Of a stretch of DNA of 43,122 nt, positions 1 to 43,122 are shown in pieces (position 1 is the stretch's first letter; the number at the start of each line of letters is the position of its first letter). The notes beneath the pieces were generated by a model. The model worked only from the letters and a program-made list of their open reading frames with translations, ran no database searches and was not told where the DNA came from. Source of the DNA: Candidatus Zhuqueibacterota bacterium (GTDB lineage Bacteria; Zhuqueibacterota; Zhuqueibacteria; Residuimicrobiales; Krinioviventaceae); contig JAFGSB010000100.1 in assembly GCA_016934825.1 (NCBI GenBank), positions 1 to 43,122 on the forward strand. The letters run 5' to 3'. The translations under genes and the position numbers were made by a program.

Positions 1-815
1 ACATTTCCCAATTCCGGTTCTACCTTTTAAACGAAAACATCTTTTTCTGAAATACGCTTTTATTTAATCACCCAATCCACGTCCCTCTTTGAAGGGGGAC
101 TACAGGGGGATGTCAGTTAAGAATTCTTTATTTTCATCATGATGATACAATTCACGCTCATTTGACACCCCCCTTTTATTCCCCCCTTAAGGGGGGACTG
201 ATTTGGGGAGCTTTGATAGATTTTTCACTCTTCCCAAATCCGGTTCGACTTTTTAAACAAAAATATCTTTTTCTGTAATACGCTCTCCTTTAACCAACAA
301 ATCCACGTCCCCCTTTGAAGGGGGACTACAGGGGGATGTCAATTAAAATTATTCTTTATTTCAATCACGATGATACAATTCACGCTCATTTGACACCCCC
401 CTTTTATTCCCCCCTTAAGGGGGGACTGATTTGGGGGATTTTGATGAATTGTCACATTTCCCAATTCCGTTAAAACTTGTTAACAAAAATTCTCTTTAAT
501 GAAATACTTTCTCCTTTAACCAACAAATCCAAGTCCCCCTTTGAAGGGGGACTAAAGGGGGATGTTAGTTAATAAAATCTTTATTACAATCACGCTAATA
601 CAACTCATGCTCATTCAACACCCCCCTTTTATTCCCTCCTCAAGAAGGGACTGATTTGGGGGATTTTGATAGATTTTTACATTTCCCAATTCCGGTTCTA
701 CTTTTTAAACGAAAACATCTTTTTTCTGAAATACTTATCTCTTTAACCAACAACTAAGTCCCCCTTTGAAAGGGGGACCACAGGGGGATGTCAGTTAAAA
801 TCTCTTTCTCTTTTC
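1..815. repeat. Tandem array of about 226-bp units (about 3.5 copies)
   Basis: Four copies of the same intergenic unit follow one another. The anchor 'gtccc(c)ctttgaa' recurs near 81, 307, 533 and 758, and the segment 'tcccaa(t/a)tccg' recurs near 6, 231, 459 and 683, so the period is 225-226 bp. Each unit carries two palindromes: a short one around CCCCCTTTGAAGGGGG, and a second whose core CCCCCCTTAAGGGGGG is perfect at 181-196. Units differ by scattered substitutions and the similarity ends near 805-815. The first unit is already in progress at base 1, so the array probably starts outside the window. No coding potential is seen. It resembles dispersed intergenic palindrome families, not CRISPR, because the whole unit is repeated and there are no variable spacers. 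Confidence 0.9.
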
Positions 816-889
816 ACATATCCAATGATACCGGGAATATAGACAAAGCTAACAATTCCCGTATCAGAGTTCGGTATTACCATATTTTA

Positions 890-1126
890 TCATTGGTCAA
901 ATTTTCTTTCTTCCAACTCTTTCTTAATATCATTCAATTCATTCAGGATCACTTTGCTTGCTACGCTATTCTTATATGCCATCAAAATTAGTTTCACGGA
1001 AACAAGAAAAACACCGGTCTCCAGGAGCAAATCATGTGTAAAACCTTTTGTGAAAAGCGCCACTATAAAAAGGATACATGTGATTACAATAACAACCAGG
1101 GATTCTATATCAAAATGTTCTCTCAT
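890..1126 (-). CDS. Small two-TM membrane protein, function unknown
   Basis: This encodes 78 residues from an ATG at 1126 that sits behind a strong Shine-Dalgarno sequence (AGGAGGT, 1139-1133). A TTG at 1141 lies in frame but would place the ribosome-binding site inside the gene, so I chose the ATG. There are two hydrophobic segments, about residues 8-25 (VVIVITCILFIVALF) and 35-50 (ETGVFLVSVKLILMAY). A charged, helix-prone tail (NELNDIKKELEERK) follows, probably cytoplasmic and possibly coiled-coil. I do not recognise the family. It is the last gene of the long minus-strand run and is separated by about 85 bp from the upstream SpoIID-like gene. The clear ribosome-binding site and TM pattern make it likely to be real. 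Confidence 0.6.
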   Translation of the reverse strand: MREHFDIESLVVIVITCILFIVALFTKGFTHDLLLETGVFLVSVKLILMAYKNSVASKVILNELNDIKKELEERKFDQ

Positions 1127-1211
1127 GATATACCTCCTCAATTACAATATATAATCTTTATTGGCGTGACTACAATATCAGGTAAAGATTATTTCCCGAA
1201 GATGTCCTCCA

Positions 1212-2849
1212 TCAATAAAACCTGTCAACTTTAGCGCCGCGGTAATAATGATACAATATCTGCGCGAATTTTCTGTGATTGAACGCCATCATCGCCGCGC
1301 CGACCTGGCACATACCCACACCGTGTCCCCATCCTGCGCCTTTGAATACAAACTCGTCGGCCAGGCCGTTACTACCACCGATTTTCTCAACCACAAAACA
1401 GGCGCTGTACAACGTCGATTTTGAGAACGCCTGCCGGATGTTCAACTCTTTACGTATAGTAAAACTGTCCATTGTACCCAAAATTTTGACCTCAATCAAA
1501 CGCCCGGAAACACCCCGTTCCAGTGGTACAATATCGATCAATGAGCCGATATCATGCCCGGTTTTCTGCCTGATGATTCCCTCCAGTTCCGGTCTGCTGT
1601 ATCGCTGCTCCCAGCGGAAATACTTTGTACTATAAGAGACAAACTTTGGCGTATCGTATTCCTTTACATTACAATTCACTTTTGGCGTCGAGTTCACCCA
1701 TTTGGCGACATTTTCTTCCTGCGACAGATCGAACGATTCCGGCAGAGATTTTGATGACAATTCATCCAGCACACCCTGCAGATAAGGTTCGCCTTCGCCT
1801 TCCCACACGTTCTCCGCGAATTCCGTGTGACCTCCGCAAATAGCCGAATATGGGGTGGAACACAATTTCCCGTTATAGGTCAGTACCAGTCCCCGTGTCT
1901 GGCGAACAGCGGTTTCAATTTTTTTATCGCGTTTACCGGCGCCGATAAATACCTGACTGCGGACATCATCGGTAACGTCATAAAGGGCATCCCTGTACCG
2001 CCTGCCAAAATTATACAGGAAAAAAGTTCGCGCCGCGATCGCCTGGGCTTTAAGCGCTTCGAGGGGAAAAGTGGACAGCATTTCACCGGGCAGTACGCCT
2101 TCAAGGTACGATTCCAGCGTTAACACATTGATGGCATACAAATTTCCTGTGTCTCCGAACATAATCTCGATCTCGCCCTTGTAGCTGCGGTCCTCCTTCC
2201 GGGAAAAATGAAAGCCCGTCCCGACCTCGATGTCCCTCAGCGTGATCAAAGATCCGGAAATCCGCAGCGCGTTACGGATAACAATATTTTTACCACGTGA
2301 TGAAGTTAATTGTATCTTCCCTTCGGCGTCTTTTACTTTGAGTTTTATAATTCGGGCGGAAACCAAACCCGGAGAATTTTCCAGAAATGTCCGCGCTTCC
2401 TGTTCATCGGTGAAATTATGTTTTAACAAAACCCGATAAATTCTTCGATCAATTAATATATCCCCTTCAAGGACTAAATAATCTCCGTTTATATATAATT
2501 CGGCATCAAGATTGTTCCCAACGGCATCCTGAAGCGCCTTTTCCGCATTTTTCACATCATTAAATTGCGATAGCACAATTTTATAGGCATATTCAGCCGG
2601 CGTACTGCTGATGATCGAAATCCGCCACAGGTCTTTATCAGAAATTCTGTATAATCTGCCTTCTTTGGCAGCTATCACAAAAGCGCCCTGCGGTTCAACA
2701 GCTAATTCCGATCTGTTTTCAAGTATTCCCACCCTGACGACGGGACCGGGTTCTTTTATTGCCGGACCATAATATATTCCCGCGCAGGAAAAAAACAAAC
2801 TGACGGATAACAGCAGCCCGGATTTTATAATAAATCGTTTTATCTTCAT
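1212..2849 (-). CDS. SpoIID/LytB-domain lipoprotein
   Basis: The 545-residue protein has a lipoprotein signal peptide with the lipobox cysteine at about residue 22 (LFFSC). The SpoIID/LytB domain follows in the middle, with the family blocks VLPGEM, LEALKAQAIAARTF, and a Cys/Gly-rich stretch ICGGHTEFAENVW. It closes with the characteristic GAGWGHGVGMCQVGA near the C-terminus. In Bacillus, SpoIID is a lytic transglycosylase acting on denuded glycan during engulfment. Homologues in non-sporulating Gram-negatives are presumed to act on or bind cell-wall glycan at the division site or in the periplasm. The residues before the domain may form an SPOR-like segment (DVKNAEKALQDAVG), but this is weak. 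Start ATG has AGGGA upstream. It lies 60 bp downstream of era. Confidence 0.88.
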   Translation of the reverse strand: MKIKRFIIKSGLLLSVSLFFSCAGIYYGPAIKEPGPVVRVGILENRSELAVEPQGAFVIAAKEGRLYRISDKDLWRISIISSTPAEYAYKIVLSQFNDVKNAEKALQDAVGNNLDAELYINGDYLVLEGDILIDRRIYRVLLKHNFTDEQEARTFLENSPGLVSARIIKLKVKDAEGKIQLTSSRGKNIVIRNALRISGSLITLRDIEVGTGFHFSRKEDRSYKGEIEIMFGDTGNLYAINVLTLESYLEGVLPGEMLSTFPLEALKAQAIAARTFFLYNFGRRYRDALYDVTDDVRSQVFIGAGKRDKKIETAVRQTRGLVLTYNGKLCSTPYSAICGGHTEFAENVWEGEGEPYLQGVLDELSSKSLPESFDLSQEENVAKWVNSTPKVNCNVKEYDTPKFVSYSTKYFRWEQRYSRPELEGIIRQKTGHDIGSLIDIVPLERGVSGRLIEVKILGTMDSFTIRKELNIRQAFSKSTLYSACFVVEKIGGSNGLADEFVFKGAGWGHGVGMCQVGAAMMAFNHRKFAQILYHYYRGAKVDRFY

Positions 2850-2909
2850 TTTGATCCCTGTATAATAAAAAGCACGGGCGAAATCGCGCGATTTACCGAT
2901 TGAATACAG

Positions 2910-3809
2910 TTAATTGTTATAACCAAATTCCTTGAGATATGTATCATTTTTACGCCAATTTTCCCGCACGGCAACCCAGAGTTCCAGAAAAACCGGCCGG
3001 TCCAGTAATTCCTCGATTTCCTGTCGGGCCTGCCGTCCGACTTGTTTCAATGCCGCTCCCTTACTGCCAATAATAATTGGCTTCTGGGAGGGACGCTCCA
3101 CCACGATTCGAGCCTTGATTACATCCTTGCGGCCCGGTTGTTCCCTGAATTCATCAATGATCACGGCCGTGGAATAGGGAATCTCTTCGCCATAATTCTG
3201 AAAGATCTTTTCGCGTATGATCTCGCTGACAAAAAAACGCTCCGGATGTTCCGTTACCTGATCGGGCGGGTAAAAAGGTTGTCCGGATGGAATGTGCTTT
3301 AGAATGGCGCTTTGCAGGCGATCCAGGTTCTCGTTTTCAAGCGCGGATATAGGTATAATATCAACAAAATCGAATTTTTTGCGGTATTCGTCTATACAGG
3401 GTAATAATATTTTCTTTTCCACAAGATCAATCTTGTTGATCACAAGAATAACCGGTTTGCCGACGGTTCTGATCCTTTCAAGAATTGCCAGATCCTTTTC
3501 CCTGGGTTTTGCGGACGCTTCAACTAAAAATAAAATCACATCTGCGTCCTTTGTCGCGTCATACGCGGCCTTGACCATAATTTCATGTAATTTGTATTTT
3601 GGATCCAATACTCCGGGTGTATCTAAAAAAATAATCTGATATTGCTCGGAGGAAAGAATACCAAGTATACGGTGACGGGTTGTCTGCGGTTTGGGTGTTA
3701 TGATGGATAAACGGAATTTAAGCAAACTGTTTGTTAATGTGGATTTCCCGACATTCGGTTGCCCGATAATTGCCGCATACCCTGCTTTAAAGTCACTCTG
3801 TGTATCGAT
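2910..3809 (-). CDS. era: GTPase Era, probably started at a non-canonical ATC codon
   Basis: Era is a Ras-like GTPase with a KH domain that binds 16S rRNA during 30S subunit maturation. The G1 motif GQPNVGKS, the TPKPQTTR switch I region, G3 DTPG and G4 NKID are all present. A C-terminal KH domain carries the signature GSKGAALKQVGRQAR. The G1 motif lies upstream of the only conventional in-frame start (TTG at 3725), which would cut the P-loop off. Extending upstream, the frame stays open to a TAG at 3833-3831, which is the stop of the preceding gene. In that interval the sequence AAGGAG is followed after 7 nt by ATC (3809-3807), giving a 299-residue Era with a typical N-terminus (IDTQSDFKAGYAAIIGQPNV). 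No ATG, GTG or TTG occurs between 3833 and the P-loop. The start call is inference; gene identity is certain. Confidence 0.93.
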   Translation of the reverse strand: MDTQSDFKAGYAAIIGQPNVGKSTLTNSLLKFRLSIITPKPQTTRHRILGILSSEQYQIIFLDTPGVLDPKYKLHEIMVKAAYDATKDADVILFLVEASAKPREKDLAILERIRTVGKPVILVINKIDLVEKKILLPCIDEYRKKFDFVDIIPISALENENLDRLQSAILKHIPSGQPFYPPDQVTEHPERFFVSEIIREKIFQNYGEEIPYSTAVIIDEFREQPGRKDVIKARIVVERPSQKPIIIGSKGAALKQVGRQARQEIEELLDRPVFLELWVAVRENWRKNDTYLKEFGYNN

Positions 3810-3830
3810 TTTCCAACTCCTTGTCAGGTA

Positions 3831-4286
3831 CTATAAAAATGAATCCAGGGTATGATACTCTTCCAGCTTTGCCAGTAATTCCTTGCCGTCAACCATTTTC
3901 AAATTATGAAACTGACAGCCGTTTCGCAGACAGGCTTCGATACGACCGCCGCGCGGCAGATAAACGCCAAACATGTGCGAACCGCATTCCTCACATTTGA
4001 CATCGTCAAAAGTTAACGACACACCGCACACCGGGCAGAAAAATTCAACTTCTTCTCCATCCGGGACGTCAATTTCAGAAACCGTTTTAAAACTGCCGTA
4101 TACAGGGTCCAAATGGATCATTCCTTCCATGTCCTTATACCTGGCTTTAACGGTAACGGACGGGTATCCGTTAATTTTATGTTCCGGATCCATTAAACTG
4201 TCACCATTCGGACAGGTTGCGTGTTTTACCCGGATTCCTTTACTGGGGATCTCTATCTCCAGAATCTCCTTTTCCTTATTTTTCAT
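3831..4286 (-). CDS. Small zinc-ribbon protein, function unknown
   Basis: The protein has 151 residues. The N-terminal half is a charged beta-rich segment with one Cys ([14 protein letters not shown]). The second half contains two CxxC pairs (FFCPVCGVS and VKCEECGS), which look like a rubredoxin-like or ribbon zinc site, and then a further Cys pair ([11 protein letters not shown]). I do not recognise a named family; it resembles conserved hypothetical zinc-ribbon proteins. Its start overlaps the end of the AGCS symporter gene by 11 bp (4276-4286), and it ends only 21 bp before the proposed era start. The three genes are therefore very likely cotranscribed and translationally coupled. The ribbon could be structural or could contact nucleic acid; no catalytic motif is seen. 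Confidence 0.75.
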
Positions 4287-5640
4287 AATTATTACCTCTT
4301 TTATAATATTTCTGTGTTTCAGACACGATCATACCACTCAGTGCAAGCAAACCGATCAGGTTGGGTATGGCCATCAAACCGTTTGTTATATCGGCAAACG
4401 TCCATACCAGCTTGACTTTTGTAATTATCGCCCCGACAAAAACCATAACACAGTACAAAATACGGTAAGGTATGATTGCTTTAATACCTAACAAATATTC
4501 TATCGATTTTTCACCATAATAGCTCCATCCCAGGACGGTCGAATAGGCGAAAAAGACAAGACCGAGCGATACGACAATACCGCCGATATTTCCGGGCAAT
4601 GCCGATGTAAAAGCATGGGTCGTCAATTCCGCGCCCGTTGCGCCATCCTGCCAGACTCCGGTGGATAAAATAACAAATCCAGTCAAAGAACAGACAATAA
4701 TTGTATCGATAAAAGTCTGCGTCATCGATACCAGCGCCTGGTTAACCGGATTTTTTGTTTGCGCCGCCGCCGCCGCTATCGGCGCGCTGCCCAATCCCGA
4801 CTCGTTGGAAAAAACGCCCTTGGAAACACCCTGTTTTACCGTCTCGCGGACCAGGGCGCCCGCAAAACCGCCAACAGCCGACATTGGGGTAAAAGCTTTG
4901 GTTATAACAAGAACAAAAACAGCCGGTATCTGCCTGAAATTAATAAAAACCACGATCAGCGAACTTGTCATGTATAAAACGATCATAAACGGCACAATAA
5001 TCGATGCTGTTTTACCGATATTTTTTATTCCGCCCAGCAATACCAGCGCCGTTGCAACAAACATTGTTAAACCGACCATCCACGGTTTGATTGCCGGAAA
5101 ACTGACGGTGATCGCTTCGGCAACGGAATTGGATTGGACGATATTGCCGATACCAAACGCGGCAATCGAAGCAAATATTGCAAACAACACTCCCAGCCAT
5201 TTCCACCCCATACCTTTCGAAATATAATACATCGGACCGCCGCACATATTGCCGTAAGCATCGGTTTCACGAAACCGGACGGCCAGTACGGCCTCGCTGT
5301 ACTTTGTCGCCATGCCGAACAAACCGGTGATCCACATCCAGAAAAGAGCGCCCGGTCCGCCGGCCGCTATGGCGGTGGCGACTCCGGCAATATTACCCGT
5401 TCCAACAGTCGCGGCCAGAGCCGTCATTAATGCCTGGAAATGGCTGATATCACCTTCCGCGCTCCCTTCTTCCTTGCGCTTGACCAGGGCAAGATACAGC
5501 GAATGACCCAAAGCCCGAAATTGCAGTCCTCTGAGCCGGATTGTCAGGAAAATTCCGGTGCCGACCAGCAATACGATCATGGGCACGCCCCAGATAAACT
5601 TGTCGATACTGATGAGAACGTTCAATAATTTATCCTGCAT
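4276..5640 (-). CDS. Sodium:alanine/glycine symporter (AGCS family)
   Basis: This 454-residue integral membrane protein belongs to the alanine/glycine:cation symporter family (DagA/AlsT/AgcS). The family block [19 protein letters not shown] is present near residue 80-100, and it is followed by [18 protein letters not shown]. About ten to eleven hydrophobic helices can be counted. The segment [16 protein letters not shown] in the middle is also characteristic. The length matches the family (450-490). It is expected to import small neutral amino acids with Na+. Substrate cannot be told from sequence. The Shine-Dalgarno sequence is weak. It overlaps the next gene by 11 bp. Confidence 0.93.
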
Positions 5641-5703
5641 CCTGTTTTCCCTGACTTTTTACCTGATCATTTCAGAGCTGCAAGCTATCAAAGAATAGAA
5701 TAA

Positions 5704-7134
5704 TTAATATGATTTCGCGACCAGCACCCGCTGTTCTGAAGGCTGGCCGCAAACTATACATTTGCCGCTTTCTTTTTTACCGTCAACCGGAATGACCCGG
5801 ATCGTTGCTTTTGATGAATCCTGGAACTTGTTTTCACACTCCGGTGAGCCGCACCAGTGTACCCGGAAAAAGCCGCCCGGGTCCTCTATACGTTTTTTTA
5901 AGTTTTCGAAATCATCTTCAGGAAATGTATTGGCGTCCCTGAAATCTTTGGCACGGTTGTACATATCGGACTGAATTTGCTCCAATAAATTTTTGATCCT
6001 GTCCACCAAACCATCCTGCGAAACGGATGTTTTTTCACCGGTGTCACGGCGAACAAGCACAACCTGGTTATTTTCAAGATCTCTGGGGCCCATTTCTATA
6101 CGGACCGGCACGCCTCGTTTTTCCCATTCATTAAATTTATAACCCGGTCTGTACTGGTCGCGGTCATCAACCTTGAATTTAAGCTGTCCCTTCCAGTTTT
6201 CGGTCAATTCGTTTATTCTGTTTTTGAGCTTTTCAATATCCTCCTCCGTTTTCCAGATCGGGATGACCACAACTTCCACAGGCGCGAGCCGGGGCGGGAC
6301 AACCAGACCGTTATCGTCGCTATGGGTCATTATAAGGGCGCCTATCACACGGGTTGAAAGTCCCCAGCTCGTGGCCCAAACATAATCCAGTTTGCTGTTT
6401 TCGTCCTGAAATGTCACGTCAAATGCTTTTGCAAAATTTTGTCCCAAAAAATGCGAAGTGCCGGCCTGTAAAGCTTTTTTGTCCTGCATCATCGCTTCAA
6501 TACAATAGGTATTCACCGCTCCGGCAAATTTTTCCTGGTCGGATTTCACACCGATGTATACTGGCGCAGCCAGGTATTCTTCCGCAAATTGGCGGTACAC
6601 ATCCAGCATTCGTAAAGTTTCCTCAACGGCCTCTTCTCTGGTTGCGTGCGCCGTATGTCCCTCCTGCCATAAAAATTCAGTAGTGCGGAGAAATAACCGC
6701 GTCCGCATTTCCCATCTAACCACATTGGCCCACTGGTTTATCAGTATGGGCAGATCTCTGTATGATTGAATCCATTTTTTGTATGTAGACCAGATAATCG
6801 TTTCCGAGGTCGGTCTGATCACCAAAGGTTCCTCTAATTTTTTTCCGCCGGCATGCGTTACCACAGCGCATTCCGGCGCGAAACCTTCCACATGCTCCGC
6901 CTCTTTTTTCAAATAACTTTCCGGTATAAACAGCGGGAAATAAGCGTTAACATGTCCGGTTTCCTTGAACATCCGGTCAAGCTGAGCCTGAATATTTTCC
7001 CACAATGCATATCCGTTCGGTTTAATGACCATGCACCCTTTGACCGAGGAATGCTCCGCGAGGTCCGCCGCGTCTATCACATCCAGATACCAGCGCGAAT
7101 AATCTATTGATCTTTTAGTAATTCCCTTTGCCAT
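5704..7134 (-). CDS. proS: Prolyl-tRNA synthetase (archaeal/eukaryal-type, ProS type 3)
   Basis: The 476-residue class II aminoacyl-tRNA synthetase charges tRNA-Pro. The N-terminus ([20 protein letters not shown]), the motif 2 region ([26 protein letters not shown]), and the motif 3 region near [23 protein letters not shown] are those of the short ProS without an editing insertion. This type is found in archaea, eukaryotes and scattered bacteria. The C-terminal domain has the zinc-binding cysteines (WCGSPECE and KCIVCG) and ends in Tyr (VAKSY), as in this subfamily. The ATG start has an AGGAAG upstream. It lies 55 bp downstream of the Cys-rich unknown gene. Confidence 0.96.
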
Positions 7135-7188
7135 TCATTCTTCCTGTATTGTGCTACTGTTGTATATGATTAAAATATTTATTTCACT

Positions 7189-8046
7189 TTACTTTTTGTT
7201 TAAATCTAATTGTTTAAAAGCGTGGACATAACACAAAGACTGGTCTTTTATACCCGCAAGACAATAAAGTTCACGGTACATGTCCACGGAACCATTATCT
7301 TTAACAAAAACATCCACGAGGGCCCCGTGTGGACAATGAAGACAGTTTTCGCTCTGAAAGTTAAAATGAGTCGCTGTCTGACGGGCAACCAGAGTTTTGC
7401 TATTGTTCCAGGTTTCATTGCCGGACCTGTGTTCAAAATCAATATGCCACAATTTGGGCGTCAGGAGCCGGCCATGATTCATTTTAAGCCTGCCTTTTGC
7501 TTCGAACCTGTCACCGGGCGCCAAACGGAGACGGTCCTGCTGATTTGCGGAAATATAAGCATAGAAATAATCTTCAAACGGTGTTTGATCAATATAACCG
7601 TTTTTGAATATCAATATATAACCTTCAAGACGTATCTGCCCCTTTTTACCTTGAATATATTTTTTAAATCTCGGTTTTATTGAATCTATTTCAGCCCATA
7701 TTAAAACATCACTGTTTTGAACCTGTGCAAACCAATCTTCAAAATCATCCAGTTCGGCTTTAAAATTCTCAAATTCCGCGGCCGAAACATTTATCCGGGG
7801 TTGATAATGAATCTTTTCATCGGTATAATGGGTGCACCCATCACATAACCTGCCGATATAATTATACCCCCTGATACATGCTTTCCCTTTATCCTTTAAT
7901 CCGCAGGACCATTTAAACATGATACAACCCTGAGGATAACATTTTTTATGATACATTACATGGTAGGTTGAAACCTGGTATTCAAATTTTGAGTGATCCT
8001 GGTAATTACAACTAAATATATCAGTTCTTTTATAGGGATTTTTCAT
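7189..8046 (-). CDS. Cys-rich protein with a central OB-like region, function unknown
   Basis: The 285-residue protein has eleven cysteines clustered at both ends. The N-terminal third holds C13, C36, C41, C48, C57, C68 and C71 (ending RLCDGCTHY), and the C-terminus holds C235, C238, C262 and C272 (NCLHCPHG, YCLAGI, SLCYVH). This spacing suggests metal binding, either zinc or an iron-sulfur cluster. Residues 110-205 alternate short strands and glycines (QIRLEGYILIF, LRLAPGDRFEAKGRLKM) in a pattern compatible with an OB fold. I see no catalytic motif and do not recognise the family. It has a good AAGGA ribosome-binding site and lies between the PTS genes and proS on the same strand. Confidence 0.7.
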   Translation of the reverse strand: MKNPYKRTDIFSCNYQDHSKFEYQVSTYHVMYHKKCYPQGCIMFKWSCGLKDKGKACIRGYNYIGRLCDGCTHYTDEKIHYQPRINVSAAEFENFKAELDDFEDWFAQVQNSDVLIWAEIDSIKPRFKKYIQGKKGQIRLEGYILIFKNGYIDQTPFEDYFYAYISANQQDRLRLAPGDRFEAKGRLKMNHGRLLTPKLWHIDFEHRSGNETWNNSKTLVARQTATHFNFQSENCLHCPHGALVDVFVKDNGSVDMYRELYCLAGIKDQSLCYVHAFKQLDLNKK

Positions 8047-8241
8047 TTATTCCTTTCAAAAATATTCATAAATATAAACAGCTTTGTATTGATAATCAAG
8101 AAAATAATTACTGCATTAACAAAATGAAAAATATATATTTACACTGCTTTTACATCTTGTGTTATAGCTGATTTGCCCATAACGAATCTGCAAGGTGGGA
8201 GAATTAAAAAATGTATTGCCTGAAAAACCGGAAAAATCCGT

Positions 8242-8730
8242 TTACTCCTGGTAAAATTCCAATGATCCGGCAATATCAATAGGCGGGCGGGTCGGCACAT
8301 CTCGGCCTTCAAGGGAAATATTGTGATCAAATAAAATTCGGAAATTTTCAATATCTTTATTATCAACAAATATAAATGGGGTGATCTGGTTTTTACCCGG
8401 TTTAAAGTGCATTCCACCGACATTCACCTCGGTAATTTCTACACCGGCGTCTACGAGTTGAACAATTGTTTTGGGTGAATCGACCAACAGAAGCACTCTT
8501 TCATTATTAAATTTATTGTTTTTAAATACCTGGATTGTTTCTTTCAAACTTAAAACTGATGCAGATATTTCCGGTGGAACTGCGGACATATAAATTTTTC
8601 GCTGCCAATCGGAATTTGACACCTCATCGCTGCACAGCACGATTCGCTGGGGCTTGAGCACATCGCGCCAGCCAACGACTACCTGTCCATGTATTAATCT
8701 GTCATCAATTCTTACCTGTACTAACGGCAT
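8242..8730 (-). CDS. PTS EIIB component, mannose/sorbose family
   Basis: The 162-residue protein starts with the family's active-site block RIDDRLIHGQVVVGW; His14 is the expected phosphorylation site. The length (about 160) is that of a stand-alone EIIB of the mannose-fructose-sorbose class. A GGAG sits upstream of the ATG. It follows the EIIA gene by 24 bp, and the EIIA gene follows hprK. No EIIC or EIID membrane gene follows; the next gene downstream is an unrelated Cys-rich protein after a 195-bp gap. Phosphate would be received from EIIA. A regulatory role is likely unless membrane components are encoded elsewhere. Confidence 0.93.
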   Translation of the reverse strand: MPLVQVRIDDRLIHGQVVVGWRDVLKPQRIVLCSDEVSNSDWQRKIYMSAVPPEISASVLSLKETIQVFKNNKFNNERVLLLVDSPKTIVQLVDAGVEITEVNVGGMHFKPGKNQITPFIFVDNKDIENFRILFDHNISLEGRDVPTRPPIDIAGSLEFYQE

Positions 8731-8754
8731 ATTTTGATTTCTCCATAATTCATA

Positions 8755-9156
8755 TTATTTTTTTTCAATTTGATCAAATTTGATTATACCTCTTATCCCG
8801 TCTCTTTCGAGTTCATTCAGAAGGTTATCCAATGTTAAATTGCCTCTTTTGGTCATGAAAGATAAAAGCATGGGTAGATTCACACCGGATATAAGACGGA
8901 CATTACTTTCCCGGAGGGCAATTCCAGCGGCAACATTCCAGCAGCTTCCGCCTTTGAGACAGACCATGATAATTACACCTTCATTCTTTTCATCCGGTGA
9001 ATGAACAACGGACAATAAACGATCCTGGATCTCAGTCAGCGACATCCCGGTTACGGTAATACCATGCAGTCCCTCATCCTTGCCTAAAATATTCTGTGTG
9101 GCTTCAATTAACGCTTCCCCTATGGGCCCATGAGTTATAACGACAGCATGTTTCAT
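8755..9156 (-). CDS. PTS EIIA component, mannose family
   Basis: The 133-residue protein has the mannose-class EIIA fold signature: a short beta strand followed by the active His9 in THGPIGEAL, then a central MVCLKGGSCWNVAAGIAL. The family's usual 'D.GGTP' segment reads KGGSCWNVA here. The central GG is kept and the TP is replaced by SC. It is preceded by AGGTGG. The gene sits directly after hprK (12 bp gap) and before EIIB, a common arrangement in FCB and related bacteria. It accepts phosphate from phospho-HPr. HPr and enzyme I are not in the window. Confidence 0.9.
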   Translation of the reverse strand: MKHAVVITHGPIGEALIEATQNILGKDEGLHGITVTGMSLTEIQDRLLSVVHSPDEKNEGVIIMVCLKGGSCWNVAAGIALRESNVRLISGVNLPMLLSFMTKRGNLTLDNLLNELERDGIRGIIKFDQIEKK

Positions 9157-9168
9157 AAACCACCTTTT

Positions 9169-10164
9169 TTATATATCTGTTTGATTATTTTGTTGCGTTT
9201 TGGTTTGCATCCTGTTTATTAAGTTTTCATTAAATTCTTTAGCCGGATTCTCGCCATGTTGTTTTAGTTGATGGTTCATGGCAATCACTTCGGCGATAAC
9301 AGTAATATTCTTTCCGGGGAAAATCGGCAATTCAACCAGGGGAACCTCAACGCCAAGTATGTTTGTCGTTTTGTCATCAACACCAAGCCGCTCATAATCG
9401 CGTTTATCATCCCACAACTCCAGTTTAACGACAACATCAATATTTTTACTGCCGCGGATACCGCGAATCCCAAACATCCGCCGTACATCTATTATTCCCA
9501 GACCGCGTATTTCCATATGATGAGTCAAAACCTTGCTCGGCGACCCCAACAGAGCATCCGTTGCGATTTTTGTAATATATACCGCGTCATCGGCAACCAG
9601 TTGATGACCTCGCTCAATTAAATCCAGCGTCAGTTCGCTTTTCCCGATGGCGCTGGGACCGGTAATCAACATCCCGACCCCGTACACATCGATCAGTGAA
9701 CCATGAACCAACAAATACGGAGCAAATACCCGGTTTAAATATTCACCTAAATGATGTGTAACGGTTGTTGTTGTTAACGGCGTGGAAAAAATGGTGATCT
9801 TGTTTTGATTGGCGATTTCAATCAATTCATGAGGTATCGCATTATTATGGGTAACGATAATACAGGGTAAATCAAAACCCAGTACCGTGATGATCGTGTT
9901 TAGCCTCTCTTCTCCATGTAAGGTATTTAAATAACCTATTTCGGTATTCCCCATTATCTGAACACGCCAGTATGTAAACACTTCAATAAAACCGCTGAGT
10001 GCAAGACCGGGGCGATGAAGTTCCTTTTCTTTGATCCTGCGGCTAAAGCTGTCTTCATTATTGATAATAGACATTGACAGACGTTCGCAATTATCCAGAT
10101 AAAGTTCCTCAACCGTGATATAAGGTCTTACTTTGGGATTATTTGACTGACTAAGATCCAACAC
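9169..10164 (-). CDS. hprK: HPr kinase/phosphorylase
   Basis: The 331-residue bifunctional enzyme phosphorylates and dephosphorylates a serine of HPr to regulate carbon metabolism. The N-terminal regulatory domain (1-130) is followed by the catalytic P-loop GPSAIGKSE (169-177), the LIERGHQLVADDAV block and the family signature MEIRGLGIIDVRRMFG (217-232). The P-loop has Ala where the second Gly of the usual GxSGxGKS stands; the rest is intact. I chose the GTG start at 10164 because the preceding ORF opening fits the family's N-terminus; a TTG at 10161 is adjacent, and the ribosome-binding site is weak for either. An imperfect copy of a GTGTCCGG palindrome lies 37-55 bp upstream. Confidence 0.94.
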   Translation of the reverse strand: MLDLSQSNNPKVRPYITVEELYLDNCERLSMSIINNEDSFSRRIKEKELHRPGLALSGFIEVFTYWRVQIMGNTEIGYLNTLHGEERLNTIITVLGFDLPCIIVTHNNAIPHELIEIANQNKITIFSTPLTTTTVTHHLGEYLNRVFAPYLLVHGSLIDVYGVGMLITGPSAIGKSELTLDLIERGHQLVADDAVYITKIATDALLGSPSKVLTHHMEIRGLGIIDVRRMFGIRGIRGSKNIDVVVKLELWDDKRDYERLGVDDKTTNILGVEVPLVELPIFPGKNITVIAEVIAMNHQLKQHGENPAKEFNENLINRMQTKTQQNNQTDI

Positions 10165-10200
10165 GATGCCACACCAAAAAAAATTAATATTTTATCCCTG

Positions 10201-10219
10201 GTGTCCGGTAAACGGACAC
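10201..10219. promoter_or_regulatory. Imperfect GTGTCCGG palindrome upstream of hprK
   Basis: GTGTCCG-GTAAA-CGGACAC forms a 7-bp inverted repeat in the hpf-hprK gap, 37 bp from the hprK start. A perfect 20-bp version lies upstream of nusB (21819-21838), and a half-copy lies at the right end of the window. A second small inverted repeat (AGCCG...CGGCT) follows at 10219-10236. It could be an operator, a REP-like repeat or an RNA hairpin in the hprK leader. Confidence 0.5.
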
Positions 10220-10403
10220 AGCCGCAAGTTTCGGCTTGAACATTCAATATAATTAAATAATTAAATGATATTATTACGATTCTTTTCACGTAATAACTTG
10301 TCTAACGATTTAAAACACAATAATTTGAAAATATTCAGGATTTTGTCGGGGCTGGATTTGACCGGCCGCCGGTGATGTTTTGTATTAAAAATTATGTAAA
10401 TAG

Positions 10404-10443
10404 AAAAATTCCTGGCAGGATATTCAGCCACTCCCGCCAGGAA
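10404..10443 (-). terminator. Intrinsic terminator after hpf
   Basis: On the minus strand, 13 bp past the hpf stop codon, the stem TTCCTGGCGGG pairs with CCTGCCAGGAA (one mismatch) around a 13-nt loop. It is followed by a run of T (AATTTTTCTATTT). It closes the smg-topA-xerC-hpf transcript and separates it from hprK. Confidence 0.75.
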
Positions 10444-10455
10444 CAATATACGAAA

Positions 10456-10773
10456 TTATTCTATATTTTCTGTAATTCTTTCTTTATCGAAATGGCGTAT
10501 CTTTTCTTTATACTTGACAATGTTACGTTCTAAAGTGTCCACAGCCAGGGTTATGGATTTATACATATCTTCACTTCTAATAATGACAGGAATTTTTGTA
10601 CCGTATACTTTAACTATGATTTCAGCAACCTGCTGCTGCTTAATATAATCTAAAATTACTTCAATATCAAGAATTCCGTCATAATATTTTTTTAATCTTC
10701 TAACTTCATTTTCAGCATGTTCTTTCAATCTTTCGGATGGTCGGAAATGCCTGGCAGTGAATGTAATTCTCAT
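10456..10773 (-). CDS. hpf: Ribosome hibernation promoting factor (short HPF/RaiA)
   Basis: The 105-residue protein has the beta-alpha-beta-beta-beta-alpha fold of the ribosome-associated inhibitor family (ITFTARHFRPSERLKEHAENEVRRL at the start, followed by KYYDGILDIEVILDY and DMYKSITLAVDTLERNIVKYK). It binds the 30S subunit in the A/P-site region and stops translation in stationary phase. Its length is that of the short form, lacking the C-terminal dimerisation domain of long HPF. It has a strong AGGAGG ribosome-binding site and lies 69 bp after xerC, with its own terminator. Confidence 0.95.
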   Translation of the reverse strand: MRITFTARHFRPSERLKEHAENEVRRLKKYYDGILDIEVILDYIKQQQVAEIIVKVYGTKIPVIIRSEDMYKSITLAVDTLERNIVKYKEKIRHFDKERITENIE

Positions 10774-10842
10774 ATTAACCTCCTGTTTAAATATGAATAT
10801 CTTCTACACTTTTAAAAAAAATCTCCTTTATCTGGTTAATGG

Positions 10843-11766
10843 TTAATCCTTGTCTGCTCTTGGATGAGCTCTTTTATAAATACGTTTCAAGTGTTCGGCG
10901 GAAACATGTGTATAAATCTGGGTTGTGCTGAGATTGGAATGACCTAATAATTCTTTCACCGACATCAAATCCGCCCCTTCGTCAAGTAAATGCGTTGCAA
11001 AGGTATGACGTAAGGCATGGGGATGAGCCTTTTCAACATCTGCTATCTTTTTAATATACTTATTCACGATCTGCGCTACTTGTTGTCTGGTGAACGGCTC
11101 TTTATAATTTTTAACAAAAAAATAGTCGTTATATTCCGGCTCAATATGATCATGTACCGCCCGTTCTTTTAAATAATTTTGCAGATCTTTAAAAAGTGAA
11201 TCTCCGGTCGGTATTATACGCCTTTTATTTCTTTTTCCCAGTATACTCAGTGTTCCTGTATGAATATTAAAATCCTTGATACGTAAATTGACCAGTTCGG
11301 TAACACGAATCCCGGTGGAATAGAATAATTCAATGATAATATAATCACGCAATCCTTCGAACGTATTCACCTGGGGTAATTCCAATAGTGCTTTGATCTC
11401 CGATTTTGTAACAAATTGCGGCAGTTTTTTATCCAGTTTTGGCGAGGCAATATTCAAGGTCGGATTGACCCGCAAAAATCCTTCCCGAACCAGGTAACGT
11501 GAAAACGCCCGCAATGTGGCCAGTTTTCTGCCGGTACTGCGGGGTGTATATTGTTCTTCAACCAAATAGGATAAAAAGCCCCTGATCGTGAACCGCGTAA
11601 ACAAATCCAGACCCGGATTGTCGTTTTGATATCTTGTTTTTACATAGTCCAAAAACTGATCAAGATCTTTTTCATAGGCATTCCGTGTATGTACGGAACT
11701 GCGTTTTTCTACTTCAAGATATTTTACAAAACGGGGAATCCAGTATTCAATATTATAATTGGTCAT
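10843..11766 (-). CDS. xerC: Tyrosine recombinase XerC/XerD
   Basis: The 307-residue enzyme resolves chromosome dimers at dif with a partner. The N-terminal SAM-like DNA-binding domain (residues 1-90) is followed by the catalytic domain. All the catalytic residues are visible: R154 (TGIRVTEL), K178 (LGKRNKRR), H250 and R253 (HALRHTFATHL), H276 (LLGHSNLSTT) and the nucleophile Y285 (TQIYTHVS). It starts 7 bp after the topA-like stop and has only a weak ribosome-binding site, so translational coupling is likely. XerC versus XerD cannot be decided from sequence alone; the smg-topA-xerC context favours XerC. Confidence 0.94.
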   Translation of the reverse strand: MTNYNIEYWIPRFVKYLEVEKRSSVHTRNAYEKDLDQFLDYVKTRYQNDNPGLDLFTRFTIRGFLSYLVEEQYTPRSTGRKLATLRAFSRYLVREGFLRVNPTLNIASPKLDKKLPQFVTKSEIKALLELPQVNTFEGLRDYIIIELFYSTGIRVTELVNLRIKDFNIHTGTLSILGKRNKRRIIPTGDSLFKDLQNYLKERAVHDHIEPEYNDYFFVKNYKEPFTRQQVAQIVNKYIKKIADVEKAHPHALRHTFATHLLDEGADLMSVKELLGHSNLSTTQIYTHVSAEHLKRIYKRAHPRADKD

Positions 11767-11773
11767 AAATGAT

Positions 11774-14014
11774 CTAATTCTTATTGTTTATATTGTTATC
11801 AACCGGAACGACATTCATGTCATATTTTTTATGACATTTGGGACACTGGTAATATTTTTCAAATCCATTCGTCTTAATCACCATGTACATATTCCCGCAA
11901 TGTTCGCAGAGGATATTTTCCGGCTTATGCCAGGATGCAAATTTACATTTTGGATAACGGTTACAGCCGTAAAAAATTTTACCGTTCCGGGTACTTTTTT
12001 CTACGATTTCTCCGCTGCACCCTTCCTGCGGACACTTGACGCCAATCGGATAGGCTTTAGTATAGTTACATTTCGGATATTTCGAACAGGCCAGGAACCT
12101 GCCGAATCGTCCTTCGCGGACGACCATGAGAGAACCGCAATTCGGACATTTTTCTTTAAGAGATGTGTTGTTTTTTGAGGATGACACCGGTTCGGCATAA
12201 TAGCACTCTGCTGGAAATTTCTCACAAACCAAAAACCGGTCGTTTTGTTCTTTTGTAAGATATAACAGACTGTTACAAACCGGACATCTGTCTGCAGACG
12301 TACTGTTTTTTTCCTGTATTGCCGAATTGGTTTCTGATGGTTTATTCAATACAAAATGCTGGTTTAATTTTTTAAAATTTTCTAATACGGTACTGTATTT
12401 TTTACTTCCGCTTTCAATACATTTCAATTCTTTTGAAATTTTTGTCAAAAATCCGGGATTGTAAATATTGGGCAAATACTTGAATACAAAATGGCATATT
12501 TGATAACCTGCAGGTGTCGGGAGAATATGTTCTTTATGATATTTTATTAATTTGTTTGCAAAAAGTGTGCCTGTAGTTTGTAACAGGTCGGGAAAATAAT
12601 CCCTGCCCGCTGATACAAGCTCCTGGAGCACGCCCGTTTCCGTATACCGCTTTACGGGTACGGAAACATGTCCATCCACCCGCACATCATTATATTGCAA
12701 TATCTGGTTTTTCCTTAATTCATTCGAAATTGTATTCAATTTGGTATTATTGTATTGATTTGAATCATCATCTAATAATTTATACCCGCGAAACAGAACT
12801 TTTGTTTCCAAACTTTTTAATTCATACCGATTTTCCGTATCGGAAACAATATCAACTGTTGTCTGTTCTTCTATTGATCCGCTCATTTGTGACGCGACAA
12901 ACCGGTTCCAGATTAATGAATATATATTAAACTGTTCATCGGTCAAAAATTTACGGACTTTATTGGGGAAAAGTTTAACATCGACGGGCCTTATGGCCCC
13001 CATAGACGGATCATTTTTACCATACTGATACGGCTTTGGCGGCAAATATTCCGCGCCGTAATCCGTATAGATCAATTCACGGGCTTTTAATACGGCCTCA
13101 GGGGGAGTGTAATTCGATTCGGTGTGATAAAATGTTATTAATCCTTTTAAACCGGCTCTGCCCAGATCAATGCCCTCGTACAGCTCTTTTGCATTATTTA
13201 ATGTTTTCGATAGAGAATACATATACTTTTTATAAGCTTCATGAAGTAATGTTATGGTTGTAAAGGGGGCCGGAGGATTAATTTTTTTCTGCTGCCGGAT
13301 AATTTTTTTCACCTTGAATAATTGTTTTTTCAAGTCTTTGATGACCGCTTTCGCGTGATATAAATCCGGAATGACCGGCGTACTGCCGGATATCCCCACG
13401 AGCGGACAAAATATAGCCTGGCTATCGTTGACTTTAAGTACCACATTCATTGCATATGACTTTTCGACCTTGAATATTTCTATTTGATCTTCACATTCAC
13501 AAATCAATCCCAGGGCCATAATATATTCGAAACGCAGGTCATTGACTGAAAATTTTTGTAATATATTACTGTTATGAATGATTAAACGGTTAATTGCCAG
13601 CCGGGTATAATATGAATTTAAAAGTAAATTATTGACGGGAACCGGTTTTACAAAAGCCTGTTTAATACCGAGACGGGTAAACTCGTAAATCTTGACCCTC
13701 CTGACACAATCTTTTTTTTCGATAAAGATATGCTCAAAACATTTAACTTTGAGTTCCCCAGATAAACTCGGGTCAGCCGCAATAATTATATTTTGAAACA
13801 GTTCGGAAATTTTTTTTAGCTCTACAATATACTCTTTATGCCTGGGTTGGAATAGAAAGTGAGGTTTTAAATCATCATTTTTGAAAATAAAATTTGTTCC
13901 GGCAAGATCTTTAATGATATCGATCCCGGGATAAATAAAATAACTATCCCCCAAAAATTTTTGTAAAATATTATACTTTGATATGGAATCAACAATAACC
14001 AAAGATTGTGACAT
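11774..14014 (-). CDS. TopA-like protein with a degenerate active site
   Basis: The 746-residue protein is a bacterial topoisomerase I homologue by architecture: a Toprim-like N-terminus (SLVIVDSISKYNILQKFLGD), the GLIT block, IRP block, HILPTPAGYQI block and four C-terminal zinc ribbons (residues 577-733, CPVC...CPNC...CPQEGC...CEHC). The catalytic residues are largely lost. The E. coli Glu9 position is Asp9. The Toprim ATDxDxE segment reads AADPSLSGE, so D81 stays but S83 and S85 replace Asp and Glu. The nucleophile segment GLITYMRTDS reads GLITFYHTES, so F295 replaces the Tyr and H297 the Arg. AHEAIRP reads SMGAIRP, so M338 replaces the His. The SAGRVQS block is also gone. It sits in the standard smg-topA-xerC slot. 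Likely a non-catalytic DNA-binding paralogue; a functional topA should exist elsewhere. Confidence 0.85.
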   Translation of the reverse strand: MSQSLVIVDSISKYNILQKFLGDSYFIYPGIDIIKDLAGTNFIFKNDDLKPHFLFQPRHKEYIVELKKISELFQNIIIAADPSLSGELKVKCFEHIFIEKKDCVRRVKIYEFTRLGIKQAFVKPVPVNNLLLNSYYTRLAINRLIIHNSNILQKFSVNDLRFEYIMALGLICECEDQIEIFKVEKSYAMNVVLKVNDSQAIFCPLVGISGSTPVIPDLYHAKAVIKDLKKQLFKVKKIIRQQKKINPPAPFTTITLLHEAYKKYMYSLSKTLNNAKELYEGIDLGRAGLKGLITFYHTESNYTPPEAVLKARELIYTDYGAEYLPPKPYQYGKNDPSMGAIRPVDVKLFPNKVRKFLTDEQFNIYSLIWNRFVASQMSGSIEEQTTVDIVSDTENRYELKSLETKVLFRGYKLLDDDSNQYNNTKLNTISNELRKNQILQYNDVRVDGHVSVPVKRYTETGVLQELVSAGRDYFPDLLQTTGTLFANKLIKYHKEHILPTPAGYQICHFVFKYLPNIYNPGFLTKISKELKCIESGSKKYSTVLENFKKLNQHFVLNKPSETNSAIQEKNSTSADRCPVCNSLLYLTKEQNDRFLVCEKFPAECYYAEPVSSSKNNTSLKEKCPNCGSLMVVREGRFGRFLACSKYPKCNYTKAYPIGVKCPQEGCSGEIVEKSTRNGKIFYGCNRYPKCKFASWHKPENILCEHCGNMYMVIKTNGFEKYYQCPKCHKKYDMNVVPVDNNINNKN

Positions 14015-14052
14015 AATTTACCTTCATACTGCACGCTTGAAATATGTATGAT

Positions 14053-14523
14053 CTAATGCGGCAATAAAGTAGAATTGAACTGAAAAAAACCTTCGGATGC
14101 GCTATTCTCAAAGTCCAGAACCACTGCGGCGATCAGGTCCTGCATTTCTTTTACATCAAGTCGCGGCATTTGAAGATTTACGGCGCGTTCGATAATTCTT
14201 TCCATTTCATCATCGCTTAACAGTTCCAGTTCACGAAGGTGAAACAAATAACTATACGCTTCCGGGGATATTATTTCTTTCTCTGCAGGAGTTAATAAAC
14301 GCCAGACAGGTTTGGGTACATCCGAGGGATGTCCTTTGATGACCCTGTCAATGCTTTCACCATGACTCATTAACCAGTTCATTGCGGATGATATTTCATC
14401 ATCGGTAAACCCCTGATCTGATAATATGTCCATTATTAATTGTAAATCAATATCGCCAAAAAAGCTTTCACGTATCTCTTTCATTACAATACTTAATATA
14501 TCAAGAACCCGTTTGTTCATCAA
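14053..14523 (-). CDS. smg: Smg family protein (DUF494)
   Basis: The 156-residue protein matches the DUF494/Smg family, a conserved protein encoded next to dprA/topA in many bacteria and of unknown biochemical role. It is all-helical, with the family's start (VLDILSIVMKEI), the middle GFTDDEISSAMNWL and the later LTPAEKEIISPEAYSYL, LELLSDDEMERIIERAV and MPRLDVKEMQDLIAAVVLD. A GGAG lies ahead of a double ATG. It precedes the topA-like gene by 38 bp, keeping the classical order. dprA, often found here, is missing. Confidence 0.88.
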   Translation of the reverse strand: MMNKRVLDILSIVMKEIRESFFGDIDLQLIMDILSDQGFTDDEISSAMNWLMSHGESIDRVIKGHPSDVPKPVWRLLTPAEKEIISPEAYSYLFHLRELELLSDDEMERIIERAVNLQMPRLDVKEMQDLIAAVVLDFENSASEGFFQFNSTLLPH

Positions 14524-14631
14524 GATTTGCTCCAGGTAATAATGCGTTTCATGTCAAATAATTAGTAAAAACCGTCTTTAATCGAATATATTAAATTATT
14601 TTTTAAATGCAAGTAATAGTTAAAATCGTTT

Positions 14632-14653
14632 TATTCCCGAATCGTTCGGGTAT
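14632..14653 (-). terminator. Weak hairpin downstream of secA
   Basis: In the 193-bp gap after the secA stop, CCCGAA-CGA-TTCGGG forms a short stem (6 bp, extendable by flanking AT pairs). It is followed on the minus strand by AATAAAACGATTTT, which is only a loose T-rich tail. It may terminate secA transcription inefficiently. Confidence 0.35.
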
Positions 14654-14716
14654 GAATTATCTTTAATCAAAATAATAAATTACATGTAATCCGCAATAAA
14701 AATACGTTCAAAAAAA

Positions 14717-17700
14717 TTATAAATTTTTTCCACAGCAGTTTTTATACTTTTTCCCGCTGCCGCAGGGGCAGGGATCATTCCGGCCGACTTTAACGGTTTT
14801 CACAACCGGTTTTTTTGCTCCGCCGCCAACCGCTCCGGGAATCTGGGCGGGTTTTTGCTGACTTTTGGTCATAACCTGTTTGAACAACTCGACCTGTGAA
14901 TGGGAAGTGGACAATTGCTGCGGTTCGGCGCGGCGCATTTCCCGCTCCTCAAACTCTCCGCCGACATCAAACACGCGGAACAGGGTGCTGACCACGTCAC
15001 GGTTAATGCTGTCAACCGTTTTTACGAACATTTTGTATGCCTCGGATTTATATTCAAGCAGCGGGTCTTTTTGTCCGTAACCACGAAGTCCGATTCCCTC
15101 ACGGAGATCATCCACACCGCTCAAGTGCTGACGCCAGTTCTCATCGATTTTTTCTAAAATATAGTATCGTTCGTAGCGGGCGACTACATTTTTCCCGATC
15201 TCGTTTACTCTTTTCTTATAGATACCCTGCGACCACATACTGAGTTTTTCCATCACGTCGTTCGGGTCCATGACTTCATCGCTTTCATCCCGCAGTCGCG
15301 GAGATTGCCTGAATATCAGCCGGCAATCACTTTCCAAACGCCGGATTTGCGTTGCGTCAAGCGAGTCTTCTTTTCCCAGTATATTGCCGATCATCGCGTA
15401 AATCGTATCATCGATCATCATAAGCACGCTGTCAAAAACGATCTCGCTGCTCAGCCTTTCCTGATGATATCGTTCCACACGGTCGGAATATGTTTTATAA
15501 AATGCCAAGCCCCAGGAAATCAGTTCTTCCTTGTACAATGACATTGTATTGGCTTCCCGGGTTTCCGGCAGTGCCTTGTCCGGTTTACTTAAAAACATGT
15601 TTTCCAGGTTACGGGATAACAGCTTTTGGGCGCTTACCGGATCCAGATTCATCTTTGTTATGTTATTAAATAATGCCAGTATCGACGCTTCGATAAGTTC
15701 CTCGATCGACGTACTGGCCAGCATTAACTCATTGTATGTGGTAATGTTGTTATGTAATTCCGTAAAATATAACTGACGGGCATGGCCGATGGTCTGATTG
15801 ATTAGTCCGTTCCAGTCTATCACCCCGCCGTCAAAATCAAACTTGTCGTCAAATACTTTTTCCAGGAAAGCCTGCTGTTTTTGAGTGAACTCCGGCTTAT
15901 CACGGTCAAAAGTATCGACAGCTTTTATAAAAACATACTCAATTATCGCGCTGATAAATTGAGTGGAGGAGAAATACCCAAAGATCCGGTTGCGATAAAG
16001 CAGGTCGTCCCCGGAGTTTATGGACAATTCATTTAACCAGTGCTGAATTTTTTCCGCGATTTTTTCCCGCCGAATTGTCCGCATTTCATTTTCACCGATG
16101 GGCGGGCGGTCCATAAAAATTTTCTCCAGTTCATTTAAAAATGCTTCCGTATTCCAGGCGCCGGAGGGCGTATCAACGGACAGATGCCTGTTCATCAGGC
16201 CATTGACATATATCTCCAGGAATTCCTGTAAACTGATACCCGAAAAAATAATTTTATCAAATATTTTTTGATATTTTTGCACTTTACTGTTATAAATTTC
16301 CAGCGCCCATTTGACAATCCGCTGTTCCACCTGAGCCGCATTCGTTAACTCCTGTTTGTTGTCCAGCCATTCCGGGCTGGTCCCCAATATCCTCTCCAGT
16401 TCAAAACTGATACCCTCCATATTCCAGCGGGATACGTCGGTTGTACCGGCGTTATGTAACCGGATTTTTAACAGCACCAGTTCAGCCAGAACATCCTGTA
16501 TTTGACAATAACCTAAAATACGATGTCTTTCCTGCATCTGGTAAAGATGCCGCTGTTCCTTCAAGCGTTCGTCGACCCATTCCAGAATAACGTTTCGGAT
16601 ATTATCGGGTTTTTGTCGTTCAAGGTCCTCGGCTGTAAAATCGGGCTCGGTGCCGAAAAATTCTTTTAAATTATCCAGCAGTTCGGGCAGTTTCCAGGTG
16701 GATCTGTCATCCAGTTCACCTAAAAACCGCTTGACCTTGGATTCCACAAAATCTTCCGGTTGTGCAAAGCCGAGTAAATTCTGCCGGCGTTTATAAATTA
16801 TTTTGCGCTGGTCATTCAAAACATCATCATATTCCAGCAGGTTTTTCCGGATTTCAAAGTTCCGTTCTTCAACTTTTTTCTGTGCCCGTTCGATGGACCG
16901 GGTAATGAGCGGGTGTTCAATTTTTTCATTGTCTTCCATCGAACCCAGCCTGCTCATAACGGATGTGATCCTGTCCGAACCAAACAGTCGCATCAAATCA
17001 TCTTCCAATGACAGGTAGAATCGTGAGGAACCCGGATCGCCCTGGCGGCCGGAACGGCCGCGCAGCTGCCGGTCAATCCGCCGCGCCTCATGTTTTTCGG
17101 AACCGATAATATGCAGTCCGCCCTGTTCAATAACCGCCTTTGTCAGTTTAATATCGGTACCGCGGCCGGCCATATTCGTAGCGATGGTGATCGCTCCGGG
17201 CAAACCTGCTTTGGCCACGATCTCCGCTTCCATTTTATGGTATTTCGCGTTCAATACCGTATGAAACCGTCCGGACTCGAGTTCCTTTGTCACATCGCCC
17301 TTTTTCAGCCAGTTGGCAACCGGTATGCCCTGCATTGTAAATAACTGACTCAGATGCTGGGACACATCTACCGATACGGTACCGATCAAAACAGGGCGGC
17401 CCTGTTCGTGTTTACTAATGGTTTCATCAATTATGGCCTGGTATTTTTCCTTCTTGGTCCGAAAGATCACATCATTCATATCATCACGTATCACCGGTTT
17501 ATTGGTGGGTATGACAATGACATCAATTTTATAGGTACTGAAAAACTCCTGAGCCTCAGTTTCGGCCGTACCCGTCATTCCGGCCAGTTTATTATATAAC
17601 CTGAAAAAATTCTGCAGAGTAATTGTCGCCAGGGTCTGGCTCTCGGCCTGTACTTCCACTCCTTCTTTTGCTTCCAGGGCCTCATGCAGTCCCTCGCTGA

Positions 17701-20700
17701 AACGACGCCCCGGCATCAATCGGCCGGTAAACTGGTCGACAATCATAACGGCTTTACGTCCAGCCTGCGCCCCGGATCGCCTGGTTTCTCCTTCCTCTAT
17801 CGCTTTGACGACATAATCCACGTCTTTCTGGTATAACGTATAAGCCCGTAATAACTGCGAAATATTCTGCACCCGTTCTTCAACACGATTATAGTCCTGC
17901 CAGAACTTGTCTCTTTTTTGTTCAAGGATAGCCCTGGGTTTCCGGTCAAAATGCAGACGGAACCAGTGTTCAATCTCTTCGTTGCTCATGACGAAATGCG
18001 GCAAATGCGCGTTGGATAACAGTTCGGTCATTTCCCGGTCGTCAAGCATAATATTCTTCATTCGCAAATGGGCTTTTTCCTTGGGAAGCAGACCTTCAAA
18101 CTCCGATTTGGAATTGACTTTTTTGGTGCTGAACTGAATGATCTCATCACGGAAATTTTGAAATTCATCGCTAAAACTAAAAAAAGGTAATCCGTCAAGC
18201 AGTAACGAACGGGCGGTTTTTTCCAAAGCCGCAGGATACCCTTTTTTATTCATAACAAATACAGCGTCCACGTCTATATCCTGGTCTGCCACGATTTCCA
18301 GTAATTTATTCGCGACCGTTTCACGTTCTTTTGCTATTCCAAGTAAATTGTTCATACCGGTTTCGGACAAACCTTTAATGACAATATTTTTGGTAAATTC
18401 GGTTTCCGGCAAGATTTCGCCCTCCAGTCGGAAATATCTTCTTGCCCAACGCTGTTTTTCACTAAACGACAGCTCCCTGTCCGATAACTTGTCGAATACC
18501 CTTTTTATATTTGTTGATATTCGTTTGACATCTTCGAAACGACGGGATATACTGCCGATTTCAGACTGTCCGCTTTTATCCACTTTCGATTCGAGATATT
18601 TATCCAGTTCCAGTCTCAACTCTACGTTGTTTTTCCCGGACAAATTTTGAGAAGATTTTTGCCAGTTACCGATTTCCTGCTCTGTGTTTTGATAGGACGA
18701 TCCCTGTAACCGGTCAAGCTCTTTATCAGCGAGTCCTGAAATTTCGCCGTTTGGGGCGATTTTAAATATCTGCTGTTTATCATTGCTGTATTTGGCAAGG
18801 TCCGAGTCCAGATCCAACACCAGCGACCGGCTTTGTTCGGCAAAATTGGACAAATAATCAAAACCGGTTTTCGTTATTTTTATCTGGGTCGGGGAATCGC
18901 CCGTTTCATAAAAAGTTTTGATGACATTATCAATATCACTCTCCTGTGTTGAAGAGATATATTCATCTATTGAGGATAGCTCCTTTTCCGTCTGTTCCAC
19001 GGCGATAATCCGTGCCGTATAATCAAATGAGGCCTGGTTTAAGGTGTCATCCAGCAATTTCTGCAATTGCTGATCCCGCTCTTCCACCAAACTACGGTCG
19101 GGCAAAACATATAAATCAGGATTCCCGCCCAGCAATGCTATTCGTCCCTTTTCAGTAATATGGTTGAGTACGGCCCCGTTATCCCTGAATTCAAAATATT
19201 CCTGGTTTGAGTCCCCAACCTGTCCCGCACCGATCTCACCGTCGCCGCCCTTTAACAAATGATCCAGTTTAAAGATAACCGGGATCAGCAGGGGATCGCC
19301 GTCGTTAAGTATACAGAGCAGGGCGATTTTACCTTCCTCATGAATACCCAACGGGATTCCGAACTGCTTGTCCGTTTCGAAATAAGTATTTAGCAGATCC
19401 CGCCTTCTGTCCATCAGTTGACGGCTTAATGTAATATCGTTATCCACATCCGCCTGGTCGTTTATCTTACCAAGCAACGTTATATAAGCATCGACCTCTT
19501 TTTCACCATATTTGCCCTGGCTGTTTGCGGACAGGTACTTTTTCCCCTCTTCGGTTAAATTATTAACCGTTTTGTCCATTTTTTTCGCCATGGAATAAAA
19601 ATTTCTCCAGACGGATGCCTTGTCGCCTTTTTTGTTTTGCACCCTGTTATTCACTTCTTCCGACATTTTCAAAAGTTGTCCGGATAATGTGTCAATCGCC
19701 TGCAATTGTTCCGGGCTTATCTGGTTTTTAATCTTTGCCAGGACGGTTTTTCCTTCGAGCGTCAAACCGTTACAATAACCGGTGATCGGATCATGTTCAA
19801 AAAAAACGGAGCGGTTTTTCTGACCGCTTACCTTGGACAGCACTTCATCCAGCGCATCCAGTTTTTGAATCTTGTCAACAATATCCTGATCGCGTCCCCC
19901 GGACAGGAATATACGCCCTTTTTCCGTGATATCAATGACGTGACTTTTTTCATCTATCGTATAGTAAAGCTCGGCATCAATTTCACTCATATTCTTGTTG
20001 ACTTCATATTGACCCTGGATACGTTCAATCAATTTTTTAACCCAGAACTCGGAAGTTAACAATTCCAGCAGCGCCGGATTCTTGGGATCGCCTCTATGCG
20101 CTCTTAATATTTTAATCCCGCCCAGTTCTTCATCCTTTTCCAATAATTCTTTTCCTTCGCGGATGAGCTGCTGAACGAGTTCCTTTTGTCGTCTATATAA
20201 ATTTTCAACGGTCGGCTTTAATTCTTTATAAATATTTTTGGGTGCGCCGACGGCGCCGGAAATAATTAAAGGTGTGCGCGCTTCGTCAATCAACACGCTG
20301 TCTACCTCATCCACAATCGCGTAATGCAGCGGACGCTGAACCACCGACCATACATCCGACGACATATTGTCCCGAAGATAGTCAAAACCGAATTCATTAT
20401 TGGTGCCATAGCTGATATCAGCCTGGTAAGCCAGTCTTCTTTCTTCGGGCGATTGATCGCCAAAAATCGGGGCTACCGTAAGACCGAGAAATTTATAAAT
20501 TTCACCCATCCATTCACAGTCACGCTGGGCCAGGTAATCGTTTACCGTGATCAAATGCGCGCCTTTTCCCTCAAGGGCATTCAGGTACAAAGGCATGGTT
20601 GCGACAAGCGTTTTCCCTTCGCCGGTTGCCATTTCGGCAATTTTCCCTTCATGTAGTACGATACCACCGACGATCTGTACATCATAAGGGACCATATCCC

Positions 20701-20986
20701 ATTCTATTTCCTGACTGCGAACATTCCATTTTTCCCCTAATAATCGGCGACACGTATCCTTAACTACGGCATAAGCTTCCGGAAGAATATCATCAAGTGT
20801 CTCACCCATACGTAAACGATATTTAAATTCGTTGGTTTTGGATTTCAATTCTTCATCAGTTAATTTTTTATAATCATCGGCAATCTCATTGATCTTTTCT
20901 ACCATCGGCCAGATACGTTTAAGTTCCCGGTCCGTACTGGTGCCGCCCATAACTTTTGAAAGAAACTTTTCTACATTTTTTAACAT
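14717..20986 (-). CDS. secA: Giant preprotein translocase ATPase SecA (2089 aa)
   Basis: SecA drives secretory proteins through SecYEG with ATP. Motor parts are intact: Walker A ATGEGKT (120-126), DEVDS (226-230), VDQFTGR (1083-1089), GMTGTAETE (1136-1144), GRGTDI (1274-1279), [12 protein letters not shown] (1306-1317), [12 protein letters not shown] (1383-1394), IDENWRQHL (1947-1955), and the C-terminal SecB/lipid-binding zinc motif [13 protein letters not shown] (2073-2085). Family length is about 850-1100. Here roughly 700 residues are added between DEVDS and VDQFTGR (preprotein-crosslinking domain) and about 400 in the helical wing/scaffold. Both additions contain degenerate internal repeats (see the two repeat entries). 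The reading frame is open throughout and codon use looks like its neighbours. Start ATG has AAAGGT. It lies 267 bp after nusB. Confidence 0.97.
15356..16690 (-). repeat. About five degenerate 90-residue repeats in the SecA helical wing region
   Basis: Residues 1433-1877 of SecA can be cut into about five units of 70-95 residues. Each resembles the native segment that follows (about 1885-1958). The pattern is a helix with LE..F/ILxxxP, a polar linker, then a helix with W....Y...V, and another helix ending near a His-Leu or similar. The clearest anchors are LERILGTSP with [11 protein letters not shown] (unit 2), LENMF..KP with [14 protein letters not shown] (unit 5) and the native CRLIFRQSP with [11 protein letters not shown]. 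Units 1, 3 and 4 are weaker. The match is by eye. Confidence 0.55.
17987..19894 (-). repeat. Repeat-bearing insertion in the SecA preprotein-crosslinking domain
   Basis: SecA residues 365-1000 form an extra block. A motif of the type strand + (I/L)TxxGxxxL recurs: [12 protein letters not shown] (353-364, native-like), LTLEGKTVL (408-416), LTEEGKKYL (477-485), [10 protein letters not shown] (548-557), [12 protein letters not shown] (610-621, with the native-like LYVLPD after it), ITKTGFDYL (704-712) and [10 protein letters not shown] (873-882). Coiled-coil-like charged segments separate them. The copies at 353 and 610 are near-identical, which suggests duplication of one native element with later divergence. 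Confidence 0.6.
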
Positions 20987-21253
20987 CTATAATAACCTTT
21001 CAAGTTTTCCCGTAAAAATTTTATATCGTTCAAGTTCCGATATACCGCCTGAAATAATGAATCCGGTTATCTCGGAATAAAAATCTTTTATTTATATTTC
21101 TTTATATGTTTAATTTGGTAACAAGTTGCAAAATAATTTGAATGAAATCACTCCAACTGGTTAATTAAAATTATAAGTCCGTATTGCAGATGGACAATCC
21201 ATTCGTTTTAAACAAATTTTTATTGCTGACAAAAAAATCGGCAGGTATTTTAA

Positions 21254-21751
21254 CTACATCTTAGAATCCAGACATCCACGTCCTGTTTTATTAATTTTAT
21301 TTTCTTTTTTTAAATCATCATAAACTGCGTCCAGTATCCCGTTTATGAAACCGCTGCTTTTGTCCGTACTAAAAAGTTTGGATAATTCAATCGCCTCGTC
21401 TATCGACACTTTGGGTGGTATGTCCCCAAAATTCAAAAATTCACAAATTGCCATTCGCATAATAATTCTATCCAGTACGGCAATACGTTCAAATTTCCAG
21501 TTTTTTGAATGAAAGCGAATAAATTCATCAAGTTGATGCCGTTTATCAAAGGTCATTTTGATCAATTCACATGAAAATTCAATAATAGGATTACCGTTTA
21601 TATTATCTCCCAAAATTTCCTTAAGAACAAAACTAACCTGGTTACCGGATAATTCCAATGCGTATAAAGCTTGTAACGCTCTTTCTCTGGCCGTTCGACG
21701 ATTTTCAGGTGGCGTTAATATTTCAATTTCGTCATCTGTTTCTATATTCAT
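21254..21751 (-). CDS. nusB: Transcription antitermination factor NusB
   Basis: The 165-residue all-helical RNA-binding protein joins NusE/S10 at boxA for rRNA antitermination. The family blocks ARERALQALYALELSG, the central NWKFERIAVLDRIIMRMAICEFL and the C-terminal IPPKVSIDEAIELSKLFSTDKSSGFINGILDAV are clear. No Shine-Dalgarno sequence is evident ahead of the ATG at 21751, and the first 18 residues are an acidic extension. An alternative start could be later, but no better one is visible. A perfect 20-bp palindrome lies 68 bp upstream. Confidence 0.95.
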   Translation of the reverse strand: MNIETDDEIEILTPPENRRTARERALQALYALELSGNQVSFVLKEILGDNINGNPIIEFSCELIKMTFDKRHQLDEFIRFHSKNWKFERIAVLDRIIMRMAICEFLNFGDIPPKVSIDEAIELSKLFSTDKSSGFINGILDAVYDDLKKENKINKTGRGCLDSKM

Positions 21752-21818
21752 TGTAAATATTTTTTTGATATTACAATTTTATAATGATTTATTTTTTATT
21801 GTTAATATTTATACATCA

Positions 21819-21838
21819 GTGTCCGGTTAACCGGACAC
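21819..21838. promoter_or_regulatory. Perfect 20-bp palindrome in the ilvE-nusB gap
   Basis: GTGTCCGGTTAACCGGACAC is its own reverse complement and lies 14 bp after the ilvE stop and 68 bp before nusB. Relatives occur upstream of hprK (10201-10219) and, as GTGTCCGGTTAAC, at 43110-43122. It may be an operator or a dispersed palindrome. Confidence 0.55.
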
Positions 21839-21852
21839 CGGTTATATTTTTA

Positions 21853-22782
21853 TCATAACTTTATAAAATCATGCCAGCCGTAAACATCATCACATTCACC
21901 GTTGACATATTCAAAATAACGTTTTTGAATTTTTTCAGTGATCGGGCCCCGGCTGCCGGAACCGATCTGAATACGGTCAACCGAACGAATCGGCGTTATT
22001 TCCGCGGCTGTTCCGGAAAAGAATATCTCATCGGCTATATATAACATTTCCCGGGGAATCCGGGTTTCAACCACTTTGATGTTCATTTCGGATGCGATCT
22101 TTATGACGCAATTCCGCGTGATACCGGGAAGTATACAGGAACTGAATGAAGGGGTATAAATGACGCCGTCCCGGATTACATATATATTTTCCCCGCTTCC
22201 CTCGCTGACATAACCGAATATATCCAGTCCTATCCCTTCGGAAAAGCCGTCAAGACTTGCCTCCTGCTTTATTAATTGCGAATTCATATAATTAGAGCCG
22301 GCTTTAGCGAGAGAGGGCATGGTATTGGGGGCTAACCTGTTCCAGCTTGATACGCCGACATCCACTCCTTTGCTGATTGCCTCTTCTCCCAAATATCTGC
22401 CCCAGTTAAGTGCGCCGATTACCACTTCGACAGGGCATTTTGAAGGATCGACGCCTAAACTATGATAACCACGATAGACAAGAGGACGAACATAAGCAGA
22501 TTCATATTTATTGACTTTAATCGTATCGTTGCATGCCTGGATGATTTCGTTGATCGTATATTTAATGGGCATCCGGTAAATTTTGGCGGAATCGAATAAT
22601 CTTCTGATATGATCCGCCAGGCGGAAGATACTCGGGCCATTGGGTGTTTTATAACAACGCATTCCTTCAAATACACTTGATCCGTAATGCAAAACATGTG
22701 ACATAACATGTACTTTGGCATCCATCCACGGGATAAATTTTCCGTTCATCCATATTTTGCTCTGCTCATCTCTTGGATCCAT
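21853..22782 (-). CDS. ilvE: Branched-chain amino acid aminotransferase (PLP class IV)
   Basis: The 309-residue enzyme transfers the amino group between glutamate and branched 2-oxo acids. Class IV hallmarks are HYGSSVFEGMRCY at the N-terminus, the PLP lysine K160 in LAKAGSNYMNSQL, and SEGSGENIYVIRDGVIYTP with GITRN further on. The length and the R..Y..S (VRPLVYRGYHSLG) block are those of the IlvE group I family. It has an AGGAGG upstream of its ATG and starts 18 bp after the recJ stop, so it is likely cotranscribed with recJ. Confidence 0.94.
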   Translation of the reverse strand: MDPRDEQSKIWMNGKFIPWMDAKVHVMSHVLHYGSSVFEGMRCYKTPNGPSIFRLADHIRRLFDSAKIYRMPIKYTINEIIQACNDTIKVNKYESAYVRPLVYRGYHSLGVDPSKCPVEVVIGALNWGRYLGEEAISKGVDVGVSSWNRLAPNTMPSLAKAGSNYMNSQLIKQEASLDGFSEGIGLDIFGYVSEGSGENIYVIRDGVIYTPSFSSCILPGITRNCVIKIASEMNIKVVETRIPREMLYIADEIFFSGTAAEITPIRSVDRIQIGSGSRGPITEKIQKRYFEYVNGECDDVYGWHDFIKL

Positions 22783-22800
22783 AAATGCCTCCTGTTATAT

Positions 22801-24504
22801 TTATCTTAAATCTTTTGCTCTTAATTGTATTGATTTTCGCCCCATAAACTCATTTTCCTCAATGACATATGCCAGGTCGAGATTAGATTCTCCGGGCGAC
22901 AGCCGGTAAAACAGATCGCCCATATTAAAACCGATGACATCCAAAACACAGCCATCTTGACGTACCTTAAATTTCAGGTGATTTTTACCAACAATCATTG
23001 GTGTTCCAACAACCTGCAACTTTCGCGATACAAACACCGGTCTCATATTGTGTGGACCAAAAGGTGCGAACTTTTTTAACAGGGTTACAAATTTATCATT
23101 AATCTGTGTTAACTGTATTTCGGCATCAATTGATAACTTGGGTATTAACAGGTCTTCGGTCAATTTTTGGCGGGCAATTTTTTCAAAACGATCTCTAAAT
23201 GATTCAATATTGCTTTCATCAATTGAAAGACCCGCAGCATACTTGTGACCGCCATAACCCAGTAATAAATCTTCGCAGTCTTTTAATGATTCATATAGAT
23301 CAAAACCCTGAATGCTTCTGGCCGATGCTTTACCGACCCCGTCTTCAACCGAAATTAATGCTGTAGGCCGGTAAAATTTTTCCACAATCCGGGAGGCCAC
23401 AATTCCAATAACTCCGGTGTGCCAGTTTTTCTTGTGCAAAACCAGTGAATGCGTATTACCCGTACGGAATTGCTGGTCTGCCAACATCAGCGCTTCATTG
23501 AATGTTTCTTCATCGACGCTTTTCCGGTGACGATTTTCCGATTCGATCACCTCTGCGATTCTTTGCGACTCCTGTTCATCATTCGTCGTTAATAATTTTA
23601 CCGCGCGTTCGGCATCGCCCATTCTGCCGACCGCATTGAGCCGCGGGGCAATGATAAAAACAATTTGACCTGTGCCGATATCCTTACCGTATAATCCGGC
23701 AGCATAAATCAATGTTTTAAGCCCGATATTATCACTGTCATTTAATCTTTCCAGGCCGGACTTGACAAAAATTCTGTTTTCATCGATCAACGGAACAATA
23801 TCCGCGGCTGTGCCAATCGCAACAAGTTCAATATATTTCTCAAGTATGGAATCATCTATTTCCATTCTCAACAGCAGACCCTGTGCCAGTTTATAAGATA
23901 CACCAACACCTGCCAGCTCTTTAAAAGGATATGTGCAATCGGATCGTTTGGGATCAATAACCGCAACCGCGCTGGGCAGATCGGCGCCCGGTTCGTGATG
24001 GTCGCTGACAATTACATCAATATTTAACGAAGATGCCAGTGCTATTTCCTGATGCCCGGTGATTCCGCAGTCAACCGTAATAATCAGATTTATGCCAAGT
24101 TCGCCGGCCTGGCGGATTCCCTTTTCCGAGAGTCCGTAACCCTCCTGCTGCCGATCCGGTATATAATAATAAACATTTGCACCCAGTTCCTTTAATAATA
24201 AATACAAAAAGGACACGGAAGTGATTCCATCAACATCATAATCTCCGTAAATTAAAATCTTTTCATCGCTCAAAATAGCTTTACGCAGACGTTCAACGGC
24301 TGCCGGCATATCCTTTAACAAAAAGGGATCATACAACTGATCGGTTGTTGCCCGGAAAAACCTGTGCGCATTTTCTATCGTTTTAACTTCTCTTCTCCAT
24401 AAGATCTGGGCAATAATTAAGGGCACGTTTAATTCAAGAGCAAAATTATTTAATTTTTCATTTTCATCATCAGCATTATCTAAAACGATCCACTTTAAAT
24501 CCAT
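22801..24504 (-). CDS. recJ: Single-stranded-DNA exonuclease RecJ
   Basis: This is a 567-residue 5'-3' ssDNA exonuclease for repair and recombination. DHH-superfamily motifs are present: YGDYDVDG (86-93), VDCG (144-147), SDHHEPG (167-173) and, later, LGYGGHKYAAGLS, the GGH motif of DHHA1. A C-terminal OB segment follows (LKFKVRQDGCVLDVIGFNMG). An in-frame ATG at 24579 would add 25 residues that run into the rnpB 3' end. The ATG at 24504 has GGAG 7 nt upstream and gives the usual RecJ N-terminus, so I chose it. It lies about 70 bp downstream of rnpB. Confidence 0.95.
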   Translation of the reverse strand: MDLKWIVLDNADDENEKLNNFALELNVPLIIAQILWRREVKTIENAHRFFRATTDQLYDPFLLKDMPAAVERLRKAILSDEKILIYGDYDVDGITSVSFLYLLLKELGANVYYYIPDRQQEGYGLSEKGIRQAGELGINLIITVDCGITGHQEIALASSLNIDVIVSDHHEPGADLPSAVAVIDPKRSDCTYPFKELAGVGVSYKLAQGLLLRMEIDDSILEKYIELVAIGTAADIVPLIDENRIFVKSGLERLNDSDNIGLKTLIYAAGLYGKDIGTGQIVFIIAPRLNAVGRMGDAERAVKLLTTNDEQESQRIAEVIESENRHRKSVDEETFNEALMLADQQFRTGNTHSLVLHKKNWHTGVIGIVASRIVEKFYRPTALISVEDGVGKASARSIQGFDLYESLKDCEDLLLGYGGHKYAAGLSIDESNIESFRDRFEKIARQKLTEDLLIPKLSIDAEIQLTQINDKFVTLLKKFAPFGPHNMRPVFVSRKLQVVGTPMIVGKNHLKFKVRQDGCVLDVIGFNMGDLFYRLSPGESNLDLAYVIEENEFMGRKSIQLRAKDLR

Positions 24505-24573
24505 AAGATAGCTCCAGTGGGTTTTAACATGTCTGCAAACATCACAATCCTTTTTATCAATAGAATGAATAAA

Positions 24574-24933
24574 ATCCAAAGCAGGTCGATAAGCCGAATT
24601 CTGTTGTACGGTATTCCGAACCGATGATCATTTATCTGGGATGCCGATTGCCCGGCACCTCATGCGACCTACCCAAGGGTTTAACGAGACGGGCCGCCTC
24701 TTCCCTCCTATTTGGTCTTGCTCCGGATGGGGTTTACCATGCACCTGATGTCGCCAGCAGGCCGGTGAGCTCTTACCTCACCTTTTCACCTTATCCTCGT
24801 TATGAGGTTGTTTGTTTTCTGTGGCACTTTCCCCGCCTCACAGCGGGTCCGCGTTACGGACCATCCTGCCCTCTGGAGTTCGGACTTTCCTCATCCCGCT
24901 TTGCGAGACGCGATCATCTGACCTACTTTGGAT
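24574..24933 (-). ncRNA. rnpB: RNase P RNA, bacterial class A
   Basis: On the minus strand the sequence has the landmarks of RNase P RNA: GAGGAAAGTCCGAACTCC near the 5' end, an AGAGGGCAGGATGG segment, GGGAAAGTGCCACAGAAAAC, the GGTAAACCCC-type region with AAGACCAAATAGGAGGG, the AGGTCGCATGAGG turn and the 3' end ACAGAATTCGGCTTATCGAC. The ends pair to make P1: AUCCAAAGUAGGUC (24933-24920) with GACCUGCUUUGGAU (24587-24574), 14 bp with one G-U. This fixes the transcript at about 360 nt. It is the catalytic RNA that matures tRNA 5' ends. The gene is between the zinc-ribbon gene and recJ, same strand. No T-rich terminator follows, so its 3' end may be processed from a longer transcript. Confidence 0.96.
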
Positions 24934-24938
24934 TTTTT

Positions 24939-24944
24939 ATTATA
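24939..24944 (-). promoter_or_regulatory. -10 element for rnpB
   Basis: TATAAT on the minus strand lies 5 nt from the P1-defined start of RNase P RNA at 24933, the right distance for a sigma-70-type promoter. No good -35 hexamer is seen. Confidence 0.5.
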
Positions 24945-25001
24945 TAACACTTGCCTTTTTATAAATTTACATATTTATTTATTTGTTGTTTAACGATTGA
25001 T

Positions 25002-25730
25002 TCATTGCGGCGGTTTGTCTTTATCTTCCGGTTTCCATACCAGAATCCTGCCGCATACTTCACAGTAATATATAGTATTCATCATTCGGATTTCCATGCT
25101 GCGCTGCGGCGGTATACGGGTGGAGCAATCACTGCAGGAACCATTCGATAAATAAGCAAGCGCTCTGCCGCCCCGATTTAATCGAATACGATCATATGTT
25201 GTTAATAACGGACGACTGATATCTTTTATCATTATTTCGCGTTGTTCTTTTAATAACTTTTCCTTTTCCTTGGTTTGTTCCATCATTTCAGAAAGGTGTT
25301 TCTCATTCTTTTGTAACAGTTGTTTCTGTTCATTCAACTTTTCTTCTGTTTCTGATATATCATTTCCCAGCTTGATTATATCTTCTTCCAACTCTAAAAA
25401 TTCATATTCCAGTTCTTCAATTTTTTTTTCACAATTGTCTATTTCCAAGGTCATGGCATCATATTCTTTATTTGTTTTTACCTGATACAACTGATTTTGA
25501 TATTTCTTCAACTTTTCTTTGAGTAACGATGTTTCACCATCCACAGCCATCTTTCGTGATTCATTTTCCTTTTTATCATGTTTTTTTTGATCCAATTTGT
25601 TAGAGATATCATCAATATCGGATGCCAATTCATTTACCTTTTGCGGTAAATCACCTCTCGCTTCTTCTAATTTTAGCAGTTGTCCGTCAATATCCTGTAA
25701 TTCGATTAATTTATCCAGAACTTTTCGCAA
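25002..25730 (-). CDS. Coiled-coil protein with C-terminal C4 zinc ribbon (CdsZ/DUF164-type)
   Basis: The 242-residue protein is a long charged coiled coil (about residues 10-165) followed by a zinc ribbon with CSDCSTRIPPQ and YYCEVCGRIL as the two CxxC pairs. This is the C4-type zinc-ribbon/DUF164 family found in Bacteroidota and related phyla, and often encoded next to rnpB, as here. Its exact role is not established to my knowledge. The start is a TTG at 25730 with AGGAGG about 10 nt upstream; no ATG is available near it. Confidence 0.85.
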   Translation of the reverse strand: MRKVLDKLIELQDIDGQLLKLEEARGDLPQKVNELASDIDDISNKLDQKKHDKKENESRKMAVDGETSLLKEKLKKYQNQLYQVKTNKEYDAMTLEIDNCEKKIEELEYEFLELEEDIIKLGNDISETEEKLNEQKQLLQKNEKHLSEMMEQTKEKEKLLKEQREIMIKDISRPLLTTYDRIRLNRGGRALAYLSNGSCSDCSTRIPPQRSMEIRMMNTIYYCEVCGRILVWKPEDKDKPPQ

Positions 25731-25790
25731 TTTTTACTTTCCTCCTGAAATCATCTATTAATGTATAAATTAACATATCACAGTGCTTAT

Positions 25791-25825
25791 AAAAAAAAAG
25801 TGCACCCAGAACAGGATGCACTTTT
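25791..25825 (-). terminator. Intrinsic terminator after the M29 peptidase gene
   Basis: AAAAGTGCA-TCCTGTTCTGGG-TGCACTTTT forms a stem of 9 bp. On the minus strand it is followed by nine T. It lies about 200 bp past the peptidase stop and just upstream of the zinc-ribbon gene. The flanks are A/T-symmetrical, so it may also work in the other direction. Confidence 0.75.
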
Positions 25826-26022
25826 ATTTAAAATGTGGTATTTAACAATTGTGCTCGTATTAACTTTTCAATGCAATAATTTTCATACTTGAGTACTTTT
25901 TGATACATGCTATATTAACCAAAGAACCATATTAGTTTATAGTAATTAATTTTAATAAAGATAAAAGAAAATTGCATAAAAATCAAGAAAAAATTATTTC
26001 ACTTTACAGCGAGGTTATCTTT

Positions 26023-27168
26023 TTACCAAATAACGTACTTACCTTTCTTAATGATCAATTCCTTTTTTTGATTGGGGTACTCAAAATAAACGGACGATAT
26101 CTGTATGCGGGGTTGTATTTCTTCAATATAAACTCTGTCGACGTGAACAACCTCTTTAGGCGACGAAAACATAGCCGGGCTTGTAATTCCGCCAAAATGA
26201 TCGCTGCGTCCGAACGCTATATGAAATCCTAATTTTTCATCCAGTAAAATTTCACCGATGGATTTTATGCCAAAATCGGACAGTACGCCAAATCCGAGTT
26301 CGGCAATATTCCCGTAGGCCGGTTCCTTTTTTAAATAACGGATCTGTTCCTTGCTTGTTTTACCGGATGACAACACTTTGGAAACATTGTTTTGTCTTAC
26401 ACGGTATTCAACAATTTCATCGCCAAACTGGACCGGAAGGTGACCTTTTGTTCTGCTTGCCACACCAAGCCCGCCTTCATAAGGTACAATAAAACACTCA
26501 CCGCTTGGCAGGTTACCCGCCATTCCTTTTTGGGGGAATTGGCCGCTGCTAATATGCGCAACCCTCTGAAACAGATCGAACACCATGTTATAGGTTTTTT
26601 CATTATCGACAAGAAATTGCACATTAACCGTATTGGCAATATCCAGTTTATCTTTCAACAATTGTATTCGTTTGTTCAGCAGCTCAAAATCCACTTTTAA
26701 CGCCGGAAGCATCTTTTCAGAAAATCCGGGCATAGTAGCCGCACGGAATCCGTATCTTTTTGCGGCAATTTTTAACGGCGCTGTAGCGGAATATTCGGTC
26801 GGCGCTAAAAACAGTTGGTTTGTCTCAAATACCTTTTTAAACAATATTTCGCCTTCAACCGGCAAATTTTCGGACGTTGCGGGTAATGTTTTATTAACCA
26901 GATAAGCATTTTCCGGTAAATCCGCATTTGCTGATTCTACATTCTGATATGCATAAAGATTAACATTCTCAATACCCAACTGATCCACGGCCTCTTTTAA
27001 TAATACCGCCCATTTCTCGGCAATTTTACGTCGTTTTTGCCAGGCTTCATTATCCTGATTGCTATGATTGGGCAAGTCTACAATGATGGCCAGATTTTTG
27101 TCTTCCCGGTGACGAGGAAATACAAAATTCAATACTTTAACCAATTCCTGTTTTGTTAATGATTCCAT
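26023..27168 (-). CDS. M29-type (thermophilic) aminopeptidase-like protein
   Basis: The 381-residue protein resembles the M29 family (AmpS/PepS/AmpT), cobalt- or zinc-dependent aminopeptidases. Candidate metal ligands are visible in the expected order: E224 (NLPSGECFIVPYEGG), E290 (NIAELGFG), H316 (GFHIAFGRSDHFGG) and H342/D344 (VVHVDRVYI). The family is normally 400-415 residues, so this copy is a little short. Its N-terminus (DKNLAIIVDLPN) is atypical for M29, which suggests a distinct subfamily. Start ATG has AGAG upstream. It stands alone between gaps. Confidence 0.72.
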   Translation of the reverse strand: MESLTKQELVKVLNFVFPRHREDKNLAIIVDLPNHSNQDNEAWQKRRKIAEKWAVLLKEAVDQLGIENVNLYAYQNVESANADLPENAYLVNKTLPATSENLPVEGEILFKKVFETNQLFLAPTEYSATAPLKIAAKRYGFRAATMPGFSEKMLPALKVDFELLNKRIQLLKDKLDIANTVNVQFLVDNEKTYNMVFDLFQRVAHISSGQFPQKGMAGNLPSGECFIVPYEGGLGVASRTKGHLPVQFGDEIVEYRVRQNNVSKVLSSGKTSKEQIRYLKKEPAYGNIAELGFGVLSDFGIKSIGEILLDEKLGFHIAFGRSDHFGGITSPAMFSSPKEVVHVDRVYIEEIQPRIQISSVYFEYPNQKKELIIKKGKYVIW

Positions 27169-27833
27169 AAATTCTCTGAAATTTATATACTATTGAAGTT
27201 TATCAAAGTTATATATTTTTAGGACATGAAACAAGTACTTTAATATTATTTTTATGCTCATGTAGTATTTTAATTTAGAATTAAAATTAAAATATTACGT
27301 ATTATTTTTTTCTATTATGGTATTTTTTATAATATCAATATTTACTTTTAGCTAAAAATTTCTTATAAATCATATAACAATATTTGAATTCTATTTATTC
27401 AACAACACTTTTGCATATCAGAACACAAAATCGTGTCCTTTGATATCAATTTTTGAGAAACTCTGTTTTCCCATTATTTGAGTATCCTGTTACTGTGGGT
27501 CATAATTTAACAGTCATCGTATAAATCATATGTAAAAATTTACTGGACCGTTATAAATCGAACACCTGTTGTTTTCATACAAAATAAATCCAATTGAAAT
27601 ATTGTTTTTATAAATAAAGTTTGTATTTTAATACAGGCATGATAAATCATGTCTGCAATCATGTATTTAGTCCCTGGTAATCCCTGGAGTAAAATGATCA
27701 GGCAGATATTTTGAAATTGTTCTTCTGTTAAAATTCAGTACAAGGAGACAAGACAAAACTAACAAATTTACCAATTCGGTCGATAATAAATATAGATTTC
27801 AGGAATTAACCAGCAAAGCAGGAGTATTATAAT
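27169..27833. other. 665-bp AT-rich intergenic gap
   Basis: This separates the divergent M29 peptidase and response-regulator genes, so it should contain promoters for both. I see no open frame with a ribosome-binding site, no tRNA and no clear terminator. It is markedly AT-rich, with several ATCATG and ATAAAT clusters. Confidence 0.6.
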
Positions 27834-28217
27834 ATGAACAAAATATTGGTTGTTGATGATCAGGAAACCATACAGCAATTATTGACTGACATTCTGACGG
27901 AAGCAGGATACTGTGTGAAATGCGCTTTTACCGGTGAGGAAGCTTTAGATATGTTAAGAAAGGAAGATTTCCATGTTTTTTTCATTGATTTGCAGTTACC
28001 CGGCATGGACGGCCTGGAACTGTGCAGACGTATAAGAAAAGAACGAATCGCGGAATGTATTTATGCAATTACGGGATACACTTCAATATATGACTTTCTG
28101 GAATGCAGAAAAGCAGGATTTGACGATTACTTTGCTAAACCGCTTAATATTCAATTAATCACCAAAGCCGCTGACGAGGGTTTTGAAAAGATCGTCAGAT
28201 GGACCAAGAGTATTTAA
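27834..28217 (+). CDS. Single-domain response regulator (CheY-like receiver)
   Basis: The 127-residue protein is a bare receiver domain. The acidic pair D8/D9 (VVDDQ), phosphoacceptor D52 (FFIDLQLPGMDG), T80 (AITGYTS) and K102 (FAKPL) are all in place. It has no output domain, so it may act as a phosphotransfer intermediate or through protein contact. The ATG follows a good GCAGGAG with 7-nt spacing. No histidine kinase is nearby. Confidence 0.93.
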   Translation: MNKILVVDDQETIQQLLTDILTEAGYCVKCAFTGEEALDMLRKEDFHVFFIDLQLPGMDGLELCRRIRKERIAECIYAITGYTSIYDFLECRKAGFDDYFAKPLNIQLITKAADEGFEKIVRWTKSI

Positions 28218-28236
28218 CTTTAATCTCCTGAATTTT

Positions 28237-28872
28237 ATGCAATTTCACATACGAATTTTTTGGATATTGATTGCCACATGCCTGTTCTGTAAACCGGATC
28301 AGTCAAAAATTATCCAACCGATTGAACGTTCAATTTTAAATCAACATACCCTTCAGAAATGGGTTAAAACAAATTTCAGCGGCAACGGGCCGGTAAATAT
28401 CTCCGACAGCGTTATCATAATCGCCGCTGGAAACGGTTTGACGGGCGTAACCTGGACCGGCGAATTTCCCAAAAAAAATTATGAAATATCCCTTCAGGCT
28501 ATGCGGGTACAGGGAGACGATTTCTTTTGCGGGTTGACTTTTCCTGTACGGGGGACATACTGTTCCCTTATCGTTGGGGGCTGGGGAGGCAGAGTGGTCG
28601 GTATCAGTAATATTGACTGGACAGACGCCTCAGAAAATATCACAACTTTAAATATGCCGTTCCGGGATAATGTTTGGCACCATGTACGTCTGAAAGTGAC
28701 TGATGAAAAAATAATCGTGTGGATTGACGACTCCCCTGTCATCGATTTACTGTATTTAAACCACCAATTATCCTTACACCAATTCATGGAACCCTCGGTT
28801 CCTTTTGGAATTGCCACCTGGAAAACCACAGCCCGGATACGCAATATTTTATTAAAAGAAAATAATAATTAG
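28237..28872 (+). CDS. Exported concanavalin-like (DUF1080-like) protein
   Basis: The protein has 211 residues from the ATG at 28237. An upstream in-frame TTG (28183) would overlap the response regulator and add residues ahead of the signal sequence, so the ATG is preferred although its ribosome-binding site is weak. The N-terminus (FHIRIFWILIATCLFC) is a signal peptide, possibly a lipoprotein with Cys in the LIATC box. The rest is beta-rich: a jelly-roll type with NYEISLQAMRVQGDDFFCGLTFP and WHHVRLKVTDEKIIVWID, as in 3-keto-disaccharide hydrolase/LamG domains. It lacks a catalytic motif I can name and probably binds a polysaccharide. It lies 19 bp after the response regulator. Confidence 0.7.
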   Translation: MQFHIRIFWILIATCLFCKPDQSKIIQPIERSILNQHTLQKWVKTNFSGNGPVNISDSVIIIAAGNGLTGVTWTGEFPKKNYEISLQAMRVQGDDFFCGLTFPVRGTYCSLIVGGWGGRVVGISNIDWTDASENITTLNMPFRDNVWHHVRLKVTDEKIIVWIDDSPVIDLLYLNHQLSLHQFMEPSVPFGIATWKTTARIRNILLKENNN

Positions 28873-28887
28873 GGATTATTCACACAT

Positions 28888-29196
28888 CTATATCCCGGTT
28901 CCCGGGTTTGAATGTTGATAAGATTTTTCAATTTGGGACGCGAGTTCAAAATCCTTTGATGTTAATCCACCTTCGTTATGTGTTGAAAGGGTCAGCGTCA
29001 CTTTATTCCAGCTGTGTATTAAAATATCCGGATGATGATCTGCCTGCTCCGCCGCTTCTCCCACTATATTTACAAACCGTAATGCCGTTTTAAAATTTTT
29101 GCATTGATATGTTTTCGAAATTTCTTTTCCCGACCGTTGCCAGGAGGTTAATTTATTCAATTCTGTTTCAATTTCTTTATCGGTTAATAATGGCAC
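28888..29196 (-). CDS. phhB: Pterin-4a-carbinolamine dehydratase
   Basis: The 102-residue protein regenerates tetrahydropterin by dehydrating 4a-hydroxytetrahydropterin. The active-site block QADHHPDI (H54, H55) and the later LTLSTHNEGGLTSKDFELA match the family. The GTG start at 29196 has AAGGAG 5 nt upstream. It faces the lectin-like gene tail to tail, 15 bp apart. No aromatic amino-acid hydroxylase is present in the window, so its substrate pairing here is unknown. Confidence 0.92.
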   Translation of the reverse strand: MPLLTDKEIETELNKLTSWQRSGKEISKTYQCKNFKTALRFVNIVGEAAEQADHHPDILIHSWNKVTLTLSTHNEGGLTSKDFELASQIEKSYQHSNPGTGI

Positions 29197-29535
29197 GATT
29201 TCTCCTTATATTATAATCCTTAAGTATACTTATACGTTCATTTCAGCTTAAACATTTTTTTATTGTTTTGACGCATATATAATCGTTTCGATTCCTGTTT
29301 ATAAAAATTTTATCATATTATCAATTGATTATATTGAAATTGTAATCAGAATCAGCAAACAGTATCCGTTTACATGTCACACCGCTGCGCTATACATTCA
29401 ATATAAATTTGTAATTATATTAACGAATAACGTTCAGATATAATTCCATTTCATTTTTCAAACACATGAATAATCCGGGTGACAGACTATAGGAGGTTGG
29501 TATAATATTAAACCTGGTATATACAAATATATAAT

Positions 29536-29570
29536 AAAAACGGTACATTGGTAGTCAGGTGAACCGTTTT
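29536..29570 (+). terminator. Possible hairpin terminator
   Basis: AAAACGGT pairs with ACCGTTTT around a 19-nt loop, followed by ATTTT. No plus-strand gene ends close by, so its use is unclear; it is also symmetrical for the minus strand. Confidence 0.35.
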
Positions 29571-29612
29571 ATTTTAAGTTGAACAACATTTAAATCCCCC
29601 TGCGTCAGAACA

Positions 29613-29663
29613 CAAAGTTACATCGCTTGTCTCGCCGAAATCCTTAAAGCCACGGTAACTTTG
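29613..29663. other. Inverted repeat with 33-nt loop, possible structured RNA
   Basis: CAAAGTTAC (29613-29621) and GTAACTTTG (29655-29663) are perfect complements. The loop contains AAAGCCACGG on the plus strand. No gene is encoded here and no known riboswitch class matches. Confidence 0.35.
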
Positions 29664-29786
29664 CATCAATAAACCATGTTATCATCTGACCGCACGATTT
29701 AATTTTCAATTCCCGGATACATAAACCCCAAATAAAGAGGAAGACAAGGGGAGAATTATTTTCAAAATTTCTATGCCGACAGGTGT

Positions 29787-29818
29787 AAAATCCCGGGGAA
29801 GGTGTTCCCGGGATTTTA
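29787..29818 (-). terminator. Terminator of the outer-membrane gene cluster
   Basis: On the minus strand AAAATCCCGGGAA-CACC-TTCCCCGGGATTTT forms a strong G/C stem with a T tract. It lies 25 bp past the stop of the IPT/TIG lipoprotein gene and ends the 37396-29843 transcript. Confidence 0.85.
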
Positions 29819-29842
29819 TAACACAATATCAATATTTTCGGG

Positions 29843-31051
29843 TTACATGTTGCGTCCGTAATAAGTGGCGCCGACAGCGCCCATATCTATTCTTTTCAGG
29901 TCCCAGGCTTCGCCGCCCATAATCTGATAAAGGTAATTACCGGTACCCCATACAAGAAATTCCGCGCTTGTCGATAGAATATCTTTATAAAGAATGTCCT
30001 GAGAACCATCGGGATTCAAAATCAAAATTGGACTGGCATGGTCCGTACCGATATACATTATACCGTCCATTGAAAAAGTGAAATATTTGGGTTCGAATTC
30101 CGCATAATCCCCGGTGTCGGCCCAGTCAAGCACCAGTTGCGCTTCGCCCAGCGTACCGTTTGTCTCCAATATTTCGTGTTTCCAGATAGCAAGGTCGGGA
30201 TTGATTCCATCAGGTCTGGGATTTTCCACCAGTAAATATACAAAACCGTTATAAACACGCACACAAAGTATCGCAAACGAGGCGTACACATCAATCGTAT
30301 TATCGGAACCGGCAGGTGTAATTACGCTTAAATCGGTTCGTAGACCTCCGGTATAAAAATTCCCATTGCTGTCAAAATCACCATAAGACACCTTTTTATT
30401 CGCCGCAATCCATAGTGTTTCTTCTCCCGTACTCGGGTCCATCTGCTGGATATTTCGATTATTCATGAGCATGATCAACTTGCCGTTCGGCCCCATTTTT
30501 GCATCGGTCACAGTTCTTGACGCTTCTCCGATTTCAATTCTTTCTCCGGCAGGAGGAATCTTGAACACGGTTCTGGGAGTCCGCTGAAAGACGTACAGAT
30601 TTTCATCTTTATCAACGGCCAGGGCGCTGTGCCGTTCACCGCCTGAAAATTCACCATAAGCTGCTGTGACCGGATCAATTTTATATGGTTTATAGTTAGT
30701 AACAACTATGGCTTCCGAGGAAACCACCTTGATCTCTGCAGAATCGCTAACCAAATTGGGCCGGCGCACAGTTATAGAGGTTGTTGTGGAATGTGTAACA
30801 TCTACGGTTGTTGTATTAAAGTATACCACATTTTTATCTTGCGACGATGCAAAATTTTTACCCAAAATCGTAATATAATTCACTCCCGGTCCGGCCCGAT
30901 CCGCCGGAGAAACCCCGATTATTTCAGGTTTTAGCGGATCTGTATATTCTTCGTACCAGAGAGGTGATTTGACGTCATATTCGCATCCTGCCATGATAAT
31001 GAACAAAACACTCATTAACACACCATTCAGGATTAATTGATTTATTTTCAT
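29843..31051 (-). CDS. IPT/TIG-domain lipoprotein with beta-propeller-like region
   Basis: The 402-residue protein has a lipoprotein signal peptide with the lipobox Cys at residue 23 (IIMAGCEYD). An IPT/TIG (Ig-like) domain occupies about residues 43-115 (PEIIGVSPADRAGPGVNYITILGKNF to ITVRRPN, with the family's 'G..G' turn). The rest (about 130-400) has repeated strand patterns with DKDENLYVF, GPNGKLIMLM, DSNGNFYTGG and MDGIMYIGT, as in NHL/SMP-30-like propellers. It is expected to be a surface- or periplasm-facing binding lipoprotein. It is the last gene of a four-gene cluster and starts 19 bp after the PorV-like gene. A ligand cannot be deduced. Confidence 0.82.
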   Translation of the reverse strand: MKINQLILNGVLMSVLFIIMAGCEYDVKSPLWYEEYTDPLKPEIIGVSPADRAGPGVNYITILGKNFASSQDKNVVYFNTTTVDVTHSTTTSITVRRPNLVSDSAEIKVVSSEAIVVTNYKPYKIDPVTAAYGEFSGGERHSALAVDKDENLYVFQRTPRTVFKIPPAGERIEIGEASRTVTDAKMGPNGKLIMLMNNRNIQQMDPSTGEETLWIAANKKVSYGDFDSNGNFYTGGLRTDLSVITPAGSDNTIDVYASFAILCVRVYNGFVYLLVENPRPDGINPDLAIWKHEILETNGTLGEAQLVLDWADTGDYAEFEPKYFTFSMDGIMYIGTDHASPILILNPDGSQDILYKDILSTSAEFLVWGTGNYLYQIMGGEAWDLKRIDMGAVGATYYGRNM

Positions 31052-31070
31052 AAATACTCTCCTAAAAAAT

Positions 31071-32087
31071 TTACAGTGAGAACCTCACCGTCATCCGTTT
31101 TACATTATCAAACACACCGAATGGCGTGTAAGCGTAGTCAAGAGCCAGGCCCATATATTCCACACCCATCCCATAAGAAATGCTGTTCTCATCATTATTA
31201 CTGACATAACCCCCGCGAAGAGATAAAATATCCATCAGACGGTAATCAAGTCCTACTTTAACCTGTTCGGCATGCGAACGGAAATGCGTCGCATCGACGG
31301 CCAGAAAAAGAGAACTGTTAAAAAGTGTGTTCTCAAAAAAATCCATCATGTTCATGGAAATACCGAGATTAAACACCAGGGGCAATTGAAAACCCTCCTC
31401 AACATATTTGATTTCTTTGGAAAAATTCCGCACCGACATGCCGAAGACCAGGCTTTTGAAGCCGGTTTTGAACTGGGTGCCAAAGTCGTAAGCGATGGGA
31501 GTCAGGTCGTTTGTTATACCTTTTAAGGATGTGTCCTGTTCGGCGGAAATAAAGGGAATCATACTTTCGCCAAGGTCCTGTTTCACCCATCGCACCTGTC
31601 CGCCGACACTGAACCGGTCGGTTAATGATTTCGCATATCCCACCCCAATGGCCATGGAATTCAATTCAAAGATTTCCGTATCTACATAACCCAGGTCCTT
31701 CGATTTATCCACCCGCGTACCATAGAATTTCCCATAGTCAACGCTTTGTACGCTAAAACCGATTACACCGTAATGACCCATTGCCGGATTAACGGCCAGA
31801 CTGAAAGTGTTGTGGGATATGTCGGCGATCCATTGATTGGTACTTGCGGTCATATCAATAAAACCTTTCATATTGGCCATTCCCGCCGGGTTAAAGAACA
31901 GGGCGCCGGAACCGAATTCGAGACTGGTCATTGCCTCGGCCATGGCAGCGGCGCGCGCGTCGGAGATGACGCTCAAAAACTGAAAGCCCGTCTGGGCCAG
32001 TTTTTCATTTTCACCGGTAAACCCGCTGCCGGTCAAAAGAAAAACAAAAAGCAGACCGGTGAATAATAAATTTATTTTCTTTTTCAT
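31071..32087 (-). CDS. PorV/PorQ-family outer-membrane beta-barrel protein
   Basis: The 338-residue protein has a signal peptide (to about residue 24) and the family's N-terminal block (FQFLSVISDARAAAMAEAMTS then GALFFNPAGMANMKG). A beta-barrel follows (alternating strands, VGGQVRWVKQDLG, SLRGGYVSNNDENSISYGMGVEYMGL), ending in VRFSL. In Bacteroidota PorV is the shuttle of the type IX secretion system. Relatives in other FCB phyla are often next to TonB receptors and secreted FN3 proteins, as here. Start ATG has AAGGA. Confidence 0.85.
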   Translation of the reverse strand: MKKKINLLFTGLLFVFLLTGSGFTGENEKLAQTGFQFLSVISDARAAAMAEAMTSLEFGSGALFFNPAGMANMKGFIDMTASTNQWIADISHNTFSLAVNPAMGHYGVIGFSVQSVDYGKFYGTRVDKSKDLGYVDTEIFELNSMAIGVGYAKSLTDRFSVGGQVRWVKQDLGESMIPFISAEQDTSLKGITNDLTPIAYDFGTQFKTGFKSLVFGMSVRNFSKEIKYVEEGFQLPLVFNLGISMNMMDFFENTLFNSSLFLAVDATHFRSHAEQVKVGLDYRLMDILSLRGGYVSNNDENSISYGMGVEYMGLALDYAYTPFGVFDNVKRMTVRFSL

Positions 32088-32098
32088 AATATAGTCCT

Positions 32099-34249
32099 TT
32101 ATCTAATGACCACAAACTTACGATAAACGGATTCGCCTTCCGGCGTTTCAAAATAGGCGATGTATATACCGCTCACGATAATCTGTCCTGATGATGTCAG
32201 GGAGTCCCATAATTCGTCACCTGAGCCGTCATTATGATCTTTTTCCCATATCAGATCGCCGCGTTCCGTATAAATTTTGATGCTGCATTCCGGCGGCAGA
32301 CCGTAAAAGGCGATACGATCATACTGAAAGTCTTCGCCAAACTGCACGCTTCTGGCTCGTATATCGTAAGGATTGGGTACCACGCGGATATCCGAAAATT
32401 TTTCCCCGGCGGGGCGGCGCAGGTATGCCGGTATATTGGTCGCGGTCCAGAACAAACTGCTTTTCAACGGTTTACCGTTATTGTTGGAACCATCGTCCTT
32501 GGATTGGATGTAATAATAGTAATCAAATCCGCGTACGGCAGAAGTATCGTCATATTGATGCACGACATTGGCCGCGCTGCAATCGAAAATTTGTTCGTAA
32601 ACAGTTTTGGGATCCATGACATTACCTTCGGAACGGTAAATGACATATCCGTCAAAATTTGGCGCCGAATCCGCGTTATCCGACCAACTGAGTATAATCC
32701 GGTCACCACCGGACTTTACCGTAAAATTTTGCGGCGGCGGAGGGGGTTGGGTCAGTGTGTAACCGGATTGAAAATTTTTGATCGCATTTTGATAGGTTTT
32801 TAATATGGAATCTTTACCCGTAAACACCCATGCTTTTTTATATTCGTTATGGTCGGTTGTGATTGACCCGTCAGGCATTAAAAGTTCCGGTTTTCCGGTA
32901 CCGTTAAAATATTGCAGCCATTTCCCGCCCACCTCCCTGTTTTTCTGCCGGTTTATGCCGGCAACACCTTCAGCAAATACGATATGAACACTGTCACCGG
33001 GGGCCATTGTATAAGGACCGAAACCCTGCCCCTGACTTGTTCCGCCGCCGACATTTCTGTCCGTGTCCACCAGTTCATATTCCTGCGCGTACAGATAATT
33101 GGCCGCTATAAGTTCGGCATGGCTCCGGGACGGGTGCCCTTCTCTCATAAAGTCATAACGCTGCTGCATGTATATTTCATCAGTTTGACTTACGCTTGCG
33201 CTCCAGACGCCCTCATCTGAAGACACATACCATGTTGTCCTCGGTTGATAGATATTGTCTGTCGGATTACCGACATCCGTATCCGCATGCAGTGTAACAC
33301 AACCCGCGTACTTGGCCGAACTCATCACGCCATCATCAAGCTGGTTCGGACAACCCCAGTCTTCATTATAGCTGACCTGGCGCGCATCATTTGGACTGTA
33401 CCAAGAGTAATAAGCCCTCATTTTGTACAGTATCGAATTCGGATCATTGAATTCAGGGGCGGAAGGGTTGTTCCCAAACGCATGATTGAGCGTATTGGCG
33501 CCCCAGGAACTCTCATTGGCGCCCCAACCCTGGCTGTAAGCGGTGAGTGATTCCCCTGAAAAAGCATACCGGTTGACCCAGTAAAAATAAACGTCTTTCA
33601 GGGGTTGTGTATAACTCTTACCCGCCCGGTCGTAAATGCCCGTATTTTTGAATACAAAATCATATATAAAGTAATTACTATGATCGGGGTGGCTGAATGC
33701 CAGAATCTTTTTGGTGACCGATATACCGATAGAAGTATTGATCTTTATGATGATCATCCGGTCGCATGGTAATGAATCGTCGGTATCGTCCAATTGCTCG
33801 TAATTGTCAAGGTGGTTTGCTTTTTGATCGTCAACGATAACTGTAGGATGAAAAAATTTGCCGATAACTTTAATATCCTGTTCGAAAATCATATTCTGGC
33901 GTTCTTCACAATCTCTTGGTCCTATTCCGACGACTTTAACACTCAGGGATTTACTCTGCCGGCTGTCGTAAAAATCTTTACAGCCTATCCACATGCATTT
34001 TTGCCTTGTCGTAGTCTGTTCAACAACGCCATATTGGGCCGGCCATGAGAAAAAATTAGTCATATTGCCATACCCTTCGCCTTCAACTTCCGAACCCCGG
34101 TCGGAGAAATAACATTGTAATTCGCCGATCCGCAGCCACCTCCATTCCTGGGAAAAGGCGGAATGAAAAAGACTGGAGATCAGGATCAGGATAGCTGGTA
34201 CAAGAAACAACACGAACAGTTTTCTAAAATATATCTTTTTTGTATTCAT
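32099..34249 (-). CDS. Secreted protein with FN3 domain and FlgD/T9SS-like C-terminus
   Basis: The 716-residue protein has a signal peptide (LFLVPAILILISSLFHSAFS, cleavage near residue 34). A large N-terminal region (35-500) has no family I recognise. A fibronectin type III domain lies near residues 515-615 (PPPPQNFTVKSGGDRIILSW ... YYIQSKDDG). The C-terminal 85 residues (RVVPNPYDIRARS, IKIYTERGDLIWE, SGIYIAYFETPEG, YRKFVVIR) are the FlgD Ig-like fold used as a T9SS-type sorting signal in FCB bacteria. It is encoded between the TonB receptor and the PorV-like barrel, 21 and 11 bp apart, so it is probably the exported partner of the two. Confidence 0.82.
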   Translation of the reverse strand: MNTKKIYFRKLFVLFLVPAILILISSLFHSAFSQEWRWLRIGELQCYFSDRGSEVEGEGYGNMTNFFSWPAQYGVVEQTTTRQKCMWIGCKDFYDSRQSKSLSVKVVGIGPRDCEERQNMIFEQDIKVIGKFFHPTVIVDDQKANHLDNYEQLDDTDDSLPCDRMIIIKINTSIGISVTKKILAFSHPDHSNYFIYDFVFKNTGIYDRAGKSYTQPLKDVYFYWVNRYAFSGESLTAYSQGWGANESSWGANTLNHAFGNNPSAPEFNDPNSILYKMRAYYSWYSPNDARQVSYNEDWGCPNQLDDGVMSSAKYAGCVTLHADTDVGNPTDNIYQPRTTWYVSSDEGVWSASVSQTDEIYMQQRYDFMREGHPSRSHAELIAANYLYAQEYELVDTDRNVGGGTSQGQGFGPYTMAPGDSVHIVFAEGVAGINRQKNREVGGKWLQYFNGTGKPELLMPDGSITTDHNEYKKAWVFTGKDSILKTYQNAIKNFQSGYTLTQPPPPPQNFTVKSGGDRIILSWSDNADSAPNFDGYVIYRSEGNVMDPKTVYEQIFDCSAANVVHQYDDTSAVRGFDYYYYIQSKDDGSNNNGKPLKSSLFWTATNIPAYLRRPAGEKFSDIRVVPNPYDIRARSVQFGEDFQYDRIAFYGLPPECSIKIYTERGDLIWEKDHNDGSGDELWDSLTSSGQIIVSGIYIAYFETPEGESVYRKFVVIR

Positions 34250-34270
34250 AAGACATTCCCATATTTAGAG

Positions 34271-37200
34271 TTATTTTAAATCAAAATAAAAGCGTATACC
34301 GTAAAAGAACTGTCTTGGATTCAGGAACCAGAAAGTAGAGGCATTCGGCATGTCAATATAAGCCTTGTCATCCAGGATTTTGTTTAAACGGGACTTGTTT
34401 ACACTTGACCATGTGTTATCCATATATACCAGATATTCGCCGGTAGAACCTTCATAATAAATCACGCGGTCCTTACCGATATCTGTTTCCCTGTTAATAA
34501 CTTGCCGGCGTTCCATGGGCTGAAATTCCGCGCCGGGTTTACGGTAGTCTCCGATTTTATCGTCGCCGGGTATATTATCATACGCTTTATTTTTCGGGAA
34601 ATGCAAAGATGCCCTGTAATCCTCGTCATTGGTATTTGTTAACCGGAGCGTATTCAGGGCGTTGTTAACATCCATCAGGAATTGAACCCTGAAATTGTTG
34701 AATTTAAAAGTTTTGGTAAAACGTAAAACCATATTGAACCATTCAACCGATTTGACGTTGTTGATCACCCCTGAAATATTTTTCGGGTTATAGGTTGTCC
34801 AGTCACCGTCCTCCCAGTCCAAAAGTATGTTTAACATCAATCCTCCGAGATACTGCTGTCCCATCAATGATGGGCCAAACTCGTCCGGGGTATAAAAGCT
34901 GAGATTGGCCCGGGCATAGGGCCGGGGGATCGGGCGCTGCTGATACAAATTAACCGTGGCTTCATCATATTTCTTCTGCAGGGCGGGGTCTTCCCAGATG
35001 CGTTCCCTGCCGAATGTGCCGCTTGTGTTCACCTGATATGTATAATTGGCAAAACCGGCCCACCAGCGCCCTGTCGCTTTTCTGAGGGTCAGTTCGAAAC
35101 CGCGTATATCTTCATAATTATTGCTTGTGGTTTTATCGTAAACAATTCCCCCGATGGAATTATACTGAGTTGTATTTTGCTGATCCGTAATGTCTTTGTA
35201 AAATGCCGCCAGTTGAACAAGGAAATTATTATACAGAACATGGTCATAACCCAATTCATAGGAGACGGTTTTGGCCAATATCAGATTCGGATCCCCAATG
35301 CCGGTCAATTCGCGGTCTGAAGTTCGCTGCACACGAAACAGGGTTTCGTACTGCGGCATTTGCTTGAAATGTCCGTAATTGAAAAACAGTTTGGAATTTT
35401 CGGTAATAGGATGAGAAATCCCAAGCCGCGGACTTAACTGCCACTGGGATTTCGACGCCGACTTGGCAAATTCCATATTGGTATTATATTTTGAAGAGAA
35501 AAAATATTGGTCATAAGGATTCAAATCCCACCAGTCGGTCCTTGAACTGCTATAATCTAACCGCAATCCCGCATTCATCGTAAAACCGTTGGCTTCAAGT
35601 TTATCCTGGATATAGACCGCAGACCTGACAGGAAAAACATGCATCTGCACCCGGTTACTATAAGTCTTGCCTTCACTGGCCGAGGCGATCACACCATAAT
35701 CGAAATTCAGATCATTGTAAACAAATTCAACGCCTGCTTTGATTAAATTGTTATAATTGATCTGGTTAGTGAAATCGGCCTTGAAGGTGGTAGAGTTAAC
35801 AATGGTAAAATCGCGTGCTTTGGAGGCGTGTGAGGTTGAGCCGACGATGAGTCCCACATCTGTTTCCGGGTAATATCCGAACGGATTTTCATCCCGGAAA
35901 TAACCGGGGACAACTTCATATAACGTTTTCGTATCTCTTGGCCGGGTCGGACGGGTATAATAATCCCTTTTAAAATGTTCCAGGGATACTTCGTAAAATG
36001 TTGTCGGGTTTAATGTATGCGTCAATTTGGTTGCGAAGGATTGATGGCCGATATCTGTCAGGCAAAAATCCCAGTCACTAAACATCGACTGATGAGAATA
36101 TGCGGCGACATCGGCTATTTCGCTCGGCCATCGAGGATAGTACCCGGGAGCCCAGTTGGACTCCATCGTATACTGTTTCCCTGACAGAGTTGAAAACCTT
36201 AATTTCATAGAGGGTGTAATATCCGAGGTTAATTGCATAGTCCAGTCATAATCTACATAATCCGGGCGTGTCAGGGGGAAAAGCAGCATTTCACGGTCGC
36301 GGCGGTAGGAAGTAAAAAACCGCAGATCCCCTAATTTTTTACCGATAACCGGTATCGGTCCGCCCAATCCGCCGTCGATTTGATAATCCCCCTGTTTTGT
36401 GTTCTGACGTTTCCTGGTTTCATAGAGAAAAACACGCTGTGCGGCCAGCGGCGTTAAATCGTTGTCAGGATTATTGTCCGTACATAAAATCTTTGAAAAT
36501 TCATTCCAGCCCTTAAAGATGGGGTACTGGTTCTGTGTATATTCATCCCATGCGCCGTTACTTGTTCCTGTCCAGCAGACGTCATCATCCAGATACGGAC
36601 GCATCCAGTAAGAGTCAGGATCATAAACATCCGGGATGCCCTCTCCGCGCCAATATTTCGGCGCTGGTGGACTAACCTTGAAAGTAATACTTCCACTATA
36701 ATTTTGTTTACCACCTTCCTTGGTTACAACATTAACAAGTCCCGATTGGACCTGGCCGTATTCGGCATTAAAGCCCCCGCGTTCCAGTGATATTTCTTTA
36801 ACTGCGCTGAGAGCAATTTTTGTAACCGGCAGGTTATTTCTGGGATCGCGCAGGGTAACGCCATCCAGCATAAACAGGGCGTCTTCGGCCGTGCCGCCGC
36901 GAATGGCCAAACCTTCCTGAATACCGGCCTGCAGGCTGATAACTCCGTCCACATCCGTAACCGGAAGTTCTGCAACCTCTCTGTCCGATACGGCAACGAC
37001 ACTGGTTGCTACGTCTTCTTTTAACAGCGCCCGTTCCGCTACAATCGTAACCGTTTCCCCTTCAATTGCTTCTATTTCAAGCGCGAAATCGACATGGGTT
37101 GTCTGGTCGATTCGAACGCGGACCTGATTTACCGTCACATTTGCATAGCCGATGACGGACACATTCACGTCGAACATACCCGGGGGCACATGCAAAATTG

Positions 37201-37396
37201 TGTATTGTCCATTCATATCCGCCGCTGCTCCCAGTTCGGTTTGGGCAATGATCACATTGGCGCCGGGTAAAGCTTCCCCCGTTTCTTTATCATATACTCT
37301 GCCGGTAATTTTCCCGGTTGTGCCAGCCCATAGCGAGCAGACAAATAAAAATGATAATAGTAGAATCAAAAATGTGATTCTTTGCAGCTGTATCAT
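34271..37396 (-). CDS. TonB-dependent outer-membrane receptor with CarboxypepD-reg domain
   Basis: The 1041-residue protein starts with a signal peptide (to about 24, WAGTTG) and a carboxypeptidase-regulatory-like domain (about 25-110: GKITGRVYDKETGEALPGAN, MNGQYTILHVPPG). A plug domain follows (AELPVTDVDGVISLQAGIQ, LAIRGGTAEDALFMLDGVTL, ERGGFNAEYGQVQSGLVNVVTKEG). The remainder is a 22-strand barrel rich in Tyr/Trp/Phe, ending FYGIRFYFDLK. It is a SusC-like or CirA-like importer of a large substrate, energised by TonB. It is first in the cluster behind AGGAGG. No SusD is present; the 716-residue FN3 protein occupies the following position. Confidence 0.93.
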   Translation of the reverse strand: MIQLQRITFLILLLSFLFVCSLWAGTTGKITGRVYDKETGEALPGANVIIAQTELGAAADMNGQYTILHVPPGMFDVNVSVIGYANVTVNQVRVRIDQTTHVDFALEIEAIEGETVTIVAERALLKEDVATSVVAVSDREVAELPVTDVDGVISLQAGIQEGLAIRGGTAEDALFMLDGVTLRDPRNNLPVTKIALSAVKEISLERGGFNAEYGQVQSGLVNVVTKEGGKQNYSGSITFKVSPPAPKYWRGEGIPDVYDPDSYWMRPYLDDDVCWTGTSNGAWDEYTQNQYPIFKGWNEFSKILCTDNNPDNDLTPLAAQRVFLYETRKRQNTKQGDYQIDGGLGGPIPVIGKKLGDLRFFTSYRRDREMLLFPLTRPDYVDYDWTMQLTSDITPSMKLRFSTLSGKQYTMESNWAPGYYPRWPSEIADVAAYSHQSMFSDWDFCLTDIGHQSFATKLTHTLNPTTFYEVSLEHFKRDYYTRPTRPRDTKTLYEVVPGYFRDENPFGYYPETDVGLIVGSTSHASKARDFTIVNSTTFKADFTNQINYNNLIKAGVEFVYNDLNFDYGVIASASEGKTYSNRVQMHVFPVRSAVYIQDKLEANGFTMNAGLRLDYSSSRTDWWDLNPYDQYFFSSKYNTNMEFAKSASKSQWQLSPRLGISHPITENSKLFFNYGHFKQMPQYETLFRVQRTSDRELTGIGDPNLILAKTVSYELGYDHVLYNNFLVQLAAFYKDITDQQNTTQYNSIGGIVYDKTTSNNYEDIRGFELTLRKATGRWWAGFANYTYQVNTSGTFGRERIWEDPALQKKYDEATVNLYQQRPIPRPYARANLSFYTPDEFGPSLMGQQYLGGLMLNILLDWEDGDWTTYNPKNISGVINNVKSVEWFNMVLRFTKTFKFNNFRVQFLMDVNNALNTLRLTNTNDEDYRASLHFPKNKAYDNIPGDDKIGDYRKPGAEFQPMERRQVINRETDIGKDRVIYYEGSTGEYLVYMDNTWSSVNKSRLNKILDDKAYIDMPNASTFWFLNPRQFFYGIRFYFDLK

Positions 37397-38796
37397 CTTT
37401 AAATCCTCCTGGATTAAAAAGCGACTCTAACAATAATTTTATACTTTATGAATATTCAAATTGTAATCTTGATATTTATATATCTGACTTTTAATATTTA
37501 CTCTGATGAAAAGCACTAATGATATTTATAAAAAAATTTTACCCCATTTAATCACTTTTAATATTCCGATACCCGCGTCAGGTCAAAGCCGGACACGAGT
37601 TACGTTATAAATGAACTACTAATGGAATTTTCATATTCCATCACCGCCGTATTGAACAATAAATTAATAATCAGCAAAGTTTATATTACCTCCTGATTAA
37701 ACGGACTTTTGAAAAAATGATGTTATTTGTATGATATATATTAGGAATGACAGTGGCAAAACCGGAAATTTCAAAAATCTGCCGGGATTGGATTGAAATA
37801 AATTTGCAGTAAAACGGATATGTGTGGAAATTATATTCATCATCCTGAATAAAATATTTAAAATTCTTAAAAATGCATCATAGAAAATTGGTATTAAAAA
37901 TATTTACACCGACTTGATCTCGCGTATATCTTGTCTTTTGTATATTTTTAACTTTCAAAACTCGTATGATTTTATTTCCAGCCTGGAAATATGGAAATCA
38001 ATCCCATATACATTTTCACTTTTTTCAGGAAAGACCGCTCTTCGCTTAATGAATGATAAACAATTTCCTCGTTAAGAATGTTATTTCTTTTTCATTGATA
38101 TAGAAAAAATAACTTGCGAAAATAAATCTGTCACCTTTATAACGACAACTTTCCCCTCACTTGTTTATTTTCAACAAGTTATCGTCTTTTTGCGTTAACG
38201 CACACGCTAATTGAAAAAAATAAACTTCTAACTCTTTCAATTAGAAGCACTATTTTATTACTATTTTTATATAAATAAAGTAGATAAGTATAAAGAAAAT
38301 GTCAAGCAAAAAATGTAAAATAATGTAAATCGGGCTGTCAATTATTAATCATCAGGTTTTTCCCGGTTCAATGCGGACACATATTCCCCAGTTCCCTATA
38401 AAATTCAGTTATTGAGTGATTATCTACAGGTTCAAGTGTTACAAGTGCGGTTTTTCACAATGAAATTAACTAATTGTATTATATCTGCAATCCGGGTCAG
38501 CAGGAATGCGGTCAAAAGGATAAATATGACCCCCCGGTTGGAAAATGCAAGATTTAGGTTGTCTGTCTAATTGATGTCAATGATAATTTAAAAAAATAAA
38601 CAAATTTTTCCCGATGATTAAACAGCCATTACAACTCAACAAATAACGGACGGCCATGTGAACGATTACCAAAATCCGCCCGGAGGCGAAAAACTACCGG
38701 TAATGATTTTCCTTGATTTTAATGTACATCATGATTATAATTACCTGTGTTAAAATATGGTTCTTTTATAAAACAATGTCAGGAATACGATATTAA
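37397..38796. other. 1.4-kb intergenic gap, no gene supported
   Basis: This separates the divergent TonB receptor and YgjP-like genes. I see no supportable gene. The gap holds small palindromes: ATTTCCA-GCC-TGGAAAT near 37975-37990, TGCGTTAACGCA near 38190-38201 and a CTTCTAA/TTAGAAG hairpin near 38226-38250. A 30-odd codon frame (38657 on, GTG) with no clear ribosome-binding site was considered and rejected. Confidence 0.6.
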
Positions 38797-39360
38797 ATGA
38801 ACTCTACCATTGTCAATATCAGGGAAATCGGTCCGGTATTATTTGAAAGAAGCAGAAGGGCAAAGCATGTTAATATTTCGATCAAAGCGAATACGGGCAT
38901 CAGGGTCGCTGTCCCGAGTGGTATTTCATTTCAAAAGGCGGAAAAACTCATTCAGTCCAAAATCAGTTGGATCAAAAAACACCAGCTAAAATTCAAAAAA
39001 GCTGAAAAAGCTCATAAAGTTTTTTTCAATGATGAAAACATTGATATCAGGGCGGCAAAATTATTATTAACAAACAAATTAACCCGTCTTGCCGGGCAAT
39101 ATGGATTTTCAATTAACAAGATAACCATCCGTAATCAGAAAACAAGATGGGGTAGTTGTTCATCATTAAACAATATTAACCTTAATATTAAACTGGCGAA
39201 ATTACCGGAAGAATTAGTCGATTATGTTTTATTCCACGAGCTTGTTCATACAAAAATTAAAAATCACGGTCAGGCGTTTTGGGCGGAATTGGACTATTAT
39301 GTCGGAGACGCAAAAAAGCTGGATAAAAAACTGAAGAAAATAAAGCTCGGTTTTTTATAA
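38797..39360 (+). CDS. YgjP/WLM-type metal-dependent hydrolase (DUF45)
   Basis: The 187-residue protein has the zinc motif HELVHTKIKNHGQAFW (H147, E148, H151 and H157), preceded by RWGSCSSLNNINLN; both are family hallmarks of the YgjP-like metallopeptidase fold. It matches the length and layout of the YgjP/DUF45 family. A proteolytic or UTP pyrophosphatase role has been proposed for YgjP. The N-terminus has the ERSRRAKHVNISIK block. AGGA precedes the ATG. It is 44 bp upstream of the RelA/SpoT-TPR gene, same strand. Confidence 0.88.
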   Translation: MNSTIVNIREIGPVLFERSRRAKHVNISIKANTGIRVAVPSGISFQKAEKLIQSKISWIKKHQLKFKKAEKAHKVFFNDENIDIRAAKLLLTNKLTRLAGQYGFSINKITIRNQKTRWGSCSSLNNINLNIKLAKLPEELVDYVLFHELVHTKIKNHGQAFWAELDYYVGDAKKLDKKLKKIKLGFL

Positions 39361-39404
39361 AGACCGGGTAATATGGAATTTATATTATAGAAAGGAATTT
39401 AAAT

Positions 39405-40661
39405 TTGAGTACCGTTAATAAAAAACGGTTAATAACAATTCCTAATCGAAAAAAATTACAACACGCTTACGAAGATAATTATGCCATATATGACCTTGAA
39501 TTAAGAAGGCTGAATAAACGTCTTAAAAAATTATTGACCGAAAATCAGATTAACGCGACCATAAAATCCCGAATTAAATCTTTTGATAGTTATTTTGACA
39601 AATTATTAAAACTATATAATGATAATGACACCGAAACCGATAAAGTCATTCTTACTGATTTTATCGGCATTCGAATCATTTGTCCTTTTCTGGTTGACCG
39701 GGATAATGTAGTTAAAATATTAACGCGTGAATTTAATGTGACTGAAATCGAAACCAAAGGTTCCAACCATTCATTTAACGAATTTGGTTATGATTCCACA
39801 CATCTTTTGGTGGATTTGCCGCAGGGTTCACCGGCTGTAGAAATGCCGTATACGACAAATGTTTTCGAATTACAACTGAGAACGATTCTGCAGGAGGCGT
39901 GGGCCGAAGTCGAACATGAATTGATTTATAAGGCGAACTACTCCCTGTTGAATACACCGATCCGCAGAAAACTGGCGTCTCTTAATGCAAGCCTGGCTTT
40001 GTCGGACATCATTTTTCAGGAAATCCGCGATTATCAAAAAGAAATCCAGCAGTTGGGAGATAAACGCCGCAAAATTCTGCAGGAAAAAGTGAAAGAACTT
40101 GATCATCTGTCTATTCTGAACAAAATTACACCCAAACAAAAATATGAAAATGAAATACAGCAAATGCTTCCGCCAATAAAACCCCAGAAACATTTGGATA
40201 AACTCATATTTGATGCGTTAGACGCCCACAGCAATCAGCAGTATGACAAAGCGATAGATATATATACCCAAATCCTGGATTTGGAACTGGATAATACGGT
40301 CCGTTCAATAATTTTCAATCACAGAGGGATGGCTTATTTTATTCTGTCAGAGTATCAAAAATCAATTGATGATTTTAGCAAATCAATTGAAAACAACCCG
40401 GAAAGTTTCAGAGCATATAATAATCGTGGACTGGTTTATAAAACACAACAACAGTACGATAAAGCTTTAATGGATTTTGAAAAATCCCTTGAAATCAATC
40501 AGATGCAGGTTGATGGAAACTATAGCTGCGCTTTGCTTTATTATGATTTGCAAAATTATACCTCAGCTCTTGTTTTTTGCGATAAAACTCTCAACATTAA
40601 GCCGGATTTTGAACCTGCAATCAAATTCAAGTCAATGATTCGCACAAAACTTTTTGGATAA
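39405..40661 (+). CDS. RelA/SpoT-domain nucleotide pyrophosphokinase fused to TPRs
   Basis: The protein has 418 residues from a TTG start at 39405 (AAGGA 8 nt upstream; no ATG nearby). Residues 35-180 are a RelA/SpoT (GTP pyrophosphokinase) domain: R56-x-K58 with S59 (ATP contacts), D85xxGxR90 (ILTDFIGIR), GYDSTH (128-133) and E155LQLRT with WAEVEHE (166-172), all key residues. No HD hydrolase, TGS or ACT domain is present. Residues 265-402 are four tetratricopeptide repeats (for example YDKAIDIYTQILDLE, YQKSIDDFSKSIENNP, YDKALMDFEKSLEIN, YTSALVFCDKTLNIKP). The TPRs probably recruit a partner or self-associate. The GYDSTH has Asp where Arg/Gln is typical. It could be a small alarmone synthetase or a toxin-type RSH; a cognate antitoxin is not seen next to it. 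Confidence 0.88.
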   Translation: MSTVNKKRLITIPNRKKLQHAYEDNYAIYDLELRRLNKRLKKLLTENQINATIKSRIKSFDSYFDKLLKLYNDNDTETDKVILTDFIGIRIICPFLVDRDNVVKILTREFNVTEIETKGSNHSFNEFGYDSTHLLVDLPQGSPAVEMPYTTNVFELQLRTILQEAWAEVEHELIYKANYSLLNTPIRRKLASLNASLALSDIIFQEIRDYQKEIQQLGDKRRKILQEKVKELDHLSILNKITPKQKYENEIQQMLPPIKPQKHLDKLIFDALDAHSNQQYDKAIDIYTQILDLELDNTVRSIIFNHRGMAYFILSEYQKSIDDFSKSIENNPESFRAYNNRGLVYKTQQQYDKALMDFEKSLEINQMQVDGNYSCALLYYDLQNYTSALVFCDKTLNIKPDFEPAIKFKSMIRTKLFG

Positions 40662-40798
40662 TGATCATCATTTTCTCCCCTTTTTTATTAAAATATGAAA
40701 CTTTTTATCATCTCCTGCCATATATAATATTCATGGGCGAATCATATGTAAATTATTTAATTCATTTTAATTTATCATCTAAATAATGGAGTTGAATT

Positions 40799-42838
40799 GT
40801 GAAAAAACAAATCAAAATTTTTGCTGTTCTTTTTCTATTACTCTTGATGTTATGGGGTTGTTCAAAAACCGCAAAACAGACCATGCCGCCGTTAGATCCC
40901 CAAAACATGGATTTAACCACAAATCCCGGAGATAATTTTTACCAGTATGCCAACGGGAACTGGATCAAAAACAATCCGATTCCGGATGAATACAGTCGTT
41001 TCGGCGCATTCGAGTTTTTGATCGAGGAAAATTATGCGGCCCTGCAAACCATCCTTGAAGGTTCTGCAAAAAACAAAAAAGCGCAAACAGGCAGTCTCGA
41101 ACAAAAAATTGGCGATTTTTATGCCACGGCAATGGATACTGTTGCAATTGAAAAGGCGGGCCTGGAACCTTTAAAAGAGGAATTTGCTAAAATTGCAGCG
41201 ATCAAAACAAGGGAAGATATCCTCAACCAGATTGCAAATATGCATTCGAAAGCCCTGTTCCCGTTATTTCAAATTTTCCCGGAACAGGATCAGAAAAACA
41301 CCGAAATGGTCATCGTCTATTTATGGCAGGGCGGTTTGGGTCTGACCGACAGAGATTATTATTTATCCGACGACGGTCGTTCAAAAGAACTCCGTACCGA
41401 ATACGTAAAACATATTGTAAAAATGTTCCAGTTAATGGGGGATGATTCGGTATCTGCGCAAAAATCTGCCGATACGATTTTAAAGTTTGAAACGCGCCTG
41501 GCAAAAGCTTCGAACACCCGACTTGAGAACAGGGATCCCCAAAAAACATTTAATAAAATGGAAGTGCAAAAGTTGGAATCCGTGTCGGATTATAACTGGC
41601 CGTCATACTTTAAACAAATTGGTGTGAGTGATCCGAACGAAGTGAATGTGGCCCAGCCGGTATTCTTTACTGAAATAGGCCGCATGGTTAACGACGTTCC
41701 GGTAGACGATTGGAAAACCTATTTACGCTGGGACCTGATCAATGAAACGGCGGACTATTTAAATTCCGATTTTGTCAATCAAAATTTCAACTTTTATGGG
41801 ACTGTGTTATCCGGTCAAAAAGCTTTGCAGTCAAGATGGAAACGAATGTTGCGGGCAACCAACGGGGCCCTGGGAGAGGCAGTCGGACAGATCTATGTTG
41901 AAAAATATTTTCCGCCCGCCGCAAAAAAACGCATGGTCGAACTGGTTATGAACCTGAAATATGCCCTGGGAGAACGCATTAAAAAACTGGACTGGATGAG
42001 TGATGAGACCAAACAAAAGGCGCTGGCGAAACTTGAAAAAATGTCGGTCAAAATCGGCTATCCCGATAAATGGCGTGATTATACAAATCTGGAGATCAAT
42101 CGCGACTCGTTTGTGGAAAATGTGTTACGCGCCAATGAATTTAATTTTAAATTCGAGTTGGATAAAGTCGGTAAACCGGTGGACCGGACGGAATGGCATA
42201 TGTTTCCACAAACCGTTAACGCTTATTATCATCCGTTAATGAACGAAATCGTGTTCCCGGCAGCGATATTACAACCGCCGTTCTTTAACATGGCCGCCGA
42301 TGATGCCGTGAATTATGGTTCTATCGGCGTGGTTATCGGCCACGAAATGACCCACGGCTTTGACGATCAGGGTCGTCAATTCGACTTGAACGGCGAATTG
42401 AACGACTGGTGGACCGCTGAAGACAATGAACGATTCAAAGCCCGTTCCCAGAAACTCGTAGATCAATTCGATGCCTATTCCGTGTTCGACACACTGCATG
42501 TGGACGGCAAGCTTACATTAGGCGAAAATATTGCCGATCTGGGCGGCCTGAATATCGCCCTGGCCGCGTATAACAAATCACTGGAAAACAAACCACAACC
42601 GTCGCCCATTGACGATTTTACAAATTATCAGCGTTTCTTTTTGGGTTACGCTCAGTTATGGCGGCAAAATATAAGGGATAAAGAACTTATGCGCCGTATA
42701 AAAGAAGACGTTCATTCGCCGGGCCCCTTCCGGGTAAACGGACCGCTTGTCAATATGCCGGAATTTTACGCCGCCTTTGACATAAAGCCCGACAATCAGA
42801 TGTTCCTGGAACCCGACAAACGCGCCAGGATATGGTAA
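40799..42838 (+). CDS. M13-family zinc metallopeptidase, lipoprotein (PepO/neprilysin-like)
   Basis: The 679-residue protein starts from a GTG at 40799 with GGAG 7 nt upstream. It has a lipoprotein signal peptide (VLFLLLLMLWGCSK, Cys near 22). The N-terminal M13 domain (TNPGDNFYQYANGNWIKNNPIP) and the peptidase domain (VIGHEMTHGFDDQGRQFD, zinc His pair near 515, and ENIADLGGLNIAL with the third ligand near residue 575) are complete. It ends in the family's GPFRVNGPLVNMPEFYAAFD and CW-like 'RARIW'. The expected role is cleavage of oligopeptides in the periplasm or on the surface. It lies 137 bp downstream of the RelA/SpoT gene. Confidence 0.95.
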   Translation: MKKQIKIFAVLFLLLLMLWGCSKTAKQTMPPLDPQNMDLTTNPGDNFYQYANGNWIKNNPIPDEYSRFGAFEFLIEENYAALQTILEGSAKNKKAQTGSLEQKIGDFYATAMDTVAIEKAGLEPLKEEFAKIAAIKTREDILNQIANMHSKALFPLFQIFPEQDQKNTEMVIVYLWQGGLGLTDRDYYLSDDGRSKELRTEYVKHIVKMFQLMGDDSVSAQKSADTILKFETRLAKASNTRLENRDPQKTFNKMEVQKLESVSDYNWPSYFKQIGVSDPNEVNVAQPVFFTEIGRMVNDVPVDDWKTYLRWDLINETADYLNSDFVNQNFNFYGTVLSGQKALQSRWKRMLRATNGALGEAVGQIYVEKYFPPAAKKRMVELVMNLKYALGERIKKLDWMSDETKQKALAKLEKMSVKIGYPDKWRDYTNLEINRDSFVENVLRANEFNFKFELDKVGKPVDRTEWHMFPQTVNAYYHPLMNEIVFPAAILQPPFFNMAADDAVNYGSIGVVIGHEMTHGFDDQGRQFDLNGELNDWWTAEDNERFKARSQKLVDQFDAYSVFDTLHVDGKLTLGENIADLGGLNIALAAYNKSLENKPQPSPIDDFTNYQRFFLGYAQLWRQNIRDKELMRRIKEDVHSPGPFRVNGPLVNMPEFYAAFDIKPDNQMFLEPDKRARIW

Positions 42839-42851
42839 AATCACGCGATCC

Positions 42852-42879
42852 CATGCCGGCATCGTCCGATGCCGGCATG
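42852..42879 (+). terminator. Terminator of the M13 peptidase gene
   Basis: CATGCCGGCATC pairs perfectly with GATGCCGGCATG (12 bp) around GTCC, 13 bp past the stop codon; a T-rich run (TATTTAATTTG) follows. Confidence 0.85.
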
Positions 42880-42951
42880 TATTTAATTTGTAATTCCCCG
42901 TTTTATAATCCTATTATTCACCCCCAGATTTGAATCACAAAAAACCTACTC

Positions 42952-42965
42952 TTGATCCAGATCAA
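42952..42965. promoter_or_regulatory. FNR/CRP-type box TTGAT-N4-ATCAA
   Basis: TTGATCCAGATCAA is a perfect match to the FNR consensus TTGAT-N4-ATCAA, and TATTAT about 35 bp downstream could be a -10. The same bases plus GGATTTTTTT could instead form a terminator hairpin (CTTGAT-CCAG-ATCAAG). Confidence 0.4.
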
Positions 42966-43109
42966 GGATTTTTTTCCCGAATTTTATTAGATATTATATA
43001 ACATGAACCGTCGGAAATAGTTTTATTCAAACATCTCTATCTAATACTATGTTGTGCAATTATTTCAATTTATATAAATATTATTTTTTATTTATTTGTT
43101 TAATCACTG

Positions 43110-43122
43110 GTGTCCGGTTAAC
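43110..43122. promoter_or_regulatory. Partial GTGTCCGG palindrome at window edge
   Basis: GTGTCCGGTTAAC equals the left 13 bases of the palindrome at 21819-21838; the other half lies outside the window. Confidence 0.45.

Follow-up and report, generated by a model that had tools for sequence, protein, structure and literature searches.

The window, meaning the whole stretch of DNA that was analysed (43,122 nucleotides of contig JAFGSB010000100.1 from a Candidatus Zhuqueibacterota bacterium), carries the gene order secA-smg-[TopA]-xerC-hpf-hprK-EIIA-EIIB. The reading frame in the TopA position (11774..14014, minus strand) starts with ATG and runs open for 746 amino acids, with no internal stop and no N, and a ribosome-binding-site-like GAAGG lies six bases 5' of its start codon (14021..14025, minus strand). 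It is flanked on the same strand by smg (DUF494; 14053..14523), the neighbour that defines the slot, and by xerC (10843..11766), which begins seven bases past the TopA stop. The smg-topA-xerC-hpf order recorded in the initial annotation is thus seen in the window, and the smg-xerC slot is common to the copies of this gene across the bacterium's order and to the intact native TopAs of its class.

The protein is homologous over its full length to bacterial TopA, as represented by E. coli b1274, TIGR01051 and the combination of PF01131 with PF01396. PF01131 (Topoisom_bac) matched at 166.8 bits against a cut-off of 35.1, and the PF01396 zinc ribbons were also matched, whereas the Toprim family PF01751 went unreported in the Pfam search even at E<=1. 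The NCBIfam equivalog TIGR01051 was missed, at 298.7 bits against a cut-off of 456.4; for comparison, the native TopA of a class relative scored 789 bits, and a second enzyme in the same genome, TopA2, scored 808 bits. Judged by this homology, and by a slot held in common with intact natives, the window protein is a member of the PF01131 superfamily by descent.

All of its domains can be placed on the minus strand. A Toprim remnant (aa 1-118; 13661..14014) is followed by the first part of gate domain IV (aa 119-180; 13475..13660), arch domains II/III (aa 181-455; 12650..13474) and the second part of the gate (aa 456-556; 12347..12649). The C-terminus comprises ribbon 1 (aa 573-608, with C577, C580, C597 and C604; 12191..12298), which is missing from several relatives, ribbon 2 (aa 620-655, PF01396; 12050..12157), ribbon 3 (aa 656-695; 11930..12049) and ribbon 4 (aa 696-735; 11810..11929). 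The TopA outline with four zinc ribbons that had been proposed from the sequence was therefore borne out, as the 16 cysteines form four C4 ribbons, in a YrdD-like row that includes the aromatic residues F640, F681 and Y682. The check by structure prediction agreed: an AlphaFold2 model (pLDDT 84.5) retained the type IA fold, including a predicted intact Toprim fold, and matched E. coli and streptococcal TopA structures with Z scores of 37-40 over 520-545 residues. Against E. coli TopA the Z scores were 37-39, and against 1cy6 the match was Z 39.4, with 542 residues aligned at an rmsd of 3.5.

The active site is nevertheless largely absent. The window protein was aligned with E. coli K-12 TopA, TopA2, 25 TopAs native to the class and the order's remaining copies, and each substitution previously read by eye was identical in this formal alignment: E. 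coli E9, D113, E115, Y319, R321 and H365 correspond to D9, S83, S85, F295, H297 and M338. Further changes affect H33 (I33), D172 (N142), R195 (Y164), D323 (E299) and T496 (D476), while K13, D111 (D81), R168 (R138), E313, T318 and T322 are retained (E. coli numbers). Hence the DxDxE motif keeps only D81, the Toprim Glu is D9, and a Phe codon (13130..13132) stands in place of the catalytic Tyr, which is present in TopA2 and in 25/25 class natives. The other compared sites are likewise conserved in 25/25 natives, except T318 (22/25), and the changes in the window protein are therefore not a matter of chance. The alignment with E. coli TopA, TopA2 and the 25 natives shows that these losses are not an artefact of misalignment. 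In the intact enzyme, Arg321 functions in transition-state stabilisation, and a proton relay involves both His365 and the Toprim Glu (PMC7587558). The window protein would accordingly be expected to lack catalysis, and the earlier description of a TopA homologue without its catalytic residues is upheld by the alignment.

With Phe in place of Tyr, the phosphotyrosine cannot form. DNA might still be cut through another nucleophile, or by the window protein acting as a partner of TopA2, as the protein keeps its fold and some metal-site residues (D81, K13), and a tyrosine, Y296, adjoins F295. However, Y296, which the initial annotation had singled out as a tyrosine that might prove to be conserved in the pocket, aligns with E. 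coli M320 rather than with the nucleophile, and is replaced by other residues in most relatives. Furthermore, several copies in the order have no Toprim domain, most Toprim acids are gone, Arg321 is absent from every copy, and only the copy of genome G004, itself without the Tyr and Arg, still has His at position 365. Continued cutting can therefore be given almost no credence.

That the real TopA should lie elsewhere, as had been predicted, was also found. The genome contains exactly one other PF01131 gene, TopA2 (876 aa, 424 bits; contig C165, about 38003-40633, or L049:8004-10634), the only other type IA topoisomerase, in which every tested active-site motif is intact. The two proteins have homologous type IA cores, but TopA2 differs in its genomic location, its active site and its E. 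coli-type tail (PF21372 and PF08272). Its closest named relatives are gammaproteobacterial TopAs, at 63% identity, and the order's TopA2s form one clade within the gammaproteobacterial-type group, with support of 99 in the first tree and 77 in the second; given the latter value, the donor is placed no closer than the gammaproteobacterial TopA group as a whole. Because the clade lies inside this group, and both the nearest relatives and the tail are of that type, TopA2 is, on its phylogenetic placement, a horizontally acquired xenolog, and not the paralog of the native gene that had been suggested. Contamination is ruled out as the source, as TopA2 or a piece of it occurs in 19/22 genomes of the order, as one clade that shares approximately 60% identity with the closest sequences beyond it. 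The three genomes without it are incomplete or fragmented (G005, 73% complete; G009, 78%; G018, 94%). A search of plasmids returned only ordinary TopAs, at <60% identity. The nearest non-gammaproteobacterial relatives of TopA2, in Planctomycetota assemblies (L075, L082), represent a different case, in that the second TopA is intact there. In G006, TopA2 (L148) is spread over three reading frames of a 5-contig assembly, likely through sequencing errors.

The displaced native gene is found at several stages of loss across the order. A full-length dead copy occupies the slot in eight genomes (G000, G001, G002, G004, G006, G008, G012 and G019), and the copy is truncated by a contig end in three (G003, G005 and G007). 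Shortened copies without the Toprim core occur in G013 (572 aa), G016, G020 (477 aa) and G021 (459 aa); that of G020 was modelled at pLDDT 81.9 and matches the E. coli TopoI arch fragment 1cy9 (Z 18.2, 231 residues). The slot is empty, with smg adjoining xerC, in G010, G011, G014, G015 and G018, and it was not found in G009 or G017. The full-length copies have no frame breaks apart from an assembly N-run in G004 (L036:3538-3547); the sequence preceding this run is a degenerate Toprim (VIVDS...), by which the G004 copy is classed as full length and dead. Hence, wherever the slot was found, the native gene appears always to be catalytically dead, Toprim-less or deleted. Outside the order, a single PF01131 gene scoring >=404 bits is present in 36/37 near-complete genomes of the phylum, and two are present in G025; the slot was directly checked in several of these genomes. 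Tyr319 itself persists in G008 and G012 (ITYPITDS and VITYPLTDS), in contrast to Arg321, gone from every copy, and His365, gone from all but that of G004. The simplest reading, by parsimony rather than proof, is that the order's ancestor ceased to be able to use its native TopA for catalysis once TopA2 had arrived, with the Tyr drifting later. TopA is near-universal in bacteria. G018 has no PF01131 match at all, neither native TopA nor TopA2, probably owing to an assembly gap.

These losses were repeated. On a tree of seven neighbouring genes, and with G004 left out of the Toprim-less set, Toprim was lost in at least two events (G013; the lineage of G016, G020 and G021), and the whole gene was deleted in at least three (G011; G015; the group of G010, G014 and G018). 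The independent deletions show that any role of the dead protein is dispensable and non-essential. They would also be consistent with a slowly decaying relic that has no selected function, or that is kept only because its operon position couples the translation of smg and xerC, the TopA-xerC junction being short or overlapping in most genomes. The rate of evolution points the same way: the window copy is only 39% identical to a copy from the same genus, compared with 72-83% for xerC and smg.

Selection was assessed in two close pairs of relatives, neither of which includes the window's own copy. The dN/dS of the native-slot copy was 0.21 (95% interval 0.12-0.35; 380 codons) between G002 and G007, and 0.24 (0.18-0.33; 477 codons) between G016 and G020, departing from equal rates with Fisher p values of 2e-9 and 2e-21 respectively. 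The corresponding value for the window copy against G001, 0.32, is unreliable, as synonymous sites are saturated (dS 1.8). In the same two pairs the neighbouring genes had values of 0.05-0.19, apart from hpf, with 0 amino-acid changes, and TopA2 had values of 0.04-0.10. Therefore the constraint on the dead TopA is weaker than that on its neighbours or on TopA2. Nevertheless, the combination of an open frame and these ratios indicates that, where it is kept, the dead TopA is not a pseudogene.

This constraint is unevenly distributed. Among residues invariant in native TopAs, the fraction retained by the dead copies is 41% for Toprim, 25% and 26% for the first and second gate segments, 45% for the arch and 42% for ribbon 1, compared with 74%, 92% and 76% for ribbons 2, 3 and 4 (figures that take in only the C-terminal part of G004). 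The cysteines of ribbons 2, 3 and 4 are all kept in the 12/12, 12/12 and 11/11 copies that reach them. F640 of ribbon 2 and F681 of ribbon 3, which were equated by motif with the aromatics that stack on single-stranded DNA in E. coli TopoI (by comparison with PMC4678816), are present in 12/12 copies, and Y682 in 11/12, with Phe in the other. Selection therefore acts mainly on the C-terminal ribbons, while the gate and Toprim domains decay. The initial proposal of retention for a non-catalytic role is thus supported by the low dN/dS of the close pairs and by the ribbons, with the amendment that the constraint is concentrated in the latter. A relic is correspondingly unlikely: ratios of 0.21-0.24 are far below 1, the full-length frames are unbroken outside one assembly's N-run, the cysteines of ribbons 2-4 survive in every copy reaching them, and polarity within the operon leaves the 92% conservation of ribbon 3 unexplained.

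Instead, the window protein is probably a non-catalytic protein that binds single-stranded DNA, RNA polymerase or both through the TopA tail, having been displaced as an enzyme by TopA2. This reading is drawn because the parts that cut and gate DNA decay, the ribbons are held, and the equivalent parts of the E. coli enzyme have such activities: its ribbons bind single-stranded DNA through stacking aromatics (PMC4678816), and its C-terminal part binds RNA polymerase, with uncoupling of the two leading to R-loops, and a structural clamping of DNA behind the polymerase having been proposed (PMC9352719). The ancestor of the order would have acquired a gammaproteobacterial-type topA, which assumed the relaxation of negative supercoils, leaving the native gene in its operon to lose catalysis early. 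The native copy would then have been kept for its capacity to bind nucleic acid, with the arch domains serving as a scaffold, and the three C-terminal ribbons binding single-stranded DNA through stacking aromatics, docking onto RNA polymerase, or both, as in the E. coli tail. Its likely use would be in transcription, where it could retain or shield the strand left unwound in the wake of the polymerase, a function that would not have come with TopA2, a foreign enzyme with a different tail. A more specific version, in which the displaced protein became a dedicated adaptor for polymerase or single-stranded DNA, supplying the tail function in trans to a foreign enzyme that provides catalysis, is possible, and is put forward tentatively. 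If true, it would mean that the two halves of TopA's work are now divided between proteins of separate origin.

Retaining such a protein may have a cost. Excess inactive TopA is toxic in E. coli (PMC9352719), and the dead copy could therefore be a burden. In the same species, active TopoI is driven off the polymerase when Y319F or the isolated tail is overexpressed, with hypernegative supercoiling and R-loops (PMC9352719). Hence the dead protein might act as a natural dominant negative, filling the polymerase or single-stranded DNA sites of TopA2 and damping its activity. However, as the TopA2 tail is of the different, E. coli-like type, competition for the same sites is not a given, and this function is decidedly improbable.

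The non-catalytic binding protein favoured here has only partial parallels among known systems. The enterobacterial single-stranded DNA-binding protein YrdD likewise has TopA-type C4 ribbons arranged in a row and lacks topoisomerase chemistry, the product of the same evolutionary direction (PMC4678816), although it comprises the ribbons only, whereas the window protein retains a decayed catalytic core in the native topA slot. The E. coli TopoI Y319F mutant and the 14-kDa TopoI tail similarly present a TopA tail without catalysis, and bind RNA polymerase (PMC9352719); yet these are laboratory constructs, toxic in excess, whereas the dead TopA is natural, and occurs through much of an order alongside a foreign TopA. 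No precedent for a catalytically dead natural TopA was found in the open-access literature, which is a weak negative. Evolution would have separated two functions here, leaving catalysis to one protein while selection maintains the old tail in the other. The order documents the fate of an essential gene after its displacement by a foreign one, and its intermediates (full length and dead, without Toprim, or gone altogether) provide ready test cases for a non-catalytic role of the TopA tail.

A second, independent displacement is possible in another family of the same class, where G025 and G038 carry an intact TopA of 769 aa located away from the slot (L047, L048, L050). The native slot copy in G025 (636 aa) is fast-evolving, but its loss is opposite to that of the window protein, as the catalytic residues are kept and the sequence ends before ribbons 2-4; in G038, the native copy was not found.

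Other features of the window include a SecA of 2089 aa (14717-20986, minus strand), about twice the usual length, in which the Pfam domains leave two large insertions, at about aa 330-1030 and 1420-1845, and the C-terminal half of which aligns well among other members of the order. A 285-aa reading frame without a Pfam match (7189-8046, minus strand) is conserved next to EIIB in several of the order's genomes, and a bacterial class A RNase P RNA lies at 24574-24929 (minus strand).
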